Shown piece after piece: positions 1 through 64,000 of a stretch of DNA of 64,000 nt (the first letter of the stretch is position 1; each line of letters begins with the position of its first letter). The stretch is from Pseudomonas sp. RSB 5.4 (lineage in GTDB: Bacteria > Pseudomonadota > Gammaproteobacteria > Pseudomonadales > Pseudomonadaceae): assembly GCF_037126175.1 (NCBI RefSeq), contig NZ_CP146986.1:1144501-1208500 (forward strand), in the 5' to 3' direction. The translations under genes and the position numbers were made by a program. The notes beneath the pieces are model-generated. The model was not told where the DNA came from and did not search any database. It saw only the letters and a list, made by a program, of their open reading frames with translations.

Positions 1-1
1 T

Positions 2-1627
2 TCACTTACTGCGGGATATGGCAGTACCTCGACCGCTGGATTCAACAGTTCGTTGATCGCAGGTTATGGCAGCACTCAAACAACGGGATATGAAAGCACC
101 CTGACTGCCGGATACGGCAGTACACAAACCGCGCAGGACAATAGCTCACTGACCACTGGCTACGGCAGTACGTCGACGGCCGGCTATCAAAGCTCGCTGA
201 TTGCCGGTTACGGCAGCACCCAGACCGCAGGCTACGAATCCACGTTGACGGCGGGTTACGGCAGTTGCCAGACAGCTCAGGAGCAAAGTTGGTTAACGAC
301 CGGCTACGGCAGTACCTCGACCGCTGGCTACGAAAGCACACTGATCGCCGGTTATGGCAGTACGCAAACCGCTGGCTATGGCAGCACCCTTACCGCCGGC
401 TACGGCAGTACTCAGACCGCCCAGGAACAAAGTTCGCTGACCACCGGTTATGGCAGCACTTCAACGGCAGGCTACAGCAGCACGCTGGTTGCCGGTTATG
501 GCAGCACGCAAACCGCCGGCTTCAACAGCAGCCTGACGGCAGGTTATGGCAGCACTTCGACCGCAGGGTACGAGAGCACCCTGATCGCCGGATATGGCAG
601 CACCCAGACCGCGGGGTACGACAGTATCCTGACGGCGGGGTATGGCAGCACGCTCACTGCACTCGACAGCAGTACCCTGACCGCAGGCTACGGCAGTACG
701 GAAATCGCAGGATTTGGCAGTTCGCTGATGGCCGGCTACGGCAGTTCGCAGACTGCCGGTTACGAGAGCACGCTGACGGCGGGTTATGGCAGCACCCAGA
801 TGGCGGCGCGCGACAGCACACTCACCGCCGGTTACGGCAGCACCGGGGTTGCAGGACAAGACAGCTCGCTGATCGCCGGTTACGGCAGCAGCTTGACCAG
901 TGGCGTTCGCAGCTTTTTGACCGCCGGTTACGGCAGCACACTGATCAGTGGACTGCACAGTGTCCTGACTGCCGGGTATGGCAGCAGCCTGACCTCCGGA
1001 ATGCGCAGCAGCTTGACGGCCGGATATGGCAGCAACCAGATCGCCAGTCATAAGAGTTCCCTGATCGCGGGCCATGAAAGCACGCAGATTGCCGGGCATA
1101 AAAGCATGTTGATCGCCGGCAAGGGCAGCTCGCAAACAGCGGGTTCTCGCAGCACGTTGATCGCCGGTGCCAACAGCATTCAGATGGCGGGTGATCGCAG
1201 CAAGCTGACTGCCGGTGCCGACAGCACCCAGACAGCCGGCGACCGCAGCAAACTCCTGGCTGGCAGCAACAGTTACCTGACGGCGGGCGATCGCAGCAAA
1301 CTCACCGCTGGCGACGACTGTGTGCTGATGGCAGGGGATCGCAGCAAGCTGACCGCCGGCAAAAACTGCGTGTTGACCGCTGGTGCCGACAGCCGACTCA
1401 TCGGGAGCCTCGGCTCAACGCTTTCAGGCGGGGAGAATTCAACCCTGGTCTTCCGCTCCTGGGATGGCAAGCGCTACACCAACGTGGTCGTCAAGACCGG
1501 AATCGACGGGGTAGAGGCTGACGTTCCGTATCAGATTGACGAGGACAGCAATGTGCTGGTCAGGGCTGAGGACACCGACAAGATGACTCAAGCGATCCAT
1601 ATCACACCTGAACAGGACGTGGAGTGA
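2..1627 (+). CDS. Ice nucleation protein, C-terminal part (5' end outside window)
   Basis: The reading frame is open from the window edge and made almost wholly of 16-residue tandem coils built on AGYGSTLTAGYGSTQT-like octamers. This is the beta-solenoid of outer-membrane-anchored bacterial ice-nucleation proteins, whose TxT rows order water. From about base 1020 the coils change to AGDRSKLTAGADSTQT-like units with Arg, Lys or His at the GYGS position; in this family such terminal R-coils serve in multimer assembly. A non-repetitive cap of roughly 60 residues (from SGGENSTLVFRSWDGKRY) ends at TGA 1625-1627. The N-terminal domain and start lie upstream. Family identity is certain; the ina allele cannot be named. 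Confidence 0.97.
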   Translation, partial: SLTAGYGSTSTAGFNSSLIAGYGSTQTTGYESTLTAGYGSTQTAQDNSSLTTGYGSTSTAGYQSSLIAGYGSTQTAGYESTLTAGYGSCQTAQEQSWLTTGYGSTSTAGYESTLIAGYGSTQTAGYGSTLTAGYGSTQTAQEQSSLTTGYGSTSTAGYSSTLVAGYGSTQTAGFNSSLTAGYGSTSTAGYESTLIAGYGSTQTAGYDSILTAGYGSTLTALDSSTLTAGYGSTEIAGFGSSLMAGYGSSQTAGYESTLTAGYGSTQMAARDSTLTAGYGSTGVAGQDSSLIAGYGSSLTSGVRSFLTAGYGSTLISGLHSVLTAGYGSSLTSGMRSSLTAGYGSNQIASHKSSLIAGHESTQIAGHKSMLIAGKGSSQTAGSRSTLIAGANSIQMAGDRSKLTAGADSTQTAGDRSKLLAGSNSYLTAGDRSKLTAGDDCVLMAGDRSKLTAGKNCVLTAGADSRLIGSLGSTLSGGENSTLVFRSWDGKRYTNVVVKTGIDGVEADVPYQIDEDSNVLVRAEDTDKMTQAIHITPEQDVE

Positions 1628-1717
1628 TAAGGCCTGATGCGCTGCGGTTTTTCGTCAGTTCTTTTGAACCTGAGCAGAAGCCGGTTACTCAACCGGGAAA
1701 TGTTCGGGGATGATGTA

Positions 1718-1966
1718 ATGAACGCTTTCAAGAATCAGCTGACACTTGAGCAAGAATCAAGACTACATGCCCTGGATGCCTGGTATCGGGCGTTGGAAAA
1801 TCGAGAGCTGCGCATGGAATCTCCCGATGCCTATCACGAGGAACTGTTGCGCAAGTCTGATGAGATGGATCGATTGGGGATGTTGACTCTGACCGAATTG
1901 CGCGACCTGCGCAGGGACGCGGACGCGGCCTATCTGCTTGCGGTCGCCGGCAAGGATTATCACTGA
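1718..1966 (+). CDS. Small helical protein, RMxxPxAhhE family
   Basis: 82 residues, predicted helical and charged. I start at ATG 1718, preceded by GGGGA; an in-frame ATG at 1700 is also possible. Residues 10-75 (LDAWYRALENRELRMESPDAYHEE... then ADAAYLLAV) align by eye with the N-terminal 80 residues of the protein at 62232-62957 (LRLQQWRATLDDQDFRMQNPEAHRE... then ADAAYWHSV), so the two share a small domain. The gene follows the ice-nucleation gene by about 90 bp and may be co-transcribed with it. Function unknown. Confidence 0.6.
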   Translation: MNAFKNQLTLEQESRLHALDAWYRALENRELRMESPDAYHEELLRKSDEMDRLGMLTLTELRDLRRDADAAYLLAVAGKDYH

Positions 1967-2082
1967 GATGTGCCATCGTCGCCCGAACACAGCCCCGCGG
2001 GCGGGCGAAGGCAGCCTTGACGCATAAATCCGCACGCCATTTGACGCGCGGATTCACTCGTCCGGTCCACGTATCGCCGGCT

Positions 2083-3306
2083 TCAGGTCGTCAACAGTGT
2101 TGCGCTGCCGTCGGTCTGTGGCACAGCGATGTGGCTGTCACCGGGTGTCAGAATGACTTTCCGGCAGTCCTCTTGTTTTTTATCAAAGATCTTATATCCC
2201 TCGGCGGCCTGCTCAAGTGACAGGCGATGGCTGATGATGACTTCCGGTGCAAGACGACCCGTTTCGATGTGATCCAGGAGCTCAGGCAGGAAACGGTGCA
2301 CATGGGTCTGCCCCATCTTGAAGGTCAAACCCTTGTCGAATGCATCGCCGAACAGGAAGCCATGAATGAACCCGGAATAAACGCCCGGGACGCTGACAAC
2401 ACCTCCACGTCTGACCGCAGCGATACACTGACGCAGCGCTTTGCCGCTACTGCCCTCAAGCTTGAGAGTCGCGAGGACCGTTTCCGTCGTGCTTCCCTTG
2501 GCTTCGAACCCGACCGCATCCACGACGCCGTCGACGCCTCGCATCCCTTTGGTTTGCCGGATGATCGTATCGGCAGGGTCGTCGTCTTCGTCGAAGTTGA
2601 TCGGAATTACGCCATAGGTTTTCTGCGCGTAAGCCAAGCGATAAGGATGGTGATCAACCATGAAAATCTGCTCGGCCCCGAGCATCCTGGCACAGGCCGC
2701 GCTCAACAAACCGACGGGGCCCGCGCCATAGATGGCGATGCTCGAGCCATGACCAATGCCGGCGTTCGTCACGGCCTGATAGGCAGTGGGGAGAATGTCG
2801 GATAGGAAGAGGACTTTTTCATCCGACAGCGTCCCCGGCACTTTGAACGGCCCGGTGTTGGCCTTCGGTACGCGTACGTATTCAGCCTGACCGCCAGGCA
2901 CCCCGCCGTACATATGGCTGAAGCCGAAGAGAGCAGCGCCTGGTGGTATTGCCTTTTTATTGACGATCGCTCCACGCCCCGTATTGGTTGTCTCGCAGGC
3001 CGCGAACAGATCCATCGCGCAAAAGAAGCAGCTGCCGCAGGCGATGACAAAAGGAATGACCACGCGGTCGCCGGGTTGCACAGCGGTCACTGCCGAGCCT
3101 GCCTCCTCGACGATTCCCATGAATTCATGACCGAAGATATCGCCGTGCTCGACGGTTGGAATTTTTCCTCGGTACAGATGAAGGTCAGAGCCGCAGATCG
3201 CCGTTGCTGTGACTCGCAGGATGATGTCGTCATTGTCCTCGATAACCGGATCCGGAACGGTGTCGACCTTGACGCTGTGCGCGCCGTGATACGTGAGTGC
3301 TCTCAT
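2083..3306 (-). CDS. Zinc-dependent alcohol dehydrogenase (formaldehyde dehydrogenase-like MDR)
   Basis: 407 residues, a full-length medium-chain dehydrogenase. Catalytic zinc ligands are visible at Cys38 (AICGSDLH) and His60-Glu61 (GHEF). The structural zinc lobe is Cys90, Cys93, Cys96 and Cys104 (CGSCFFC...C). The NAD-binding Rossmann motif is [10 protein letters not shown], near residue 195. Length and motifs fit the glutathione-independent formaldehyde dehydrogenase-like branch, which oxidises alcohols or aldehydes with NAD in the cytoplasm; the true substrate cannot be read from sequence. It is a stand-alone minus-strand gene, convergent with the small gene at 1718. A GCAAGGGGCAAGAGGTC stretch just upstream supplies the ribosome site. 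Confidence 0.93.
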
Positions 3307-3554
3307 GACCTCTTGCCCCTTGCTTCATCTGAATGTAAGTGGGAGAGGACTGCCGGCCAACGTAAGTTCACAGTGATAGCGCCACAAGTGACTAGCGGTC
3401 GACAGGCGAGCACCTGGCGCAATTTTTTCAAACCTTATGGAACAGAGAAGGGTCGACTGCAGATTCCTGCCTTCCTTGGAGTAAGTGCTGCTGCCGTGAT
3501 TCGCTGTCCCTGCACGGTATCGGCTTCTTGTCAGTTTACACACGCGACAAATGC

Positions 3555-3584
3555 AACAGCCCTGAACATTCAGGGCTGTTTTTA
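3555..3584 (+). terminator. Rho-independent terminator
   Basis: A perfect 11-bp stem (AACAGCCCTGA / TCAGGGCTGTT) with a 4-nt loop is followed by TTTTTA on the plus strand. It lies between the GAF-protein gene (minus strand, ending at 3601) and the start of the dehydrogenase. The T-tract faces right, so as a simple terminator it would stop plus-strand readthrough; as a hairpin it may still protect the 3' end of the minus-strand gene. Confidence 0.7.
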
Positions 3585-3600
3585 GTTATTCGCTAACGCC

Positions 3601-4125
3601 TTAGCCGTTCTTGCTGTAGCCGCTGCCGGCCTCTGTCAGATTCGAGTAGAAGATGCAGCCGATCAGTCTCGCGAACAGGCCTAACGTATCCGCCAGATCC
3701 GGGTCGTCGAAAATGACTGCCCTCGAGTCCAATGCGCACAACGCGCCCCAAAGTTGTCCGTCAGGAAGAAAAATAGGCGCCCCTGCGTAGCTTTCAATCA
3801 AATACTGCTTCACCACAGGACGTGTCGAAAACCTGCCGTCGCGACTTATTTGTGGCACGAAAAGCACCTGCGGGTCTCTGCGAAACTCACTGCAAAGTGT
3901 GGTCTCCAGTTCCAGGGTGTCGCCGGTGTTGATCCCAAGCTCGATAGGATCGTAGGCGGAACAGACGATCCATTCCGTGTCGGTGAATTTTGCGATTGCC
4001 GCGAAGCGTGTCCCGGTCATGCGTGTGACGAGCTGCAGAATATTGGTTGTAGCTTCAATTTCAGCGATAGAGGAACGCTCCTCCGCGCTTAGCAACGCTC
4101 TGTGAATGGTTTCACTGAGAGGCAT
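3601..4125 (-). CDS. GAF-domain protein
   Basis: 174 residues forming one GAF domain (about 12-160) with little else: a helical start, then TRFAAIAKFTDTEWIVCSAYD, TLELETTLCSEFR and YAGAPIFLPDGQLWGALCALD, the typical strand order ending in GxLCALD. GAF domains bind small ligands or sense redox or light. With no output domain this is a free-standing sensor or partner protein. ATG 4125 is preceded by GGAGAA. It is monocistronic, with clear gaps on both sides. Confidence 0.85.
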   Translation of the reverse strand: MPLSETIHRALLSAEERSSIAEIEATTNILQLVTRMTGTRFAAIAKFTDTEWIVCSAYDPIELGINTGDTLELETTLCSEFRRDPQVLFVPQISRDGRFSTRPVVKQYLIESYAGAPIFLPDGQLWGALCALDSRAVIFDDPDLADTLGLFARLIGCIFYSNLTEAGSGYSKNG

Positions 4126-4327
4126 GCATTGTTCTCCGGTAATGATTGATCGAGCTGGCGACGGCTAAACGCTTTTGAAACTGCCCGTTTTGATATCAAG
4201 CAAAAGGAATTCGTTCACCTGAAAGGTTCCTGATAGCTGCAATAGCGAAGGTTCATTGGTGTCAGGCTTGAGGCGCCGTTATCGGCGGCGTAGCCTTGAT
4301 CATACAATTTGTTGGATCTCGCATTGA

Positions 4328-4573
4328 ATGCAGGGTGAGGAAGTGGAAGGCGTAGTGTTGAACGAAAAGATGCAGCGTGAAGCTGATCGGCTTCTGGCGC
4401 AGATTGTCCGGGCAGACTCGATGATCATCGCGGTGAAGGCGGGGGCTCGCGCAGATGGCTTCGTGCTTGGGTTGGAAACCAGTGGGGTTTTGCGTGCCGG
4501 CGATGCTGAAAGGCTGTACGTCATTTTTGAAGCGGCTTTGGTCGAGCGGCTGAAAACGCTTTCGCGGCCTTGA
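4328..4573 (+). CDS. Conserved Pseudomonas small protein, paralogue of 61288-61527
   Basis: 81 residues (VEGVVLNEKMQREADRLLAQ... ending in VERLKTLSRP). About 80% identical by eye over the shared length to the 79-residue protein at 61288-61527 near the right prophage end. No recognisable motif. ATG 4328 has a weak ribosome site; an in-frame GTG at 4343 would match the start of the paralogue better. Its presence outside attL supports the reading of this strip as a relic of an earlier element. Confidence 0.65.
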   Translation: MQGEEVEGVVLNEKMQREADRLLAQIVRADSMIIAVKAGARADGFVLGLETSGVLRAGDAERLYVIFEAALVERLKTLSRP

Positions 4574-4675
4574 GCTGCGTGTCAGTCGCGCGCGGGTGGG
4601 CGGAAGGGAAAAGGCATAGCGGGGTAGTGGGGCCGGCGGTGGAGGCTTAGTCCGAGCCACCGGCAACGAGCATGG

Positions 4676-4810
4676 TTATTCTACGATGCAAATCCAGCGG
4701 TGGTTCTGCCGGTATGGCGCGCGAGTGAAGTGAACATCTGAAACCAGATTCATTCCTTGCTCTTGGAGCGCTTCGGTCAGTTGTACGAGCGTCTCTGCCT
4801 GGATAGTCAT
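4676..4810 (-). CDS. Hypothetical 44-residue protein
   Basis: A short ORF (MTIQAETLVQLTEALQEQGM... ending in WICIVE) preceded by GAGGTGACAGCA, a good ribosome site 6 nt before the ATG. It is intact, with codon use typical of the neighbourhood. No known domain. It sits alone in the accessory strip left of attL. Confidence 0.5.
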   Translation of the reverse strand: MTIQAETLVQLTEALQEQGMNLVSDVHFTRAPYRQNHRWICIVE

Positions 4811-4910
4811 TGCTGTCACCTCGTCAGATTTTCTGCGTTCATAATTCTTGACCAAAAGGACAACTGGCTAATTCAATTTTTCTACCTGACGGATATGCAA
4901 ATCACCAAGA

Positions 4911-5010
4911 CCCGCTACTGGCGTCTGTCTGGGTTTGTAGCATCAAATTGTCGACATGCGAGGGGGGCGTACTTCATTCGGCCGATGCGCGATGACATCG
5001 ATGGCCCAAT
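4911..5010. repeat. Dispersed ~100-bp repeat, copy 1 (copy 2 at 20291-20390)
   Basis: The stretch beginning CCCGCTACTGGCG and containing ATTCGGCCGATGCGCG is about 80% identical to 20291-20390. A third, short match (GACCCGCTACTGGCG) is at 21369-21383. In the plus frame both long copies can encode the same stretch (FIRPMRDDIDG / LIRPMRGDIDG), but neither has a convincing start. The rest of the 4811-5163 gap holds no gene I can support. Confidence 0.6.
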
Positions 5011-5163
5011 GTGTCGTCAATTGAGAATGCGGGTTGCATTCAGAACAGTGACCAGCCACTTCGATCTCAACGGAGTGCTGCAGCAATTCTTGATCGCGGT
5101 AGCAGGATGGCTTGATCGATCTTCGGGCCTTAGACTGCGAAGAACCGAAGATTGGAGCTTTTT

Positions 5164-5433
5164 TTAGATCCGATGGATCTGAGTGATGTGCGGCTTGCCA
5201 TTAATTGGCGCGTAGATTTCTACGATCGCTTGCCAGCCGTTTGGAGAACCCGGAAGCGTAGCTTTCGACTTGTAGCGATAGTTGGTGCCATTAACGACTT
5301 GGCTGGAAACCTCTTCGGGCGTGTAGCTCACGCCAACGAAGCCGGCCAGTGCTTCTTTGAAGACTTCCTGATCCTTGGGAGTCAGTTTGTGGTAAGGGGT
5401 CCATCCACCAACAAGATGTTCTTGAGCTGTCAT
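5164..5433 (-). CDS. Cystatin-like protein
   Basis: 89 residues. The order LVGGWTPYH, then a helix (KDQEVFKEALAGFVG), then QVVNGTNYRYKSKA, then a C-terminal strand pair (AIVEIYAPINGKPHITQI) matches type-1 cystatins (stefins). It has the N-terminal Gly segment, one helix, and the QxVxG first hairpin (QVVNG, near residue 45). Cystatins inhibit papain-type cysteine proteases by wedging these loops into the active site. There is no signal peptide, so it would act in the cytoplasm. ATG 5433 follows GGGAGATTTA. A related fold without protease inhibition is possible. Confidence 0.72.
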   Translation of the reverse strand: MTAQEHLVGGWTPYHKLTPKDQEVFKEALAGFVGVSYTPEEVSSQVVNGTNYRYKSKATLPGSPNGWQAIVEIYAPINGKPHITQIHRI

Positions 5434-5760
5434 GAATTAAATCTCCCTATTTAAATTCCTACTCGTTTGGCTTTTCGGAGTACGCCCCGTTTATTCAATG
5501 GTTTCCGGAATCCATTTCCTGAATAGTTTTCCGTGCATCCCTGACTGCGTTGAGATGATTGTCCAGGAAAACACCGATACGAGCTTACTGCCGGTGCCGG
5601 GGAGTGTAGGTGAAGAGGGGGGGAGGTCAAGGCGATTGCAGCGAAGAGGTCAGGGGCGACGTCTTGTAAAAAAGGCAATCGGCGCTGGCATATGTCGAAT
5701 TGGTTGGAGCGCTAACCACGAGCGTCCAGTTGCGCCAAGTGCACTTTTCCGGCACCGGTT
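5434..5760. other. Intergenic stretch without a supported gene
   Basis: 327 bases upstream of the cystatin-like gene and downstream of the secreted-protein gene. Open frames here are short, lack ribosome sites and show no family resemblance. I see no hairpin or repeat. Confidence 0.5.
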
Positions 5761-6084
5761 TCAAAAAGTCGAGGCGATTGCCTGGGCGAGTTGCATGTCG
5801 GTCATCAACGGCGAGCCGTACGTCGAGCGGTAGTATCGAGACGCTTGCTCAAATTGAGCGCCGCGGATCTCGCCATCTGAGCCAATGAATGCAAGAGCAT
5901 CAGCCTTCGCAGGCTTGAAGTTTTTTGCCGCCAACTCAGACAGTCCAGTGGTTCCTGACAGGAGGAATGTTGGAGCCATCGTTATCATCATCATCGAGTT
6001 TTCGTACGAACCCTTATCTTCCGCAAGGGTTTGGGTGCTGATCAGTGCGAGAGTGATGATGCCGTAGGCTTTCCATGAGTCCAT
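5761..6084 (-). CDS. Secreted protein of unknown function (ALAFIGSDGExRGAQFEQA family)
   Basis: 107 residues from ATG 6084, preceded by AAGGAAGCGG. Residues 1-23 form a signal peptide (YGIITLALISTQTLA) and the mature protein should be periplasmic. The conserved C-terminal block (DALAFIGSDGEIRGAQFEQA then MTDMQLAQAIAS) recurs in a start-less fragment at 21820-21985 inside the prophage. No catalytic motif. The longer frame to 6123 has no ribosome site. Confidence 0.65.
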   Translation of the reverse strand: MDSWKAYGIITLALISTQTLAEDKGSYENSMMMITMAPTFLLSGTTGLSELAAKNFKPAKADALAFIGSDGEIRGAQFEQASRYYRSTYGSPLMTDMQLAQAIASTF

Positions 6085-6156
6085 ATTACAACCGCTTCCT
6101 TGCTGTCTAATGTGATGGCGCAAAGATAGCAGAGTAGGGTGTTTGCTCGAAACAAG

Positions 6157-6185
6157 AAGCCCGGCGCTGGGCCGGGCTTTCAGGA
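6157..6185 (-). terminator. Terminator downstream of the 6265-6534 gene
   Basis: Stem AAGCCCGGC / GCCGGGCTT; read on the minus strand it is followed by CTTGTTTC. It lies about 80 bp past the stop of the 6265-6534 gene, in the correct orientation to end its transcript. Confidence 0.55.
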
Positions 6186-6264
6186 AAAAATCAGGAGCTC
6201 AACTGCGGTTTATTTGTGTAAGCGGAAATCGCAAGTTAAGCGACGGACACGGGGAGCGCCTTTC

Positions 6265-6534
6265 TTACGGCTTGAGGAATATACAAGTACCCGCATTCCA
6301 ATGTCTGCTTCTGGCCGATAGCGCTGACTCGGGCGCCATCAAAACGGCCAAGGTCATCTTGATGAACTCCTCGTTGTGGTCGATCGTCCAGAGTGCGCCG
6401 CGCACGTTCTCGGCGACATCTGCCGATCCGCGCTGCTCGACCCAGTTGGACAGCTCCATGATGGCGGCTTCGAAGGCGAGTTGGTTTTCGTTGATCTTGA
6501 AGAACAGGGAAGGGAGCAGGTCGGAGTTGGGCAT
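6265..6534 (-). CDS. Small conserved protein, chromosomal-side copy of 63421-63630
   Basis: 89 residues from ATG 6534, with AAGGAA 6 nt upstream. The core (MPNSDLLPSLFFKINENQ... to EEFIKMTLAVLMAPE) is almost identical to the 69-residue protein at 63421-63630. Here the stop codon after MAPE is lost and the protein runs on about 20 residues (to CIFLKP), probably a degenerate tail. The family is common in Pseudomonas and looks like a helical phage-associated protein of unknown role. It sits immediately outside attL. Confidence 0.65.
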   Translation of the reverse strand: MPNSDLLPSLFFKINENQLAFEAAIMELSNWVEQRGSADVAENVRGALWTIDHNEEFIKMTLAVLMAPESALSARSRHWNAGTCIFLKP

Positions 6535-6620
6535 TTTGGTTTCCTTGGCGGCCAAGGAATGAGCGCAGCACCGTGTTACATGAAGAGTGTTTTAACGATT
6601 GGCAGGGCGCCGGAGAGGGG
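6332..6620. repeat. 289-bp direct repeat flanking att, left copy (right copy 63428-63716)
   Basis: Both copies contain the small conserved gene, its ribosome site and the following GAGTGTTTTAACGATTGGCAG stretch, at a constant offset of 57,096 bases and with over 90% identity. The sequences then diverge until the tRNA terminator and att core. The right copy lies inside the prophage, so the element carries a copy of what also flanks it. Confidence 0.85.
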
Positions 6621-6703
6621 AACAATCGCTCGAGTTATGGAACGCGTCCACAAAAGATATGGAACACATACCGAAAGGCAGAAGTTTTCATAAACACCAG
6701 AAA

Positions 6704-6735
6704 CGACAAAGCCCTGAATAATCAGGGCTTTGTCG
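6704..6735 (-). terminator. tRNA-Ser terminator, left copy
   Basis: Perfect 14-bp stem CGACAAAGCCCTGA / TCAGGGCTTTGTCG with loop ATAA. On the minus strand it ends in TTT. It is identical to the terminator of the intact tRNA-Ser at 63790-63821, so the duplicated region covers both tRNA 3' end and terminator. Confidence 0.8.
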
Positions 6736-6743
6736 TACATAAG

Positions 6744-6804
6744 ATGGCGGAGGCGATGGGATTCGAACTCATGGACCTGTTACAGTCGACGGTTTTCAAG
6801 ACCG
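6744..6804 (-). other. attL: 61-bp core, 3' part of tRNA-Ser(UGA)
   Basis: Bases 6744-6804 are identical to 63830-63890. They contain the acceptor 3' strand with CCA, the T arm, the long variable arm and the anticodon arm of tRNA-Ser, and end in the anticodon stem (GACCG); beyond that the left copy turns into phage sequence. It cannot form a tRNA by itself. The integrase gene begins about 125 bp to the right, as expected for a tRNA-targeting tyrosine integrase. Confidence 0.95.
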
Positions 6805-6928
6805 ATATTCAAATCCTCTAAATACGCGGCTTGCAGAGGATTTTCGTTCCAATACTTTTATTTTTAGGCACCCCTGTAGACCGCATTCTACAAGGGGCAC
6901 GTTTTGAGTTTTGTAACGAGTTTTTGAG

Positions 6929-7978
6929 CTATTTCGATGGTTTGGCAATAGCGCCGATGCGGCGGTAGACACGCTCTGTGATGTCACCTTTGGTGTGACC
7001 AAGCAGCAGGCTCGCATCAGCCACGTCGATGATTTCAGAGGCCGCTTTTGGCCGAATGTCGCGAAACTGGAAGCTCCCGATTTTCTCAGCCAGTAGCGTG
7101 TCACCCAATTCCTCAGCCTGCTTCTTGGCCTTTTCTCGGGCTTTGTCCCAGCGGTCGCGCAGCATCTTCGCGGTCATGCGCTTGCCGCGCTCACTCACGA
7201 TCAAATAGCTGCAATTGTGCTGGGCATTGCGCTCAGCCATTGCTGTAATCAGCAGCCCCAAACTGTTCAACTCACCGCCGTCAGTCATCTGGATGCGCAG
7301 CTTCTTGTGCGTCTTGTTCTGCTGGACGGTGAGGTATCCGCCTTGGATATCATCGTCTCTCATGACCAGCACATCTGCCGGCCGCTGACCGGTCAGATAA
7401 GCCAAGTCCATCGCGTCTTTCAGCTCTTGAGCTGCCTTCCTGTAAACCGCCTCCCAAACCACGTCGTTCGCGTAGTAATCCCTCGGTGTCTCTTTGTTTT
7501 TGCGTACGCCCTGACAAGGATTTTCCTTTGTCGTCAGGCCCCACTCCCGAGCAATGTTGAAAATATGGGAGAGGGTGGCTATTTCCCGGTTCGCCCGTAC
7601 CTTTGCTGATCGGGCGTCGCGGTAACCAGCGATCGTCGCCGGCGTGATCGAGTCAATCGGTGCGCTATCGAACATCGTCCGTAGCTGCTTGATTTCCGCC
7701 AAGTTGTCCTTTTGCGTGCGCGGGGCTTTCTTCGGCACGATGTCGCGGATGTACCTATCGAAAATCCCCTTCATCGTGCGCAGGTCGAGTGGTTTTTCCT
7801 TGGCTTCCAGCTCTGCCCATTTGATTCTGGCCTGGTCCAGGTCTTTGCCCAGCGGTATCGCTTTTCCGGTGAGGTCCAGATAAAAATAGGAGATCCAGAC
7901 CTTTCCGCTTTTCCGTGTTCGCGTCCACTGGTACATCCGGGGTGGCAAGTTGCGTGTGTCGGCCTTGCGGGGGCGCAT
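6929..7978 (-). CDS. int: Tyrosine site-specific integrase
   Basis: 349 residues. An N-terminal DNA-binding part is followed by a core-binding domain (about 70-165) and a catalytic domain with the first Arg in TGQRPADV (near 200), a Lys in the QQNKTHKK hairpin, the box-II segment FQFRDIRPKAASE in place of HxLRR, His328 (LLLGHTKGD) and the nucleophile Tyr338 (VYRR). It would catalyse recombination at the tRNA-Ser core next to it. TGA of the upstream DUF4224-like gene lies one base before this ATG, so the two are translationally linked. Confidence 0.95.
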   Translation of the reverse strand: MRPRKADTRNLPPRMYQWTRTRKSGKVWISYFYLDLTGKAIPLGKDLDQARIKWAELEAKEKPLDLRTMKGIFDRYIRDIVPKKAPRTQKDNLAEIKQLRTMFDSAPIDSITPATIAGYRDARSAKVRANREIATLSHIFNIAREWGLTTKENPCQGVRKNKETPRDYYANDVVWEAVYRKAAQELKDAMDLAYLTGQRPADVLVMRDDDIQGGYLTVQQNKTHKKLRIQMTDGGELNSLGLLITAMAERNAQHNCSYLIVSERGKRMTAKMLRDRWDKAREKAKKQAEELGDTLLAEKIGSFQFRDIRPKAASEIIDVADASLLLGHTKGDITERVYRRIGAIAKPSK

Positions 7979-7979
7979 A

Positions 7980-8222
7980 TCAGTTCACTCGCGAATAATC
8001 AGGTGTCCATACCGGTGAAGCCGGCGGCGGGTTCGGATCGGCAATCGTAGGGCTGATCATGCCCAGCTTCATGCGGGCATACATCCGACCCACCAGTGGG
8101 CGCTTGCCGCGGCTTTCGACGAACACCCACTGGCGATCTATCAGCCAGCGGCGCTGGTAGGCCCGGGCCTTGTAGCCGGTGAGCTCGGCCAGCTCCTCGT
8201 CGGAGAGAATTTCAGTTTCCAT
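7980..8222 (-). CDS. DUF4224-type small protein, possible excision/regulatory factor
   Basis: 80 residues from METEILSDEELAELTGYK. This opening is the DUF4224 hallmark, a small helical DNA-binding-like domain typically encoded directly before phage integrases. Its location invites a role as directionality factor, but that is inference. The 124-residue frame reaches further upstream without a ribosome site. It overlaps into int by spacing (TGATATG). Confidence 0.75.
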   Translation of the reverse strand: METEILSDEELAELTGYKARAYQRRWLIDRQWVFVESRGKRPLVGRMYARMKLGMISPTIADPNPPPASPVWTPDYSRVN

Positions 8223-8266
8223 TGTGTTGCTCCATGCCGCGCGTGGCGGCAGAAGGTGGTGATCGG

Positions 8267-8764
8267 TTATGCGCCGGCCTTGGCCAGAACTGCGTCGGCG
8301 ACCTTCATGGCAGCCTGGGCATCGTTCACATAGGCAGGGTCGAAGCCGCCGCACAGGTGGATGGTCGCTTGGCAGGCTCGCAGGTTTTCGCGGTTGAGTT
8401 TCAGCGCTGCGACCAGCTCTTCGTGCAGTCCTCGCTCCTCCCGGCCGATATCCCAGAAGCGCTGACCCCAGTGGCCGTCCGGTGGTGGATTGCTGTTCTG
8501 CGCGCCGAGCGCCAATGCACCGACTACAGAGTCCAGCAGGTCGCGCTTGTAGGCGTTGTCACCATCAATGCTCAGGCCTTGGCGGCGTAGCGCGTCGAGC
8601 GCGTTATTCAAATTCGCCTCGGGCGACGGCAGCACCAGGTCAAAGTCGGCCTTGCCTGGCCGGCAGGCGATGACGAACATCTGGCAGTCGAGCGGCAGGT
8701 GCTGGGCGATATCCATGATCGCTTCGATAATGGCTTCGCGCAGGTGATGTTTTTGATCGGACAT
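8267..8764 (-). CDS. Phage protein of unknown function
   Basis: 165 residues from ATG 8764 with GAGGAA upstream (MSDQKHHLREAIIEAIMDIA...). Predicted largely helical; Gly-Trp segment GHWGQRFWDIGREERGLHEE near 110-130; one CGGF near the end. No domain recognised. First gene of the cluster that leads into DUF4224 and int. Confidence 0.65.
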   Translation of the reverse strand: MSDQKHHLREAIIEAIMDIAQHLPLDCQMFVIACRPGKADFDLVLPSPEANLNNALDALRRQGLSIDGDNAYKRDLLDSVVGALALGAQNSNPPPDGHWGQRFWDIGREERGLHEELVAALKLNRENLRACQATIHLCGGFDPAYVNDAQAAMKVADAVLAKAGA

Positions 8765-8836
8765 ACGAATTCCTCGCCCGCCGTACACCGGCAGGCTTTG
8801 TGGTTAAATGAGATGTTTTCTTAAGGAAAGGGATCT

Positions 8837-8977
8837 ATGAAAAAGGCATTTCAAAACCCGTTGTTCTTAACCGGTCTGCCGCTGACCGTCTGTGGCGTTG
8901 CGATTACTGCCCCGGGTCTTTGGATTCCGGGACTGGTGCTGATGGTTGCTGGCTTGGCTACGAAAAAAAGAACCTGA
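8837..8977 (+). CDS. 46-residue membrane protein
   Basis: MKKAFQNPLFLTGLPLTVCG... gives two hydrophobic helices (9-24 and 27-40) and ends in TKKRT. A strong AAGGAAAGGG site lies 6 nt before the ATG. It is a plus-strand gene within an otherwise minus-strand block, so it probably has its own promoter. Function unknown. Confidence 0.65.
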   Translation: MKKAFQNPLFLTGLPLTVCGVAITAPGLWIPGLVLMVAGLATKKRT

Positions 8978-9032
8978 CTTCATCGCCACGGCCCCCTGTA
9001 GATCAGGTAGGCCATGTAGAGCGGGGCGAAGA

Positions 9033-9257
9033 TCATAGTAGGTGCGCTCCTGCTTCGAGTAGACCGTCGCGGTCTTGGCGTAGCGCCTCATTCTCAGCGA
9101 TCAGGGCCAGCACCGCCTCGGGCGAACACTCCTTGAGGAATTGTTCGTCACGGTGCAACAACCCGGCGTCCTCGATCATGCCTGCCCAGCCGTGTGAACG
9201 AATGACCTCGTCGCGGCAGCGCTCGGCGAGTTGTTTAAGTTTTGAATGGTCTGTCAT
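9033..9257 (-). CDS. Phage hypothetical protein
   Basis: 74 residues from MTDHSKLKQLAERCRD, with a helical C-terminal stretch (VLALIAENEALRQDRDGLLE) typical of small phage coiled-coil proteins. Its ATG overlaps the stop of the next upstream gene (ATGA), so translation is coupled. Function unknown. Confidence 0.7.
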   Translation of the reverse strand: MTDHSKLKQLAERCRDEVIRSHGWAGMIEDAGLLHRDEQFLKECSPEAVLALIAENEALRQDRDGLLEAGAHLL

Positions 9258-9583
9258 GGCGCCACCTCGCGGCGAGCCCACCAGCAGACCGGACCATTGT
9301 CAGTGTCGTGAATTGAAAGGCAGAACCAGCCTTCGCCGTCAGGTTTATCCGGATCCCAGTAGCTGCAATCCGAATCGCCCGCGTCGAAGTAACGGTCCGA
9401 GACTGTTTGGTCGCTGTGGTATTCGAGCTCGACCATTTTCACCTGCAGGCCCTGCTCGACGATCCAGGCCTTGCACTTGTCTCCGTCGCCTTCATCGAAG
9501 TCGGGCAGGTCGGGATGCTGGAACATGCCGTCCTCATCGCGAACGACCGGAGCTGGCTGGATCAATTTGATTTCTTCAGGCAT
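9254..9583 (-). CDS. Phage hypothetical acidic protein
   Basis: 109 residues, strongly acidic (PDFDEGDGDKCKAW, DAGDSDCSYWDPDKPDGEGW), with a C-terminal FCLSIHDTDNGPVCWWARR segment. Looks like a small beta-rich cytoplasmic protein. Overlaps the following gene by 4 nt. No family recognised. Confidence 0.7.
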   Translation of the reverse strand: MPEEIKLIQPAPVVRDEDGMFQHPDLPDFDEGDGDKCKAWIVEQGLQVKMVELEYHSDQTVSDRYFDAGDSDCSYWDPDKPDGEGWFCLSIHDTDNGPVCWWARREVAP

Positions 9584-9688
9584 GACTTCGTCCTTGCCGC
9601 TATAGCGGCTGACTTTGAAGGGGGAGGGAGTAGAGGTTTTTGAAGCTACGGCTACTATCGATGAGAGTCAGTTATTGCGGTGGCCCAG

Positions 9689-9964
9689 ATGCTCAACGAG
9701 ACAGATAAGGTTGGAGAGACGTTCAAGCGTGCGTTCTTCCGCGTCGATGGCGTGGCGATGTACTTCTTTTGGGCCGTCTGGATGGGGTTAGCAGTCTGGC
9801 AGCTATTTGATCCAAGCAAGCCAAAAGGCGTGTCTCTCATTTTTGTTGTGGGTGGCATGATGAACCCTTTTATTTTTCTCCTGTTCGGCGTGATGCGCAC
9901 ACCCGCTCCCTGGACTGCGTTACTTATCGTCGGGCTAAATGTTCGCTTCCTGATATTTGGCTGA
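9689..9964 (+). CDS. Three-helix membrane protein
   Basis: 91 residues from ATG 9689; a GTG at 9680 is an alternative. Three hydrophobic segments: YFFWAVWMGLAVWQLF, GVSLIFVVGGMMNPFIFLLF and WTALLIVGLNVRFLIF. It is the second plus-strand membrane gene embedded in the minus-strand early block. Probably an inner-membrane accessory (moron) protein. Confidence 0.6.
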   Translation: MLNETDKVGETFKRAFFRVDGVAMYFFWAVWMGLAVWQLFDPSKPKGVSLIFVVGGMMNPFIFLLFGVMRTPAPWTALLIVGLNVRFLIFG

Positions 9965-10016
9965 CTTTGAAGAGGGTAGGGAGTAATTTTGCGCGAGGAG
10001 TACAGATGTACTCCTG

Positions 10017-10460
10017 TCAGGCGGTGGCGGACTTTTGCGCCTTCTTCTGCTGACGAGCCCGGTGCCGCTCATATGGCCCATCCGGCAGATCGGCGATTGC
10101 GTTGGCCGCTTTGATGAGCAGGTTGCCCAACTTCTCTTGCGCTTTCGGCACGAAGTGTTTGAAGCGTGAGCCGGCCGGGTAATAGGTCTCGTACGCCATG
10201 CGGCTGCACAGGGTCGAGGCCTCATCGAGGCCATTGCTGCGACCGTATGCGATCAGGCTTTCGCGCTCATTGGTCAGTTCATCAATCCGCTGATCCGCTG
10301 CGTTCAGGCGCTGCTGCAGTGCGGCATTCTCGGCGGTGACCCGGTCGAAGTCGCGCAACAGGTCTTGCGCCACGGCATGGAACTGGCTTCGAGACATCGC
10401 ACTCGCCATGGCGACCGCGATCGGTGCCTGAATCGCTGTCCTTGTTATTTCGCTCATCAT
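10017..10460 (-). CDS. Phage coiled-coil protein
   Basis: 147 residues. Residues 35-75 form a coiled coil (DFDRVTAENAALQQRLNAAD... to NERESLIAY) and the basic tail HRARQQKKAQKSATA ends the protein. The heptad arrangement AENAALQQRL is common among small phage early proteins. Function unknown. Confidence 0.7.
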   Translation of the reverse strand: MMSEITRTAIQAPIAVAMASAMSRSQFHAVAQDLLRDFDRVTAENAALQQRLNAADQRIDELTNERESLIAYGRSNGLDEASTLCSRMAYETYYPAGSRFKHFVPKAQEKLGNLLIKAANAIADLPDGPYERHRARQQKKAQKSATA

Positions 10461-10470
10461 GCACGATCCA

Positions 10471-11058
10471 TCAGTTGTCTGAATTGGTGTAGGTGCGCCA
10501 AGGCACCTTCACGCCGTTTACGAGGAATCCCCAGTCACCGCGCCACTTGCTGGTGATGAAGAGGGTGATGACGCCGCCGGGTGATACCTGGTCGATGCGG
10601 TGGTATTCGCCGTGGTTGAGGCGGGCGGTGTCGCCTTCGGAGCGCTTAAGCCATTCGCAAGCATCTTTCATGACCCATTCAACGATCTTCGGGTCTGGGT
10701 TTGGAACCATCGACGACCTGACCGCTTTCTTCCACCAATCGCTCGCCGGTCGCTGCTCGCTGTACCAACCGCGCAAGATGATCGTCCGTGCGTTCCACGG
10801 ATGATCGTGCAGGTCCCGGTCTTCGTCCGGACGCATGATGTGGTGAATGCGGAACGACCACGGGCACCACCACAGCGCAGGCATGTGCGTCTCCCGGCTG
10901 TACGGGTTGAACAGCCACCAGCGGCCCATGTACATCTCGGTGCCGTCGGCGGACATGATGTGCTGGTACGGGGTGAGCTTGGCGCGGGCGATGAGCCAGT
11001 CGGCGATAGCCGGGCGGGCCAGCAGCTTGGCGACGATCCGCCAGAAGAGATTGATCAT
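10471..11058 (-). CDS. Cupin-like phage protein
   Basis: 195 residues. An amphipathic N-terminus (INLFWRIVAKLLARPAIADW) precedes a predicted beta-barrel with DLHDHPWNARTIILRGWYSE and LNHGEYHRIDQVSPGGVITLF. The spaced HDHPW ... GWY ... H arrangement is cupin-like metal-site architecture. Enzyme activity cannot be assigned. ATGA overlap with the upstream gene shows coupled translation. Confidence 0.65.
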   Translation of the reverse strand: MINLFWRIVAKLLARPAIADWLIARAKLTPYQHIMSADGTEMYMGRWWLFNPYSRETHMPALWWCPWSFRIHHIMRPDEDRDLHDHPWNARTIILRGWYSEQRPASDWWKKAVRSSMVPNPDPKIVEWVMKDACEWLKRSEGDTARLNHGEYHRIDQVSPGGVITLFITSKWRGDWGFLVNGVKVPWRTYTNSDN

Positions 11059-11636
11059 GCTGCCTCCTGCTGCGGCTGTTCTTGGCGTAACGCCTGCTGC
11101 ACCGCGAAGATGATTCGCTCGAGGTAGGCGTAATCGGGATTGGGCTCAGTGGCATCGCTCGTCATGTGCCACCATTCGTCGCCGAACAACTTGGTCATCA
11201 ATTCGCTGTGGGCGCCGTGGAGATGATCAATCGATGGCGAGTCGCGCAGATCCTCTGCCGCGTCGAACATTTCGCGGGCTTCGTCCGATGTGTAGTCGAA
11301 TCGACGGCGCTCTTTCAGCACCAGGCGCTGCGCTTCGTTCGCCAGAGCATCACCGCTGAATTGCCGTGATCTCAGGGCTTGGTCGAAGTAGCCGATGATG
11401 TAGCTGGTGTTCAACTCGCAGAAGAACTGCGCAATGGTGTGGCCGTCCCACATGCCGCCCCAGTAAGCCGTCCAGCTCTTCCCCCAGCAGCTGACAGTGA
11501 TCTTGCCGCGCTTGGGTGCTATGTCTTCGAGGAACACGGTGATCGGGTCAAGGTTCGGCGCGCCGGTGATCACCAGCTTCGTGACAGTCGAGCGCTCAAC
11601 CTTCAGCAGCTCGGCCGGTTTGTTTTCTGTGGGCAT
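11055..11636 (-). CDS. Phage hypothetical protein
   Basis: 193 residues from ATG 11636, where AGGACG lies at the correct distance; the frame extends to a TTG at 11687. The first half is strand-rich (TKLVITGAPNLDPITVFLED, GKITVSCWGKSWTAYWGGMW) and the second half helical. No domain recognised. Translationally coupled to the cupin-like gene. Confidence 0.65.
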   Translation of the reverse strand: MPTENKPAELLKVERSTVTKLVITGAPNLDPITVFLEDIAPKRGKITVSCWGKSWTAYWGGMWDGHTIAQFFCELNTSYIIGYFDQALRSRQFSGDALANEAQRLVLKERRRFDYTSDEAREMFDAAEDLRDSPSIDHLHGAHSELMTKLFGDEWWHMTSDATEPNPDYAYLERIIFAVQQALRQEQPQQEAA

Positions 11637-11720
11637 GGGGCGTCCTATGCCGGGGCATGCCCGGGCGGTGGATAAGTTGGAATTCAAGCGTTTTATTGCC
11701 GGTGGAGGAGTCGTGACGGA

Positions 11721-11840
11721 ATGATCTGGCTATCAACAACGCCTGAGCGCTTCCGCATGAAAAAACTGACTGACCTGATAAACCTGATCGCTGCGGTGGT
11801 GAGACTGATCGACGCGATCATCCGTACGGGCTGGGTGTAA
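11721..11840 (+). CDS. 39-residue hydrophobic peptide
   Basis: MIWLSTTPERFRMKKLTDLI... followed by a single hydrophobic helix (LINLIAAVVRLIDAIIRTGW). GGTGGAGGAG lies 10 nt upstream of ATG 11721. The 3' end overlaps the methyltransferase gene on the other strand by about 20 bp. A small membrane peptide; a role in membrane stress or lysis is only a guess. Confidence 0.5.
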   Translation: MIWLSTTPERFRMKKLTDLINLIAAVVRLIDAIIRTGWV

Positions 11841-13149
11841 TCTGCTTGAGGATGCGCCGGCCGATCCAGCGTACGCACGGCACGGCCTTGCTGTTGCCGA
11901 TCGCTTTGTAGCGCGGCCCGTCCGGGCATTCGCTGGCGGGCTTCCCGCGCCACGGGATCAGCGTGTAGTCGTCGGTCATTCCCTGGAGGCGCTCGCACTC
12001 TCGCGGGATCAGGCGCCGAACCTTCGAGCCACCGACGAGCATTTCAGCCTCAGTCATGGGGTTGCTGTTGTTACGCATGTTCCCGGATCGGAGCGTTGGC
12101 GACAGTTCAGCAACCATGACGGCGTGCTGGCTGGCTTGATCAAGCGTGTACATCGGGTCGGCTGTCTCGCCGATTCCGAGGCCGTTCTGTGCCTTGCCAC
12201 GAGTGGCGTTCTGGATCGGATAGGCGATTGTTGGCGCCACAAAAAAGGTCTCGCTTTCCATGTCGAGCCGTGTGTCCTTCGCGGTCAGCGTTGCCGACCG
12301 CGCAACAGATCCGCCAAGAGCATGGCCGCCGAACGCCGGTACGCCGCAGAACACGCCAACCGCCGGCCCTTCGCCACCCTCGCAGTTTGGGCAGCCGTAC
12401 TGCCCTAATGACTCGTCGAAGGTGTATCCGCATCCGCACTGGAGCGCAGGGCCGAAAGGAGCTGATCCGGTAACGTCTTGCCCCTCGCCTCGGCGCGGCG
12501 CAGTATCCCGGCGCACGCCTTCTCGCTCAAAAAGTACCTCGGTGGGATCGAATCCGTCTCGAGCACTTGCGACAACGAACACACGGCGGCGTCGTTGGGC
12601 CAGGCCGAAATATTGGGCGTCCAGGATCCGCCACGCGATTGTTCTTTTGGGTCCATACACACAACCAGCGTCCGGCCACTTCTTCCCTGAAGGCTGCAGT
12701 TCGCAGTCTTCCCCAGCAAGCGCGCCAAGAAAGCATCCGAAGGCGTTGCCTTTGTCGCTGAGGACGCCGGGGACGTTTTCCCAGACGATGACGCAGGGCG
12801 GCTTTCGCTGGCCTGCTCGAACATAGTCAACTGCATCTGCGAGCTCCACGTATTTGATGGTGAGGGCGCCGCGCGGATCGGTGAGGCCTTCGCGCATCCC
12901 GGCGACCGAGAAGGCCTGGCACGGGGTGCCGCCGACCAGCACCTCTGGTGCCGGGATCTTGCCGGCCAGCACCAGGGCGGCCAGCTTGGTCATGTCGCCG
13001 TGGTTCGGCACGTTGGGGTAGTGGTGGGCCAGGACCGCCGAGGGGAACGGTTCAATTTCGGCGAACCAGGCGGCGCGCATGCCCAGCGGGTGCCAGGCCT
13101 GTGTCGCGGCTTCGATGCCGCTGCAAACGCTTCCGTAGGTGATGGGCAT
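11818..13149 (-). CDS. DNA (cytosine-5-)-methyltransferase
   Basis: 443 residues from MPITYGSVCSGIEAATQAW; the TAGGAGCCATC site before ATG 13149 fixes the start. Motif I is YGSVCSGIEAA. Motif IV is GGTPCQAFSVAG with catalytic Cys77. Motif VI is WENVPG. Motif VIII is AQRRRRVFVV. A long variable region (about 205-330) with CGCGYTFDE and CPNCEG looks like a zinc ribbon. A late conserved LTPxECERLQG-like box (LIPRECERLQG) follows. It methylates cytosine at an unknown target, with no cognate restriction gene nearby, so it probably protects phage DNA. Confidence 0.95.
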   Translation of the reverse strand: MPITYGSVCSGIEAATQAWHPLGMRAAWFAEIEPFPSAVLAHHYPNVPNHGDMTKLAALVLAGKIPAPEVLVGGTPCQAFSVAGMREGLTDPRGALTIKYVELADAVDYVRAGQRKPPCVIVWENVPGVLSDKGNAFGCFLGALAGEDCELQPSGKKWPDAGCVYGPKRTIAWRILDAQYFGLAQRRRRVFVVASARDGFDPTEVLFEREGVRRDTAPRRGEGQDVTGSAPFGPALQCGCGYTFDESLGQYGCPNCEGGEGPAVGVFCGVPAFGGHALGGSVARSATLTAKDTRLDMESETFFVAPTIAYPIQNATRGKAQNGLGIGETADPMYTLDQASQHAVMVAELSPTLRSGNMRNNSNPMTEAEMLVGGSKVRRLIPRECERLQGMTDDYTLIPWRGKPASECPDGPRYKAIGNSKAVPCVRWIGRRILKQITPSPYG

Positions 13150-13199
13150 GATGGCTCCTAGCCGGTATAGTCCTGCAATTTCGGAAGGGGTGGACAGGT

Positions 13200-13862
13200 A
13201 TGTCTCTTTGCTTCGCAATCACTGACGCTGACTGGGCCCTGACAAAGGATGTATTGGGGGTCATAACACCTATAGCCGGAGCACTAATTAGTGCCGGCAC
13301 TCTTTGGGTGGCGTACATATTTGGGCGAGAAGGCTTGAATACATGGAAAAGGCAGCTAAAGGGAACTTCTGATCACGCACTTGCCAGATCTGCAGCAGTT
13401 GCAATCTATAAGTATCGCGACCTTCTGATCATTCTCTGGGAGGTTGGCGGGCATGCTATAGATGAAATTGAAAGTAATCGCTGGATCAGCCCAGACGATG
13501 ACAGTAATTTTTCGAGCACCTTCTTCCAATCATGGCTGGATAAGATGAGGGCTGCGCGTTCGGAGTTGGAGGCGATAGGGGTAGAGTGTGCTGCGATTTG
13601 GGGCGGAGTATTCGAAAATGGCTTTTCTGAAATTTATCGCCGCGAAGGTGAATGCTCAGAAGCCATCGAGAACTGTCTATATCTTTATTCTAGGGGTGGA
13701 TTCGATCCGAGCATGGAGTATACGTCAGATTACTCACAGCTCAGGTGGTTGAAGTTTAAAAAGGAAGTGGGCAAGGATAGGGTTAGCGTCAAGAAATACA
13801 TTGATGGCCTGTTCGCGCCTCTAGTGGCCGAGATTAATTCAAAACAGCTTAAAGACATTTAA
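13200..13862 (+). CDS. Membrane-anchored protein of unknown function, AT-rich
   Basis: 220 residues. One transmembrane helix near the N-terminus (DVLGVITPIAGALISAGTLWVAYIFG) leaves a large cytoplasmic helical domain. Base composition is clearly lower in GC than both neighbours, and it is transcribed opposite to them, starting 50 bp from the methyltransferase start. This is typical of a recently acquired lysogenic-conversion gene; phage exclusion is a candidate role but unsupported by motif. Confidence 0.7.
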   Translation: MSLCFAITDADWALTKDVLGVITPIAGALISAGTLWVAYIFGREGLNTWKRQLKGTSDHALARSAAVAIYKYRDLLIILWEVGGHAIDEIESNRWISPDDDSNFSSTFFQSWLDKMRAARSELEAIGVECAAIWGGVFENGFSEIYRREGECSEAIENCLYLYSRGGFDPSMEYTSDYSQLRWLKFKKEVGKDRVSVKKYIDGLFAPLVAEINSKQLKDI

Positions 13863-13927
13863 TATCGCCTTGCACGAATGGCGTTATCGTTGATTAGGGG
13901 AAGGCGCTGGCGGGCAGAGCCGGAGAG

Positions 13928-14686
13928 TCATGCCCGTTCTTCGAGTGGCAGCGGCACTTGGATTTGATCGGCAATACCGGCAGGACGGATGGTGTTGAAC
14001 CCTGCGTCTACCGCCGATAGCGCCTCGATCCAGTGGCTCTCGCGCTGGGTGATGTAGACAGCCCGGCTGGTGCAGTCCTCGGGATAGGTGATCACTTCGA
14101 GGACCGAGAAGTCCCAATCAGTGATGTCGCTGCTGGTCAGCGCCGAGTGGAACTTGCAGCCCGTGGGATTGGTGAGATGCTGCCACCAGCGCAACGTGAA
14201 CGGCTGGGTGGTCTGGCCGACGTATGCCTTCCCGGTGGACTTCTGCCGCACCTGGTAGATCACCGCGGGCAGCTTGCCCTCGTTCGCCAGACGGAATTCC
14301 TGCACGTCGCGGAAGCGAGCAGCCTTCAGGCAGGCATCGGTGCAGTAGTCGTGGCTGGTCGTTTCGGTATTCGGGTCGTTGTACTTGTCGATCAGCTTGA
14401 ACACTGTGCCGCATTCCTTGCAGGCCGTGTCTTTGAAGCGGCGCAGAAGGTAGCTATCGTGCTCGCGCAGCTCTTGGATGTGTAGGAGATAGGCGTGCTC
14501 GGTCGTGTCAGAGCGCAGCACCCGCATTGGGAACTGGCGGTCGTACAGCTCTTCGACCTGGGCCTTCGCTTCCTTGCGGGTTTCAGCCTCGACCATACCG
14601 CTGAACACCGGCGGCCAAGCCCATTCGGCTACGCGACTAGGGCCGGCAGGCTGGCGGCCTTTGATCTGGTAGTAAAACTTGGTCAT
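13928..14686 (-). CDS. GIY-YIG nuclease-domain protein
   Basis: 252 residues from MTKFYYQIKGRQ; GGAGAAAGCC precedes ATG 14686. The middle part has a four-Cys zinc site (CKECGTVF ... CTDACLK, residues about 110-150). The C-terminal half is a GIY-YIG domain: IYQVRQKSTGKAYVGQTTQP, then WWQH, then ITQRESHWIEAL. Such domains cut DNA using the Tyr pair and a Glu. Fits a phage homing or host-DNA nuclease. Confidence 0.85.
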   Translation of the reverse strand: MTKFYYQIKGRQPAGPSRVAEWAWPPVFSGMVEAETRKEAKAQVEELYDRQFPMRVLRSDTTEHAYLLHIQELREHDSYLLRRFKDTACKECGTVFKLIDKYNDPNTETTSHDYCTDACLKAARFRDVQEFRLANEGKLPAVIYQVRQKSTGKAYVGQTTQPFTLRWWQHLTNPTGCKFHSALTSSDITDWDFSVLEVITYPEDCTSRAVYITQRESHWIEALSAVDAGFNTIRPAGIADQIQVPLPLEERA

Positions 14687-14790
14687 GGCTTTCTCCATGC
14701 ATGCGCCGCCCTCCGTGAACGGTGGTGGCAATTTGGTTTTGGTTGGGGTATTACAGGTGACCGGCATGGAGCCGGATAAGGGAGAGACAG

Positions 14791-14988
14791 ATGGCAAACC
14801 AAAATCAGCTCGACGCGGTAGAACAGCTACTGATGGCTTTGTTGAACACACCAGAAATGAATCTGGTATCGAGCAAGGTTTTTGAAAAAGCCCAGGCCGC
14901 GTTGATGGGTAGTGATGGCCCGCCAGGCACAAAGCAAAAAACCGATGCAGCTAACTATTTGGCTCACCTGAAGCTGCAGTTGAAGTAG
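14791..14988 (+). CDS. Small hypothetical protein
   Basis: 65 residues, helical (NQLDAVEQLLMALLNTPEMN...). GGGAGAG lies before ATG 14791. Plus strand between two minus-strand genes. No family recognised. Confidence 0.6.
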   Translation: MANQNQLDAVEQLLMALLNTPEMNLVSSKVFEKAQAALMGSDGPPGTKQKTDAANYLAHLKLQLK

Positions 14989-14993
14989 TAGAT

Positions 14994-15377
14994 CTACCTA
15001 GGCTTGACGATTTCGTCGTCAGGCTCTGGCGGATCATCAACGAGCGACTTCAAGCCGGCAGCCTGAATAATTCGCGACACCTTTTCAGATACAACAAAAG
15101 GTGTCGTGACACACTTAAGCATCTTGGCCTGGGTTTCGAAGTCGGCCGCGATCAGGTTCCGCAGCAGGTTCTGATACACCTCCTGCTGGTTGTTGAAGCC
15201 GTGGGCGGCCATGACTCGCTTGAGGTCAGGCTTGAACACGCCGGCGACTTCAACCGTAAACTTCTCGACGCCCAATGCAGCGTCCTTCGCTGCTGCCTTC
15301 TCGCGCTTCTTGCGCTGCTTGATGGCTTCCGCCGTCGGCTGCGGTTCTTCCGGCGCAAGTTCCTGTTCTTCGGCCAT
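14994..15377 (-). CDS. Phage protein with VSEKVSR motif
   Basis: 127 residues. An acidic/basic N-terminus (APEEPQPTAEAIKQRKKREK) is followed by a helical domain with LKRVMAAHGFNNQQEVYQNL that resembles small DNA-binding phage proteins. Near residue 95 the coding sequence contains one copy of the paired GTCGCGAC-type palindrome (15071-15110), encoding CVTTPFVVSEKVSR. Possible transcription regulator; not proven. Confidence 0.65.
   Translation of the reverse strand: MAEEQELAPEEPQPTAEAIKQRKKREKAAAKDAALGVEKFTVEVAGVFKPDLKRVMAAHGFNNQQEVYQNLLRNLIAADFETQAKMLKCVTTPFVVSEKVSRIIQAAGLKSLVDDPPEPDDEIVKPR
15071..15110. promoter_or_regulatory. Paired palindrome element, copy A
   Basis: TTCGCGAC at 15071 and GTCGTGAC at 15103, 32 bp apart start to start. 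The outer arms also pair (CGCGACACCTTTT with AAAAGGTGTCGTG). Matches copies at 24168 and 33553 in motif and exact spacing. Lies inside a coding sequence. Confidence 0.5.
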
Positions 15378-15458
15378 GGCCTACCTCTTCAATTCCGCTG
15401 GCCGGCAAGTCCAGCCAGGTCTGTCGGCGGCGCGTGGCCGCCCGGTTGATGGTTCGTC

Positions 15459-15923
15459 TCACGCTGCGACCTTCACCTGATGCCAGGCGCCGGCGGCGTA
15501 GAACAGCTTCCCGGCTTGGGCTTCATCCATCGAAACCTCGTCGGGGATGGCGATCCAGCCCGAGGCCACCAGATGGTTAGGGTTCGCGCTGTTGCGCAGC
15601 TCCAGGTAGTAATGCTCGATGGCATCGGTCAGGCGCTCGACCTTGTAGATGCCCTCGGGCGAGATCTCCACCGACTTGATGTACTCGGCGCCACGCTCGT
15701 CGCGACACATGGCGCCGATGTAGATCGTCCAGCGGTAGGAGAAGTCGAAGATCGCATTGGCGATCGCCAGACTGCGGATCTGCCGGCAACTCTTCCAGTT
15801 CGCCATGATCTGGCTGCCGCTGGGATCAATGTTCACCACCGCGACGTGGTTGGTGCGCAGCAGCGCCCGGCAACTGCGTTCGGCCCGGGCGAAACCGTTG
15901 TTGGGTTTGCGTTTCGATTTCAT
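15459..15923 (-). CDS. Conserved phage hypothetical protein
   Basis: 154 residues. Basic start (MKSKRKPNNGFARAERSCRA), then alternating strands and helices, including RWTIYIGAMCRDERG and AIEHYYLELRNSANPNH. No catalytic motif. Its start overlaps the end of the upstream gene by 4 nt. Part of the early-left operon next to the recombination genes. Confidence 0.7.
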   Translation of the reverse strand: MKSKRKPNNGFARAERSCRALLRTNHVAVVNIDPSGSQIMANWKSCRQIRSLAIANAIFDFSYRWTIYIGAMCRDERGAEYIKSVEISPEGIYKVERLTDAIEHYYLELRNSANPNHLVASGWIAIPDEVSMDEAQAGKLFYAAGAWHQVKVAA

Positions 15924-16162
15924 AGTGCGTCCGCCATCTTGCGCAGCGCCTTGCGATCAGCGGCCGATATCGGCTTCGGCCGGCGCTTGAGGACCGTTTC
16001 AGGGTCTATTTTGTTCGAGCGGGGCGGTGGCAGCGGATTGCGCGGCGGGCTCTTCAGCTTGTCGATCTGACCCCCAGCTGCCAGGTACTGGGCGACCTGC
16101 GCCGATATCGCCTCGGCGCTTTGTCGCTGCTGCTCGACCAAGTTGAGGTGGTTGCTGATCAT
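15920..16162 (-). CDS. Small phage hypothetical protein
   Basis: 80 residues: a helical N-terminus (NLVEQQRQSAEAISAQVAQY) and a basic proline-rich centre (LKSPPRNPLPPPRSNK), ending in a short helix. Coupled (ATGA) both to the nuclease gene upstream and to the next gene. Function unknown. Confidence 0.65.
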   Translation of the reverse strand: MISNHLNLVEQQRQSAEAISAQVAQYLAAGGQIDKLKSPPRNPLPPPRSNKIDPETVLKRRPKPISAADRKALRKMADAL

Positions 16163-16776
16163 GCTGCGATCCCCAGCACTTGGTTCATACGGTCCTCAAG
16201 GATCTCGTAGAAGGTTTTCACCCGCTCCGAGAGCTTGCGGATCATCGCTTCGTCGCGGTAGGCGCGCTTGATGAAAAGCGGCATTCCCGGCCAGTAGCAA
16301 ACAAAGTCGATCCACTCGCGTTCTGAGACCCACAATCCTCCCTGGCATTGGGCGATGTGCTCTTTTGGGATCTCATCGGCGAGGATTACCTCGACCTGCA
16401 GCTTCGGCAGCTTGGTCTTGATCTCAGTGAGGCCCTTGTCGCCGATGAGCGAGTCGGGCGAGTAGCCGATGCCGTGGTTCAGGATGATACCCACCTGGTG
16501 GGCTTTCACATCCTCGCGGCTTTCGTACAGGCCACGGGCGATACCCTCGTACTCATGGCCGCGCTCGGTGTGACGGTTGCCCTGGAAAGGATCAGCCGCT
16601 TCGCCGGTGATGCGCTCACCGATGAGGGTATTCATGTAGGTGAAGGCGCCAGCGCCGAATCCCGCTTCCCCCTTGCCGTTCACCAGCAGGCTGTCCAGTT
16701 CGCTGCAGGTGATGATGCCCAGGCGCAGGTCCAGCCACGCCTGGGTACCTTGCTCAACGTCACTGATGATCTTCAT
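16159..16776 (-). CDS. YqaJ/lambda-type phage recombination exonuclease
   Basis: 205 residues from MKIISDVEQGTQAWLDLRLG, which carries the family's conserved QG(T)xxWLxxRxG opening. Active-site features: RGHEYEGIAR, YSPDSLIGD and LTEIKTKLP (the ExK metal site), followed by the QCQGGLWV helix. A 5'-3' double-strand exonuclease working with the annealing protein encoded just upstream; the two genes overlap by 17 nt. Together they form a Red-like recombination pair. Confidence 0.88.
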   Translation of the reverse strand: MKIISDVEQGTQAWLDLRLGIITCSELDSLLVNGKGEAGFGAGAFTYMNTLIGERITGEAADPFQGNRHTERGHEYEGIARGLYESREDVKAHQVGIILNHGIGYSPDSLIGDKGLTEIKTKLPKLQVEVILADEIPKEHIAQCQGGLWVSEREWIDFVCYWPGMPLFIKRAYRDEAMIRKLSERVKTFYEILEDRMNQVLGIAA

Positions 16777-17542
16777 TGCCTTCCCCTTCAGGTTTCTTCG
16801 CGTTCTGGTTTGCCGACTTGGTGAGCATGGCCAGCACCTGATCGAACATGCATTTCTCGACTGCCGACGGCGTGCCGTGGATGCCCGCGAACGCCTTCTT
16901 GGCTTTCTCGCTGCACTTGTCCAGCAGCATGGCCAGTTGGGCAGCCTGGGCGGACGTGATGCGCGAGGTAACCGCTGCACCGCCGCCATTGCCGTCGTCG
17001 TCCTCGCCGGTGGTGGTGAAGTTGAGCAGGGCGCCGGCGGTGTAACGCTTGCCGTAGCTCACGCTGGAAGCCACCGCCTGGACACCGTTCTTGCTGCCGC
17101 TGGTGTCGGCGGGCAGCAGCAAGGAAGTGGTTTCCCGGTGGCCACCGCGATGGCTCAACACACCTTCCACTTCGATCCCGCGCTCATTGCGCGGCGTGCG
17201 GAAGGTGATCGCGAAGCCGTGTCGGGCCAGCACCGGCTTGATCACCTCGTTGATGTCTTCCCAGAGCGCGTAGGTGCTCTGGATACGGCCGTTTTTGTCC
17301 TTGATACCGCCGCGCTCGCCGATCACCGGCAGTTCTTCCTGCATGCGGGCCAGCGCTTCGTCGTAATGCTGCTTGGCCTGCTGCGCCTGGAAGCGTTCGT
17401 GCATCGCCATCAGCCGCTCCATCTTGTCGATGTCAGCATCCGGAGACATCGCCACCTGCTGGATTATCGACATTATTGTTGCCGACTCGTTTTGGACGGT
17501 CGGGACACGCTCGACCTTTTCTGTCACTGCAAGATTGCTCAT
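16760..17542 (-). CDS. ERF-family single-strand annealing protein
   Basis: 260 residues. The ERF core is recognised by FQAQQAKQHYDEALARMQEE, YALWEDINEVIKPVLARHGF and VSYGKRYTAGALLNF at about 50-190. Members form rings that anneal complementary single strands in phage recombination. The C-terminal third is low-complexity (EDDDGNGGG) followed by a helical tail, as usual. Partner of the exonuclease downstream. Confidence 0.88.
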   Translation of the reverse strand: MSNLAVTEKVERVPTVQNESATIMSIIQQVAMSPDADIDKMERLMAMHERFQAQQAKQHYDEALARMQEELPVIGERGGIKDKNGRIQSTYALWEDINEVIKPVLARHGFAITFRTPRNERGIEVEGVLSHRGGHRETTSLLLPADTSGSKNGVQAVASSVSYGKRYTAGALLNFTTTGEDDDGNGGGAAVTSRITSAQAAQLAMLLDKCSEKAKKAFAGIHGTPSAVEKCMFDQVLAMLTKSANQNAKKPEGEGNEDHQ

Positions 17543-17549
17543 GGCGACC

Positions 17550-18707
17550 TCAGTAGCTGATTGAAATGGCGGGGATCTTGCGCTGGGCGATCAGGGTGAT
17601 TGCCTGCTTTGCGCACTCCTCAGGCATGCCGCCGGCGATGAAGGCTTCCAAGGCAGCACGATTGATTGCTCGGCGGTGCGATTCGTCGCGCTCCCTGGCT
17701 TCTTGCTGGCGGACGATTTCAGCTGCGGCAGCATCAGCGCGGCGGCGCTCTTCGATCCGGGTTTGCTCTGCAGCTTGCTCGGCACGCTTCACTGCGGCTT
17801 GGCGCTCCTGCTCAGCGCGTTGCTCGGCGGCGATGCGATTCGATTCCGCCTGCTCTGCAGCCAGTCGAGCCTGCTCGGCCTGCCGCTCAAGCTGGAGGCG
17901 CTGACGCTCGGCCTGTGCCTCTGCATCGCGGGCAGCCTGTTCGGCAGCGCGTTGCACGGCGGCGGCCTGATCAATCAGCTCCTGCTCGCGGCGAGCTGCA
18001 GCGTCTCGTTCGGCCTGGGCGCGCTGCTCAGCTTCACGGCGGGCACGCTCCTCAGCTTCCCGGGCGATCTGTGCATCCCGATCGCGCTGAGCCTGTGCTT
18101 CGGCTTCGGCGCGCAATCGGATCAGTTCGGCCTGCTCGGCTTCGTACCGCGCTCGCTCGGCGTGCAGTCCGCGCAGTTTGATCAGCGTCTGATCTTTCAC
18201 CTGGGCAGCTTCTGCCAAGAACTCTTCCCAGCTGTCTCCGATTTCAAGCAGTTCGAGATCGGCAATGACACTGGCGAGGTGACCGGATGCTGGAGCCTCG
18301 TCGAAGATGGCCAGGTCCTTGATGCGCTGGATGGCGTCGACGTGCGCATCCGTCCGGGCCTGCTGTTTCTGTTCCCAGTCTGTCAGCGGCTGGCGAGTGG
18401 CATCGCGCAGCGCGTCCATCTTGTTGACGAAGTCGCGCAGCTCGGCCTCCACCACCTTCGGCATTTCCTTCAGGCGCTTCAGGTAGTCTCGACCGGGCTT
18501 TTCGACGGCGGTCTTCGACTTGCTGACCTTGGCGGCCAAGGAGGCGATGCGCTCGCGACCCTTGCGAGTCGTCAGATCTGGCACTTCGGCGGTGACTTCC
18601 GCCTGCACAGCCTCGAAGAACTGGCCAAGGCCACCGGCAACGTAAATGGCTGGCGCGTTCTCGGCGCTGATGTCGTCGATCTTGATCATTTGCTGTTGTG
18701 CGGACAT
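17550..18707 (-). CDS. Long coiled-coil protein of the recombination cluster
   Basis: 385 residues from MSAQQQMIKIDDISAENAP, with AAGGATTC before ATG 18707. Residues about 25-170 are globular-helical (KGRERIASLAAKVSKSKTAV...). Residues about 180-330 are a continuous Ala/Glu/Gln/Arg-rich coiled coil (AERDAAARREQELIDQAAAV-like). The end is a compact helix pair (AGGMPEECAKQAITLIAQRK). It lies just upstream of ERF, so a structural or DNA-end role in recombination is plausible. The very high bias generates long false frames on the other strand. Confidence 0.75.
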   Translation of the reverse strand: MSAQQQMIKIDDISAENAPAIYVAGGLGQFFEAVQAEVTAEVPDLTTRKGRERIASLAAKVSKSKTAVEKPGRDYLKRLKEMPKVVEAELRDFVNKMDALRDATRQPLTDWEQKQQARTDAHVDAIQRIKDLAIFDEAPASGHLASVIADLELLEIGDSWEEFLAEAAQVKDQTLIKLRGLHAERARYEAEQAELIRLRAEAEAQAQRDRDAQIAREAEERARREAEQRAQAERDAAARREQELIDQAAAVQRAAEQAARDAEAQAERQRLQLERQAEQARLAAEQAESNRIAAEQRAEQERQAAVKRAEQAAEQTRIEERRRADAAAAEIVRQQEARERDESHRRAINRAALEAFIAGGMPEECAKQAITLIAQRKIPAISISY

Positions 18708-18750
18708 GGGGAATCCTTGCCGCGCCCAGCGCAGCGATTGAATGCTTGGG

Positions 18751-19260
18751 TTATTGAGCTTTTGCGAATGCTTGAGCCATTGCTGTTTGCGGGCCTGACT
18801 GCTCGACGGCTCGTTCCGCCGAGAGGCATTCGGCATGATCGAACCATCCGAAGTGGCAGACATTTACATCGATGCCCATCTTCTCGGCCAGCCACTGGTA
18901 GGCACCGGTTCGGCTCATGCCGGCCTTCTCCATGTGGTCGTGGAATGCTGCCTTGCTTCGGTTCCGCAGGGCTCGCAACTTATCGTCGGCAAGCGTGCCA
19001 AGCGGGATGTCCGTTTGTGGATGCAGGCCGACGTAAGCTCGGCAGCCCCGACACAGGTAGGCATACGGCCAGTCACCGTAGCTGCGACCTCGGTAAATTT
19101 CCGAGTTACAGACCAGGTGCACGTCATCCCCGCAATACCGGCAGTCCGCTGGTGCGGGGATTGGATTCTTCACGCGTTTGAGTGCGCGTCGGCTGACGTG
19201 AGGCAGCGGAGCAGGCGCAGCAATGCGCTCGGGGGCGTTCGCCCGAGGATCGAGTGGCAT
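18751..19260 (-). CDS. DUF3268-type zinc-finger protein
   Basis: 169 residues from MPLDPRANAPERIA. A zinc-finger unit spans CRYCGDDVHLVCNSEIYRG, then YLCRGCRAYVG (residues about 40-80), typical of DUF3268 phage proteins. The following region (LADDKLRALRNRSKAAFHDH, GAYQWLAEKMG) is helical. Probable nucleic-acid binder of the early operon; exact role unknown. Confidence 0.75.
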   Translation of the reverse strand: MPLDPRANAPERIAAPAPLPHVSRRALKRVKNPIPAPADCRYCGDDVHLVCNSEIYRGRSYGDWPYAYLCRGCRAYVGLHPQTDIPLGTLADDKLRALRNRSKAAFHDHMEKAGMSRTGAYQWLAEKMGIDVNVCHFGWFDHAECLSAERAVEQSGPQTAMAQAFAKAQ

Positions 19261-19271
19261 ATCGGTATTTC

Positions 19272-19388
19272 CTATTGAGTGATGCGATCGGCGAGGGCGC
19301 TGAGCAGCATCAGGAATGTGAAAACGCCAAGGGAAGAGAACGCGCCGCGCCAGATGATCAGGCGGCGCGCCCATTGGCGACTGGTCAC
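19272..19388 (-). CDS. 38-residue single-helix membrane protein
   Basis: GTG start at 19388 overlapping the stop of the preceding gene (GTGA). The sequence MTSRQWARRLIIWRGAFSSL leads into one hydrophobic helix (GVFTFLMLLSALAD). Clear translational coupling is the main support. Function unknown. Confidence 0.55.
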   Translation of the reverse strand: MTSRQWARRLIIWRGAFSSLGVFTFLMLLSALADRITQ

Positions 19389-19579
19389 GGCCGAACTCTC
19401 ACGGCGATGCGCTTGCCCTTCATGGACGGCGCCAAGCGCTGTGGGAGACTGGCGACCAGATCCTCGCGCTTGCGACCGATGACCTCGTTGAAGGGAAGGC
19501 CGAAGCCGAGCAGGGCGATCTTGTTTTCGATGTCCTCCAATTGCTCGTCGATCAGCGATTTAACCGGTGCCGTACTCAT
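19385..19579 (-). CDS. Small phage hypothetical protein
   Basis: 64 residues (MSTAPVKSLIDEQLEDIENK...). Helical start, basic end (KGKRIAVRVRP). Its ATG overlaps the stop of the gene upstream and its stop overlaps the start of the next, a tightly coupled run of four genes. No known family. Confidence 0.65.
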   Translation of the reverse strand: MSTAPVKSLIDEQLEDIENKIALLGFGLPFNEVIGRKREDLVASLPQRLAPSMKGKRIAVRVRP

Positions 19580-19776
19580 GCGTCCTCCTTGCGCCGCTGA
19601 CAGGTGTCACGCAGGCGTTTGCAGTAGTGGTTGAACTCGTCGGTGGTGATCGCGCCATCGGTGAAGAGGCGGGTGATCAGCCCCTGTACCAGCAGGCTGA
19701 TGTCTTCCTCGCCGGCGGGCGCTGACACCCCATCAAGGGCTTGGTCGATCAGGATGTGAGGGCTCAAAACCCGCAC
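19576..19776 (-). CDS. Small phage hypothetical protein
   Basis: 66 residues. The helical pair (ISLLVQGLITRLFTDGAITT, DEFNHYCKRLRDTCQRRK) resembles small helical phage regulators, without a diagnostic motif. It overlaps the next upstream gene by 13 nt. Confidence 0.65.
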   Translation of the reverse strand: MRVLSPHILIDQALDGVSAPAGEEDISLLVQGLITRLFTDGAITTDEFNHYCKRLRDTCQRRKEDA

Positions 19777-20168
19777 TCCCGCTCTACGCGATCGCTTTCG
19801 CGCTTGGCATCTCGGTATTCGTTGGCGTGCACCGCGACCAAGTCGCCGGCGAGCGTTCGAACGATCTGCGGATCACCGCCGACGGCTTCGATGGCCCACT
19901 TGTGCAGTACACCGCCATCCCCGCGACAGATCAGTTCGATCAGGATCTTCTCGATGTAACGATCGGGATCAGGGTTCGCGGCCATGTGATCGGCCAGCGC
20001 CTCTGGTAAGTGGTCCGCGTTGACCAGGACCCTGCTTCGACCTACCGGGTTGGGCGCCTCGACGTGGCGCCGATAAAGCAGATCGTCGACCGACTCGGTC
20101 AGCCATTCCTGACCTGCCTCCGTGTCGAGAAAGTCGTCTTCCGGGATAGGCTTGCGTAGAGCTGACAT
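19764..20168 (-). CDS. Phage hypothetical protein
   Basis: 134 residues from MSALRKPIPEDDFLDTEAG; the frame continues upstream without a better start. Mixed helical protein (HMAANPDPDRYIEKILIELI, ALADH). No motif. It is the first of the coupled 20168-to-19272 group in the leftward operon. Confidence 0.65.
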   Translation of the reverse strand: MSALRKPIPEDDFLDTEAGQEWLTESVDDLLYRRHVEAPNPVGRSRVLVNADHLPEALADHMAANPDPDRYIEKILIELICRGDGGVLHKWAIEAVGGDPQIVRTLAGDLVAVHANEYRDAKRESDRVERECGF

Positions 20169-20290
20169 GGTCGTCTCCAGAGTGGCGGGGTGTTGATCCA
20201 ACAAAACTCGGATGCACTCGTTCGCTCCGCTGTTTGCCGTTGGGCGCGGAGGGGAGTGCATTCGGGATTGGTCGGGGAGGGGGTCCCGGT

Positions 20291-20390
20291 CTCGCTACTG
20301 GCGACAGACCGGGTTTGCAGCATCAGATTGTCGACGTGCGTAGGGGTGGCCTACCTCATTCGGCCGATGCGCGGTGACATCGACGGCCTA
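20291..20390. repeat. Dispersed ~100-bp repeat, copy 2
   Basis: Matches 4911-5010 at about 80%, including CATTCGGCCGATGCGCG and ATTGTCGAC. Part of the 20169-20848 gap, where no long gene is supportable. A 37-residue minus-strand ORF (20464-20577, MRTPTQQTLDACMQQNLRAA...) is possible but lacks a ribosome site. Confidence 0.6.
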
Positions 20391-20572
20391 CTGTCCGCTG
20401 CCTGTATGAGTGATGGGCGCCGGCCTTCAGGCTTGCCGCGCCGCGCGAGGTGGATCAGGTCATCTATTTCATGATGGTCATCCTCCAGTGCGCGCCGTTG
20501 GCATCTTGGCGGGCGCTCGCCGCTCTCAGGTTTTGCTGCATGCAGGCGTCCAGTGTCTGCTGGGTTGGCGTC

Positions 20573-20705
20573 CGCATCGGGGTGTGATCTACGCGAGGTC
20601 GTCACCTCTGGCTTTGCCTGCCGCCGCGCTTCGTCGACGGTGCTCAGTGGCTGGTCTGATTACGAGTCAGGTGCCTTGCTCCGCTGTAGATCACACCCCG
20701 ATGCG
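20573..20705. repeat. 20-bp perfect inverted repeat with 93-nt spacer
   Basis: CGCATCGGGGTGTGATCTAC (20573-20592) is the exact reverse complement of 20686-20705. On the minus strand the spacer contains CTGACTCGTAATCAG, a perfect 4-bp stem with a 7-nt loop like a tRNA anticodon arm (CGU), but no T arm. The arms could form a stable stem in RNA. No transposase is nearby. A structured RNA, tRNA-derived relic or miniature element are all possible. Confidence 0.55.
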
Positions 20706-20848
20706 CTCTCATAGAGAGGATCGGGCAGTTAACGACAGGCTGTCGTGGTACCTGTTTTTACAGGGACAGGCTCCCTGTTTCCTCGCTTTCCACAGTCGAG
20801 GGAAAACCATATGCTTCGACCTCCACAGTCGAAACAAGGAGTGCAGTT

Positions 20849-21139
20849 ATGGCGGAATATATGGCTCGAGTTGAGCTGTTCAGGGCCGATGGCGAGGACT
20901 ACGCCGACCTTCACGAAAAGATGGAGGCTCTAGGCCTGAAGAGAACGGTTAGATTTGATGACGGGAAAACATACAGCATGCCGATAGGCACGTACTTCGG
21001 AACAAGCGCCCTAAGCACGTCCTTATTGAGAGATAGGGTCAAATCCATTTCTGACCCACTGACCTCAAGACAGTCAGCATCTATCTTTCTCTGTCGCGTA
21101 CAGGATCAGGAATGGTCGGCATTTCTTTACGAGGCCTGA
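20849..21139 (+). CDS. DUF2622-like protein
   Basis: 96 residues. The start MARVELFRADGEDYADLHEKM followed by GLKRTVRFDDGKTYSMPIGT matches the DUF2622 pattern (MARxVELHGAxxxDYxxLHxAM ... DDGKTYxLP), a small ferredoxin-like fold. CAAGGAGTGCAGTT precedes ATG 20849. It is a plus-strand gene inside the leftward operon, overlapping the next minus-strand gene by 13 bp tail to tail. Function unknown. Confidence 0.7.
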   Translation: MAEYMARVELFRADGEDYADLHEKMEALGLKRTVRFDDGKTYSMPIGTYFGTSALSTSLLRDRVKSISDPLTSRQSASIFLCRVQDQEWSAFLYEA

Positions 21140-21303
21140 CTCGATCCGCCGCTGGATGATGCCTCTCTTCCTTTTGGCATTTCACTGACCCAGTAAGCCA
21201 AGTAGTTCGATGCGATCGCGAAAGCCTCATCAAAACTGACGCTCTCGTCGGTCGCAATCTCTTGAACAATTTGGCGAAAGCGTTCTATCTGTTCGTCGTT
21301 CAT
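21127..21303 (-). CDS. Small helical protein, first gene of the leftward operon
   Basis: 58 residues (MNDEQIERFRQIVQEIATDE...), acidic and helical, ending in a Ser/Gly tail. GGAGGAAGGAA precedes ATG 21303. It lies about 390 bp downstream of the left operators, where lambda encodes N; no arginine-rich RNA-binding motif is present, so it is not an obvious antiterminator. Confidence 0.6.
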   Translation of the reverse strand: MNDEQIERFRQIVQEIATDESVSFDEAFAIASNYLAYWVSEMPKGREASSSGGSSQAS

Positions 21304-21690
21304 TTCCTTCCTCCGGTTGTTTTCCCAATGCACCCGTCACCAGGTGCATCAGTGAAACTTTCCGCCGTGACCCGCTACTGGCGGCCGTCATCGGCTTGAA
21401 TCGAATGTCTGGTCACTCACCGCGCCGCCGGTAACCGGTGGGCGAAGCTCGATTCCACCCAATTACCGCCGGGGAAGGCGGGGCGCATTGCTTGCCGGGT
21501 TACTCACACGGTTAAGGCGTTTCACCATCGATCAGCCGTACAGGTTTTTCCTGTCGTGGGCAGGCTTTCGGGCCTGTCTGATCGCCGGTCGCCGGTAGAG
21601 GCAATGCGGTCTGTTGTTTGGTTGTTGCGCTGACTGTTAAAGAGCGGCGCGGCTTTCGCGGCTGGGCCGGTGTTGTCTGGCTTGCGAATA
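21304..21690. other. Leader region of the leftward early operon
   Basis: About 390 bases between the left operators and the first gene. It contains several short GC-rich hairpins on the minus strand (for example GGCCCGAAAGCC and GACAGGAAAAACCTGT) and a third partial copy of the CGCTACTGGCG repeat (21369-21383). No gene I can support. May hold antitermination sites. Confidence 0.4.
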
Positions 21691-21694
21691 AAAG

Positions 21695-21730
21695 TAGCAG
21701 TGCTGCTATTTAAAGTAAATAGCACTGCTA
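21695..21730. promoter_or_regulatory. Left operators and putative PL
   Basis: TAGCAGTGCTGCTA (21695-21708) and TAGCACTGCTA (21720-21730) repeat the motif found three times between cI and cro. On the minus strand TTTACT and TACTTT, 17 bp apart, overlap them and make a plausible leftward promoter. Inferred CI-regulated PL/OL. Confidence 0.75.
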
Positions 21731-21748
21731 ATAAATAATTTGTGGGCG

Positions 21749-21773
21749 TAAAAATGCCCGCGCTTGGCGGGCT
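21749..21773 (-). terminator. Terminator between the cI-side leftward genes and OL
   Basis: On the minus strand GCCCGCC-AAGC-GCGGGC is followed by ATTTTTA. It is placed to end leftward transcripts from cI and the lipoprotein gene before they run into PL. Confidence 0.6.
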
Positions 21774-21819
21774 GAAGAACCGTATCTTGGAAAGGGTGTT
21801 GTAGCAGGCGGGCAAAGCC

Positions 21820-21985
21820 TCAAAAGGAGGTGGCGATCGCCTGGGCTAATTGACCGTCTGTCATATGCGGGAGAGGGTAGTACGCACGGTAATGTCGTAC
21901 CGCTTGCTCAAATTGAGCGCCTCGGGTCTCGCCGTCTGAACCAATGAAGGCGAGTGCATCGCCTTCCGGCTGGCGAGCAAGTGCT
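21820..21985 (-). pseudogene. 3' fragment of a secreted-protein gene
   Basis: A start-less frame ending at TGA 21820-21822 encodes DALAFIGSDGETRGAQFEQA then MTDGQLAQAIATSF, the conserved C-terminal block of the protein at 5761-6084. No N-terminal half follows in frame; upstream is the 3' end of an unrelated lipoprotein gene in another frame. Remnant of a second copy joined by recombination. Confidence 0.7.
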
Positions 21986-22265
21986 ATCTTCGAGGGCAGC
22001 CTATTTTGAAAGATCGAATGGACAGCGCTTCGTTCCTAGCGTCTTTCTCATCTTGATTTTTCATTGAGAATGTACCGTCTTGATAGCTCTTGGCCATGGC
22101 ACTGTTATTTCTATCGATCTCGCCGTAAATGTGAGCGCACTCAGCGGACTTTGCTTCGGCAGTAGCCGGCGGCGGTGCGTTTTCGACATCGAGTACATAT
22201 TGAGACTTTTGATAGGCGCATCCAGCCAATATGGATAGCGAAAGAAGTGCAATGATGTTTTTCAT
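21984..22265 (-). CDS. Small lipoprotein beside cI
   Basis: 93 residues. Signal peptide with lipobox (MKNIIALLSLSILAGC, Cys16) predicts a lipidated envelope protein; the rest is hydrophilic (AECAHIYGEIDRNNSAMAKS...). GGAGG lies 4 nt before the ATG. Expressed from the cI side, as lambda rex is, so lysogenic expression and a superinfection-related role are reasonable but untested. The C-terminus may have been altered where it meets the gene fragment downstream. Confidence 0.65.
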   Translation of the reverse strand: MKNIIALLSLSILAGCAYQKSQYVLDVENAPPPATAEAKSAECAHIYGEIDRNNSAMAKSYQDGTFSMKNQDEKDARNEALSIRSFKIGCPRR

Positions 22266-22451
22266 GAAACCTCCGTGTCATTTTCTGTGAATCTAGTGCC
22301 CTAAACAGCGCCAGCTTGAGGCGCGCCGCGGAAGACTTGCGGTTTTCGATGGGGCGAGCCATCAGCGTGCTGGATCCTTGGCCGCCATATTCGTCACATC
22401 GCGCTTATAGCCTTGTTGGGCTTGCTGAGGGGCATCCCATACCCCTACACA

Positions 22452-23240
22452 TTAACGTGAGTACATCGCCCACCAGAACACATGCCCCAGAATCGAAATC
22501 TGCTGCTCCTGGATCTGCTGGAACGTGTAGTCCTCGTCAGGATGTTCATCACGGTTGAAGCTGCGTAGGCGAATTCCGATCGGGATCCGATAGACCTGCT
22601 TCACTCGAAGCTGCCCGTTGTGGTTGATGGCGTACATCTCGCCGTCGACGATGTCACTCAGTGAGTTTTTCCCCACGTTCACGCCTACAGTGGCGCCGTC
22701 GCGCAGCACGGGCACCATACTGTTGCCGCCTACTTTCACGCATTTCGCATTGCTGAACTGAACGCCGTTGTGGCGCAGATCCTTCTTGTTGAAGCGCAGA
22801 CGCGAGTTGGCGTTTTCCTCGATGGCAAATCTGCCAGAGCCGGCCGCCAGTTCGACTTCGTGAAGGAAGGGGACGTAGACCTCGTCGTCATCGAGAGGGG
22901 TGTCGTCGTCCCAGGTCTCGATGCTCCCTAATTTTACGCTTGGCTGTATGCGCTCCTGCTGCACGCTGGCAACAGTGGATACCAGTCGAGAGCTGACCTC
23001 GCTTGCATCGAAGTTGAGCGCCTTTGCGAGCTTCAGCAGCGCTTCAACATTTAGTGGCACCTTCCCGGTGGCGTATTGGCTGAATGCGCTTTGCCCGGAC
23101 CATCCGCATGCTTCGGCAACGTCCGCCTGCGTCAGGCTGCGCCCGGCCGCTTTAGCAGCTGATTTCCGCTGTTCGTAGATAGCTTTGAGCCTGGCGCTCT
23201 CGGCGACTTCTTCGGGGGTGAGGGGGCGACGTATTTTCAT
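22452..23240 (-). CDS. cI: CI-like phage repressor (S24 peptidase)
   Basis: 262 residues. An N-terminal HTH (LTQADVAEACGWSGQSAFSQ, about 36-56) binds operators. The C-terminal S24/LexA-like domain has the Ala133-Gly134 cleavage site (LAAGSG), catalytic Ser174 (GGNSMVPV) and Lys214 (RVKQVY). RecA-stimulated self-cleavage would induce the prophage. ATG 23240 lies only about 11 nt past a TAATAC -10 box, so the message from PRM is probably leaderless, as for lambda cI. Divergent from cro. Confidence 0.95.
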   Translation of the reverse strand: MKIRRPLTPEEVAESARLKAIYEQRKSAAKAAGRSLTQADVAEACGWSGQSAFSQYATGKVPLNVEALLKLAKALNFDASEVSSRLVSTVASVQQERIQPSVKLGSIETWDDDTPLDDDEVYVPFLHEVELAAGSGRFAIEENANSRLRFNKKDLRHNGVQFSNAKCVKVGGNSMVPVLRDGATVGVNVGKNSLSDIVDGEMYAINHNGQLRVKQVYRIPIGIRLRSFNRDEHPDEDYTFQQIQEQQISILGHVFWWAMYSR

Positions 23241-23253
23241 ACGAATAAGAGTA

Positions 23254-23326
23254 TTAGCAGAGCTGATATCCAAGCAAACAGCACTGCTAGTATTTTGTTG
23301 CTGATAAAAAGCAGCGCTGCTACTAT
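23254..23326. promoter_or_regulatory. Right operators, PR and PRM
   Basis: Three related palindromes: TTAGCAGAGCTGATA (23254-23268), ACAGCACTGCTAG (about 23278-23290) and AGCAGCGCTGCT (23310-23321). PR towards cro: TTGCTG (23298-23303), 17 bp, TACTAT (23321-23326). PRM towards cI on the minus strand: TTGCTT, about 15 bp, TAATAC. Classic CI/Cro switch layout. Confidence 0.85.
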
Positions 23327-23356
23327 CCATGGCAAATATCAAGCCGTGGAAATTCC

Positions 23357-23560
23357 ATGAAAAAGATCCCTTTGAGCAAATACCTAGAAGAGCACGGCAC
23401 TCAAGCCGCGCTTGCTGCTGCTCTCGGCGTGAACCAGAGCGCGATCTCGCAAATGGTTCGAGCCGGCAGAAGCATTGAAATCACCCTTTATGACGACGGC
23501 CGTATTGAGGCGAATGAGATTCGTCCGATCCCGGCGCGCCCAAAGCGAACAGCTGCCTGA
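23357..23560 (+). CDS. cro: Cro-like repressor
   Basis: 67 residues, with the Cro fold opening MKKIPLSKYLEEHGTQAALA and HTH AALAAALGVNQSAISQMVRA (about 16-36), then a strand pair (IEITLYDDGRIEANEI). First gene of the rightward early operon, 30 bp past the PR -10. It would repress PRM and PR. Confidence 0.92.
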   Translation: MKKIPLSKYLEEHGTQAALAAALGVNQSAISQMVRAGRSIEITLYDDGRIEANEIRPIPARPKRTAA

Positions 23561-23641
23561 GGCAGTCATTGCTTACTGCCCGAGCAAATGATCGCCCACG
23601 CACTGGCAGGGCGCCACGGAAACAAATTTGAGGTTTTACGA

Positions 23642-24064
23642 ATGGAAGATTTTCTGCGGGCCTGCCAGAGCGCTGTCCTCGACAACGAAGCCAAGACCCT
23701 TGCTGCAAAGATGGGCGTTCCTCACGTTGGCCTGCTTCAGCGCGCCAACCCGGACAACGATGCACACCACCTGACCGTGGAGCATTTGTTCGGGATTCTG
23801 TTGCACACCGGCGACATGCGCCCTCTGGCAGCACTGGCGAGTGAATTTGGTTTTGACCTCATTGCGAAAGCTGCGCCGGAGCCGCAAGCGTTGACCAAAT
23901 CACTGATCAACGTCGGCAAAGAGGTAGCCGATCTGACCATCGCGGTGCACCAGGCGCTGGATGACAACCACGTCAGTTCTTTCGAGAAGAGCTTAATCCG
24001 CCAAGAGATCAACCACGTTCGGCAGAGCCTAGACGTGATGGATGCCTCGGTGAAGGCCGCCTGA
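23642..24064 (+). CDS. CII-position regulatory protein (Phage_CP76/CII-like)
   Basis: 140 residues from MEDFLRACQSAVLDNEAKTL; GAGGTTTTACGA precedes the ATG. N-terminal HTH-like segment (LAAKMGVPHVGLLQRANPDN), then LTVEHLFGILLHTGDMRPLA and long C-terminal helices. The arrangement is that of the phage regulatory CII/CP76 family. Expected to act as an early activator. Confidence 0.75.
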   Translation: MEDFLRACQSAVLDNEAKTLAAKMGVPHVGLLQRANPDNDAHHLTVEHLFGILLHTGDMRPLAALASEFGFDLIAKAAPEPQALTKSLINVGKEVADLTIAVHQALDDNHVSSFEKSLIRQEINHVRQSLDVMDASVKAA

Positions 24065-24074
24065 ATTCCGGGCA

Positions 24075-24101
24075 CAAAAAAGCCGACGGAGAAGGTCGGC
24101 T
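24075..24101 (-). terminator. Minus-strand terminator hairpin
   Basis: AGCCGAC / GTCGGCT stem whose T-tract (TTTTTT) is on the minus strand. It faces against the rightward operon, so it may stop antisense transcripts or work only as a hairpin after the cII-like gene. Confidence 0.5.
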
Positions 24102-24128
24102 GATTCGCAAAACCAGAGAGGCCCGATT

Positions 24129-24242
24129 ATGCAGAGCCATCCCATTTCAAGCAATACCTTCAACAGTGTCGCGACACGTTTTCAAATTTCTCAAAACGTG
24201 TCGCGAGCTTTTGTCTTTTCCGCTCACGTCAGGAACATCTGA
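24129..24242 (+). CDS. 37-residue leader ORF carrying the paired palindrome
   Basis: MQSHPISSNTFNSVATRFQI... ending in AHVRNI. AGAGAGG lies 8 nt before ATG 24129 and the TGA ends one base before ATG 24244. Codons VATRFQISQNVSR are made by the palindrome element. It may be a real small protein, a translational leader, or chance. Confidence 0.45.
   Translation: MQSHPISSNTFNSVATRFQISQNVSRAFVFSAHVRNI
24168..24207. promoter_or_regulatory. Paired palindrome element, copy B
   Basis: GTGTCGCGACAC (24166-24177), with GTCGCGAC starting at 24168 and GTCGCGAG at 24200, 32 bp apart. The whole forms a perfect 13-bp hairpin, CGCGACACGTTTT (24170-24182) with AAAACGTGTCGCG (24193-24205). It lies 36 bp before the start of the HNH-fusion gene. 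Confidence 0.6.
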
Positions 24243-24243
24243 C

Positions 24244-24843
24244 ATGCAGTTCACCGTCACGATCAATCAGGTGAAGGCGTTGGAGTGGGGGCTGAATTCT
24301 CAGCAGGCCCTGCTGTTCGCTTTCGTCTACGGCTGCCCGAGCTGGACAAAGCCAATCAAGACTGACGACGGGATCTTCTTCGCGCTGAGCATGGCCAAGA
24401 TCATCGAGGAGCTGCCGCTGCTCACTGACAAGCCAGACACTGCTTATCGCATGCTGAAGGCCCTGGAAGAGGCGGATTTGATTGAGCTTTCCAGCACCTC
24501 GAACATCACGCTGTTCCGCCTGACCGAGAAGGCGATCGAGTGGAACCCGAATCGCATGGGGCACGTCAGCGCTTATCAGCCGGCTATCCAGCCACCTCGT
24601 CGCCGAACAAAGAAAAAGCCCATCCCTTCAAAATTGCGAACTCTCGTTTTTGCTCGGGATGGGCATGTCTGCCTGCGCTGTGGCTGTTCGGTGCGACTCC
24701 GCTTGAGAGTTGACCATGTCATTCCAGAGAGCCAGGGTGGCGAAGCATCCATGGAAAATCTTCAAACACTGTGCATGTCCTGCAATAGCTGGAAGGGTGT
24801 TCAGACCATCGATTTTCGCGGTATCACCGGAGGTGCCGCATGA
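24244..24843 (+). CDS. Winged-helix / HNH endonuclease fusion protein
   Basis: 199 residues. Residues 1-105 resemble a replication-type winged helix (MQFTVTINQVKALEWGLNSQ... KALEEADLIEL ... FRLTEKAIEW). Residues 115-195 form an HNH nuclease: KLRTLVFARDGHVCLRCGCS, VDHVIPESQGG, ENLQTLCMSCNSWKG, with paired Cys-x2-Cys zinc knuckles and the catalytic DH. Joined by a basic linker (PPRRRTKKKP). Its TGA overlaps the ATG of the O-like gene, so both act early. Could nick or cut DNA at the origin; otherwise a homing insertion. Confidence 0.8.
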   Translation: MQFTVTINQVKALEWGLNSQQALLFAFVYGCPSWTKPIKTDDGIFFALSMAKIIEELPLLTDKPDTAYRMLKALEEADLIELSSTSNITLFRLTEKAIEWNPNRMGHVSAYQPAIQPPRRRTKKKPIPSKLRTLVFARDGHVCLRCGCSVRLRLRVDHVIPESQGGEASMENLQTLCMSCNSWKGVQTIDFRGITGGAA

Positions 24844-25766
24844 GCATGGGCCTTATGGTCGCCGCTATGAAGCTTCGCGTTGGTAACCCACTGCGTAAGC
24901 TGGTTCTCATCAAGCTGGCAGACAATGCCAGCGATATGGGGGAGTGCTGGCCGTCCTACCAACACATCGCCGATCAGTGCGAGATCAGCAAGCGTTCGGT
25001 TATGAACCACATCACCGCGCTGTGTGAGTCAGGGCTGCTGCGCAAGGAAATTAGGAAGGGTGGGCCGAAGGGCAACTCGTCGAACGTTTACTTCCTGACC
25101 CTTGATGGTGGTGCACCTCCTGCACCAGGGGTAGTGCAGCAGATTCACCAGGGTGGTGCAGCAGGTTCACCCCCTAGTGAATCTCCTGCACTAGGGGGTA
25201 GTGCAGGAGCTGCACCCAGAACCAGTCACTCTTCTGAACCAGTCAATGAACCGGTCATTGAACCAATTGCACCCCCGGCTTCCGCCGAGGTCGTGCCGGT
25301 TCAGTCCCGCAATCTGGTTCTGGTGGTTGATCGCACCGATGCGCCCCGGGTTGAAATTCCCGCGGACATGCCGGGCCCGAAAGACCAGTCCTGCAAAACC
25401 TTCAAGGTCTGGGCGAACTACGCCATGGCCTACCGCAAGCGCTACAGCACCTGGCCTGTGTGGAACGCCAAGGTTGGTGGCCAGCTCGGCCAACTGGTCG
25501 ACCGGCTCGGCACCGATGTCGCTCATCACGTCGCCGCGCACTACCTGAAAACCAGCGATGCCGCAGTCCTGCGCAAGTGCCACAGCCTCAACGAACTGCT
25601 GGCAAATGCCGAGAGCTACCACACCCAGTGGGTGACCGGTCAGCGCATCAACGGGACAACCGCGCGCCAGATGGAACGCACCGAGGCGAACGTCTCCGCC
25701 GCCGAGCAGGCTGCACAAATGGTCTTGGCCAAGCGCCAAGCAGGGGAGCGCAATGAGTACCTTTGA
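24840..25766 (+). CDS. O-like replication initiation protein
   Basis: 308 residues. N-terminal winged-helix domain (LRKLVLIKLADNASDMGECW, YQHIADQCEISKRSVMNHIT, LLRKEIRKG; about 18-85) of the helix-turn-helix_36 type used by lambda O-like initiators. A Gly/Pro/Ala/Ser-rich linker (about 90-145) is encoded by the iteron-like repeats. The C-terminal domain (about 180-300) would contact the helicase loader encoded next. Start ATGA-coupled to the HNH fusion. Confidence 0.8.
   Translation: MSMGLMVAAMKLRVGNPLRKLVLIKLADNASDMGECWPSYQHIADQCEISKRSVMNHITALCESGLLRKEIRKGGPKGNSSNVYFLTLDGGAPPAPGVVQQIHQGGAAGSPPSESPALGGSAGAAPRTSHSSEPVNEPVIEPIAPPASAEVVPVQSRNLVLVVDRTDAPRVEIPADMPGPKDQSCKTFKVWANYAMAYRKRYSTWPVWNAKVGGQLGQLVDRLGTDVAHHVAAHYLKTSDAAVLRKCHSLNELLANAESYHTQWVTGQRINGTTARQMERTEANVSAAEQAAQMVLAKRQAGERNEYL
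25108..25217. other. Candidate phage replication origin (iteron-like repeats)
   Basis: Within the O-like gene: two direct copies of GTGCAGCAG(A/G)TTCACC, plus inverted units GGTGCACCTCCTGCACC, TCCTGCACTAG and TAGTGCAGGAGCTGCACC. Lambda and its relatives place their origin in the same position, inside O. Inferred, not shown. Confidence 0.55.
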
Positions 25767-26550
25767 AATGAACGACCAGCAGGTTGCTGGCCTCGCCGCC
25801 GCGATCTGCGCCACCGCCGAGGCCATGGGGCAGGAAATGAACCCAGGCACTGCGGCGATCATGGCTGAAGATCTTTGCGCTTACTCGGTGCCCGCCGTGA
25901 AAGCCGCGCTGAAGGCTTGTCGCTTCGAGGTGAAGGGAAAGCTCGCCATGGCTGACATCCTCCAGCGAGTGCAGGCCGCCGACGGGCGCCCGGGCAAGGA
26001 CGAAGCTTGGGCGATCGCCATGACCACCAATGATGAATCTGAAACCGTGGTGCTGACCGACGAAATCCAGCTCGCACTGGCTGCTGCAAAACCTGTCCTC
26101 GATGCCGGCGACAAGGTTGGTGCGCGCATGGCGTTCAACAGCGCTTACGAGCGTCTGGTGGGGCAGGCTCGGGAGGACAGCAAGGAGGTGAACTGGCATG
26201 TGTCTGTCGGCTTCGACGCCAATCGCCGCACGCAGGCAATCACCAAGGCCTTGCAAATGCAGCGAATCCCACAGGAGCGCGCTCAGCAGTACCTGGCCGA
26301 CTTGAGTGTTGCGCCGGTAACTGAAGACGGCCGGGCCGTGGTTGCGCTGCTCACCGGTGAGGTCGCGCGGCCTTCCCCAAAACTGCGCGAGAAGCTCGCC
26401 GCGGTGAAGGACTCGATGCTGGCCATGCGCAAAGCCTCGGACGAGGAAAAAACAGAACTGCGAATTTTGGCAGCCAACAAGCTGGCCGATCGCCGGGCGC
26501 TGCTGATTCGGCAGGCCGAACAATTGAAAGCAGGGAGCGCGGCTCAATGA
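25753..26550 (+). CDS. Putative helicase-loader-position protein (P-like)
   Basis: 265 residues, mostly helical. N-terminal part FEMNDQQVAGLAAAICATAE... KAALKACRFEVKGKLAMADI resembles phage P/replication-accessory N-domains; the rest has VGARMAFNSAYERLVGQARE and WHVSVGFDANRRTQAITKAL. No Walker motif, so it is not an AAA loader. It overlaps O by 14 nt and is assigned by position. Confidence 0.6.
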   Translation: MSTFEMNDQQVAGLAAAICATAEAMGQEMNPGTAAIMAEDLCAYSVPAVKAALKACRFEVKGKLAMADILQRVQAADGRPGKDEAWAIAMTTNDESETVVLTDEIQLALAAAKPVLDAGDKVGARMAFNSAYERLVGQAREDSKEVNWHVSVGFDANRRTQAITKALQMQRIPQERAQQYLADLSVAPVTEDGRAVVALLTGEVARPSPKLREKLAAVKDSMLAMRKASDEEKTELRILAANKLADRRALLIRQAEQLKAGSAAQ

Positions 26551-26942
26551 CCGATACCACTGAACAGAAAAAGCAGGCTGAGGCCGGCTTCAAAAACTTC
26601 CACCGCAGCCTTTGCGAGCGCTTCGGTTACTACCACGACGAGATCGACTGGCAACGTGATCAGGTGTCGCTGGAAGAACACATCGCCACGCAGTTCAGCC
26701 ACGTCAATGCGGAGAACGCTGCGCTGCGCGGGCAGGTTGAGGCTTTGCAGCGGGGCGCCGGGCAGCTCCAGGAGCAGAACGAGGCTCTGATTCAGGACGC
26801 CGAGCGCTACCGCTGGCTTCAGCACGGTCACAGCGGCTACATCGAGGTCGTCGAATGGATCGGTCCGCACGCTGCCGGGATGATCGGCGAAGATCTCGAC
26901 GCGCTTGTCGACGCTGCCATGGCCAAGGCGGTGCAGCCATGA
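26547..26942 (+). CDS. Phage hypothetical protein with coiled coil
   Basis: 131 residues. The central coil (HVNAENAALRGQVEALQRGA...) is followed by AERYRWLQHGHSGYIEVVEW and a C-terminal DLDALVDAAM helix, the layout of Ea22-like or DUF-type phage early proteins (RYRWLR...ALDAAID). Coupled by ATGA to its neighbours. Function unknown. Confidence 0.7.
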   Translation: MTDTTEQKKQAEAGFKNFHRSLCERFGYYHDEIDWQRDQVSLEEHIATQFSHVNAENAALRGQVEALQRGAGQLQEQNEALIQDAERYRWLQHGHSGYIEVVEWIGPHAAGMIGEDLDALVDAAMAKAVQP

Positions 26943-27106
26943 ACAATTTCTTTGCAGGACTATTTTTTGCCGCTGTGCCAGCGCTGCTTGCCGGATTCGC
27001 ATTTGCGCTAGTTAGCCCATGGCTTGGTCTTTTCGTGGGCATCGGCATGTTCGGATTCGGCCTAGATCTGTGCTTTCGCGGTAGCGGAAAGGATGGGCGG
27101 CCATGA
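26939..27106 (+). CDS. 55-residue two-helix membrane protein
   Basis: MNNFFAGLFFAAVPALLAGF and FVGIGMFGFGLDLCF form two hydrophobic helices, then a short basic tail (RGSGKDGRP). It overlaps the gene before (ATGA) and ninB after (ATGA), so it is part of the operon. Function unknown. Confidence 0.65.
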   Translation: MNNFFAGLFFAAVPALLAGFAFALVSPWLGLFVGIGMFGFGLDLCFRGSGKDGRP

Positions 27107-27504
27107 ACCCCGAATACACGATCCGAGACCAGCGAGACATCAATCGCCTTGCCGGCGTGCTGCACGCCATCGACCTGAGCAAGCCAAAGGTAGTGGTGAT
27201 CCGCGACGAGAAACGCCCGGACGTCTGCAACCGCAAGATGTGGGCAATGCTCAAGGACGTATCCGAGCAGGTCATCTGGCACGGCAAGAAGCTGACCAGT
27301 GAGGACTGGAAGTGCCTTTTCAGCGCCTCGCTGGAAAAGCAGCGTGCTGAGCCCGGGCTCGACGGTGGCTTCGTCGTGATGTCTGTATCGACCCGCAAGC
27401 AGTCGCAGAAGTGGTTCAGCGATCTGTTCGAGCTGATGCATGCCTTCGGCGCCGAGTATGGCGTGCGCTGGACTGAGCAAGACAAGTGGGGAGGGCGCTA
27501 CTGA
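27103..27504 (+). CDS. ninB: NinB/Orf recombination mediator
   Basis: 133 residues. Family marks: VVIRDEKRPDVCNRKMWAML, WHGKKLTSEDWKCLFSASLE, MSVSTRKQSQKWFSDLFELM, with AFGAEYGVRW at the end. NinB (lambda Orf) loads the annealing machinery on SSB-coated single strands. Next to ninG as in lambdoid nin regions, and functionally linked to the ERF/exonuclease pair. Confidence 0.92.
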   Translation: MNPEYTIRDQRDINRLAGVLHAIDLSKPKVVVIRDEKRPDVCNRKMWAMLKDVSEQVIWHGKKLTSEDWKCLFSASLEKQRAEPGLDGGFVVMSVSTRKQSQKWFSDLFELMHAFGAEYGVRWTEQDKWGGRY

Positions 27505-28118
27505 TGCGGACTGCCATCAAGGAAAAGAAGGCGCCCAAGCCGAAGAAATGCCGTGTTGCCTCCTGTGGGGCCTCATTCGTCCCTCAGCGTTTGGGTCAGG
27601 CAGTTTGCAGCCCAGCCTGCGCGCTGAAGGACGCGCCCCGGAATGAGCAGAAGGCGAAGAAGGCCATCGACCAGCGTGATCGCCGCGAGATCAAAGTCCG
27701 CAAAGAGGAACTGAAGAGCAGGGCGGACCACTTGCGCGAAGCCCAAGCCGCGGTGAACGAGTACGTCCGCCTCCGCGATGCGCACCTGCCGTGCATCAGC
27801 TGCGACTCAATGCCGAACGACAACGACCTGATCACCGGCAGCCGCTGGGACGCCGGCCATTACCGATCCGTCGGCGCCTGTCCGGAACTGCGCTTCGAAC
27901 CCCTGAACATCCACCGCCAGTGCGTGAAGTGCAACCGCAACCTGTCCGGCAACGCGGTCGAGTACCGAATCCGGTTGGTGCAGCGCATCGGCGCCGACAT
28001 GGTGGCCTGGATCGAAGGGCCTCATCAGCCCCGCAAGTACACCGTGAAAGAAATCAAAACCATCAAGGCCGAATATCGGGCAAAGAACAGAGAACTGAAG
28101 AAGGGGCACGCAGCATGA
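27504..28118 (+). CDS. ninG: NinG/Rap recombination nuclease
   Basis: 204 residues from ATG 27504, which overlaps the ninB stop (TGATG). N-terminal zinc unit CRVASCGASFVPQRLGQAVC (CxxxxC...C). The C-terminal half has CISCDSMP, WDAGHYRSVGACPELRFEPL and NIHRQCVKCNRNLSGN, typical of NinG/Rap. Rap is a structure-specific nuclease of Holliday junctions. Coupled to the Q-position gene by ATGA. Confidence 0.93.
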   Translation: MRTAIKEKKAPKPKKCRVASCGASFVPQRLGQAVCSPACALKDAPRNEQKAKKAIDQRDRREIKVRKEELKSRADHLREAQAAVNEYVRLRDAHLPCISCDSMPNDNDLITGSRWDAGHYRSVGACPELRFEPLNIHRQCVKCNRNLSGNAVEYRIRLVQRIGADMVAWIEGPHQPRKYTVKEIKTIKAEYRAKNRELKKGHAA

Positions 28119-28696
28119 AAATCAATTCAGCGCGCCAGGCATGGCACGACTGCAACTACAACCCGGCCCCGGGCCAGACTTCCGACGCTGCGGAACTGGG
28201 GGTAGTAGTTCAGAGCACTGAGCGAGGTCCGACAGCGTATCCTGCGATGCACGCAACGCTTGCCGGTCATATTCAGTCGGCCATTGCCCGGCTTCACTTT
28301 CAACTCCGGGCATTCGGCAACGCAATGTATGCGGCTGAGCCGACAGGTGACGATCGGGAGGAGGCCGAAGCTGCGGTTTTCAATCTCGCCTGTTCGCGGG
28401 CAGCACGCATGACCGCCAGCAAGCGGGAGCGGGCCGAATACGTTGCCAAAGGCGTTTTTCGTCGTTACCGCTACATGCACCAAGGCGGACAATCGGCCAA
28501 CGCAGATCCGCTGATAAAGCCTGAGTTGTTCAGAGCCTGGATGAAAGGGGAGTACGACGTCGAGCTGCCATCCGCAGCTTGGGGCCGTGATTGGGAGCCA
28601 TTCGTGCAGCTTTGCTTCGATGCCTGTTACGACATCGACGCGCGCGCATTGAGTCCAATTGGCGGGGTGATTTATAAAATGAAAGAGGCCGCTTGA
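28115..28696 (+). CDS. Q-position protein, candidate late antiterminator
   Basis: 193 residues. No zinc motif of lambda Q; contains ARLHFQLRAFGNAMYA, ARMTASKRERAEYVAKGVFR and YRYMHQGGQ, with a C-terminal ECELCF-like WEPFVQLCFDACYD. It follows NinG with ATGA overlap and is the last gene before two terminators, the place of the late antiterminator in lambdoid phages. The function is inferred from position only. Confidence 0.6.
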   Translation: MKINSARQAWHDCNYNPAPGQTSDAAELGVVVQSTERGPTAYPAMHATLAGHIQSAIARLHFQLRAFGNAMYAAEPTGDDREEAEAAVFNLACSRAARMTASKRERAEYVAKGVFRRYRYMHQGGQSANADPLIKPELFRAWMKGEYDVELPSAAWGRDWEPFVQLCFDACYDIDARALSPIGGVIYKMKEAA

Positions 28697-28762
28697 CTTC
28701 CCGCACGGCTGAGGGCATGATTTCTCCATAGTTAGTATTTTGCCTTCGGCAACTTACTTGAG

Positions 28763-28790
28763 AAAGCCGGTTCTGAAACCGGCTTTTTTA
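28763..28790 (+). terminator. Terminator after the Q-position gene
   Basis: AAAGCCGGTT / AACCGGCTTT stem, loop CTGA-like, followed by TTTTTTA. About 70 bp past the stop; likely the site where late antitermination acts. Confidence 0.85.
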
Positions 28791-28806
28791 TGCCCGCCAG
28801 ATAGCA

Positions 28807-28837
28807 AAAAGCCCCGACAAGTTCGGGGCTTTTTTAT
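28807..28837 (+). terminator. Second tandem terminator
   Basis: AAAAGCCCCGA / TTCGGGGCTTTT stem with loop CAAG and T6 tail, 20 bp after the first. The tandem pair isolates early and late transcription units. The following 28853-28975 stretch holds only a small GGGTG-CTGTAA-CACCC hairpin and no gene. Confidence 0.85.
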
Positions 28838-28980
28838 GCGCGGTGAAAAAAGAGAGGGCGACTCCAAAGGGTGCTGTAACACCCAGGGGAGACGCTAGAT
28901 CGCAGATAGAGCCTGCAAGCCAGCCAAGGCCCTCACTGCTCGCGCGAGCGGGACGGAGCCTAGCAGAAAACCAAATGGAC

Positions 28981-29132
28981 TTGCAGATGTTAAAAGAATG
29001 CAGATGCGGAAAATGCAACAGACTTCTCGCCCGCGTGGGTGAGTTTACCGAGCTCCAGATCAAATGTTCCCGATGCGGGACGTTGAATCATGAGAAGGCC
29101 GCGAGCCTCGAGCGATCGCCTGTGAGCGACAT
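28981..29132. repeat. 152-bp com repeat, copy 1 (copy 2 at 30873-31024)
   Basis: From TTGCAGATGTTAAAAGAATG through the com coding region to about GAGCGACAT. Only a handful of differences from copy 2, and outside these limits the sequences are unrelated. Direct orientation, 1.9 kb apart. Confidence 0.9.
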
Positions 29133-29181
29133 GAAAGCGGAATTCTCCGCGAACAATCATTCGACTCAAAAGGTATGCTAA
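28987..29181 (+). CDS. com: Mu Com-like zinc-finger translational regulator, copy 1
   Basis: 64 residues. CRCGKCNRLLARVGEF... KCSRCGTLNH gives the two Cys pairs of the Com family (Mu Com: CKNCNKLL ... CPRC). Mu Com binds mRNA and opens the mom ribosome site. Here the stop (TAA 29179-29181) overlaps the ATG of the bacteriocin gene, so Com control or translational coupling of the bacteriocin is likely. The C-terminal part (MKAEFSANNHSTQKVC) is absent from copy 2. An in-frame ATG at 28975 is an alternative start. Confidence 0.88.
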   Translation: MLKECRCGKCNRLLARVGEFTELQIKCSRCGTLNHEKAASLERSPVSDMKAEFSANNHSTQKVC

Positions 29182-30020
29182 TGGAACTTCCACCAATTAA
29201 TGTTACAGCTCCTGAACCATTTTACCCTGGACTTAATCAAAGTGGCGGCGGTACTTTGCAAAGCCCCGCGGTAGTTATGAACCAAATGCAACTAATTCGG
29301 AATAACTACTACGTCAAAGGGATGTGGCGTGAGGTGATCGTTAAGCTCTGTTCGGAAGCAGAGTATTATATGAATAAGAGTGGCGGGCAGTTCGCAGAAT
29401 GGATGGTCGGAGAGCCATTTCGCCGCGATTTAAAGGTTTTGCCATATGCGGACAATTATATGTGCGTAACTGGTCTGTCTCCTGAGGCGGCATTGTGGTA
29501 TGCATATCGCAACCCTCTGCTTGTCACTCAAGCAAATGCTGTAATGCAATCAAATCAGCTATCCGCCACAGATTTGGGCCCTGTATCTGCTTTGGGCCAC
29601 TTCATCTATGGCGATGGCAATAGCGTTGTGATGGATATCAACAAGCTAGGATTGAAGCCTTCCGTTACGAGCATTCCACTTTTGGACCAGCATCTAGCTT
29701 CTATGCCAATCGGCACGTCTAGTGTCCTGATTGACAAAGTTCCTTATGATACTTTTGCAGATTCGTTTAATACTGGCGTAATTCTTGGGCATATCACCCT
29801 GAAGATTGAAGGTACCGCTACGAAGTCTGAAAGCGGGGCGGTTACTTTCAATGGGGAGGCCCGCGCCTATCATGACAAGTATGACGCAAACCAGGGATCG
29901 TTCAGAAACGCGCTTCCAGAGGCTGCCACTACTATTTTGCGCAAAATCCAAGAGGTGACAAAAGCCAAAGAGTATGAAATTGAAATCAGAGGTTCTCTGC
30001 CAATCAATATTCAGCGGTAA
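29181..30020 (+). CDS. Colicin M-type bacteriocin with altered active site
   Basis: 279 residues, the usual colicin M size (271). From residue 128 it aligns by eye with colicin M as I recall it: ALGHFIYGDGNSVVMDINKL with ALAHYLWGNGAERSVNIANI; LGHITLKIEGTATKSESG with LGNITLKTEGTLTISANG; AYHDKYDANQGSFR with SYDDKYDFNASTHR. Colicin M hydrolyses lipid II in the periplasm with Asp226, Tyr228, Asp229, His235 and Arg236. Here Asp232, Tyr234, Asp235 and Arg242 are kept but the His is Phe241. N-terminal ELPPINVTA may be a TonB box. AT-rich compared with the phage, so it is a foreign cargo. Release would need the phage lysis genes. Confidence 0.88.
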   Translation: MELPPINVTAPEPFYPGLNQSGGGTLQSPAVVMNQMQLIRNNYYVKGMWREVIVKLCSEAEYYMNKSGGQFAEWMVGEPFRRDLKVLPYADNYMCVTGLSPEAALWYAYRNPLLVTQANAVMQSNQLSATDLGPVSALGHFIYGDGNSVVMDINKLGLKPSVTSIPLLDQHLASMPIGTSSVLIDKVPYDTFADSFNTGVILGHITLKIEGTATKSESGAVTFNGEARAYHDKYDANQGSFRNALPEAATTILRKIQEVTKAKEYEIEIRGSLPINIQR

Positions 30021-30063
30021 TTGAGTTGTTGGAGAGGTGAGTCACTCGCGTGACCTCCCTAGA

Positions 30064-30103
30064 AATATCGTCATGCCGGCTACCAATCGGCATGACGAAT
30101 ATT
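30064..30103. repeat. Long hairpin between bacteriocin and immunity genes
   Basis: AATATCGTCATGCCG and CGGCATGACGAATATT, nearly perfect arms with a 9-nt loop, 45 bp past the bacteriocin stop. It probably shields or ends the bacteriocin mRNA; the downstream T-rich run (30132-30141) is 30 nt away. Confidence 0.7.
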
Positions 30104-30159
30104 GTGTGTGGAGTTTGTGTGTATTTTGTGTGGTTTTTTTGTGATTTTGAGTTAGGAGT

Positions 30160-30189
30160 TTGACGGAGTCGTTTCGATGGACCTAATAT
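30160..30189 (+). promoter_or_regulatory. Promoter for the immunity gene
   Basis: TTGACG (30160-30165), 18-bp spacer, TAATAT (30184-30189), 47 bp before ATG 30236. An independent sigma-70 promoter would keep immunity expressed in the lysogen while the bacteriocin is expressed only with late genes. Confidence 0.65.
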
Positions 30190-30235
30190 TCGTCATCTCT
30201 TATGGATTGATTTGACTGTAGTAGGTGGACGCTAA

Positions 30236-30677
30236 ATGAACTCTTGGAAACGGCTTTTTTTTTCTGCTTGCAATTTCTTTGTCAGCTTTTTTGTTGTTTG
30301 CGTATTCAATTGCTGGTATGCCGGAAAACCCTAATGATTTGACCGATACGGTCGGCGTCCCCGCGGCTTATATGTTTGCGATTTTTCTTATGGTTTTTGG
30401 AGTCTTTTCTTGGGGTGTTTCATTAATAGGATTGCTAATCCATGGCATCGTGAATGATGAACGTGCCATGTTCCGAATTTTTATTTTCTGCATCATGAAT
30501 TTCCCTTTATTCCTAACTTCTGCATTCGGGGTTTTCTCGGTTGCAGTATTTTCATACGACTCAATTATTGGTATCTTGGCTGGTATTTTGTTTTTTTCGA
30601 TAATGGTCTGTCTCTTTTTAATGGTGCTGCCAGCTTCAAAGGATAAGCGGAAGCTGATGGAGCAGGATCGCCTATAG
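30236..30677 (+). pseudogene. Four-helix membrane protein, likely bacteriocin immunity; frameshift in T9 run
   Basis: From ATG 30236 (GGTGGA upstream) the frame reads MNSWKRLFFSA and stops after 32 residues. Removing one T from the T9 run (30255-30263) joins MNSWKRLFF to LLAISLSAFLLFAYSIAGMP and continues to the stop at 30677. The restored protein of about 146 residues has four hydrophobic helices (LFFLLAISLSAFLLFAYSIA; AYMFAIFLMVFGVFSWGVSL; MNFPLFLTSAFGVFSVAVFS; IIGILAGILFFSIMVCLFLM) and a basic tail. Integral four-helix immunity partners are known for Pseudomonas M-type bacteriocins. It may be inactive, slip-decoded, phase-variable, or a sequencing error; a TTG start at 30279 is an alternative. 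Confidence 0.7.
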
Positions 30678-30713
30678 ATACATTCTGATGCAGCATTCCA
30701 GGCCGTACTGACT

Positions 30714-30846
30714 CCGGGTGGCTCGAGACTGGACTGCGAGATCGATACAAAGGGGCGTCGACGCTGGGATAATCTTCGACCGACAGTTCGGCAAGAGGAG
30801 TGCACCTATTCAGGGCCTCTGCCAATGCAGGGGCTTTTTGTTTTTC
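30714..30846. repeat. ~133-bp cassette-end repeat, copy 1 (copy 2 at 32215-32347)
   Basis: Shared blocks: GGCTCGAGACTGG / GGCGCGAGACTGG, GAGATCGAT, AGGGGCGTCGAC, GCACCTATTCAGGGCCTCTG, GGGCTTTTTGTTTT. About 78% identical. It follows the immunity gene here and precedes the holins in copy 2, so it marks the right boundary of each com cassette. Confidence 0.8.
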
Positions 30847-30872
30847 GCAAGAAAGCTATTTGCAAAAGGAAT

Positions 30873-31024
30873 TTGCAGATGTTGAAAGAATGCAGATGCG
30901 GAAAATGCAACAGACTTCTCGCCCGCGTGGGTGAGTTTACCGAGCTCCAGATCAAATGTTCCCGATGCGGGACGCTGAATCATGTGAAGGCCGCGAGCCT
31001 CGAGCAATCGCCCATGAGCGCCAT
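30873..31024. repeat. 152-bp com repeat, copy 2
   Basis: Direct repeat of 28981-29132. It contains the second com gene and is preceded by AAAAGGAATTTGCAG. Confidence 0.9.
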
Positions 31025-31037
31025 ACGCCCAATATAG
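30879..31037 (+). CDS. com: Mu Com-like zinc-finger regulator, copy 2
   Basis: 52 residues. Residues 1-47 equal copy 1 except for E/V and R/Q changes; the same four Cys are present (CGKC ... CSRC). It has a better ribosome site (AAGGAA, 7 nt) than copy 1. The C-terminus (SAIRPI) ends 38 bp before the next gene, so it is not overlapped with its cargo. Presumed mRNA-binding activator of the gene at 31076. Confidence 0.85.
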   Translation: MLKECRCGKCNRLLARVGEFTELQIKCSRCGTLNHVKAASLEQSPMSAIRPI

Positions 31038-31075
31038 AGGCCTGAACTTAAATCAGCTCAGTAACGGAGTTTAAA

Positions 31076-32038
31076 ATGGAAAACGCAAACTCAGCGTCTC
31101 AAACCTTGCAAGATCTTTGGACTCAAGTACAACCGGTGGATAACACCGGCATGCTTAGGCGCGTGGTTTTTGCGCAAGGCAAGTTTTATGCGGTTGGTGG
31201 CAACGGTCTTACCACAACCACTCAGGTTGTCAGCGGAGGCGCAACTGGTACAGCGTGGACCAAGCTTAAGGGCGCCCTCACCTCTGATAGCGGAAAGGTC
31301 CTCAACGAGCTGTACTGGAACGGTATTGGGTCATCGCTTCAAGCCCTTTCTCAATCCGGCAATCTGTTCTTCGGCAGCGCAGACCACCCTGAAAGGGTTT
31401 GGACAGACCTTACGGCAACTGTTCGCGCGTCCGCAGACTTGCAAGGCATTGTGTTTTATCAGCCAATTTACGGCGAGAACTACACCTGGATACTGGTTGG
31501 GTCTAACGGTAAAGTCTTTTCCCGTTATGGCGATTGGTCAGGCCAGGTGGAGCGCACTACGACCTTCACCTCTAGCGAGACTGTGCACTGCGTCAACGTC
31601 ATTGGCAGTTTTGTGTTGATTGCGGGATCGAATGGGAAGCTGCTTAGCGCTGTGAAGATGGCGACGGATAATCCGCAAACATTCACGACCAGAACCAGCA
31701 CCTTCGGCTATAGCACCATCCTTTCCATGAAGCTTTGCAACGGGAAAATGTTTATCGTTGGTGCGGATGGCAAGATGGCATATTCATCCGATGGGCTTAG
31801 CTGGACTGCTGTTGAAGATACCAGTTTCGGTGGAACCATCATCCGCGACATTGCTTACGGTAATGGCAAGTATGTAGCTGTCGGCGACGGCGGCAAGACA
31901 GCCGTTTCCGAGGATGGGATCGGCTGGGTTCAGCAAGCCAACACTTTCGCAGGAACCGATATCCGGAGCGTCGCCTACGGCAACGGCAATTTTATAGCTG
32001 TTGGTGCAGGCGGCAAGATTGCTTACTGGACTCCATGA
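31076..32038 (+). CDS. Beta-propeller-like repeat protein
   Basis: 320 residues made of about six blades: GKFYAVGGNGLTTTT, GSSLQALSQSGNLFFGSADH, NYTWILVGSNGKVFSRYGDW, GSFVLIAGSNGKLLSAVKMA, CNGKMFIVGADGKMAYSSDG, GNGKYVAVGDGGKTAVSEDG and GNGNFIAVGAGGKIAYWTP. The GxFxAVGxxGKxxxSxDG blade motif is common in phage and secreted propellers. No signal peptide, no catalytic motif. CAGTAACGGAGTTTAAA precedes ATG 31076. Being cargo of the second com cassette it could be a tail-associated or released binding protein. Confidence 0.7.
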   Translation: MENANSASQTLQDLWTQVQPVDNTGMLRRVVFAQGKFYAVGGNGLTTTTQVVSGGATGTAWTKLKGALTSDSGKVLNELYWNGIGSSLQALSQSGNLFFGSADHPERVWTDLTATVRASADLQGIVFYQPIYGENYTWILVGSNGKVFSRYGDWSGQVERTTTFTSSETVHCVNVIGSFVLIAGSNGKLLSAVKMATDNPQTFTTRTSTFGYSTILSMKLCNGKMFIVGADGKMAYSSDGLSWTAVEDTSFGGTIIRDIAYGNGKYVAVGDGGKTAVSEDGIGWVQQANTFAGTDIRSVAYGNGNFIAVGAGGKIAYWTP

Positions 32039-32061
32039 TCTTCTATCTCCTTGCGTAATAG

Positions 32062-32088
32062 AGCCCAGCCGTCGCGCTGGGCTTTTTC
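32062..32088 (+). terminator. Terminator after the propeller gene
   Basis: AGCCCAGC / GCTGGGCT stem followed by TTTTTCA, 25 bp after the stop. Confidence 0.85.
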
Positions 32089-32214
32089 ATTTCTGATTCA
32101 GGCTCGTCACAGCCAGGGTGGCCCTTCGGGGGATGCCTGGACGTCGATAGCCGGATAGTGCGACGTACGGAATCAACACCGGCAGCCCGCGCACCCTGAC
32201 CTCAAACTTGCTTT

Positions 32215-32347
32215 CGGGGTGGCGCGAGACTGGATCATCGAGATCGATGCATAGGGGCGTCGACGTTGAGAGAGTCTTTGGCGGACAGCTCGGAAAGACG
32301 AGCGCACCTATTCAGGGCCTCTGCATTCGCAAGGGCTTTTTGTTTTC
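32215..32347. repeat. ~133-bp cassette-end repeat, copy 2
   Basis: Direct repeat of 30714-30846, ending 75 bp before the holin gene. The remaining 32090-32214 sequence shows no gene. Confidence 0.8.
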
Positions 32348-32424
32348 GGCTCCCCACCCCCATAGCTCTGAGCTGGGAGTGCAGCGGGGCCGACCTATTC
32401 ACATGCACCCACGGAGTCGAGCGC

Positions 32425-32763
32425 ATGGATTCTTTACACCGCCTGCTCGAGCTCATCGACAGGTTCGGATTGCTGATCGCGGGATTGGTCGGCGCCGTTG
32501 TCGCCAGTTGGTGGCATAAGGACGATCTAACGGATTGGCGTGCTTGGATTGTCTTTCTGATTACGGGAGTCGCCTGCTCGATTTATTTGACGAGCATGGT
32601 CAGCGCCTACCTGGGCGTAACAGAGCCGAAGATCGTTGCAGGTATCGGCTTTTTGCTTGGGGCATTCGGTGGGTCGCTCCTTGCAGCCATCAACCGTGCA
32701 ATCAAGTCCGCTGACCTCTGGGCGCTCATTCGCCAGCGGTTCGGGGGAGGCAATCCACCATGA
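32425..32763 (+). CDS. Putative holin
   Basis: 112 residues with three hydrophobic helices (FGLLIAGLVGAVVASWW, AWIVFLITGVACSIYLTSMV, IVAGIGFLLGAFGGSLLAAI) and a basic tail (IRQRFGGGNPP). Size, helix number and position at the start of the late region fit a class I holin that would perforate the inner membrane for the endolysin encoded at 59396. Coupled (ATGA) to the next membrane gene. Confidence 0.75.
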   Translation: MDSLHRLLELIDRFGLLIAGLVGAVVASWWHKDDLTDWRAWIVFLITGVACSIYLTSMVSAYLGVTEPKIVAGIGFLLGAFGGSLLAAINRAIKSADLWALIRQRFGGGNPP

Positions 32764-33107
32764 ATTTTGAACTGATCAACTCTATTGCCTGCGGCTTGAT
32801 TGCCTTGTGGGCGACCTGGTGTGTTCTGAGCGGTCGGGTGCGTGACGGTGTAATTGGCAAGCTGATCTATTCGGCGATTGCCATCAGCGGTTTTGTGGTG
32901 ATGAGCCGGGAGCAGACCATCTTCATGATGGGGCCGACCACTGCCGGTATAACCCTGCACGTCTCGCTGGCGCTGGCCGGCATGCGCCACATCTTCATGG
33001 TCATCTGGTGGCAGCGGGTGAAGGCCTGGCTCTGCCGGACGCTGAACTGCGAGCACTGCCTGCGCTGCGAAGAGGCGCCGGGCGGGATCGACCGGCGCGG
33101 CAAATAA
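32760..33107 (+). CDS. Second holin-like membrane protein
   Basis: 115 residues, three hydrophobic segments (INSIACGLIALWATWCVL, LIYSAIAISGFVVMS, GITLHVSLALAGMRHIFMVI), then a Cys-rich basic tail (CRTLNCEHCLRCEEAPGG). Pairs with the holin gene and may be an antiholin or second holin. Function inferred from position. Confidence 0.65.
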   Translation: MNFELINSIACGLIALWATWCVLSGRVRDGVIGKLIYSAIAISGFVVMSREQTIFMMGPTTAGITLHVSLALAGMRHIFMVIWWQRVKAWLCRTLNCEHCLRCEEAPGGIDRRGK

Positions 33108-33145
33108 GTCGTGTCATCCTCTCTTGGAGGCAGTCACTTCACTTG

Positions 33146-33484
33146 CTATTCGAACCGGGACTTCTTGATATCGCCATGCTTGTTTTGCAAATAAATGGTG
33201 TATGGCAGAACGAGAGTGTCCGCGACTGCTGAAATTCCCATGTCCAGGGCGATTAGAGCTGCAGCGGGGTGTCCGTCAAACCCATTGGTACGGCGCGGCT
33301 CCGCATTCAATGTGCAGTAGTCAAGGATGGCACCACCGTAGATGCGAGACACCGAATCGCAATGGGATTGCCAGCGAGCCAGTTTATTGCTGGTGATGGA
33401 ATCGTCCCGGAAAGTCGTGTTGATCGTTCCGCACCCGGTCACTGAGGCGGCCGCGAGCATCAAAACAATGTATCTGAAGGTCAT
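33146..33484 (-). CDS. YceK/YidQ-like lipoprotein
   Basis: 112 residues. Lipobox MTFRYIVLMLAAASVTGC (Cys18), then GTINT and YGGAILDYCTLNA, AALIALDMGISAVADTLVLPYTIY, the DxPxSxVxDTxxLPxxxx signature of the YceK/YidQ family of outer-membrane lipoproteins. Transcribed opposite to the late genes, so probably expressed in the lysogen (lysogenic conversion). Confidence 0.82.
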   Translation of the reverse strand: MTFRYIVLMLAAASVTGCGTINTTFRDDSITSNKLARWQSHCDSVSRIYGGAILDYCTLNAEPRRTNGFDGHPAAALIALDMGISAVADTLVLPYTIYLQNKHGDIKKSRFE

Positions 33485-33510
33485 TGGTCGATTCCGTTCG
33501 AAAGAAATGA

Positions 33511-33609
33511 ATGGTAGCTGTTTATCTGGAGTGGAGAAATCCACTTTCACAAGTCGCGACACGTTTCGCGAATCAGCAAATTGTGTCGCGACACGGGAGC
33601 AGCGCATGA
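33511..33609 (+). CDS. 32-residue leader ORF with paired palindrome
   Basis: MVAVYLEWRNPLSQVATRFA... ending in SRHGSSA. Its TGA overlaps the ATG of the next gene (ATGA). The codons VATRFANQQIVSR are the palindrome element, in the same frame as in the leader at 24129. The ribosome site is weak (AAGAAA). Confidence 0.4.
   Translation: MVAVYLEWRNPLSQVATRFANQQIVSRHGSSA
33553..33594. promoter_or_regulatory. Paired palindrome element, copy C
   Basis: GTCGCGAC at 33553 and GTCGCGAC at 33585 (inside GTGTCGCGACAC, 33583-33594), again 32 bp apart, ending 12 bp before ATG 33606. Confidence 0.6.
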
Positions 33610-33794
33610 CCGCAGAAATCCATGACATCGCCGACCAACGCCCGCACCTGACAGTAGCGGCGGTTGACGGTGTCCACGTGATTCCTTGTGACCTGGTGCG
33701 TGCGGTGATCGCTGGCGATAAGACATCGACCATCCTGACCGAGCCGGTTCTGCGCCGGATCATTGAAGAGTGGTTCGGGATTGTGGAGCAATAG
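33606..33794 (+). CDS. Small protein of unknown function
   Basis: 62 residues (MTAEIHDIADQRPHLTVAAV... then LTEPVLRRIIEEWF). CGGGAGCAGCG precedes ATG 33606, which overlaps the stop of the leader ORF. Predicted alpha/beta, conserved-looking but unnamed. The palindrome element immediately upstream suggests regulated expression. Confidence 0.65.
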   Translation: MTAEIHDIADQRPHLTVAAVDGVHVIPCDLVRAVIAGDKTSTILTEPVLRRIIEEWFGIVEQ

Positions 33795-33862
33795 GCGCCG
33801 GAGACGATTGCGGGTGGCCTTATGATATTGTCCGCTTCCGTCTGCGTAAAAAGGAGAGAATG

Positions 33863-34069
33863 ATGTCTGTATATTTGGAGCCTATCGTTGGTGGAGACAT
33901 CCCCGAAACTATGCGAGGCCCTGACGTCAAGATGGTATTCGCCGTTGTAGCGAATGGTACGGTTATGAAGTATTTCTATTCAAAAGACGAGGCGCTTAGT
34001 TTCGCGGCTCATCTTGAGCAGCTGGAGGAGGAGCGACGGCCCAAGTTCAGTTCTGGTCCAGGCATGTAA
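33863..34069 (+). CDS. Small hypothetical protein
   Basis: 68 residues from ATG 33863 (AAGGAG 6 nt upstream); ATG 33860 is the alternative. Sequence MSVYLEPIVGGDIPETMRGP... ends in HLEQLEEERRPKF. No family recognised. It is followed at once by a terminator. Confidence 0.6.
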   Translation: MSVYLEPIVGGDIPETMRGPDVKMVFAVVANGTVMKYFYSKDEALSFAAHLEQLEEERRPKFSSGPGM

Positions 34070-34074
34070 AAATG

Positions 34075-34101
34075 AACCCAGCTATCAAGCTGGGTTTTTT
34101 G
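34075..34101 (+). terminator. Terminator
   Basis: AACCCAGCT / AGCTGGGTT stem, loop ATCA, T6 tail, 5 bp past the stop of the small gene and just before the metallopeptidase gene. Confidence 0.85.
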
Positions 34102-34119
34102 CATTTAAAGGGAGGTGAG

Positions 34120-34743
34120 ATGGGCAGGCCATACCCTCCAGCGTCGCTAATTGAGTTGTCCGAACTATCCGATCTTGGCATTCGACTAATCCCTGCCCCT
34201 GAAGTATGGGAGTGGCTGCAAGTAGAGATCCTCGCCGACACCGGAAGCATTCACAACGAAGATCACGCCCATCTGATCGATGCAGACATTCGCGTGATGT
34301 GGGCGTCCTCTGCCTTCACAAAGAAGGGTCGCACTGTGGTTGGTCAAGCTGAGCAGGTGGCGTTCCGCGCTGGCGGCTGGCAGAAGGCCCGGATGGAACA
34401 GCAGATGCGGGATTGGTTCGGCGACGTGCCGGCTTTCATCATCACTCTGGCTGCTGACTACTGCGCCGACTGTACCGATGCTGACTTCTGCGCACTGGTC
34501 GAACACGAGCTGTATCACATAGCCCAAGCGACCGATAAGTACGGCCAGCCAGCATTCACCCAAGACGGATTGCCAAAGCTTGAGATGCGCGGACACGACG
34601 TCGAGGAGTTCGTCGGTGTGGTGCGTCGCTATGGAGCAAGCCCAACAGTTCAAGAGCTGGTGGACGCTGCAAACAATCCTGCTGAGGTGGGGAAAATGAA
34701 CATATCGAGGGCCTGCGGAACCTGTCTGCTCAAGTCGGCCTGA
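34120..34743 (+). CDS. Putative zinc metallopeptidase of the packaging module
   Basis: 207 residues from ATG 34120 (GGGAGGTGAG upstream); the ORF could run from 34072, but that start is inside the terminator. Zincin motif HELYH in CALVEHELYHIAQATDKYGQ (residues about 125-145) with later DVEEFVGVVRRYG. Phage genes of this type commonly precede small terminase. The substrate is unknown; processing of head proteins or host targets is possible. Confidence 0.78.
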   Translation: MGRPYPPASLIELSELSDLGIRLIPAPEVWEWLQVEILADTGSIHNEDHAHLIDADIRVMWASSAFTKKGRTVVGQAEQVAFRAGGWQKARMEQQMRDWFGDVPAFIITLAADYCADCTDADFCALVEHELYHIAQATDKYGQPAFTQDGLPKLEMRGHDVEEFVGVVRRYGASPTVQELVDAANNPAEVGKMNISRACGTCLLKSA

Positions 34744-34774
34744 TTCTGGACAGGCTCTGGACGGATGAAAACCT

Positions 34775-35236
34775 ATGGCAGCCCTTCAAAACGACGTGAA
34801 GGCCTTTATCGTTCAGGCCTTGGCATGCTTCGACACGCCGTCACAGGTTGTTGAAGCCGTCCAAAAGGAATACGGGATAACGGTGACTCGCCAACAGGTA
34901 GAGACGCACGATCCCACAAAGACATCAGGGAAAGGCCTGGCCAAGCGCTGGGTGACGATGTTTGAAGACGCCCGCAAGCGCTTTCGCGAGGAAACCGCCG
35001 AGATCCCGATCGCCAACCGCGCCTACCGTCTTCGGGCCATGAACCGGTTTGTCGAGCGGGCCGAGACGCTGAAGAACATCGGCCTCGCCATGCAGATCCT
35101 CGAGCAAGCCGCGAAGGAAGTCGGCGACGTCTACGTCAATCGACACCGGAAGGATGAGCCTGACGACGAACCGGCAATCCCGACGCGCATTCAGGTCGAC
35201 GTAGTGGATGCGAGGAAGCCGAATGCCGAGCCTTAA
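34775..35236 (+). CDS. Terminase small subunit (DUF2280)
   Basis: 153 residues. The N-terminus FIVQALACFDTPSQVVEAVQKEYG with VTRQQVETHDPTK is the HTH of DUF2280, followed by FREETAEIPIANRAYRLRAM and an acidic tail. It recognises packaging sites for the large subunit, whose ATG lies 14 nt before this stop. Confidence 0.88.
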   Translation: MAALQNDVKAFIVQALACFDTPSQVVEAVQKEYGITVTRQQVETHDPTKTSGKGLAKRWVTMFEDARKRFREETAEIPIANRAYRLRAMNRFVERAETLKNIGLAMQILEQAAKEVGDVYVNRHRKDEPDDEPAIPTRIQVDVVDARKPNAEP

Positions 35237-36524
35237 CGTTCCGCAGTCGCAATTCCTGCTGTTGCCCCATAAGTTTCGCGCTTTCGTTGCTGGATTCGGC
35301 TCCGGAAAGACCTGGGTCGGATGCTCAGCCCTGAGCAAGCATTTCATGGAATGGCCCGGCGTCAACGCTGGCTACTTCGCTCCGACTTACCCGCAGATCC
35401 GAGACATCTTCTATCCAACGATGGAGGAGGTGGCCTACGACTGGGGGCTGAAGACCAAGATTAACCAGGCGAACCATGAGGTTCACATCTACAGTGGTCG
35501 CCAGTATCGCGGCACTGTGATTTGCCGGTCGATGGAGAAGCCGCAAACCATCGTCGGCTTCAAGATCGGTCACGCTCTGGTCGATGAGCTGGACGTGCTG
35601 ACGTCGATCAAGGCGCAGCAGGCCTGGCGCAAGATCATTGCCCGGATGCGGTACAACATACCCGGGCTGAAAAACGGCGTGGACGTGACCACAACGCCGG
35701 AAGGCTTCAAGTTCGTCTTTCTTCAGTTCGTGAAGCAGTTGCGCGACAAACCGGCGCTGAAGGAAATGTATGGGCTGATCCAGGCCAGCACCTTCGACAA
35801 CGAGCTAAACCTGCCTGATGATTACATCGCCTCGTTGATGGAGTCGTACCCCGAACAGTTGATCCGCGCTTACCTGAACGGTCAGTTCGTCAACCTGACA
35901 TCCGGGTCGATCTATCACGCTTACGATCGCAAGCTGAACCAGTGCTTCGACACGGTCCAGCCCGGTGAGCCTTTGTTCATCGGCATGGACTTCAACGTCG
36001 GCAAGATGGCGGCGATCACCCACGTCAAACGTGAGCAGGGCCTGCCGCGCGCCGTGGACGAGTTGATGGATGGCTATGACACGCCGGACATGATCCGTCG
36101 GATCAAAGAGCGGTACTGGGAACACACCGGCAACGACTACAAGAAGACCTGCGAGATCCGGATCTACCCGGACGCCTCCGGCGATTCGCGCAAGTCGGTC
36201 AATGCCAGCCTCACCGATATCGCCTTGCTCAAGCAGGCCGGGTTCACGGTCATCGCGCCGGCGGCAAACCCGCCGGTGAAGGATCGAATCAACGCCATGA
36301 ACGCCATGTTCTGCAATGCGCAGGGCGAGCGGCGGTACCTGGTCAACCCGCTTAAATGCCCGACCTATGCCGACGGCCTGGAACAGCAAATCTGGGCGCC
36401 CAACGGCGAGCCAGACAAGAGCCAAGGCAACGACCACGCCAACGATGGCGGCGGTTACTTCATTCACCGCGAGTACCCGATCATCAAACCGGTCACCGCC
36501 ATCAAAATGGGATACGCCCGATGA
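35223..36524 (+). CDS. Terminase large subunit
   Basis: 433 residues. Walker A AGFGSGKT (about 24-31), Walker B region HALVDELDVL, coupling TTTPEG, and a nuclease domain with GMDFNVGKMA, IYPDASGDSR and GNDHANDGGGY supplying acidic metal ligands. ATP-driven DNA packaging motor and cutter. Start ATG 35223 overlaps the small subunit; its stop overlaps the portal start (ATGA). Confidence 0.95.
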   Translation: MPSLNVPQSQFLLLPHKFRAFVAGFGSGKTWVGCSALSKHFMEWPGVNAGYFAPTYPQIRDIFYPTMEEVAYDWGLKTKINQANHEVHIYSGRQYRGTVICRSMEKPQTIVGFKIGHALVDELDVLTSIKAQQAWRKIIARMRYNIPGLKNGVDVTTTPEGFKFVFLQFVKQLRDKPALKEMYGLIQASTFDNELNLPDDYIASLMESYPEQLIRAYLNGQFVNLTSGSIYHAYDRKLNQCFDTVQPGEPLFIGMDFNVGKMAAITHVKREQGLPRAVDELMDGYDTPDMIRRIKERYWEHTGNDYKKTCEIRIYPDASGDSRKSVNASLTDIALLKQAGFTVIAPAANPPVKDRINAMNAMFCNAQGERRYLVNPLKCPTYADGLEQQIWAPNGEPDKSQGNDHANDGGGYFIHREYPIIKPVTAIKMGYAR

Positions 36525-37939
36525 GCAACGACGTCTCCTTCAAACGGGCGGACTACATCGAAGCGCTTGGACGCTGGGCTACTGTGCGCGACGTGTGCGC
36601 CGGACAGCACCGGGTTGTCGACCGACTGCCGTACATGAACGCACACGACAAGTCGCCGGAGAACGTAGACCGAAACAAGGCCTATCGCGAACGGGCGGTG
36701 TTCAAGAACGCCACCGGTCACACGCGCAATGGCTTGCTCGGTTTGGCGTTTCACAAAGACCCGACGCTGACCGTCGCCAAAAAGATGGAATATCTGCAGG
36801 ACAATGCCAACGGCTCCGGGGTGAGCATCTACCAGCATTCGCAGGGCACGCTCGAAAAGGTGCTTGAGGCTGGGCGGCATGGTCTGTACGTCGACTATCA
36901 CCAAGACAGCGGCACCGGTGGGCACTCGGTGATCCTGTCGTACTGCGCAGAAGACATCATCAACTGGCGCACGGGCATGGTGAACGGACACTGCGTGCTG
37001 ACTCTGGTGGTGCTGCGCGAATCACCGGAGATCGAAGACGGCTTCGGTTTCAAAGTGGTTGAGCAGTACCGGGAGCTGGCACTTGAGGCCGACGGCTTTG
37101 TTTGCCGAGTTTGGCGCCGGTCCGGGCCGAAAGGCGGCGGGCCGCTGGCTGTTGTTGAGGAGTTCAAGCCCACCGGTGCCGCCGGCCGCTTGAAGGAAAT
37201 CCCCTTCACCTTCGTCGGCGCGCAGAACAACGACCCGAGTATCGACGAATCACCGCTCTACGATATCGCCATGATCAACTTGGGCCACTATCGGAACAGT
37301 GCCGACTACGAGGACAGCGTCTTCTGGTGCGGCCAAGCCCAACCATGGATTTCCGGTCTGGATGAACAGTGGCGCGACTGGATGGAGAAGAACGGCGTTT
37401 ACGTCGGCTCCCGCGCCCCGATGATGCTGCCAACAGGTGGCGCCTTCGGTTATGCGCAGCCGCTGCCGAACACATTGGTGAAGGAGGCCATGGCCGACAA
37501 AAACCAGATGATGATCGAGCTCGGCGCACGGATGGTCGTGGCTTCTCTCTCGTCCAAGACGGCGACCGAAGCCCGTGGTGATCAGTCGGCATCGACATCG
37601 GTGCTCGCCGGCTGTGTGGCGAACGTCAGCGAGGCGTACACCCGGGCAATCATGTGGTGCTGCACCTACATGGGCGTCGACGACGCGAAGGTTGCGTACC
37701 AGATCAACCAGGAATTCGTGGAACTGACGGCAGATCCGCAAATGATCACCGCGCTGGTCGGCCTCTGGCAGAACGGTGGATTCGCCAAAGCGGATCTTCG
37801 GGCCTATCTGCGCAAACTGGGCCTGATCGCGCCAGAGCGCACTGACAAGCAGATCGACGGTGAGCTGGCAGAGCAGGGCGACGGCCTGGGCCTGGACGAT
37901 GAGGACAAAGTAGATGGCGGCAAACCAAGCAATCCTTGA
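36521..37939 (+). CDS. Portal protein (DUF4055)
   Basis: 472 residues from ATG 36521. Recognised by YRERAVFKNATGHTRNGLLG, YQHSQGTLEKVLEAGRHGLY, ALVEF-like PFTFVGAQNNDPSIDESPLY and DIAMINLGHYRNSADYEDSV, all DUF4055 portal marks. The C-terminal helices (WQNGGFAKADLRAYLRKLGL) face the capsid. It overlaps the head-morphogenesis gene by 26 nt. Confidence 0.92.
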   Translation: MSNDVSFKRADYIEALGRWATVRDVCAGQHRVVDRLPYMNAHDKSPENVDRNKAYRERAVFKNATGHTRNGLLGLAFHKDPTLTVAKKMEYLQDNANGSGVSIYQHSQGTLEKVLEAGRHGLYVDYHQDSGTGGHSVILSYCAEDIINWRTGMVNGHCVLTLVVLRESPEIEDGFGFKVVEQYRELALEADGFVCRVWRRSGPKGGGPLAVVEEFKPTGAAGRLKEIPFTFVGAQNNDPSIDESPLYDIAMINLGHYRNSADYEDSVFWCGQAQPWISGLDEQWRDWMEKNGVYVGSRAPMMLPTGGAFGYAQPLPNTLVKEAMADKNQMMIELGARMVVASLSSKTATEARGDQSASTSVLAGCVANVSEAYTRAIMWCCTYMGVDDAKVAYQINQEFVELTADPQMITALVGLWQNGGFAKADLRAYLRKLGLIAPERTDKQIDGELAEQGDGLGLDDEDKVDGGKPSNP

Positions 37940-39002
37940 CGCCACGATTCGGCACGCGGTCTTCCTCGAAAAGCTGAAGGCTGGGGAGGTCGGCAAGTTC
38001 GCTCCCTTCCTGAAGGAGATCGACCGCTCGATCCGCGACCGGCTCACCCAGTCGGATCTGACCGAGTACAACGTGAAGCGGCTGGAAGCGCTACTGAAAG
38101 AGGTCGACAGTCTGCTGCTGGGCATCTTCGACCGCTACAGCGCGCAACTGAACCTCGACCTGATCGACATCGCCAACTACGAGGCTGAGTTTGAGGCTTC
38201 GAGCCTGGCCCGGTCTGCGCCGGTTGGTGTCTCGTTGGATGTGGTTGCGCCGACGGCAGCGGCTATCCGCACGGCGGTATTGACCAACCCCCTCAGTGTG
38301 CGCGGCACCGGCGGCGGTAAGCTGCTGAAGTCGTTCATCAAGGGCTGGACCAGTGCCGAGCGCGAGCGCGTCACCGGCACGATCCGGCAGGGCTTCTTCG
38401 AAGGGCAAACGAACTTCCAGATCATCCGCAACATTCGAGGCACCAAGGCAGCCGGGTACAAGGACGGCATCCTGGCCACCACCAACCGCAACGCCAGCAC
38501 GGTTGTGCACACCGCGATTCAGCATGTGGCGTCCCAGGCGCGCATGGAGGTGGCCAAGGCCAACACTGACATCGTGTCCGAAGTCGAGATGGTCGCCACG
38601 CTGGACAGCAAGACCAGCCAGCAATGCCGCTCGATGGATAAGCGACGATTCCCGGTCGATTCCGGCCCGCGCCCACCGTTTCACCCGAATTGCCGAACAA
38701 CGTTCGTCCTGCTGACCAAGCTCAGCGAGATGTTCGCCAAGGGCGCTACGCGGGCAGCTGTGGGCGCAGATGGAGCAGGGCAGGTTAGTGCGGGCCTCGA
38801 CTATTACCACTGGCTTCAACAACAGCCCGCTTCGTTTCAGGACGTGGCTATGGGGCCGGCGCGGGCAAAGCTATTCCGAGAAGGCGGCTTGAGTGTCGAG
38901 CGCTTCGCCGAGCTGCAGCTTGATCGCAATTTTGCTCCGCTGACTTTAGCGCAGATGAAAGGTTTAGAGCCGTTGGCATTTGAGAGAGCAGGGTTGGTAT
39001 AA
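37914..39002 (+). CDS. Minor head protein (Mu F / SPP1 gp7 type)
   Basis: 362 residues. Helical N-terminal half; then the gp7 core: IRQGFFEGQTNFQIIRNIRG, TTNRNASTVVHTAIQHVASQ, EMVATLDSKTSQQCRSMDKR, PPFHPNCRTTFVLL. The C-x-S-M-D ... HPNCR pattern defines the family. Involved in head assembly and DNA entry at the portal. Confidence 0.9.
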   Translation: MAANQAILDATIRHAVFLEKLKAGEVGKFAPFLKEIDRSIRDRLTQSDLTEYNVKRLEALLKEVDSLLLGIFDRYSAQLNLDLIDIANYEAEFEASSLARSAPVGVSLDVVAPTAAAIRTAVLTNPLSVRGTGGGKLLKSFIKGWTSAERERVTGTIRQGFFEGQTNFQIIRNIRGTKAAGYKDGILATTNRNASTVVHTAIQHVASQARMEVAKANTDIVSEVEMVATLDSKTSQQCRSMDKRRFPVDSGPRPPFHPNCRTTFVLLTKLSEMFAKGATRAAVGADGAGQVSAGLDYYHWLQQQPASFQDVAMGPARAKLFREGGLSVERFAELQLDRNFAPLTLAQMKGLEPLAFERAGLV

Positions 39003-39028
39003 CACTACTTTCTCAACGGAAGTAACGC

Positions 39029-39292
39029 ATGGATACGATCAGTTCTATCTACAAAGCTGCGGCGAATGCTCATGCAGATAGCCAGTCCGTTACCGGGCAT
39101 CTCGATAAGCTCAAGAGTCTCCTGGGGAACAGTGACTTTTACAGGGAGCTGGAAAAATCCCTCGGATACAACGACAAAATCAGTAGGAACATCGCTGCTT
39201 CGGGTACGCCTATGGCCAGAGCGCTGGAAGTAAACCAAATGAGCGAATCCGAACGGTTGGAGCTGACCATGCAAGTGGATCTGGGGCTCTGA
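39029..39292 (+). CDS. Small hypothetical protein
   Basis: 87 residues, helical (MDTISSIYKAAANAHADSQS...). AACGGAAGTAACGC precedes ATG 39029. Located between minor head and scaffold; no known family. Confidence 0.65.
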   Translation: MDTISSIYKAAANAHADSQSVTGHLDKLKSLLGNSDFYRELEKSLGYNDKISRNIAASGTPMARALEVNQMSESERLELTMQVDLGL

Positions 39293-39311
39293 CCGCCGAA
39301 GATCGCTTCAT

Positions 39312-39335
39312 AACCCGCCTCGGCGGGTTTTTTTA
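39312..39335 (+). terminator. Terminator before the capsid operon
   Basis: AACCCGCC / GGCGGGTT stem with T7 tail. Confidence 0.85.
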
Positions 39336-39377
39336 TGCCTGCAAAGCGGGCAACACATACCCAAGGGGTGCATCAAC

Positions 39378-40106
39378 GTGGCAGAAGAAAACGAAATCGA
39401 CCTGGACAATCCGGCAATCAAGGCCGCTATCGCGACTGCCGTTGAGGCCTCCGTATCTGGTCTGAAAACCAAGAACTCCGAATTGCTGGGCAAGCTGAAG
39501 GACACCACTACCAAGCTGTCGCAGTTCGAAACCCAATTCGAAGGCATCGACATCGACGCCGTCAAAGGCCTTCTCAGCCGGGCCGGCCAAGACGAAGAAA
39601 CCAAGCTGCTGACTGAGGGCAAGGTGGACGAGGTATTCAACCGCCGCACCGAGCGCCTGCGTGGCGAATACGACAAGCAGTTGAAGACCGTTACAGCGCG
39701 CGCCGAGAAGGCCGAGGCATTCGCCACCAAATTCCAGGGCAAAGTCTTGGGAGATTCGGTTCGCGGCGCAGCGCTGAAAGCCGGCGCGCTGCCGGAAGCA
39801 ACTGACGACATCATCCTGCGCGCCAAAGGCGTGTTCTCGCTGAACGAAGAGGGTGAAGCGGTCGCCGTTGATGAATCCGGCCAGGTCATCCTCGGCAAGG
39901 ACGGCAAGACCCCTCTGACTCCCCTCGAATGGGCGGAATCTCTGCGCGAAAGCGCACCTCATCTGTGGCCAAGGGCCTCAGGGACACAAGCCCCGGGCGG
40001 GGGTGGCGGCCAGGCTGCATTCAAGCGCTCCGAAATGACTGCCGAGCAAAAGCGTGACTACCAGCGCAAGCACGGCCAAACCGCATACCTGCAATTGCCC
40101 AAGTAA
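39378..40106 (+). CDS. Head scaffold-type protein
   Basis: 242 residues, GTG start at 39378. Acidic helical body with coiled coil (LKDTTTKLSQFETQFEGIDI, LRGEYDKQLKTVTARAEKAE) and a Gly-rich C-terminal linker (TQAPGGGGGQ) before a basic helix (TAEQKRDYQRKHGQ). The layout is that of phage scaffolding proteins, and it lies directly upstream of the major capsid gene. Confidence 0.82.
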   Translation: MAEENEIDLDNPAIKAAIATAVEASVSGLKTKNSELLGKLKDTTTKLSQFETQFEGIDIDAVKGLLSRAGQDEETKLLTEGKVDEVFNRRTERLRGEYDKQLKTVTARAEKAEAFATKFQGKVLGDSVRGAALKAGALPEATDDIILRAKGVFSLNEEGEAVAVDESGQVILGKDGKTPLTPLEWAESLRESAPHLWPRASGTQAPGGGGGQAAFKRSEMTAEQKRDYQRKHGQTAYLQLPK

Positions 40107-40118
40107 GGGGATTCACCC

Positions 40119-41081
40119 ATGGCAACGACTGTGAACAGCGACCTGATCATCTACAACGATGAGGCGCAAACCGCATACCTGGAGCGTGTCCAGGACAACC
40201 TCGATGTGTTCAACGCATCGTCCAATGGCGCGATCGTGCTCGATAACGAGCTGATCGAAGGCGACTTCCGCAAGCGCTCGTTCTACAAGATCGGCGGATC
40301 GCTGGAGCATCGCGATGTCAACTCCACCGGCAAGGTGACCGCGAAGAAGATCGGCGCGGGCGAAGCCGTTGGCGTCAAGGCGCCGTGGAAGTACGGCCCA
40401 TATCAGACCACCGAAGAGGCGTTCAAGCGCCGCGGTCGTCCGGTCGACGAGTTCTCCCAGATCATCGGCGCCGACGTTGCCGACGCCACGCTGGAAGGCT
40501 TCATCCAGTACGCCACTGCTGCGCTGCGCGCCTCGATCAGCTCCAACGCTGACATGATGGTTTCGGCCAACATCGAGACCGACGGCAAGAAGACCCTGAC
40601 CCGAGGCATGCGCAAGTTCGGCGACAAGTTCGGCCGTATCGCGCTGTGGGTCATGCACTCCAGTGCTTACTTCGACATTGTCGACGAGGCGATCGCGAAC
40701 AAGGTCTACGAAGAAGCCGGTGTCGTCATCTACGGCGGCCTGCCAGGCACTCTCGGCAAGCCGGTGCTGGTCACCGATACCGCGCCCGCAGATGTGATCT
40801 TCGGCCTGCTGCCAAACGCTGTTGTGATCACTGAGTCTCAGGCGCCCGGTTTCCGTTCGTATGCGGTGAACGATGAGGAGAACCTGGGTATCGGCTACCG
40901 AGCTGAAGGCACCGTCAACATCGACGTTCTCGGCTACAGCTGGAAGGAAGCCGCTGGTGGTGCGAATCCAACGCTTGCCGCCGTGGGTTCGGCTGCGAAC
41001 TGGGTCAAGCATTCCAACAGCAATAAGGTGACTGCTGGCGTGCTGATCACCCTGACCACCACGCCACCAGCCGGCGGCTGA
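40119..41081 (+). CDS. Major capsid protein
   Basis: 320 residues. HK97-like capsid features: long N-arm (NDEAQTAYLERVQDNLDVFN), EFSQIIGADVADATLEGFIQYA, IALWVMHSSAYFDIVDEAIA, VVIYGGLPGTLGKPVLVTDT, and a C-terminal GYSWKEAAGGANPTLAAVGS axial domain. Highly expressed-type codon use. No cleavage peptide is evident. Confidence 0.92.
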   Translation: MATTVNSDLIIYNDEAQTAYLERVQDNLDVFNASSNGAIVLDNELIEGDFRKRSFYKIGGSLEHRDVNSTGKVTAKKIGAGEAVGVKAPWKYGPYQTTEEAFKRRGRPVDEFSQIIGADVADATLEGFIQYATAALRASISSNADMMVSANIETDGKKTLTRGMRKFGDKFGRIALWVMHSSAYFDIVDEAIANKVYEEAGVVIYGGLPGTLGKPVLVTDTAPADVIFGLLPNAVVITESQAPGFRSYAVNDEENLGIGYRAEGTVNIDVLGYSWKEAAGGANPTLAAVGSAANWVKHSNSNKVTAGVLITLTTTPPAGG

Positions 41082-41126
41082 TACCGGCCCTGACAGCGGC
41101 CAGCGATGGCCGCTACGGAGAGTTTT

Positions 41127-41717
41127 ATGGAGCTGGTTTATTCCACTCAAAATTCGGACTTCGATCCGGAAAAACGGTACCGCAATCCGGCTCACTTTGA
41201 TCGGCCTGAAGCGGGTGTGACCCATGCGGTGGTGATTGGCGACTGGCCAAAGGTGGTCGACGCCTATGAGGCGCAGGGCGTCGAAGTCTCGATATTGAAG
41301 CCTTTGGTCAGCGAGTCGGTTAATTCGGATCGTGCCGACACCATCGCCAGCCTGGAGCAGGACAACGACATGCTTCGCGCCGAGCGCGACGGCATACTGC
41401 GACTGATCGAAGCCGCCGAGGGGCAATCCGAACTGGAACACCCGGGCGCCGGCGAAATACCAATCCGTTTGTTCGGTGCGCTGAAAGCCATTCATGAAGG
41501 TTTCGAAACCCTGACGGGTGAACGTGACAACCTGGCTGGCGAGGTTGAATCGCTCCGCGCTGAAGTCGAACGCCTCAAGGCAGCAGCGGAACCGGTCGAC
41601 AATGCCGAGAAGATCGCGAACCTCAAAGCGCAACTCGACGCCGCCAACGTGACGTATCGGGCGAATGCTTCGGTAGAATCGCTGGAAAAGGCGGTCTCTG
41701 AGCTTCCAAACGCATGA
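41127..41717 (+). CDS. Coiled-coil head-region protein
   Basis: 196 residues from ATG 41127 (GGAGAGTTTT upstream). The N-terminal part MELVYSTQNSDFDPEKRYRN is followed by two coiled-coil stretches (IASLEQDNDMLRAERDGILR; AGEVESLRAEVERLKAAAEP). Located between capsid and connector genes; may be a head decoration or assembly protein. No firm family. Confidence 0.65.
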   Translation: MELVYSTQNSDFDPEKRYRNPAHFDRPEAGVTHAVVIGDWPKVVDAYEAQGVEVSILKPLVSESVNSDRADTIASLEQDNDMLRAERDGILRLIEAAEGQSELEHPGAGEIPIRLFGALKAIHEGFETLTGERDNLAGEVESLRAEVERLKAAAEPVDNAEKIANLKAQLDAANVTYRANASVESLEKAVSELPNA

Positions 41718-41772
41718 TAATCCGGGTACGCATTCACTGGTGCCCGGCTCAAATAACACAGCGAGCTGATTC

Positions 41773-42276
41773 ATGACTCTCATCATCGAGGACGGTACCG
41801 GCAAGCCTGACGCCGAAAGCTACGCATCCGCCGAGGATCTTGCCATATACGCCGTGAAGTTCGGCGTGATCATCCCGGCGGAGATTTCAGCACAGGAAGC
41901 GCTGCTACGCCGGGCCGCGCTGGCAATGGACGGCATGACGTGGAAAGGGCGAAAGTCCAACAGCGAGCAGGCTCTGTCCTGGCCACGCCGCGGTGTCGAT
42001 CTGGATTACGAGATCAAGCCCGACCACTACCTGCCAGCGCGGATCCAGTACGGCCAGATGGCTTTGGCCGCCGAGATCCACACTGACGACGTCGACCCGA
42101 TCGAGAAGCGCAAAGGCGCGGTAACGCTGGAGCGTGTCGAGGGCGCGGTAACTCGCGAGTACGCGACGATCCCGAACACCAGCGGCCGACTGTTGCCAGC
42201 GGCGCCGGATCGCCCGAGCGCAACCCAGTTTGCTGACTATCTGCAGCGACGTGGGTTGTTCGCTGTAAGGTCGTGA
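41773..42276 (+). CDS. Head-tail connector (DnaT-like family)
   Basis: 167 residues. DGTGKPDAESYASAEDLAIY, QEALLRRAALAMDGMTWKGR, SWPRRGVDLDYEI and QYGQMALAAEI are marks of the phage DnaT-like putative connector family. Despite the family name it functions at the head-tail joint by synteny. Confidence 0.8.
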   Translation: MTLIIEDGTGKPDAESYASAEDLAIYAVKFGVIIPAEISAQEALLRRAALAMDGMTWKGRKSNSEQALSWPRRGVDLDYEIKPDHYLPARIQYGQMALAAEIHTDDVDPIEKRKGAVTLERVEGAVTREYATIPNTSGRLLPAAPDRPSATQFADYLQRRGLFAVRS

Positions 42277-42310
42277 GGTAGCGTAGATCCTTCATTTAAA
42301 TGGAGGTTTT

Positions 42311-42487
42311 ATGATTTTCAGTAATGACCAAAAAAATGCTTTTTGGGAAAAGGCTTACCTTGCTGCGATAGCAGGATTGTCGGCTCGACCGAATGTTTCC
42401 GAAAGCGATGTCGTCAATCGAGCAGTTGATACTGCCAATAAAGCTCTCGACGCTTATGTGACTCGGGCTGCTAGATTCACTGGTTAG
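42311..42487 (+). CDS. 58-residue hypothetical protein
   Basis: MIFSNDQKNAFWEKAYLAAI... ends in YVTRAARFTG. TGGAGGTTTT lies directly before ATG 42311. Single domain of about three helices, resembling other short head-region proteins. It sits between two connector genes. Confidence 0.7.
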   Translation: MIFSNDQKNAFWEKAYLAAIAGLSARPNVSESDVVNRAVDTANKALDAYVTRAARFTG

Positions 42488-42514
42488 ACGATTACCTCAT
42501 GATTTGGAGCCACC

Positions 42515-42883
42515 ATGGCCTTCTACGACGAAATGGCCGTGATGGCTCTGGAGATGATCACAGAGTTTGGCCAGCCCGTGACCATCAGCAAGACGGAGCC
42601 GGGCGAGTATGACCCGGAGAAGGGCGGCGAATCGCCAGGCACCACCATCGAGCAGACCGCCCAAGGCATCCTGCTCGACTTCACCGGTCAGGAATTCCAG
42701 AACAACAGCCTCATCAAGCAGGGCGACAAGAAATTGAAAATCGCTGCGCAAGGGTTGGAGTGGGTTCCGGACTTGCTGAACAAGGTGATCATTCAGGGGC
42801 GCACCTGGTCCATCGTGCCGCCGCTGAAAGAGGTCAACCCCGCCGGCACGCCGATCCTGTATGAGCTTCAGGTACGGTCATGA
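42515..42883 (+). CDS. Head-closure/neck protein
   Basis: 122 residues, beta-rich (ITEFGQPVTISKTEPGEYDP, IIQGRTWSIVPPLKEVNPAG). Gene order connector - this - gp10-like - terminator fits a head-closure protein. Coupled to the next gene (ATGA). Confidence 0.72.
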   Translation: MAFYDEMAVMALEMITEFGQPVTISKTEPGEYDPEKGGESPGTTIEQTAQGILLDFTGQEFQNNSLIKQGDKKLKIAAQGLEWVPDLLNKVIIQGRTWSIVPPLKEVNPAGTPILYELQVRS

Positions 42884-43533
42884 GCAAATACTCAGGCCTC
42901 AACGGCAGTTTCGCCGAGAACATCCGCCAGTTTGCCGAGCAGGCCCAGGCCGGGCTCGACGCCACCTTCCGCGAAATCGTGATCGAGATTGGAAGTAGCG
43001 TCATCCGGATGTCTCCGGTGGGCAACCCCGAGATCTGGGCCGCGAACGTGGCGCATCGCGCAACCAATACCCGCGCCGCCGATGACTACGATTTCAAGGT
43101 CGCCGTGCGCAACACCCTCATCAATCTCGATGAGAGCAATTTCACCAAGGCCGGGAAGCTCAAGCGCGGCGTGAAGTACGCCAAGCCGCTGACAAAGACC
43201 GAGCGCGACCAGAACTTCAGCGTGAATGGACTGGTTGCTGGCAAGGATTACGTCGGCGGCCGATTCCGCGGTAACTGGCAATTCTCGATTGGAACGCCGG
43301 CTGAAGGTGAGCTTGATCAGGTCGATCCGGCCGGCGGCGTCACGCTGGCGAAGCTCAGGCTTCAGGTCGAGCAGCTGACCATCGGGCAAACGGCGTACAT
43401 CGTGAACAACCTGCCATATGCGGTGCCGCTCGAGTACGGCCATTCTAAGCAGGCACCGGGCGGCATGGTGCGCATCACGCTCGCGCGGTTCCAGCAGATC
43501 GTCGACGAAGCCATCAGGAACAACCAGGTATGA
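42880..43533 (+). CDS. HK97 gp10-like tail-connector protein
   Basis: 217 residues. FREIVIEIGSSVIRMSPVGN and AYIVNNLPYAVPLEYGHSKQ APGGMVRITLARF are the gp10 family hallmarks (DTGxLRxS-like and YAxxxExG). Links head-completion to tail. The middle insertion (GLVAGKDYVGGRFRGNWQFS) is typical of Pseudomonas phages. Confidence 0.85.
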   Translation: MSKYSGLNGSFAENIRQFAEQAQAGLDATFREIVIEIGSSVIRMSPVGNPEIWAANVAHRATNTRAADDYDFKVAVRNTLINLDESNFTKAGKLKRGVKYAKPLTKTERDQNFSVNGLVAGKDYVGGRFRGNWQFSIGTPAEGELDQVDPAGGVTLAKLRLQVEQLTIGQTAYIVNNLPYAVPLEYGHSKQAPGGMVRITLARFQQIVDEAIRNNQV

Positions 43534-43946
43534 GCCACAACATCATCGCTTCGATCTTCGAGGCCAGACTGATCGCCTGGGCGAAGGCTTTGCCGACACC
43601 CCTAAAGGTTGTCGTCGAGAACGAGGCCTATGAACCCGGAAATAGTGTCACCTACCTGCGAGCTTTCACTCTGCCGGGCGACACCGCAAGCGGCACGCTC
43701 GGCGGCGATCACAAGCTCTTCACCGGTGTGTTTCAGGTCAGCATCGTGACACCAGCAGGGAAGTATCGCGGCGCGGCGGGCGCGCTGGCTGACCAGATCG
43801 CCGCGCTGTTTCCGCTGTACGAGCGAATCACGAAGAATTCGTTGACCGTGGTGACCATAACGCCGGTCGATCAGGGGCCAGGTATTCCAGGCGACACGAC
43901 CTTCACCGTACCGGTGTCGTTCATGTACCGAGCCGATACCAACTAA
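43530..43946 (+). CDS. Tail terminator-like protein (DUF4128)
   Basis: 138 residues: VVVENEAYEPGNSVTYLRAF, GVFQVSIVTPAGKYRGAAGA, LADQIAALFP, VSFMYRAD. This is the fold and order of DUF4128 tail-terminator proteins, which cap the tail tube. It overlaps gp10 by 4 nt and is followed by a terminator. Confidence 0.82.
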   Translation: MSHNIIASIFEARLIAWAKALPTPLKVVVENEAYEPGNSVTYLRAFTLPGDTASGTLGGDHKLFTGVFQVSIVTPAGKYRGAAGALADQIAALFPLYERITKNSLTVVTITPVDQGPGIPGDTTFTVPVSFMYRADTN

Positions 43947-43968
43947 TCCGCCCATTGGGCAAACCCAG

Positions 43969-43992
43969 AACCCGCCATTGAGCGGGTTTTGT
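43969..43992 (+). terminator. Weak terminator before the tail-tube gene
   Basis: AACCCGC / GCGGGTT stem followed by TTGTC. Short T-tract; may only reduce readthrough. Confidence 0.6.
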
Positions 43993-44017
43993 CATTTCTG
44001 AAAGAGAGGAAAACCCC

Positions 44018-44674
44018 ATGGCCGGCATTCAAATGCCCAACGGCGCAACGTTCGAAATTGCTTCCGCCTATGGCGCTGCAATCCCATTCACTGCCCTGAC
44101 CAATGCCAACCCGGCAGTGGCGACCGCTGCAGCGCACGGACTGGCCGAGGGCGACATCATCGCCCTCAGCTCTGGCTGGACCCGCCTGGACGGCCGCGCC
44201 GTGCAAGTCGGCGAGATTGCCAGCGGCACCTTTGCGCTCGATGGCGTGAACACCACGAACATTCAGCAGTATCCGGCCGGCTCGGGCGTCGGTGCCACCC
44301 GCGAGGTGACGACCTTCACCGAGATCTCGAAAATCACCGAGCTCGGCTCGAGCGGCGGCGACCAGCAGTTTCTGACGTTCGGCTTCCTGGCTGACGATGA
44401 CGACCGCCAGATGCCGACCACCAAGAATCCGATCACCCTGACCATCACGGTCGCCGACGATCCGTCGCAGCCCTATGTCGATGTCTGCGAGGCCGCGGAC
44501 GACGACAAACAGGCCCGCGTTCTGCGCCTGAACCTGCCGGGCGGCAGCCGGATCATCTACAACGGCTACGTCTCGATCACTTCGACCCCGACCATGTCGC
44601 GCAACAACCTGATGACCCGCGTTATCAGCATCGCGCTGACCGGCCGCCCAACCCGTTACAGCGCCTCGGCGTAA
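44018..44674 (+). CDS. Major tail tube protein
   Basis: 218 residues. N-terminal half MAGIQMPNGATFEIASAYGA with VATAAAHGLAEGDIIALSSG, then tube-domain strands (QFLTFGFLADDDDRQMPTTK, DPSQPYVDVCEAADDDKQAR, GYVSITSTPTMSRNNLMTRV). Strong ribosome site (GAGAGGAAAACCCC). Followed by the tail chaperones as usual. Confidence 0.88.
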   Translation: MAGIQMPNGATFEIASAYGAAIPFTALTNANPAVATAAAHGLAEGDIIALSSGWTRLDGRAVQVGEIASGTFALDGVNTTNIQQYPAGSGVGATREVTTFTEISKITELGSSGGDQQFLTFGFLADDDDRQMPTTKNPITLTITVADDPSQPYVDVCEAADDDKQARVLRLNLPGGSRIIYNGYVSITSTPTMSRNNLMTRVISIALTGRPTRYSASA

Positions 44675-44683
44675 GGAAGGCAC

Positions 44684-45064
44684 ATGGCAAAGTTCACACT
44701 CGCCCGGAATCCAACCTTCAGGTACGTCGTCATGCTGCCAACGGTCGGTGGCGATCCGGTTAGCGTCGAGTTCGAGTTCAAGTATCGCGACCGCACCGAA
44801 CTGGCTGGCCTCTACGCAGAGTGGGGTGAGCGTCACGAGGCGCTCAAGGAGAAAGCGGAAGAGACCGGCATTGAGCAGTTCACGGCTTTGCTGATTGATC
44901 TGCAGGTCGAGCAGCTGAAGGCGATTGTCGCCGGCTGGGATATTGCCGAAGAGTTCGCCGACGAAAACCTGCGCATCCTGGTCAAATCAATCGCCGCCAC
45001 GCCGGGCGCGGTGCTGGCCGCTTATTCCGATGCCTTCAGCAACGCACGCTTGGGAAACTCCTAA
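44684..45064 (+). CDS. Tail assembly chaperone (G-like)
   Basis: 126 residues. FTLARNPTFRYVVMLPTVGG, VEFEFKYRDRTELAGLYAEW and WDIAEEFADENLRILVKSIA match the phage tail-assembly-chaperone family. The 3' end carries the GGGAAAC slip site (45052-45058), so a fraction of ribosomes make the longer GT form. The normal product ends at TAA 45062-45064. Confidence 0.9.
   Translation: MAKFTLARNPTFRYVVMLPTVGGDPVSVEFEFKYRDRTELAGLYAEWGERHEALKEKAEETGIEQFTALLIDLQVEQLKAIVAGWDIAEEFADENLRILVKSIAATPGAVLAAYSDAFSNARLGNS
45052..45058 (+). promoter_or_regulatory. -1 programmed frameshift site GGGAAAC
   Basis: Zero-frame reading TTG GGA AAC; slipping back one base gives GGG AAA then CTC CTA AGC, opening the downstream frame. 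Same heptamer class as the lambda G/GT site (GGGAAAG), two codons before the G stop. Confidence 0.9.
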
Positions 45065-45377
45065 GCGTCTCCCGCAAGCTGTACGAGCCGGGGCCGTCAG
45101 CCGAATCGCTGGCGGCCTTCGGCCTTTCTCTTCGTGACATACCCGATGAGATCTGTGAGGTCTGGCCTGATGTCTGGCAGGCCTTCAAGGTCTTCGAGGC
45201 TATGGGCACCCAGTGGCGTACAGGCGCGTGCGGCGCTACCGGACTCGATTACACGTCAATTCGCCATGTTGCCGGCTTTCTCGGCCTTACCCGCTCGGAG
45301 GTCGCCGACGTCTTTCCAGACATCCGCGTCATGGAAGCCGAAGCCCTGCGGGTGATGGCGGAACAGAGGGACAGTAA
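45058..45377 (+). CDS. T part of the GT tail chaperone (DUF1799-like), frameshift product
   Basis: The frame from CTC 45058 reads LLSVSRKLYEPGPSAESLAA... WPDVWQAFKVFEAMGTQWRT... IRVMEAEALRVMAEQRDSK and stops at TAA 45375-45377, one base before the tape-measure ATG. No start codon with a ribosome site is present, so it is made as the C-terminal extension of the G-like protein. GT binds tape measure during tail assembly. Confidence 0.87.
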
Positions 45378-48300
45378 ATGAGCACCACCTTCGCGTCCCT
45401 CGGTATCGAGGTGAACTCCTCGTCGGCATCCAAGGCGGCTGACGATCTCGACAAGCTGGTCGATTCGGCGGTCGATGCTGAAAAAGCGATTGATGATCTC
45501 GGCAAGTCGGGCGAAGGCCTGGCCAACACTGGCAAGAAGATCAGTCAGGCCGAGAATGAGGCTGCTCAGGGTATCGACAAGGCCACAGGCGCCAAAGAGC
45601 GCCAGGTCGATGCCAGCCGCAAGGCAGGCGCCAGTGCGGCCAGTGAAATCGCGATCATCAGCCAGCTCGACAAGGCGATGTCCGGCAACATCGGCAGCAT
45701 GGAGCAACTGATCCAGGCTGAAGGTTTGCTGGAGCGCGCTCGCAGGGGCGGTCTCGTCACCATTGAGCAGCAGGAGGCGTACCAGGATCGGCTCGGAAAA
45801 TCCTTCGATAAGATCGAGAAAGCTGAAACCAAGGAGGTGGCTCAGAAGCAACGGCTGATCGAGGCTGAAAACCGCCGGATCGAAGCGCTGAAACGGACTG
45901 TAAATGGCATTGATCCGGTCACGGACAAGCTGGCCAAGCTTGAGGCTCGTGAGCGGGCTCTCAACGAACTGCACAAGATCGGTGAGTATGATGCTGTTCG
46001 CTACAACGAAGCATTGGCAAAAATTGGAAAGGAGCGCTCCGGTCTCACCGCGACAGAAACTGCATTCGACAAGCTGAAGCTCGGCACCCGCCAGGCGCAA
46101 GAAAACGTGATGCAGCTGACCAATGCTCTGCAGTCTGGGGATTGGGGGAGTGGTGCACGGGCTGTTGCTCAGCTCGGCGCCGGTGCGGGGGCGTCTGCCA
46201 AGAGCCTTGCCGCGGCGCTGATTCCCGCCGGCTTGCTGGCCGGTGTCCTCGGCGCGCTGGGTTATGCCTACTTCGACGCACAGAAGCGGGCCCGCGAGTT
46301 CAACGTCGCCATCAACGGCGGATCGAACGATGCTGGTCAGAGCATTGCCAGCCTCAAGGTGATGGCCGATACCGCCGGGGCGATCACTGAGAACTTTGCA
46401 GGCGCTCGCGAGGCGGTGATTGCACTGGCTTCCGGTGCCGCTACCAGCGGCGTCCAAATGCAGAACTTGGCTCAGGCCGCCGCAGCAATAGGTGAAGTGA
46501 CCGGGAAGGGCGCTGGAGATATCGCCAAGTCGCTCGCGAATGCCGGTGGCACCGCCACAGAAGCAGCGGAGAAGATCAGCGACCAGTATGGGCTGCTCAC
46601 CTACGAGCAGTACCAGACGATCAAGGCGATTGATGATCAGGGAGACCATCAGCGAGCGCTGGACACCCTGAGTGAAGATCTCAATCAGTCGGCCCAGGAG
46701 CGCTTGAAGAACTACCGCGAATCGCTATCCGATATCGAACGGGATTGGGATCGAGTGAAGGTGGCCATCAAGGGCGCCTACGCTGAAGTCCGGTCAGAGA
46801 TTTTCCCTGACTTGGCAAAGCAGATCGAGATCACCCAGCGCGTGCTGGATACTCGGAAAGGGGGCGGGGTCACAGGTGCGATATCGAATGGGCTGAGCTC
46901 ACTCAATTCCTTTCTGGGGCTAAACGGCGGCGAGAACGACGACTCGACGCCGGCACTGGAGGCCAAGCTTGTAGGATTGAAGGCGCGCTTATCAGCGAGC
47001 GAAAGCAACACTGCCGCGACCGGCGAAGCGACTCGGGCGAACAAGGAATTGATCGCTGTCCAGAAGGATCTGGACAAACAGATGGACAACCTGAACCCGC
47101 TCGCAAAGCGTCAGGAGGCGTACAAGAAGCTCGATGACCAGTTCACCAAGCTCTATCAGAACGCTGACAAGACCAGCCAGAAGTCGCCACTGCTTGATGG
47201 CGTGAATTTCGATGGAAAGAAATTCTCTGGTGGTGCCTACGACAAGCTGCGCAAGGCGATTGACGACCAAAACAAGGATGCCAAGGCAGGCGCTGGCAGC
47301 GTCGATCTATCCGGGTTCAATGACTCGAAAAACGCGCTCAATGCCGTGCTTGCCGAGTACAAAAATGCTCAAAAGGAGTTGGAGGCTTCGCAGAAGGCTG
47401 GGCTGATCTCGCAGGCTGACTACCTGCAAGCGCGTGAAGCCATGATCGGCAACGAGCGCGACGAGGTCACTGCTGCGTATGAGGCTGAGATCACCGCACT
47501 GGAAGCGGCGAAGAGCAAAGCCGGCACATCGGCCGCACAGCGCATCCAGCTTGACCAGAAAATCGCCGACGCCCGGGCCGCCGTGGTCAAGGTGCAGCAG
47601 GATGCTGACACCGAACTGAGCGTGCTGGCGAAGAACGAGGAGGGCCGGCTGAAGAAACAGACTGAGGCCGTCAACACCTACAGCAGCGCGCTGCAGCAAC
47701 AAGTCAAAACTCTGCGTGAGCAGGGTCAGCGTGCGGCGGCGGGCATCGGCCTCGGCGATCGTCAGCGTGATCTGATGAGCCAGCAGAACGGCATCGACGA
47801 TCGCTTCAATCAGCAGAAGCTGGATCTGGCGAACCAGTACGGCGATGGCTCGCGCGGCATGAGCCTCGACGAGTACACGCAGAAGCTGGCGGCACTGAAG
47901 GCCACTCAGCAGGATCTGCACGATACGGTTCAAGCCAACTACGACGAGATGACGGCAGCCCAGGGCGACTGGAGTGCCGGAGCCTCGTCGGCATGGCAGA
48001 ACTATCTGGAGTCCGCACAGAATGCGGCGGGACAGACGAAAAGCCTGCTCACCAATGCATTCAGCTCGGCAGAGGACGCTTTAGCCAGTTTCGCCATCAA
48101 CGGCAAATTCTCGTTTTCTGACTTCACCAAATCGGTGTTGGCGGATATGGCGAAGATCGCCACTCGACAGGCTACTTCTCAAGGACTCAGCGCTCTGTTC
48201 GGTATTACTGCATCAGCAGCTGGCTCCTACTTCGGTGGCGGCGGCGGGAATGGATTGGCCGCTGGATCTGCCGGTGCCGTGTCTTCAGATCTCGGAGCAT

Positions 48301-48707
48301 CGCAGGCCGGCTACACAGGGTTTGATCTCTCCGGATATCGGGCTGCTGGCGGGCCTGTTGCGCCGAACTCTCTGTACGAAGTCAACGAACTGGGGCCGGA
48401 GCTCTACAACGAGGGCGGCCGGTCGTTCCTGATGACCGGTGCCAACGGCGGCAGCGTCACGCCGTTGACCACCGGCGGCGGGCCTGCTCTGGCCGCAATG
48501 TCCGGCGGTGGCGGCAACACGTACAACTTTCCGGTAGCGGTCTCGGTGCAGACTTCTGGGAGCGACGGGGCAGGTGTTTCGCAAGAGACAACCAACCAAC
48601 TTGGCAAGAGCATCCAGCAGGCTGCGAAAACCGAAGCGGAAACTGCGATTGCCCGAGCGCTGCAGCCGGGCGGTTCGATCTGGCGCCTGACAAATGGGAG
48701 GGCCTGA
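45378..48707 (+). CDS. Tail tape measure protein
   Basis: 1109 residues. Long coiled coils (about 20-230 and 560-870), a hydrophobic centre (LAAALIPAGLLAGVLGALGY, about 280-300), and the lambda gpH-like C-terminal domain (FSSAEDALASFAINGKFSFS DFTKSVLADM; Gly-rich AAGSYFGGGGGNGLAAGS; ELGPELYNEGGRSFLMTGAN). Its length suggests a tail of roughly 160 nm at about 1.5 angstrom per residue. The stop overlaps the gpM start (ATGG/TGATGG). Confidence 0.95.
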   Translation: MSTTFASLGIEVNSSSASKAADDLDKLVDSAVDAEKAIDDLGKSGEGLANTGKKISQAENEAAQGIDKATGAKERQVDASRKAGASAASEIAIISQLDKAMSGNIGSMEQLIQAEGLLERARRGGLVTIEQQEAYQDRLGKSFDKIEKAETKEVAQKQRLIEAENRRIEALKRTVNGIDPVTDKLAKLEARERALNELHKIGEYDAVRYNEALAKIGKERSGLTATETAFDKLKLGTRQAQENVMQLTNALQSGDWGSGARAVAQLGAGAGASAKSLAAALIPAGLLAGVLGALGYAYFDAQKRAREFNVAINGGSNDAGQSIASLKVMADTAGAITENFAGAREAVIALASGAATSGVQMQNLAQAAAAIGEVTGKGAGDIAKSLANAGGTATEAAEKISDQYGLLTYEQYQTIKAIDDQGDHQRALDTLSEDLNQSAQERLKNYRESLSDIERDWDRVKVAIKGAYAEVRSEIFPDLAKQIEITQRVLDTRKGGGVTGAISNGLSSLNSFLGLNGGENDDSTPALEAKLVGLKARLSASESNTAATGEATRANKELIAVQKDLDKQMDNLNPLAKRQEAYKKLDDQFTKLYQNADKTSQKSPLLDGVNFDGKKFSGGAYDKLRKAIDDQNKDAKAGAGSVDLSGFNDSKNALNAVLAEYKNAQKELEASQKAGLISQADYLQAREAMIGNERDEVTAAYEAEITALEAAKSKAGTSAAQRIQLDQKIADARAAVVKVQQDADTELSVLAKNEEGRLKKQTEAVNTYSSALQQQVKTLREQGQRAAAGIGLGDRQRDLMSQQNGIDDRFNQQKLDLANQYGDGSRGMSLDEYTQKLAALKATQQDLHDTVQANYDEMTAAQGDWSAGASSAWQNYLESAQNAAGQTKSLLTNAFSSAEDALASFAINGKFSFSDFTKSVLADMAKIATRQATSQGLSALFGITASAAGSYFGGGGGNGLAAGSAGAVSSDLGASQAGYTGFDLSGYRAAGGPVAPNSLYEVNELGPELYNEGGRSFLMTGANGGSVTPLTTGGGPALAAMSGGGGNTYNFPVAVSVQTSGSDGAGVSQETTNQLGKSIQQAAKTEAETAIARALQPGGSIWRLTNGRA

Positions 48708-49045
48708 TGGCCATCGAGAGATTCAACTGGCCGACCGAGCGCGGGGAAACACCCGATATCAACTATCGGGTGCGCACCTCGAAATTCGGCGACGGCTATG
48801 CGCAGAACGTCGGCGACGGCCCGAACAACAAAGAGGACTCCTACCCGGTTACCTGCGTCGGCCAAAAGGCCACGGTGCTGGAGATCATGAAGTTCCTCGA
48901 CCGGCACGCCGGCGCGAAAGCGTTTCTCTGGACAACGCCGCTCGGCGAGGTCGGGCTGTTCACCTGCAAAAATCCCGCTCCCACTCCCATGGGCGGCGGA
49001 GTCTTCAAACTCACCGCCACGTTCGAGCGGGCATTCCAACCATAA
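48707..49045 (+). CDS. gpM-like minor tail protein
   Basis: 112 residues. ERFNWPTERGETPDINYRVR, SKFGDGYAQNVGDGPNN, FLDRHAGAKAFLWTTPLGEV match the phage minor tail (gpM) family at the base of the tail tube. First of the M-L-K set. Confidence 0.9.
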   Translation: MAIERFNWPTERGETPDINYRVRTSKFGDGYAQNVGDGPNNKEDSYPVTCVGQKATVLEIMKFLDRHAGAKAFLWTTPLGEVGLFTCKNPAPTPMGGGVFKLTATFERAFQP

Positions 49046-49054
49046 GGGGCAATC

Positions 49055-49804
49055 ATGCCGCTGATCAGTGACATCCAGGTTCTCGAGCCTGGCAGCGAAG
49101 TGCTGCTCTTTGAATTGGACGGCACAGACTACGGCGCGGACGTACTGCGCTTCCACGGGCACGCGATCCCCCATACGGCGGCCGAGCTGATCGCTGCCGG
49201 CGACAACGCGGACCAGCTGCCGGCGAAGGCGATCTACTGGCAAGGCAACGAGTACAGCGCCTGGCCGATGCAGATCGACGGCATCGAGGCGAACGGCGAC
49301 GGAACTGCCGTCCGGCCCACGTTATCGGTGGGTAACGTCAATGGGCGCATCACGGCGCTGTGCCTCGCGTTCGAAGATCTGCTCGAGTTCAAGTTGACCA
49401 TGCGTCATACGCTGGGCACCTACCTCGACGCGGCGAACTTCCCGGCCGGCAATCCGACGGCAGATCCAACCCAAGAGACGATCGAGGTCTGGTACATCGA
49501 CCAGAAGACGAACGAAGACGGGGAGAACGTTAGTTGGGAGCTGGCCAGCCCGGGCGACGTTGGATACGAGTCCATCGGCCGGCAGGCCACGACGCTGTGC
49601 CACTGGTGCCTTACCGGCGGCTACCGAGGGCCGAGCTGCGGCTACACCGGCCCGTACGTGACCAAGGACGGTGTTGTCACCGACAACCCTGAACTGGACG
49701 AGTGCGATGCCACACTGGGCAAGGGCTGCATCCCGCGCTTCGGCGAGGGCAACCCGCTGCCTTTCGGCGGCTTCCCGGCCGTTTCGCTGATTGCAAGGAG
49801 CTGA
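49055..49804 (+). CDS. gpL-like minor tail protein
   Basis: 249 residues. ISDIQVLEPGSEVLLFELDG at the N-terminus and a C-terminal Cys set (CHWCLTGGYRGPSCGYTG ... DECDATLGKGC) matching lambda gpL, whose four Cys bind an iron-sulfur cluster. A tail-tip hub part. Confidence 0.93.
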   Translation: MPLISDIQVLEPGSEVLLFELDGTDYGADVLRFHGHAIPHTAAELIAAGDNADQLPAKAIYWQGNEYSAWPMQIDGIEANGDGTAVRPTLSVGNVNGRITALCLAFEDLLEFKLTMRHTLGTYLDAANFPAGNPTADPTQETIEVWYIDQKTNEDGENVSWELASPGDVGYESIGRQATTLCHWCLTGGYRGPSCGYTGPYVTKDGVVTDNPELDECDATLGKGCIPRFGEGNPLPFGGFPAVSLIARS

Positions 49805-49805
49805 T

Positions 49806-50561
49806 ATGCGCAAACACATTTTGAATGCGATCCAAGCGCATGCAGCTGCCGAGTACCCGAAAGAGTGCTGCGGGCTGCTGCTGGCCGTGGGCCGCAAACA
49901 GCAGTATTACCCGTGCCGCAACGTCTCGACCGAGCCGAACGAGGAATTTCGAATCGACCCAGAGGAATACGCGGCGGCCGAAGACGTCGGCGAAGTGATC
50001 GGCGTGGTGCACTCGCATCCAGACGCTACCAGCCGGCCTTCGCCGCGCGACCTCGCGATGTGCGAAGCGACCGCGTTGCCCTGGCACATTCTGAGTTGGC
50101 CCGAGGGCGATCTGCGAACCATCACACCGTCCGGCGAGGTGCCGCTGCTAAAGCGGCCTTTCGTACACGGCGCCTGGGACTGCTGGCAGGTCTGCGCGGA
50201 TTGGTACAAGCGCGAATGGGGGCTTGAGTTCGAGGCCTTCAAGCGCGCAGATGGTTGGTGGGAGAACAAGGAAAACACCAGTCTGTACGAGGCGAACTAC
50301 GAGGCCGCCGGGTTCTACCGGGTCGACCAGCCGCAGCGCGGCGACATGATCGTGATGGAAGTAGGGCGGACGGTTTACCCGAATCATGCTGGGATCTTCC
50401 TCGGCGCTGACCCGGCGCTGCGGGGTGAGGACGCGACGACGTTCGGCCCCGGGCCGTTCCTGCTGCACCACCTGTACGGACGACCATCGGAGGTCATCGT
50501 TTTCGGTGGGCCGTGGCTTGACCGGACGCGCATGATCCTCAGGCACAAAGATGCGAAATAA
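49806..50561 (+). CDS. gpK-like tail-tip JAMM + NlpC/P60 protein
   Basis: 251 residues, two enzymatic domains. JAMM: Glu20 (YPKECCGLLL) and His69-x-His71-x7-Ser79-x2-Asp82 (HSHPDATSRPSPRD), complete. NlpC/P60: Cys126 (AWDCWQVC) and PNHAGIFL for the His. Such proteins process tail components and cut cell-wall peptide during DNA entry. ATG 49806 follows AAGGAGCTGAT. Confidence 0.93.
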   Translation: MRKHILNAIQAHAAAEYPKECCGLLLAVGRKQQYYPCRNVSTEPNEEFRIDPEEYAAAEDVGEVIGVVHSHPDATSRPSPRDLAMCEATALPWHILSWPEGDLRTITPSGEVPLLKRPFVHGAWDCWQVCADWYKREWGLEFEAFKRADGWWENKENTSLYEANYEAAGFYRVDQPQRGDMIVMEVGRTVYPNHAGIFLGADPALRGEDATTFGPGPFLLHHLYGRPSEVIVFGGPWLDRTRMILRHKDAK

Positions 50562-50596
50562 ATCAGCTATCGCGCCAAAGCTGCAAGGAGGGCTTT

Positions 50597-50833
50597 ATGA
50601 GTCGATCTGCTTGGATTGAGGAGCACGCAATGGCGAATCTAGCAAGATTCGCCGATTGCACGTCAACTGAAATATCCAATGTAATTGTTACGGATGTGAT
50701 GGTCGAAGCTGCCATGGAGTACGTTTACAGCCTGTACGACCCGCTCATCACAACTCTCTTGTTGGAAGATCTCTTTAGGATCATGTCAGTGCATCAACCG
50801 AAGGCTCCGGTAGAGAGAGCAGCGCTTCCCTGA
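50597..50833 (+). CDS. Small hypothetical protein in the tail-tip accessory region
   Basis: 78 residues (MSRSAWIEEHAMANLARFAD...). AAGGAGGGCTTT precedes ATG 50597. Its last 50 bp overlap the oppositely oriented gene at 50781. No family recognised. Marks the left end of a 2.4-kb accessory insert that separates gpK from gpI. Confidence 0.6.
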   Translation: MSRSAWIEEHAMANLARFADCTSTEISNVIVTDVMVEAAMEYVYSLYDPLITTLLLEDLFRIMSVHQPKAPVERAALP

Positions 50834-51407
50834 CCTTGATTTCAATCTCATCAAACTGTTCGAACCGCTCTGTCACTGTCGATGCTGGTGTCCTGCCTGT
50901 AATAACGTCGGCTACCAGCTCGAGGTTGGAGCTGGTGAATATCAGGTTAAGCGCGAGAACTTTTAGATTCTCCAGTGTAAATTCTTTTATTATCTGCCCG
51001 CCCTCCGAGTCCCTGCGGATATCGCAGGCTGCATTCGCATACTCGGCACCTTCTGGAGACGGATACCACTGCCAGTGAGCAACTTCGTTACGAATTTTCG
51101 AAAGTTCCTCGTAGTCCTTTAAGCATCTGTTTAAGCGCTCTAAGATAGGTGCAGGCGTAATGGGGGGCGTGGTTTTTGTCTTGTGGTTGGCGAAGTCCTT
51201 GACTACACGAAGCAGCGCGCTGCCACGTAGTCCCAGTGATTTCGCCAAGATAAACGATTTCGCCTCGGGGACCTGGGTGTAGTACTGGAACAGCCTCATC
51301 AGAGGAGACTCAAAAAGGGCGTGATTTACCGCAATTTGTCCGATTTCTTTTTTCATCGCGTCACTTGGACCAGCCCGATATCCCCATTTCCCGCTATCAC
51401 TACTCAC
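50781..51407 (-). CDS. Helical protein with RNxxxH (HEPN-like) motif
   Basis: 208 residues from GTG 51407, which has GGAGGTCGAT in front; the frame extends to 51524 but would overlap the next gene. All-helical, with KIRNEVAHWQW near residue 120, the R-N-x3-H signature of HEPN-type RNases found in many defence and toxin proteins. Lower GC than neighbours, and antisense to the late genes. Candidate phage-exclusion or toxin gene. Confidence 0.6.
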   Translation of the reverse strand: MSSDSGKWGYRAGPSDAMKKEIGQIAVNHALFESPLMRLFQYYTQVPEAKSFILAKSLGLRGSALLRVVKDFANHKTKTTPPITPAPILERLNRCLKDYEELSKIRNEVAHWQWYPSPEGAEYANAACDIRRDSEGGQIIKEFTLENLKVLALNLIFTSSNLELVADVITGRTPASTVTERFEQFDEIEIKVREALLSLPEPSVDALT

Positions 51408-51487
51408 ATCGACCTCCAGGTCATAAACGCGCCGAAATTGGCGCAATCCCAGTCCTTGGGCTTGCAGGCAAAGGACTGGGGAATCCT

Positions 51488-51748
51488 TTAGCCTTTTGTC
51501 TGAGTCTTGACTATCAGCTGCCACTGCACGGGAACCGATGAGTTGGCGTGCTGGTGCCGATTTTGTGGCGGGAACTTATCGCCCTTGTTGGAGGTGATTT
51601 CATCGCCGCAACCTGTGCACCGATAAATGCCAGAAGCCGGTACAGCTGCGCCAATGCCGTAAACGTATTGCCACTTCTCTACCTCATCAAGAATCGTCGG
51701 CGCGATCTTCCTAACATAGTGAGCGGTGTTCGCAATTACCTCTGCCAT
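51488..51748 (-). CDS. Small protein with a CxxC unit
   Basis: 86 residues from MAEVIANTAHYVRKIAPTIL (GAGGGA 6 nt upstream of ATG 51748). IYRCTGCGDEITSNKGDKF holds the only Cys pair; C-terminal PPQNRHQHANSSVPVQWQL may add ligands. Upstream partner of the HEPN-like gene, 80 bp apart on the same strand, so perhaps its regulator or antitoxin; inference only. Confidence 0.55.
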   Translation of the reverse strand: MAEVIANTAHYVRKIAPTILDEVEKWQYVYGIGAAVPASGIYRCTGCGDEITSNKGDKFPPQNRHQHANSSVPVQWQLIVKTQTKG

Positions 51749-51943
51749 CTTCAATCCCTCGTATGGATTTATCGGAGGCATAACGCTACTACGGGCATGT
51801 TGGCGGTGGTTACTGGAGTTCCATCCAGACTGGATGCCTGGACAGGCTTGGCCAGCGCGAGTGATGGCAATTTGACTCGTACTTGAGTGTGACTGTAGAT
51901 TTTGCAACGCGCGACCGGCTCGGATCGTGAATAAACTCAGCAG

Positions 51944-52141
51944 ATGAAGGGAATGAAATTGGCCAAATTTATGTGGATCGTCACCATCGTTATGTCGTTG
52001 ATCGGTGCACTTGTTGGGTTCGGCGGGATGTTGTTGGCAAAAAGCGCTCCTCAAGAAGCCGCAGCGGCAGCGATGGGATTGACCTGCGCGGTGATTCCAT
52101 ACTGCATCGCTCGAGCGTTCAGCGAGCTTCGTTCGCTATAA
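51944..52141 (+). CDS. Small membrane protein
   Basis: 65 residues. Two hydrophobic helices (FMWIVTIVMSLIGALVGFGG MLL and AAMGLTCAVIPYCIARAF). The start is uncertain between 51944 and 51953. A terminator follows at 52159. Possibly an envelope protein for superinfection exclusion; no motif. Confidence 0.6.
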   Translation: MKGMKLAKFMWIVTIVMSLIGALVGFGGMLLAKSAPQEAAAAAMGLTCAVIPYCIARAFSELRSL

Positions 52142-52158
52142 ATTATCAAGTGGTACAG

Positions 52159-52186
52159 AAAGCCCAGTCTGCGCTGGGCTTTTTCA
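52159..52186 (+). terminator. Terminator
   Basis: AAAGCCCAG / CTGGGCTTT stem, T5 tail, just past the membrane protein gene. Confidence 0.85.
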
Positions 52187-52237
52187 TTTCCGTATGCCCC
52201 GGTGATATCGTGCACCGTTTACACAGGAGTGACCTGC

Positions 52238-52579
52238 ATGAAATTGATCGTAGGGGCGTTGGCAGTAGCGCTGTTGGCGGGGTGCTCTGATAGCGGACCA
52301 ATAAAGGTTGGGCCTGACACCTACACGATTTCGACTCGGGTGCCTTTCGGCGGACCTGCCTCTGCGAAAGGCCAAGCCTTGAAGGAGGCGAACGTGTTTT
52401 GCGCCTCACAGGGGCGTGAAATACTCCTCGACCACATGCAGGCAAGTGAATGTGCGCTGCATGGTGGTTGCGGCGAAGCGGAGATCTATTTCTTCTGTTT
52501 GGCAGCCGGTGATCCTCAGTTGAAGCGGCAGAAGTACAGTCCTGATCCAACTCAGAAAATTGAGATCGACCAACGATAA
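52238..52579 (+). CDS. Lipoprotein 1 of the tail-tip accessory region
   Basis: 113 residues. Signal peptide MKLIVGALAVALLAGC with lipidated Cys16. The mature part has four further Cys (VFCASQGREI, ASECALHGGCGEAEIYFFC), likely disulfide-bonded in the periplasm. ACAGGAGTGACCTGC precedes ATG 52238. The signal sequence is nearly the same as in the next gene. Superinfection-exclusion lipoproteins often sit here in siphophages (compare T5 Llp, N15 Cor). Confidence 0.75.
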   Translation: MKLIVGALAVALLAGCSDSGPIKVGPDTYTISTRVPFGGPASAKGQALKEANVFCASQGREILLDHMQASECALHGGCGEAEIYFFCLAAGDPQLKRQKYSPDPTQKIEIDQR

Positions 52580-52636
52580 TCGCTGAGGCGCCTATTAGGT
52601 CCGATCGGCCGACGATCAAATTCATAAGGAACAAGT

Positions 52637-53035
52637 ATGCGGATTTTTATTGGAGCGCTGGCGGTAGCGCTGTTGGCGGGGTGTGCGACTTCGCCGGTGC
52701 CGTCTGGAAAGGCTGACCCTGTGCCGAGCTCGCGCCTGTTCGCATATCAGAAGCCGGCCTCCGGTGACGCTGTATTGATCATTACCCGTGATTCCGGCTT
52801 TGTTGGTGGCGGCTGCAACACATCCGTGAGCATCGACGGGCGAAAAGCTGCCGAGATTGGTTCTGGTGAAACTGCAAAGTTCTACGTCACCGCCGGTGAG
52901 CACATCGTCGGTGCATCGTCATGCGGCAGCGGACTTAAAGAGCGGGAAGCCAACATAAAGGCTGGTGCCACCAAGAAATTCAGGATATCCATCGACTCAT
53001 CAATGAGCATGGATTTATCACCCACGATGCAATGA
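52637..53035 (+). CDS. Lipoprotein 2, DUF2846-like
   Basis: 132 residues. Lipobox MRIFIGALAVALLAGCATSP (Cys16). The mature part reads FAYQKPASGDAVLIITRDSG FVGG, CNTSVSIDGRKAAEIGSGET, FYVTAGEHIVG, matching the DUF2846 pattern (LYVYR...VxIDGxxVAxLxxGxFxxVxVxPGxH). Outer-membrane or periplasmic. It shares its leader with lipoprotein 1 and ends at a terminator. Confidence 0.78.
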   Translation: MRIFIGALAVALLAGCATSPVPSGKADPVPSSRLFAYQKPASGDAVLIITRDSGFVGGGCNTSVSIDGRKAAEIGSGETAKFYVTAGEHIVGASSCGSGLKEREANIKAGATKKFRISIDSSMSMDLSPTMQ

Positions 53036-53039
53036 CAAA

Positions 53040-53061
53040 GCCGCCTACGGGCGGTTTTTTA
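53040..53061 (+). terminator. Terminator
   Basis: CCGCC-TAC-GGGCGG hairpin with T6, between lipoprotein 2 and the gpI gene. Confidence 0.8.
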
Positions 53062-53076
53062 TGACCGGAGAAAACT

Positions 53077-53667
53077 GTGGCAGCGACGGTAAGTAACAAC
53101 CCAGCCATGACGACCATTCTTCTTTCAGGGCCGCTTATCAAGCTGTTTGGTCGTGTCCATCACCGCGAGCTTGGCAGCAAATCCGTGGGCGAGGCATTCA
53201 AAGCGTTGAAGTGCACTATTGAAGGATTCGAAGGCGCCATTAAAGATCTTGAGCGCAAAGGGATGCGCTTTGCCATTTTCAGAAACCGGAAAAACGTAGC
53301 TGAAAAAGATTTCGGTCTCGGCGGAGCCCAAGAGATTCGAATTGTCCCAGTGATTTCCGGGAGCAAGCGTGCAGGTCTATTACAGACAGTAATTGGAGCT
53401 GTGCTAATCGTCGCCGGCACCTATTTCGGCCAGACCTGGGCCGTCCAAATGGGGGTTGCCCTCGTTGCTGGCGGCGTCGTGCAGATGCTCAGCCCACAGG
53501 CCAAGGGACTTTCTCAAAGCGCATCTCCTGAAAACGCACCGTCCTACGCCTTCGGCAGCGCCAAGAACACCACGGCCAGCGGCAATCCGGTACCGATCTG
53601 CATCGGAGAGCGCCGGTGGGGTGGAATGATCATCTCGGCCTCGATCCTGGCTGAAGACAAAGTGTAA
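53077..53667 (+). CDS. gpI-like tail assembly protein
   Basis: 196 residues, GTG start at 53077 (GGAGAAAACT upstream). Lambda tail-I marks: MTTILLSGPLIKLFGRVHHR, VGEAFKALKCTIEGFE, FRNRKNVAEKDFGLG, a hydrophobic pair (LLQTVIGAVLIVAGTYF; VGVALVAGGVVQMLSP) and IGERRWGG near the end. Required for assembly of the tip, just before gpJ. Confidence 0.9.
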   Translation: MAATVSNNPAMTTILLSGPLIKLFGRVHHRELGSKSVGEAFKALKCTIEGFEGAIKDLERKGMRFAIFRNRKNVAEKDFGLGGAQEIRIVPVISGSKRAGLLQTVIGAVLIVAGTYFGQTWAVQMGVALVAGGVVQMLSPQAKGLSQSASPENAPSYAFGSAKNTTASGNPVPICIGERRWGGMIISASILAEDKV

Positions 53668-53685
53668 GCAGGACAGCAACACACC

Positions 53686-53710
53686 AACCGCCCGCGAGGC
53701 GGTTTTTTTA
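53686..53710 (+). terminator. Terminator before gpJ
   Basis: AACCGCC / GGCGGTT stem with T7. As with other intra-late terminators here, full late expression would need antitermination. Confidence 0.85.
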
Positions 53711-53725
53711 TGCCTGGAGGAAAGC

Positions 53726-56700
53726 ATGGGCGCAGCGCAACAGATCGAGATCCACGGCGAGAAGGGCGGCAGCAGCAAGCCGAAGTCGCCGGTCGAAGCC
53801 AGCGATAGCCTGCGCTCGACCAACCTTGCGAAACTGTTGATCGCCGTGGGCGAGGGGGAGTTCGACAGCGTACCGACCGATTACGACATCTACCTGAACA
53901 ACACACCGATCCGCGATGCCAGCGGCAACTACAACTTCCCGAACGTGAAGTGGGACTGGCGCTCTGGCTCGGTGGTTCAGACCTATATCCCGGGCATCCC
54001 GTCCGTGGAAAACGAGACCTCGTTGAACATTGAGCTGCGCAGCGACGCGCCGTGGGTGCGCTCGATCAGTAACACCCAATTGTCGGCGGTGCGCATGCGC
54101 TTTGCGTGGGAGGCGCTACAGCGCGCAGATGATGAGAGCAATGTCGGCGGCTACCGCATCGAGTACGCCGTCGACTTAGCCACCGACGGCGGCGCCTATC
54201 AGCAGGTGCTGGTGGACGCTGTCGACGGCAAGACCACCACGCGCTACGAGCGTTCGCGCCGTATCGATCTGCCGACTGCCACTACGGGCTGGCAGATCCG
54301 CGTGCGCCGCCTGACGCCGAACCAGAACAGTAATAAGGTGGCTGACAAGATGGTGATCGCCGGCTACACCGAGGTGATCGACGCCAAGCTGCGCTACCCC
54401 AACACCGCGCTGCTCTACATCGAGTTCGACGCCGAGCAAGTCACCAACATCCCGGCGGTGACCGTGAAGTGCAAGGCCCGGCGCTGGATGGTGCCGAGCA
54501 ACTACGATCCGATTCAGCGCACCTACACCGGGACGTGGGACGGCTCGATGAAATCGGCCTGGACCAACAACCCGGCGTGGATCACCTACGGCATCTGCAC
54601 CGAAGACCGATTCGGCCTCGGCAAACGCATCAAGCCGTTCATGGTCGACAAGTGGGAGCTTTACCGGATTGCCCAGTATTGCGATCAACTGGTGCCGAAC
54701 GGGCTTGCCGGTCAGGAGCCGCGCTTCCTCTGCGATATGAACCTGCAGGGCAAGGCCGACGCCTGGTCGCTGCTGCGCGATATCTCGGCGATTTACCGGG
54801 GCATGACGTATTGGGCGCAAGGCCAGCTGGTGATGCAGGCCGACATGCCGCGCGCGCAGGACTTCGACTACGTCTTCACCCGGGCCAACGTGATCGACGG
54901 CAAATTCTCGTATGGCAGCGCCTCGGCGAAGACCCGGTACACCCGGGCACTGGTCAGCTACGACAACCCGGCCAACAACTACGACACCGACGTCATTCCG
55001 TTTGCGGATCTGGATCTGCAGCGCCGTTACGGCGACCGGCCGACCGAACTGAGCGCCATTGGCTGCACCCGCGCATCCGAGGCCCAGCGCCGCGGCAAGT
55101 GGGCGATCTTGAGCAACAACCAGGACCGCACCGTGTCGTTCAAGACCGGCATGGAGGGCGTTATTCCGCTGCCGGGCCATATCATCCCAGTGGCGGATTC
55201 GCTGCTGGCTGGGCGGGAGGTCGGCGGGCGGATCTCGTCAGCGGCTGGCCGCGTCGTCACGCTCGATCGCGATACCCAGGCCAAGGCCGGCGACCGGTTG
55301 ATCATCAACCTGCCGGGCGGCCGCGCCGAGGGCCGCACCGTGCAGAGCGTCAATGGCCGCGCGGTGACGGTGACTGTCGCCTACAGCGAGCCACCAGTCG
55401 CGCAATTGCAATGGGCGCTTGATGCCGATGATCTGGCGATCCCGCTGTACCGCGTGCTGCGCACCAAGCGCACCACCGAAGGCGACTTCGAGATCAGCGC
55501 GCTGCAGTTCGAGCCGAGCAAATTTGCCCACATCGATACCGGTGCGCGCCTGGAAGAGCGGCCGATCAGCGTGATTCCGATCACCGTCGTACCGGCTCCG
55601 GCGAGTGTGTCCCTCGCATCGACGTCGTCGGTGGTGCAGGGCCTGTCGGTGGCTACCATGACGATCAGCTGGCCCGCCGTTGATGGCGCGGTCGGCTACG
55701 ACGTGGAGTGGCGCAAGGACAGCGGCAACTGGATCAAGGTCCAGCGTACCGGCATGACCAACGTTGACGTGGTCGGCATTTACGCTGGCGCCTACGTGGC
55801 CCGGGTTCGCGCGGTGAGTGCGTTCGACATCTCGTCGCAGTGGCGCAACTCGATCCTGACCAACCTGAAGGGAAAGCAAGGGCTGCCGCCGGCGGTGTCG
55901 TTCCTGACAGCCACAAGCCTTGTCTATGGCATCAGATTGGCGTGGGGTTTTCCACCAGGCGCAGAGGACACTCAGCGAACAGAAGTCTGGTACAGCAAGA
56001 CGACGTCTCAAGACGACGCGATTAAGCTCGGTGACTTCGCCTATCCGCAGGCATCGTACGAAATGCAGAACATCCTGGCCGGTGCCAGTTTCTTCTTTTG
56101 GGCTCGTCTAGTGGATCGAATCGGTAACATCGGGCCATGGTATCCGGTAGGCCTCGGAGTCAACGGCCAAGCCAGTTCGGATCAGACCGAGTACGAGAAA
56201 TATTTCTCCGGCCAGATCGGCGAGTCTGCGCTGGGCAAGCACCTCGGCGATCGTATCAACCTCATTGACGGGCCTGCCGATTTGCTGGGGTCGGTCAACA
56301 ACCGTATCCAGGTCGTGTCCGGTGAAGTGGATGCGATATCGGAAAAGGTTGATGGGGTGTTTGCACAGGTCAATCCGCCTTTGGCGGGTGAAACTGAAGG
56401 CTATGCGGGCTCGACTCAAGCCTTCGTTGGCGTCTGGTCATTGCAGTCTGCTGTAATCGAAGGCGACGTCGCCACTGGCAAGCTCGTCGAGACCGTTCAG
56501 GTCGAGATGGGTAAGAACAGCGCCGCGATCCAGGAGGTCAGCCAAGCGCAAGTTTCCCTCGACGGAAAGGCGTCGACGATGTGGTCTGTGAAAATGCAGA
56601 TCGACTCAAACGGTCGTTACATCGCGGCAGGCATTGGGCTCGGTATCGAGAACGGCCCGGCGGGTCTGCAGAGTCAGTTCCTGGTGAGTGCTGATCGGTT

Positions 56701-56998
56701 CGCTGTTGTGAACGGCTTGGGCGGTAGTCCCAGCGCACCGTTCGTAGTGCAGAACGGACAGACATTTATCAGCTCGCTCTTCGTGGCAGACGGGACGATC
56801 ACGAACGCCAAGATCGGCAGCTACATCAGCTCGACCAACTACATCGCTGGCCAGCAGGGCTGGATTCTCAACAAAGACGGAACGCTTGAGATCAACGGAA
56901 TCGTCCCGGGTCAGGGGCGGCTGGTGATCAACTCGCTCAACGTCTCTGTCTACGACGCTAACAACGTGTTGCGTGTGCGGCTCGGCTATTTGGGGTGA
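53726..56998 (+). CDS. gpJ-like host-specificity tail-tip protein
   Basis: 1090 residues. Starts with QQIEIHGEKGGSSKPKSPVE ASDSLRSTNLAKLL, then the gpJ core (VSDNTQ-like WTNNPAWITYGICTEDRFGL; ISAIYRGMTYWAQGQLVMQA), a fibronectin-III-like unit (about 630-700, SWPAVDGAVGYDVEWRKDSG), and a C-terminal DUF1983-like domain with central-fibre repeats (about 830-1090). Reads the host receptor; the C-terminal third is the usual variable part. GGAGGAAAGC precedes ATG 53726. Confidence 0.95.
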   Translation: MGAAQQIEIHGEKGGSSKPKSPVEASDSLRSTNLAKLLIAVGEGEFDSVPTDYDIYLNNTPIRDASGNYNFPNVKWDWRSGSVVQTYIPGIPSVENETSLNIELRSDAPWVRSISNTQLSAVRMRFAWEALQRADDESNVGGYRIEYAVDLATDGGAYQQVLVDAVDGKTTTRYERSRRIDLPTATTGWQIRVRRLTPNQNSNKVADKMVIAGYTEVIDAKLRYPNTALLYIEFDAEQVTNIPAVTVKCKARRWMVPSNYDPIQRTYTGTWDGSMKSAWTNNPAWITYGICTEDRFGLGKRIKPFMVDKWELYRIAQYCDQLVPNGLAGQEPRFLCDMNLQGKADAWSLLRDISAIYRGMTYWAQGQLVMQADMPRAQDFDYVFTRANVIDGKFSYGSASAKTRYTRALVSYDNPANNYDTDVIPFADLDLQRRYGDRPTELSAIGCTRASEAQRRGKWAILSNNQDRTVSFKTGMEGVIPLPGHIIPVADSLLAGREVGGRISSAAGRVVTLDRDTQAKAGDRLIINLPGGRAEGRTVQSVNGRAVTVTVAYSEPPVAQLQWALDADDLAIPLYRVLRTKRTTEGDFEISALQFEPSKFAHIDTGARLEERPISVIPITVVPAPASVSLASTSSVVQGLSVATMTISWPAVDGAVGYDVEWRKDSGNWIKVQRTGMTNVDVVGIYAGAYVARVRAVSAFDISSQWRNSILTNLKGKQGLPPAVSFLTATSLVYGIRLAWGFPPGAEDTQRTEVWYSKTTSQDDAIKLGDFAYPQASYEMQNILAGASFFFWARLVDRIGNIGPWYPVGLGVNGQASSDQTEYEKYFSGQIGESALGKHLGDRINLIDGPADLLGSVNNRIQVVSGEVDAISEKVDGVFAQVNPPLAGETEGYAGSTQAFVGVWSLQSAVIEGDVATGKLVETVQVEMGKNSAAIQEVSQAQVSLDGKASTMWSVKMQIDSNGRYIAAGIGLGIENGPAGLQSQFLVSADRFAVVNGLGGSPSAPFVVQNGQTFISSLFVADGTITNAKIGSYISSTNYIAGQQGWILNKDGTLEINGIVPGQGRLVINSLNVSVYDANNVLRVRLGYLG

Positions 56999-57001
56999 TC
57001 A

Positions 57002-57319
57002 ATGGAAGATGGCATGCGGATCTGGGGCGCCGATGGCGCGCTCCAGGTCGACGAAAACTCGTTCACCATCCGCGTGGTGCTATCGACGTTGGTGACTTTT
57101 AGCAACGCCGCGAAGACCAACCAGGATTTTTCGGTTCCAGGCGTTGGACCAGCGAACGGTTGCGCGATTGTGGTTCCAATTGGAGCGTACACCGACCAAC
57201 AGCAGCAGTTTGAAACTGAACTCGTCGACAACGTGGCGAGGGTCTACAACCACACGCGGGGGTACGCCAGTACGATCGCTTCAGGGACGATGAGGCTGAT
57301 CGTGATGAGGTTTAACTGA
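57002..57319 (+). CDS. Tail-tip accessory protein
   Basis: 105 residues, beta-rich (MRIWGADGALQVDENSFTIR, VTFSNAAKTNQDFSVPGVGP). Starts 3 bp after gpJ and ends overlapping the next gene. Resembles the small proteins attached to the J fibre in Pseudomonas phages (RIWxxxGxLxLDxxxFTxR). Confidence 0.75.
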   Translation: MEDGMRIWGADGALQVDENSFTIRVVLSTLVTFSNAAKTNQDFSVPGVGPANGCAIVVPIGAYTDQQQQFETELVDNVARVYNHTRGYASTIASGTMRLIVMRFN

Positions 57320-57999
57320 TGGATTATGGCCTCCAGTTCAAAAACACCAGCGATGTAGTGACTATCGATTCTGAATTTTCCCGTCTGATGGTGATCGCTA
57401 GTGGAAGATATGCGCCGACTGAAGAAGGCGGCATGGGCTCAACAACTTACTTCGCGAGGGCTGTTACATCCCAAGAGCCGCCGCTGGTTTTTGTCCGCCC
57501 AGGCAACAGCGCTCTGATTGCAGGCCTGAGCAGTGTGCGGATGATAGGGACGGCCGGGAACTGGACTGGGTTCTATGTTCGCACTTACAGCAGCGCCACT
57601 GCTCAGCCGAACGGGCGCTATTTTGTGGGAGCGTTCGCAGCGCAAGCTGTCGCGCAGTACGGCATGCGGCTTTGGGACGGAACTGGAAAAATGCTTTTCG
57701 ACTCCGGAACGCCCAATGCAACATTCACGCGAGCTTTCCAGAATTGGACATACGTGAAGTCGGATCAGACCGATCAGGGTCTGTACCGAAACTACTACTC
57801 CGTACCGTTCAGCTTTCCCCAAAACGAATTCATGCTCATCAATAACTTTGGAATGACCATGGTTTCTGGCGGGACGATCCCAAGGCAGCTTTATTGCACT
57901 TGGGATTTCTCTACGGGAACGCTTTACGCCGTAACTGTTGCCGCCAATAACCCTTACGCGTTTTTCCTTCCGGCTGTGTTTGCCAAGATGAACGCGTGA
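57319..57999 (+). CDS. Tail fibre-associated protein
   Basis: 226 residues. The opening MDYGLQFKNTSDVVTIDSEF and RPGNSALIAGLSSVRMIGTA are typical of the second J-associated beta protein; the C-terminal half (GMRLWDGTGKMLFDSGTPNA) resembles phage tip proteins. ATG overlaps the previous stop (TGATGG). Confidence 0.75.
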   Translation: MDYGLQFKNTSDVVTIDSEFSRLMVIASGRYAPTEEGGMGSTTYFARAVTSQEPPLVFVRPGNSALIAGLSSVRMIGTAGNWTGFYVRTYSSATAQPNGRYFVGAFAAQAVAQYGMRLWDGTGKMLFDSGTPNATFTRAFQNWTYVKSDQTDQGLYRNYYSVPFSFPQNEFMLINNFGMTMVSGGTIPRQLYCTWDFSTGTLYAVTVAANNPYAFFLPAVFAKMNA

Positions 58000-58036
58000 G
58001 ATCGCGTAATTACTCATTCAAAATCAGGATTTTTTA

Positions 58037-58621
58037 ATGGCCAAGCAGACGATAAATCTCGGCACTGCTCCTACCGGCGTGGGCGGCGATACGCCACGCA
58101 GTGCTTTTACAAAGGCCCAGTCAAACATGGATGAAATCTACGCCATGCTGGGCGCGACAGGGTCACCACAAGCGCTTCCCGCGGTGCTGCAAATCGCGCA
58201 GGGCGGCACCGGAAACAGCACGGGGACCGCAACGAAACTGGCACCCGCCGCGATTCTTGGTTTCGTCACCCAGTCTGGTGGCGTGCCTACTGGATCAATT
58301 GTCGAGCGCGGTTCCAACTCGAATGGCGAGTATGTGAAATTCGCCGACGGCACGCTTATTTGCTTCATGAATCCTCAAGGCAACCCGAGTATTGCAGCCA
58401 ATGCGTTCGCCGCGTTTGGCCCATACGGGACGCCGGTCAACTTCATCAGCAACATCTTCTTCGTGAGCGCGGTGGTAGTTCCCAACTCTTCGAACGACAC
58501 CTACGGCGTGCTCACCAGCTACTCGCTGAGCAACAACACCGTGGGGTTCGTTTTCCGCAACGGTGCCTCGGCTCAAACCTTCGGCAATATCAAGATTCTC
58601 TGCGTCGGGAGATGGTTCTGA
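58037..58621 (+). CDS. Tail fibre protein
   Basis: 194 residues. TINLGTAPTGVGGDTPRSAF TKAQSNMDEIYAML is the recurrent N-terminal attachment segment of Pseudomonas phage fibres. LQIAQGGTGNST is the collar-type AQGGTG motif. The C-terminal domain (EYVKFADGTLICFMNPQGNP ... IKILCVGRWF) is the receptor-binding tip. A chaperone gene follows. Confidence 0.85.
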   Translation: MAKQTINLGTAPTGVGGDTPRSAFTKAQSNMDEIYAMLGATGSPQALPAVLQIAQGGTGNSTGTATKLAPAAILGFVTQSGGVPTGSIVERGSNSNGEYVKFADGTLICFMNPQGNPSIAANAFAAFGPYGTPVNFISNIFFVSAVVVPNSSNDTYGVLTSYSLSNNTVGFVFRNGASAQTFGNIKILCVGRWF

Positions 58622-58623
58622 CG

Positions 58624-59337
58624 ATGATTAAACTTTCCCCCCAGCGCCGGGATGACACCCTGCATGTGGTTCGAACGGGCGACGCTCTTGCGGTCAATGG
58701 CCAGGTGTTCGACTTCGCCCGGGTGGCCGAGGGCGATACCTTGCCTTGGGCGGCGATCAGCTCTGAGTGGTTCGCCGGCGACGTGGAACGCGTCAATGGT
58801 CAGTTGGTACTTACGCTGTGGTTACCCAATCCATGGAACTACAGCCCGGAACAGGCTTTCCCGGTTCCGCTGCTGGACGTGCCAGATGGTGTGGTGCTGT
58901 TCCCGGCGCCGATCCCGGTCGACGGTGAAAGTGCCGCGCCGCTGCCAGCGCCCGAGTACCAGCAAGGTGTTGGCGCCGTCGATTGGAGCCTGCTGGTCAC
59001 GGCGCAGATGAAAGCGGCCACCGCGGCGGCGGCCCAGCTCGCCCAGATGAAGGCATTGCTGGCCACCAAAAACACCGCAGCCAATGCGCAGATCCTGCGG
59101 ATTCAGGATCGGATCGATACGCTGGGCTATGGCATCGACGCCGGCGAGGCGACCGAGGCAGACGAAGACGAGCAGTCCGCGCTGTTCATCAATCTGAAAG
59201 CCTGGAAGGCCTACAAGTTCTCGCTGGGCAAAGTCACCAGCCAAGTGACTTGGCCTACCGCGCCGACATGGCCGGCGGAGCCTCCCATTCCCGATATCAA
59301 AGCCTCGCCGATGGCGCGAGCGACCGACGAGAGCTGA
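58624..59337 (+). CDS. Tail fibre assembly-type protein
   Basis: 237 residues. MIKLSPQRRDDTLHVVRTGD ALAVNGQVFDF, LPNPWNYSPEQAFPVPLLDV and the coiled stretch LAQMKALLATKNTAANAQIL. Adjacent to the fibre gene and of the type annotated as fibre-assembly or distal tail accessory protein in Pseudomonas phages. Function by position. Confidence 0.75.
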   Translation: MIKLSPQRRDDTLHVVRTGDALAVNGQVFDFARVAEGDTLPWAAISSEWFAGDVERVNGQLVLTLWLPNPWNYSPEQAFPVPLLDVPDGVVLFPAPIPVDGESAAPLPAPEYQQGVGAVDWSLLVTAQMKAATAAAAQLAQMKALLATKNTAANAQILRIQDRIDTLGYGIDAGEATEADEDEQSALFINLKAWKAYKFSLGKVTSQVTWPTAPTWPAEPPIPDIKASPMARATDES

Positions 59338-59355
59338 TTCGAGCACAAACCGAAC

Positions 59356-59381
59356 ACCCGCCGCCGAGCGGGTATTTTTTC
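59356..59381 (+). terminator. Weak terminator before the endolysin
   Basis: ACCCGC / GCGGGT stem followed by ATTTTTT. Confidence 0.6.
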
Positions 59382-59395
59382 GCCTGGAGAAAGCC

Positions 59396-59944
59396 ATGCC
59401 CATCACTCAGCAGCAGTTGCTGCAGATACTCCCGAACGCCGGCGCCAAAGCCGGCGTTTTTGCACCTGCCCTCAATACGGCGATGCAGCGCTATCAGATT
59501 GTTGGCACCAAGCGCGTTGCCGCGTTCATCGCGCAGATCGGCCACGAATCCGGCCAGTTGCTGTATGTGCGCGAGATCTGGGGGCCGACCGCCGCTCAGC
59601 GCGGATACGAAGGTCGCAAGGATTTGGGAAACACCGTGGCCGGTGACGGCCTCAAGTACCGAGGGCGCGGCCTGATCCAGGTGACCGGGCGCGCAAACTA
59701 CGCCAAGTGCGGCGAGGCGCTGGGTCTGGACTTGCTCAGTCATCCTGAGCTGCTGGAGCAGCCGCAATATGCGTGCATGTCGGCTGCTTGGTTCTGGGCC
59801 ACCAACGGGCTGAACACCTTGGCCGATGCCGGCGACAACGCGAATATCGGCAGCATCATCAACACCGGCCGGCGAGGGCGGGTTCCGAACGGCGCCGAGG
59901 ATCGCGCTGCACTTTACGCCAAGGCGCTGAAGGTGGTGGCGTGA
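59396..59944 (+). CDS. GH19 endolysin (chitinase-like muramidase)
   Basis: 182 residues. Catalytic region FIAQIGHESGQLLYVREIWG with Glu51 and Glu60, then KYRGRGLIQVTGRANYAKCG, SAAWFWATNGLNTLADAGDN and SIINTGRRG, all GH19 lysin marks. No signal peptide, so export to the wall needs the holins at 32425/32760. GGAGAAAGCC precedes ATG 59396. It overlaps Rz by 4 nt. Confidence 0.95.
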   Translation: MPITQQQLLQILPNAGAKAGVFAPALNTAMQRYQIVGTKRVAAFIAQIGHESGQLLYVREIWGPTAAQRGYEGRKDLGNTVAGDGLKYRGRGLIQVTGRANYAKCGEALGLDLLSHPELLEQPQYACMSAAWFWATNGLNTLADAGDNANIGSIINTGRRGRVPNGAEDRAALYAKALKVVA

Positions 59945-60453
59945 TTGCCGTTCCGTGGAAAGCGGTGGGCGCGATAGCGCTGGTGCTGATCGGCGCCGGC
60001 AGCGCCTGGCAGTTTCAGGACTGGCGGTACGGGAAGGTGTTGGCCCAGCAAGCCCAGCAGCACGCCGAAACCCTCAATCAACTGACCCAGGCTGCCGCCA
60101 CTGCTCAGCAGGCCGAGCAGGACAAGCGCCTCGCGCTCGAGCAGCGGCTGGCGGCAAGTGAGCAAACCCACTTCGAGAAAATGACCGATGCTCAAAAGAA
60201 CCAAGATCACCTGCGCGATCGCCTTGCCACTTCTGATTTGCGGTTGTCAGTTCTCATCGACGCAACCGACGCTGCCAAAGGCTGTGGGGTGCCAGCCACC
60301 GCCGGCGCCGGCGGCGTGGATCATGCAGCCGTACGAGCCCGACTTGACCCACCGCATGCTCAACGAATTATCGCCATCACCGACACCGGTGATCGGGGAT
60401 TGATCGCGCTACAGGCGTGTCAAGAATATGTGCGGTCAGTGTTTCGCCGCTGA
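59941..60453 (+). CDS. Rz: Rz-like inner-membrane spanin
   Basis: 170 residues, GTG start overlapping the lysin stop (GTGA). One N-terminal helix (VGAIALVLIGAGSAWQF), then a long periplasmic coiled coil (LNQLTQAAATAQQAEQDKRL) and a variable end (CGVPATAGAGG). With Rz1 it bridges both membranes and fuses them at lysis. Confidence 0.92.
   Translation: MIAVPWKAVGAIALVLIGAGSAWQFQDWRYGKVLAQQAQQHAETLNQLTQAAATAQQAEQDKRLALEQRLAASEQTHFEKMTDAQKNQDHLRDRLATSDLRLSVLIDATDAAKGCGVPATAGAGGVDHAAVRARLDPPHAQRIIAITDTGDRGLIALQACQEYVRSVFRR
60188..60403 (+). CDS. Rz1: Rz1-like outer-membrane spanin, nested in Rz
   Basis: 71 residues in the +1 frame inside Rz. Basic start and lipobox MLKRTKITCAIALPLLICGC (lipidated Cys20), Pro-rich mature part (CQPPPAPAAW, SPSPTPVIG). 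The nested arrangement, signal and prolines are the defining marks of Rz1. Confidence 0.92.
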   Translation: MLKRTKITCAIALPLLICGCQFSSTQPTLPKAVGCQPPPAPAAWIMQPYEPDLTHRMLNELSPSPTPVIGD

Positions 60454-60526
60454 AGAAAGAGATGGCGGAGGAGCTTGATTATTATTAAGAGCTATGTGAT
60501 TGGGCAGCAGATGCTAAATGTAGCCG

Positions 60527-60557
60527 TGCTCGCGAAGTGCTTCGCGAGCAGGTTTTT
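60527..60557 (+). terminator. Terminator of the late operon
   Basis: GCTCGCGAA / TTCGCGAGC stem, loop GTGC, followed by AGGTTTTTA, 75 bp past Rz. Confidence 0.8.
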
Positions 60558-60579
60558 AATGCTAAAGAGGGTTGACCGA

Positions 60580-60906
60580 TCAGCGGGCTTCCATTTGAGA
60601 TTGCTCGTTGTAGGCACGTATCGTTGAAAAAATCAGGCGAGCAAATACCACGGTCAATGGCCACGCGAGAATCATGACGATTACACCGCAAAAACACGTC
60701 AGCCTATCGAACTGCTCAAGTCCTAATTTTCGAAGGACAAAATCGAATACCGGGTTTGTAGGAATTTTGAAGGGCTTGCGATCAATCCAGTCGATGCGAA
60801 TTTGATTGAGCTGGTAGCAGGCGCCAGTGATGAGGCACAGCATCCAAATCGAGATCAGAGCGCAGCTGGCCATTGAGATGAGGCGCATGATTGAGTTGAG
60901 ATCCAT
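60580..60906 (-). CDS. Membrane protein of unknown function
   Basis: 108 residues from ATG 60906 (GGAG 8 nt upstream). Two hydrophobic segments: LISMASCALISIWMLCLITG and CGVIVMILAWPLTVVFARLI, separated by a basic loop (RKPFKIPTNPVFDFVLRKL). Convergent with the late operon; right-end lysogenic gene. Confidence 0.6.
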   Translation of the reverse strand: MDLNSIMRLISMASCALISIWMLCLITGACYQLNQIRIDWIDRKPFKIPTNPVFDFVLRKLGLEQFDRLTCFCGVIVMILAWPLTVVFARLIFSTIRAYNEQSQMEAR

Positions 60907-61287
60907 TTCTAGCACTCCATGATAAAAGGTCCACGATGATATCATTGAGCTATGCGGGGATCACAAAAATGTTACATCTTGATGAATGTGCAGGCGCTTG
61001 CGCTGTTCAATGACACCTGCCTGTGCCAGCGCTTGTCCAGCGCAGGTCATAGTTTTCACGCTCACTAAGCGATCAAAGCAGCTTTGGCAAACGCAGAAGA
61101 CTGCCCACCGAGTGATGGCTCGGCGCTATCGTTGCGAGGTGAACACCGGTAAACCATCATTTACGTTCGATCTGGATGATGCGGGCACATGGACAAGCAA
61201 CTGGCTGGCTACTCAATTGTGATGACGATTATCTGGGTTTCAGTCGTACTTTCTGTCATTTATTGGATGTCGTAGTGAAGGTAATAG
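60907..61287. other. Intergenic stretch with one possible micro-ORF
   Basis: No convincing gene. A 28-residue frame (61189-61275, MDKQLAGYSIVMTIIWVSVV...) would be a single membrane helix but has no clear ribosome site. A 78-residue frame from 60986 shows Cys/Arg-rich composition typical of chance. Confidence 0.4.
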
Positions 61288-61527
61288 GTGGCTGATGTGG
61301 AAGGCGTGGTGCTGAGCGAGAAGCAGAAACGAGAGGCGGATCGGTTGCTGGCGCAAATCGTCGGGGCTGATTCGATGATCATCGCTGTGAAGGCGTGCGC
61401 GCGGGCGGATGGTTTCGTGCTTGGACTGGAAACCGGCGGGGCTTTGCGCGCCGGCGATGCGGAAAGGCTGTACATCATTTTCGAAGCCGCCTTGGTAGAG
61501 CGGCTGAAAACGCTGACGCACAGTTGA
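61288..61527 (+). CDS. Conserved small protein, paralogue of 4328-4573
   Basis: 79 residues, GTG start. MADVEGVVLSEKQKREADRL ... ARADGFVLGLETGGALRAGD AERLYIIFEAALVERLKTL. Predicted helical. Near-identical family member outside attL (4328). Function unknown. The tail-to-tail neighbour is the SRAP gene, 1 bp away. Confidence 0.7.
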   Translation: MADVEGVVLSEKQKREADRLLAQIVGADSMIIAVKACARADGFVLGLETGGALRAGDAERLYIIFEAALVERLKTLTHS

Positions 61528-62208
61528 TCAATCGATCGGCTTGATCAGGTCCGGGCCTTGGTTTCGGACATTCCCCACCGCCCGGTCAACTTTGAACCAC
61601 TCGAACACCTCTGTCGGTTCCCCCTGGTGCAGCACCATCTGTTCGGCACGTTCTTTCGGCGTGGCCGGATCCAACCATTCCCGGGCGAGTTCAGGCGATA
61701 ACGCAACCGGCCGCCGGTCGTGGATATCGACCATGCCGCCAGCGCTGTCGGCTGTGATGATCACAAAGCCGTCATGCTCGCCCGGGCCGTGCTCTTCGTT
61801 CGGGTATTGGCCAATGGCGGCGCACAGGATCGGCGACTGGTCCCGGTGCCTGATCAAATAGGGCTGCTTTTTCGGCCCGCCTTCGTCGACCCACTCGAAC
61901 CAGTTGTTGATGGCTATGATCGCCCGGTGCGGCCAGATTGCGCGGAAGAACGGGCCGTGGGCGACTTTCTCAACGCGTGCATTGATTGGCGCGGCACGAT
62001 CCTTTGCCCAGTGTGGGCGCCATCCCCACCGAACCATGTCGGCGTGCAGGAACTGACCTTCCTGGTGAAAGAGGGCAAGCTGGGCGGTCGGCGCGGCGTT
62101 GTAGCGCTCGAGCGGTTGCTCGCCGGTCGAGTTGACCAGAGCGTTCGGCATGCTCAGCGCTGCCACGAAGTCGTGAATGCCACTGTACTGGGATAGTCGT
62201 CCGCACAT
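61528..62208 (-). CDS. SRAP/HMCES-like abasic-site protein (YedK family)
   Basis: 226 residues from MCGRLSQY; the initiator Met is removed so that Cys2 is the nucleophile that bonds abasic sites in single-stranded DNA. Other active-site residues: Asn76 (APINARVEK), Glu105 (NNWFEW), His163 (DIHDRRPV). WGWRPHWAKD is the usual W-G-L-P-W equivalent. Acts in DNA-damage tolerance. Likely the second gene of the LexA-box unit at 62982. Confidence 0.95.
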   Translation of the reverse strand: MCGRLSQYSGIHDFVAALSMPNALVNSTGEQPLERYNAAPTAQLALFHQEGQFLHADMVRWGWRPHWAKDRAAPINARVEKVAHGPFFRAIWPHRAIIAINNWFEWVDEGGPKKQPYLIRHRDQSPILCAAIGQYPNEEHGPGEHDGFVIITADSAGGMVDIHDRRPVALSPELAREWLDPATPKERAEQMVLHQGEPTEVFEWFKVDRAVGNVRNQGPDLIKPID

Positions 62209-62231
62209 TGCCCGATCCTCGCATGGTTTCT

Positions 62232-62957
62232 TCAGCGTAGACCCGCGGGCGCGGGCTTCGTCACAAAACCTTTTCCGGAGCAGGTTGGGCAGTCTTCCCG
62301 GGCGCCAAACTGATCGAGGCAGGCAGGACACATGCAGAAGGCCGCCGACTCGATGTGCGGGCGCACCTTTTCAAAAGCGCGTAGGTCTCGCTCTTCTTTG
62401 GCGATTTGAGCCGCATCAACCAGAGCGCGGTAAGCGTCTGGATCATCCATTGGCTTGTAATCAACCCCGCAAACAACCCGCTCGGTTTCAACGAGCTGGT
62501 ACCGGCGCCCATTCAGTTCCAGAAACAGGCCCGAGATTGTCCCGATCTTTCGGGAAAGCCCCAAGGTCAGCCGCACTCCGTCCGCGCCAGAGTAAACCTT
62601 GCCGTCGTAGGGAAACGAGGCGCCGCGTGGTTCGTCGCTTTCGAAGTTGAAGATGGAACGGCTGATATTGCCAAGCAGCCTACCGGTGTCGACCTGCACG
62701 ACATCGTAGGTCGATGCTCCGCGGTACTGGGCCGGCGAGTTTTGAAGTTCCTCGACAGAATGCCAGTAGGCGGCGTCTGCCATCTCGTTCATGTCGAACT
62801 GCTCAAGCTGATCGATCAGTCCCTCTGTGTGCAGGACAGCAGCCATTTGATGAAGCGTTTCCCGGTGTGCCTCCGGGTTTTGCATGCGAAAGTCCTGGTC
62901 GTCGAGAGTCGCGCGCCATTGCTGGAGCCGGAGAGATTTGGCTTGGTCGAAATTCAT
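62232..62957 (-). CDS. Protein with RMxxPxAhhE domain and C-terminal zinc ribbon
   Basis: 241 residues from MNFDQAKSLRLQQWRATLDD. N-terminal domain (1-80) shared with the 82-residue protein at 1718. The middle is unrecognised (YDVVQVDTGRLLGNISRSIF). C-terminal CMCPACLDQF ... CPTCSGKGFV resembles a DnaJ-type zinc ribbon. A LexA box lies 25 bp upstream. Probably SOS-induced with the SRAP gene 23 bp downstream. The pair is frequent in Pseudomonas. Confidence 0.75.
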   Translation of the reverse strand: MNFDQAKSLRLQQWRATLDDQDFRMQNPEAHRETLHQMAAVLHTEGLIDQLEQFDMNEMADAAYWHSVEELQNSPAQYRGASTYDVVQVDTGRLLGNISRSIFNFESDEPRGASFPYDGKVYSGADGVRLTLGLSRKIGTISGLFLELNGRRYQLVETERVVCGVDYKPMDDPDAYRALVDAAQIAKEERDLRAFEKVRPHIESAAFCMCPACLDQFGAREDCPTCSGKGFVTKPAPAGLR

Positions 62958-62981
62958 GGAAGGTGATTCGCTGTACAAATG

Positions 62982-62997
62982 CTGTATGCATGTACAG
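62982..62997 (-). promoter_or_regulatory. LexA box
   Basis: CTGTATGCATGTACAG fits CTGT-N8-ACAG exactly and is nearly fully palindromic. Positioned 25 bp before the start of the 62232-62957 gene; predicts DNA-damage induction of that gene and SRAP. Confidence 0.9.
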
Positions 62998-63119
62998 TAA
63001 TTCAGGCCGAACAGGTGGGCGAGGGTGAGGCGACGAGTTGCGTGTCAGTCGTCTGGCTGAACTAAAAACTGACTAAAAAGTCAGGTTGATTGTAGGTATC
63101 CACTCATCGAGGCCAATTC

Positions 63120-63359
63120 ATGCGCAACTACACGATCCACTATCTGTTCAACGGCGAGCCCCGTACACAAGAGATTGAGCTGAACCAATCTGAGCTCGCC
63201 GTTCACGATGCCGCCATGCATCTGCTCGAGCTACATTTTGGAGATGGCGAGAACAGCTTGATCATGCCGACAGCCGATTCGACTGCTGGAGAGATCCTGG
63301 AGCAGGCCAGCCTGGTAGGAATTACTAAAATCGAAGTGCAGGCTGTTGGGGAGATTTGA
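63120..63359 (+). CDS. Small conserved protein
   Basis: 79 residues (MRNYTIHYLFNGEPRTQEIE...; LVGITKIEVQAVGEI). Strand-helix-strand pattern. Typical small right-end gene of Pseudomonas prophages; function unknown. Divergent from the LexA-box unit. Confidence 0.7.
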   Translation: MRNYTIHYLFNGEPRTQEIELNQSELAVHDAAMHLLELHFGDGENSLIMPTADSTAGEILEQASLVGITKIEVQAVGEI

Positions 63360-63420
63360 CGACACGGGTTGCTGTCGCGTTATTCGGATTTTTCGGGCGG
63401 CGGCTTTCTGCCGATAACGG

Positions 63421-63630
63421 TCATTCTGGCGCCATCAAAACGGCCAAGGTCATCTTGATGAACTCCTCGTTCTTGTCGATCGTCCAGAGTGCGCCTCGTA
63501 CGTTCTCGGCGACATCTGCCGATCCGCGCTGCTCGACCCAGTTGGACAACTCCATGATGGCGGCTTCGAGGGCGAGCTGGTTTTCGTTGATCTTGAAGAG
63601 CAGGGAAGGGAGCAGGTCAGAGTTGGGCAT
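63421..63630 (-). CDS. Small conserved protein, prophage-end copy of 6265-6534
   Basis: 69 residues from ATG 63630 (GGAG 6 nt upstream), ending after MAPE. The complete version of the family member that is run-on at the left side. Located immediately inside attR. Function unknown. Confidence 0.7.
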   Translation of the reverse strand: MPNSDLLPSLLFKINENQLALEAAIMELSNWVEQRGSADVAENVRGALWTIDKNEEFIKMTLAVLMAPE

Positions 63631-63716
63631 TTTGATCTCCTTGGCAGCCAAGGAATGAGCGTAGCACCGTGTTACATGAAGAGTGTTTTAACGATTGGCA
63701 GGACGCCGAAGAGAGG
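63428..63716. repeat. 289-bp direct repeat, right copy
   Basis: Partner of 6332-6620 at constant offset 57,096. Confidence 0.85.
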
Positions 63717-63789
63717 AAAGTTTTGTAACGCGTTGCAAAAAGTTTTGTAACGCCTTGGAAAAGTCCAAAAAAAACTCAACCGCCAGAAA

Positions 63790-63821
63790 CGACAAAGCCC
63801 TGAATAATCAGGGCTTTGTCG
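63790..63821 (-). terminator. Terminator of tRNA-Ser
   Basis: CGACAAAGCCCTGA / TCAGGGCTTTGTCG, loop TTAT on the minus strand, followed by TTTC. 10 bp past the tRNA CCA end. Confidence 0.88.
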
Positions 63822-63829
63822 TATCAAAT

Positions 63830-63890
63830 ATGGCGGAGGCGATGGGATTCGAACTCATGGACCTGTTACAGTCGACGGTTTTCAAGACCG
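63830..63890 (-). other. attR: 61-bp core
   Basis: Identical to 6744-6804. The crossover keeps the tRNA whole because the phage supplies the same 3' sequence. Confidence 0.95.
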
Positions 63891-63918
63891 TTGCCTTAAA
63901 CCACTCGGCCACACCTCC
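63831..63918 (-). tRNA. tRNA-Ser(UGA)
   Basis: 88 nt, 5' GGAGGTGTGGCCGAGTGG... to ...CGCCTCCGCCA. Acceptor stem GGAGGTG with CGCCTCC (one U-G pair), encoded CCA, anticodon loop CTTGAAA (UGA), long class-II variable arm, T loop TTCGAAT. Complete and driven by its own promoter, so host serine decoding is unaffected by the integration. Confidence 0.97.
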
Positions 63919-63935
63919 GTTGCGTTGCGGGCGCC

Positions 63936-63963
63936 ATAATACCTGAATGAAACACACTGTCAA
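63936..63963 (-). promoter_or_regulatory. Promoter of tRNA-Ser
   Basis: On the minus strand TTGACA (63958-63963), 16-bp spacer, TATTAT (63936-63941), about 18 bp before the mature 5' end. Chromosomal side of attR. Confidence 0.85.
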
Positions 63964-64000
63964 ACTCTGTGCATGGCTTGTTACAGAGCGTCTGTTATGA

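What the first reader, a model, noticed from the sequence alone, without database searches (positions are those of the whole stretch)
29181..30020. Prophage-borne colicin M-type bacteriocin with Phe at the catalytic His position
The 279-residue protein follows colicin M along its C-terminal half, including LGxITLKxEGT and the D-x-Y-D-x5-H-R active-site block, but reads DKYDANQGSFR: His235 of colicin M is Phe241, and the Phe after D-Y-D is Ala. The His is needed for lipid II hydrolysis in colicin M. Either the toxin is dead, has another mechanism, or uses another base. Its place inside a prophage lysis region is also unusual.
Basis: partly seen in the sequence, partly recalled or inferred. Interest (0 to 1): 0.85.

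Follow-up and report, generated by a model that had tools for sequence, protein, structure and literature searches.

The report
Phage-borne colicin M with Com switch
A phage genome lodged in a likely Pseudomonas chromosome carries a colicin M-type protein whose usual catalytic histidine is a phenylalanine, a kind of replacement shared by dozens of relatives; a likely immunity gene follows it, and its gene begins behind a conserved RNA leader that is predicted to let the phage protein Com switch on its production.

Summary

The newer part lies upstream. A Mu-Com-like gene ends at the toxin start, and an 89-base RNA leader (29095-29183) carries the published Com-binding hairpin motif plus a helix that pairs the ribosome site. 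Compensatory changes support it (17 of 27 pairs, then 12 of 27 in a second, partly overlapping set). The same leader heads lectin-like and other phage cargo genes, some without an intact com beside them: a likely Com regulon.

The parts
28975..29181 (+). com: Mu Com-like zinc-ribbon ORF (start read from the sequence); its stop codon TAA overlaps the toxin ATG by one base
   Evidence: Pfam Zn_ribbon_Com 66.6 bits, cut-off 22.9; sequence; gap -1
29095..29183 (+). RNA leader (Com-box leader), ends at the toxin start codon
   Evidence: covariance model match 103.4 bits (this stretch is one of the 8 training sequences); pair counts; fold
29096..29108 (+). hairpin 1 AGGC-CGCGA-GCCT with CC(N)2GAG, predicted Com site
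   Evidence: motif from PMC6483171 (passages)
29116..29129 (+). alternative hairpin TCGC-CTGTGA-GCGA with CC(N)3GAG, exclusive with the long helix
29116..29134 (+). 5' strand of the long helix that pairs the ribosome-binding site
29137..29150 (+). inner hairpin GCGGA-ATTC-TCCGC
29157..29176 (+). 3' strand of the long helix, containing the Shine-Dalgarno-like AGG(T) at 29171-29174
29181..30020 (+). colicin M-type bacteriocin, 279 aa
29874..29906 (+). active-site block DKYDANQGSFR (residues 232-242), Phe241 codon at 29901-29903
30279..30677 (+). PmiA-like immunity membrane protein (132 aa from a TTG; frame open from about 30240), motif DTVGVP
   Evidence: motif D[T/S]xGxP from PMC5277000
32407..33107 (+). 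two holin genes of the prophage lysis region
   Evidence: phrog_2359 and phrog_2508

Best explanation
This is a prophage-carried colicin M-type bacteriocin gene, followed by a membrane-protein gene that is likely its PmiA immunity partner, in a natural clade that has an aromatic residue where colicin M has its catalytic histidine; the protein is predicted still to kill by attacking lipid II, and its translation is predicted to be switched on by the phage protein Com through a conserved RNA leader. Shown here: sequence family, predicted fold, motif, clade-wide aromatic residue, retained Asp/Tyr/Asp/Arg, purifying selection, linked membrane gene, Com gene touching the toxin start, covarying RNA leader. 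Inferred: (1) on induction the late transcript runs through com and toxin; (2) the leader's long helix covers the ribosome site; (3) Com binds the CC(N)2-3GAG hairpin and opens it, as Mu Com does for mom; (4) the toxin leaves with phage lysis through the nearby holins; (5) in a related cell's periplasm the metal-binding Asp232 with Tyr234, Asp235 and Arg242 cuts lipid II, the histidine's part being taken by water or an Asp while the aromatic ring packs against the lipid or loop; (6) PmiA protects the carrier.
Against: H235A in colicin M has 1.4% activity and no killing (PMC8469651), so Phe may abolish hydrolysis. No aromatic-type single-domain protein was assayed in any passage I saw; for the ColM part of PmnH alone no sensitive strain was found (PMC5358913). 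The window's own immunity ORF has a disturbed 5' frame. A com stop mutation did not alter lscB expression in P. syringae (PMC3899960). Four of 13 aromatic loci (L013, L015, L016, L036) have no Com hit near the toxin, so the leader is not needed by the whole clade. The 8 toxin leaders alone show no covariation; A5 and A7 are fitted to the model, and RNAalifold on an unfitted alignment recovers hairpin 1, the inner and the alternative hairpin but not the long helix; L001's best fold lacks the window's long helix.
Confidence: 0.62

Rival explanations
1. Non-hydrolytic toxin: the domain binds lipid II (or a synthase) through the retained metal and Arg site and blocks peptidoglycan synthesis without cutting it.
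For: Pectocin M1 D222A, with no hydrolysis, still lysed E. coli and stopped peptidoglycan synthesis when made in the periplasm (PMC5187517, passages). Phe and Trp cannot do acid-base chemistry (52 of 53 rows). Immunity still needed.
Against: Asp, Asp and Arg kept in 53 of 53 rows fits catalysis at least as well; a colicin M mutant at the matching Asp is not toxic in the periplasm (PMC5187517 passage).
Confidence: 0.23
2. Dead toxin: loss of His inactivated it and the gene persists as a relic or only for its immunity partner.
For: H235A data for colicin M; disturbed 5' frame of the window's immunity ORF; PmnH, also with Phe, kills through its pore domain (PMC8469651, PMC5358913).
Against: dN/dS 0.02-0.13 in the catalytic half, D/R invariant in 53 rows, spread over a deep clade, membrane gene in 13 of 13.
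Confidence: 0.1
3. The com leader is only a mobile promoter (PAPE) that happens to be copied with com; the RNA fold has no regulatory role.
For: PAPE described as a promoter element; com stop mutation without effect on lscB (PMC3899960).
Against: Double changes keep the helices in two partly overlapping sets; 21 of 73 leader matches lack an intact in-frame com upstream, second genes of one locus among them, so com coding alone cannot explain hairpin 1; leaders end at start codons of unrelated genes.
Confidence: 0.2

Closest known systems
Colicin M-like bacteriocins of Pseudomonas (PseuM: PaeM, syringacin M, PflM), Pfam PF14859
   Same: Fold, length, D-x-Y-D...R block, prophage or tailocin setting, downstream same-strand membrane immunity gene
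   Different: His of DxYD(x5)HR replaced by Phe; hydrolysis not tested
Phe-type PseuM of Pseudomonas sp. GM21 and P. tolaasii 6264 (PMC5358913)
   Different: Only mentioned in the passages seen; this window's protein is 43% identical to GM21's
Burkhocins BurM1/BurM2 and the ColM-beta group
   Same: Kill though the corresponding His is absent; Asp and Arg kept (PMC4661593)
   Different: His absent by a gap in the ColM-beta rows aligned here, other immunity types, distant sequence
PmnH (ColM plus pore domain)
   Same: Phe at the His position; nests in the aromatic clade (SH-aLRT 84)
   Different: First Asp and Arg also replaced; second toxin domain
Phage Mu com-mom operon
   Same: com just upstream of a cargo gene, CC(N)2-3GAG hairpin, adjacent structure over the start region
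   Different: Cargo is a bacteriocin; leader also found before other genes and without an intact neighbouring com
PAPE, phage-associated promoter element of P. syringae (PMC3899960)
   Same: com directly before levansucrase and glycosyl hydrolase genes; less complete match at the DC3000 bacteriocin gene PSPTO_0572
   Different: Described as a promoter; no leader RNA structure in the passages searched

Membership tests
Colicin M family (PF14859) | Family profile above curated cut-off | tested here: met
   148.3 bits, cut-off 27
Colicin M family (PF14859) | Colicin M fold | tested here: met
Canonical DxYD(x5)HR lipid II hydrolase | Catalytic His of the motif | tested here: not met
   Phe241; no shifted His: the only column that is mostly His in the 53 aromatic rows is 140, also His in 36 of 37 His-type rows with a letter there. 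So not filed as a canonical hydrolase
Canonical DxYD(x5)HR lipid II hydrolase | Asp, Tyr, Asp, Arg of the motif | tested here: met
   D232 Y234 D235 R242
Canonical DxYD(x5)HR lipid II hydrolase | Cleavage of lipid II | not testable with these tools
   needs enzyme assay
Pseudomonas PmiA immunity | Same-strand gene just downstream, about 137 aa, four helices | tested here: met
   13 of 13 loci by a simple hydropathy count; in the window 132 aa from a TTG, 259 bases downstream
Pseudomonas PmiA immunity | D[T/S]xGxP motif | tested here: met
   DTVGVP in the window; 7 of 13 aromatic loci strictly
Pseudomonas PmiA immunity | Protects against the toxin | not testable with these tools
   needs spot assay
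Mu Com/mom-type translational control | Com zinc ribbon | tested here: met
Mu Com/mom-type translational control | CC(N)2-3GAG hairpin loop next to a start-region inhibiting helix | tested here: met
   (predicted structures; long helix not recovered)
Mu Com/mom-type translational control | Com binds and activates translation | not testable with these tools
   needs reporter and binding assays
PAPE | About 450-bp conserved promoter sequence | not tested
   PAPE DNA was not fetched or compared

The most novel reading that the evidence does not exclude
Pseudomonas prophages run a Com regulon: one small Mu-type zinc-ribbon protein acts in trans on a modular, covarying 89-base RNA switch placed at the start codons of unrelated cargo genes (colicin M-type and lectin-like bacteriocins, DUF642 proteins and others), so that different weapons are translated together when the phage is induced; and the colicin M-type weapon in this window belongs to a clade that hydrolyses lipid II without the supposedly essential histidine.
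Probability: 0.45. Interest if true: 0.8.

Novelty: new variant of a known kind. Interest (0 to 1): 0.6.

Why it matters
The aromatic clade offers a natural test of what His235 does in a toxin fold whose exact mechanism is still called unknown (PMC8469651): if these proteins cut lipid II, current catalytic models must change. The leader would extend Mu's Com/mom switch, known for one DNA-modification gene, to a shared RNA control of phage-carried bacteriocins, and would give a simple sequence handle for finding such cargo genes.

Tried and rejected
Shifted catalytic His: looked for a mostly-His column in 53 aromatic rows; only residue 140, shared with His-types. Rejected.

Single sequencing oddity at residue 241: rejected, relatives at 68-92% have the same residue with synonymous variation around it.

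Other colicin M gene in the same genome: none. Other pmiA-like gene: none at E 0.001 with one PmiA as query; PmiAs diverge widely, so a distant one could be missed.

Covariation within the 8 toxin leaders alone: none, too similar. Codon-level conservation of com as evidence for the hairpin: inconclusive, com is conserved at many other codons too. Rfam: no family at the leader. Class-wide survey found PF14859 only in the own genome, 1 of 369, so gave nothing on distribution. The Phe lineage L054 has no DNA match in the E. coli genomes; its host stays unknown. The tree is a quick one with long branches: the place of PmnH/L030 rests on SH-aLRT 84.

Rows dropped: proteins under 220 aa were not aligned; 22 of 114 rows left out of the tree (fragments, near-copies, some ColM-beta rows); 7 aromatic rows (L052-L055, P0064, PmnH-type L061, L062) kept out of the 53; 31 of 79 Com loci not given; 9 of 73 leader matches not typed into (near-copies, cut or weak partial matches); the own leader (L163) left out; L173 was read on the wrong strand.

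Full report

The residue is a clade trait. A single-sequence search gave 11 relatives and a profile search 65. I aligned 114 rows from proteins of at least 220 aa, genomes, viral contigs, colicin M and PaeM. The main aromatic group has 53 rows, the window included and some near-copies: Phe 35, Trp 17, Tyr 1. Colicin M's other essential residues remain: D226 53/53, Y228 51/53 (two Phe), D229 53/53, R236 53/53. Seven more aromatic rows lie outside that count: L052-L055 and P0064 (D/Y/D/R kept) and the PmnH-type L061 and L062. A quick tree without the motif columns (92 of 114 rows) needs at least 4 changes between His and aromatic, and 12 if Phe, Trp and Tyr are told apart. A separate Phe lineage (L052, L054) groups with colicin M there. 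The ColM-beta rows lack the His by a gap, as reported for burkhocins, which kill and need the matching Asp (PMC4661593, passages; the review PMC8469651 says instead that burkhocins carry the full motif). Phe at this position was already called frequent in Pseudomonas colicin M-like proteins, with GM21 and P. tolaasii 6264 as examples (PMC5358913, passages).

Alive rather than dead. Nei-Gojobori dN/dS of the catalytic half is 0.028 between the window and its 92% relative and 0.023-0.128 over the 8 of 9 aromatic pairs that are not saturated; His-type pairs give 0.062-0.193 in the 3 of 7 that are not saturated; pairs share members. Thirteen of 13 distinct Pseudomonas aromatic loci have a 132-164 aa ORF with 4-5 hydrophobic stretches within 300 bases downstream, against 1 of 62 large ORFs of the window, which must be this toxin since it meets the test; 7 of 13 carry the strict PmiA motif D[T/S]xGxP (motif from PMC5277000, passages). 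The other Phe lineage has a Cmi-like gene on the opposite strand in 4 of 4. Relatives with another domain behave differently: PmnH-type L061 (pore-forming domain) reads HTYDSMPAGFK, and L030 (Pyocin_S plus a further C-terminal part) has lost the block. So the block is kept where, as far as examined, the ColM part is the only weapon; L041, a 499-aa ORF with three Colicin_M stretches, is an odd member that keeps it. Against: H235A in colicin M keeps 1.4% activity and does not kill (PMC8469651 Table 1). Pectocin M1 D222A shows that a non-cutting ColM protein can still stop peptidoglycan synthesis when made in the periplasm (PMC5187517, passages). I therefore hold hydrolysis without that His as likeliest, blocking without cutting as the main rival, and a dead toxin as least likely.

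Setting. NinG, a phrog_3373 protein, two holins, a terminase and a portal surround the cassette. Holin kin follow the pmiA-like gene in L033/L046, L047 and L014, and NinG kin lie upstream in L045-L049; in L034, L035, L036 and L050 none of the window's phage proteins other than a PmiA-like match was found, so a prophage setting is not shown there by this test, although L050 is an IMG/VR contig. Such pairs in prophages and tailocin clusters are known (PMC5277000; PMC2647930 for Q8r1-96). Release with phage lysis is inferred.

The leader. A Com-type zinc-ribbon gene ends at the toxin start (TAA overlapping ATG). A Com hit near the toxin start occurs in 9 of 13 aromatic Pseudomonas loci (in L033 and L050 a decayed one) and in 4 of 25 His-type rows, counting colicin M and PaeM; L013, L015, L016 and L036 have none. 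One of the 4 is DVM-2008, where this second com is not annotated and departs from the Cys pattern, while its toxin PflM is active (PMC5277000). Twelve of the 13 junctions hold CC(N)3GAG (read; L021 does not). Of 79 close Com loci on viral contigs 77 have a CC(N)2-3GAG hairpin of at least 4 pairs, against 67 of 1227 random stretches; the 79 are related and the hairpins lie in coding DNA. CC(N)2-3GAG in a hairpin loop is the motif selected for Com of Mu type (PMC6483171, passages). The window RNA folds into hairpin 1, then a long helix pairing the ribosome site around an inner hairpin (z -1.99); 8 relatives give z -0.9 to -3.6, L001's best fold being different.

Test of the leader. A covariance model from 8 toxin leaders found 73 matches (those 8 included) in 56 of 63 sources, among them 43 of the 48 Com loci given out of 79; five com-propeller loci and phage B3 gave none, nor did L036. 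On 64 distinct rows 91.6% of cells pair; 17 of 27 pairs show double changes (shuffles 3.7; 0 of 500 as high; slid versions 2-5): 4 of 4 in hairpin 1, 5 of 14 and 4 of 4 in the two parts of the long helix, 4 of 5 in the inner hairpin. A second set, from 149 genus genomes with matches in 16, gives 12 of 27 (shuffles 4.5; slid 2-7) on 22 distinct rows. It is not fully independent: L176 lies in the same genome stretch as L023, and L178's gene looks the same as L153's. Both alignments lean towards the model. An unfitted alignment of 20 leaders gives hairpin 1, the inner hairpin and an alternative hairpin that excludes the long helix, 9 of 13 pairs with double changes: two competing states, as a switch would need, though the long helix itself is not recovered. 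Of 64 matches examined, the downstream genes fall into 8 families, 24 of one short unknown family, 17 B-lectin kin, 13 colicin M type, 4 DUF642 kin, 3 and three singles, with start codons 9 bases before to 11 after the expected place (Pfam for representatives). By a strict in-frame Cys pattern 52 of 73 have an intact com upstream and 21 do not: some have a decayed or cut com, others are second genes of one locus (L100, L116, L118, L125 and more). The genus set shows tandem leaders too. Com in phage B3 overlaps a Dam methylase gene. So hairpin 1 cannot be explained by com coding alone, and action in trans is likely.

Known or new. A com-bearing element before levansucrase and glycosyl hydrolase genes, and less completely before bacteriocin gene PSPTO_0572, was named PAPE; a com stop mutation did not change lscB expression (PMC3899960, passages). 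I saw no description of the RNA structure: paper searches, passages of PMC3973379, and Rfam; subscription journals are mostly missing from the library. Eleven papers were seen in passages; none was read whole. Two of them, PMC5821083 and PMC11452297, gave only background on release, immunity and the mobility of the His-Arg helix.

Noticed in passing
30236-30290: The immunity ORF lacks an in-frame ATG: an ATG at 30236 is in another frame and the open frame is first met by a TTG at 30279, whereas L001, its nearest relative, reads on from an ATG at the matching place. Either a real lesion or an assembly error in a base run.
   Followed up: partly
30825-32038: A second com copy (160 bases 94% identical to the first) stands before a DUF6242 propeller-like gene at 31076-32038; the same com-propeller pair is frequent on viral contigs but the window pair does not match leader model R1 at E 0.01.
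   Followed up: partly
32107-32187: Proteo-phage-1 RNA (RF03044), 85.5 bits, over its gathering score of 42.
   Followed up: no
30737-30844 and 32239-32346: 108-base direct repeat, 83% identical, on both sides of the com-propeller cassette; could mark cassette exchange.
   Followed up: no
L030: 677-aa open frame: ColM domain with decayed active-site block, then Pyocin_S and a further C-terminal part.
   Followed up: partly
L052-L055: Independent colicin M lineage with Phe at the His position and a Cmi-like gene, on viral contigs.
   Followed up: partly
L100, L116, L118, L125, L126, L154: Tandem cargo genes, each with its own leader, where the later leader has no intact com in front of it.
   Followed up: yes
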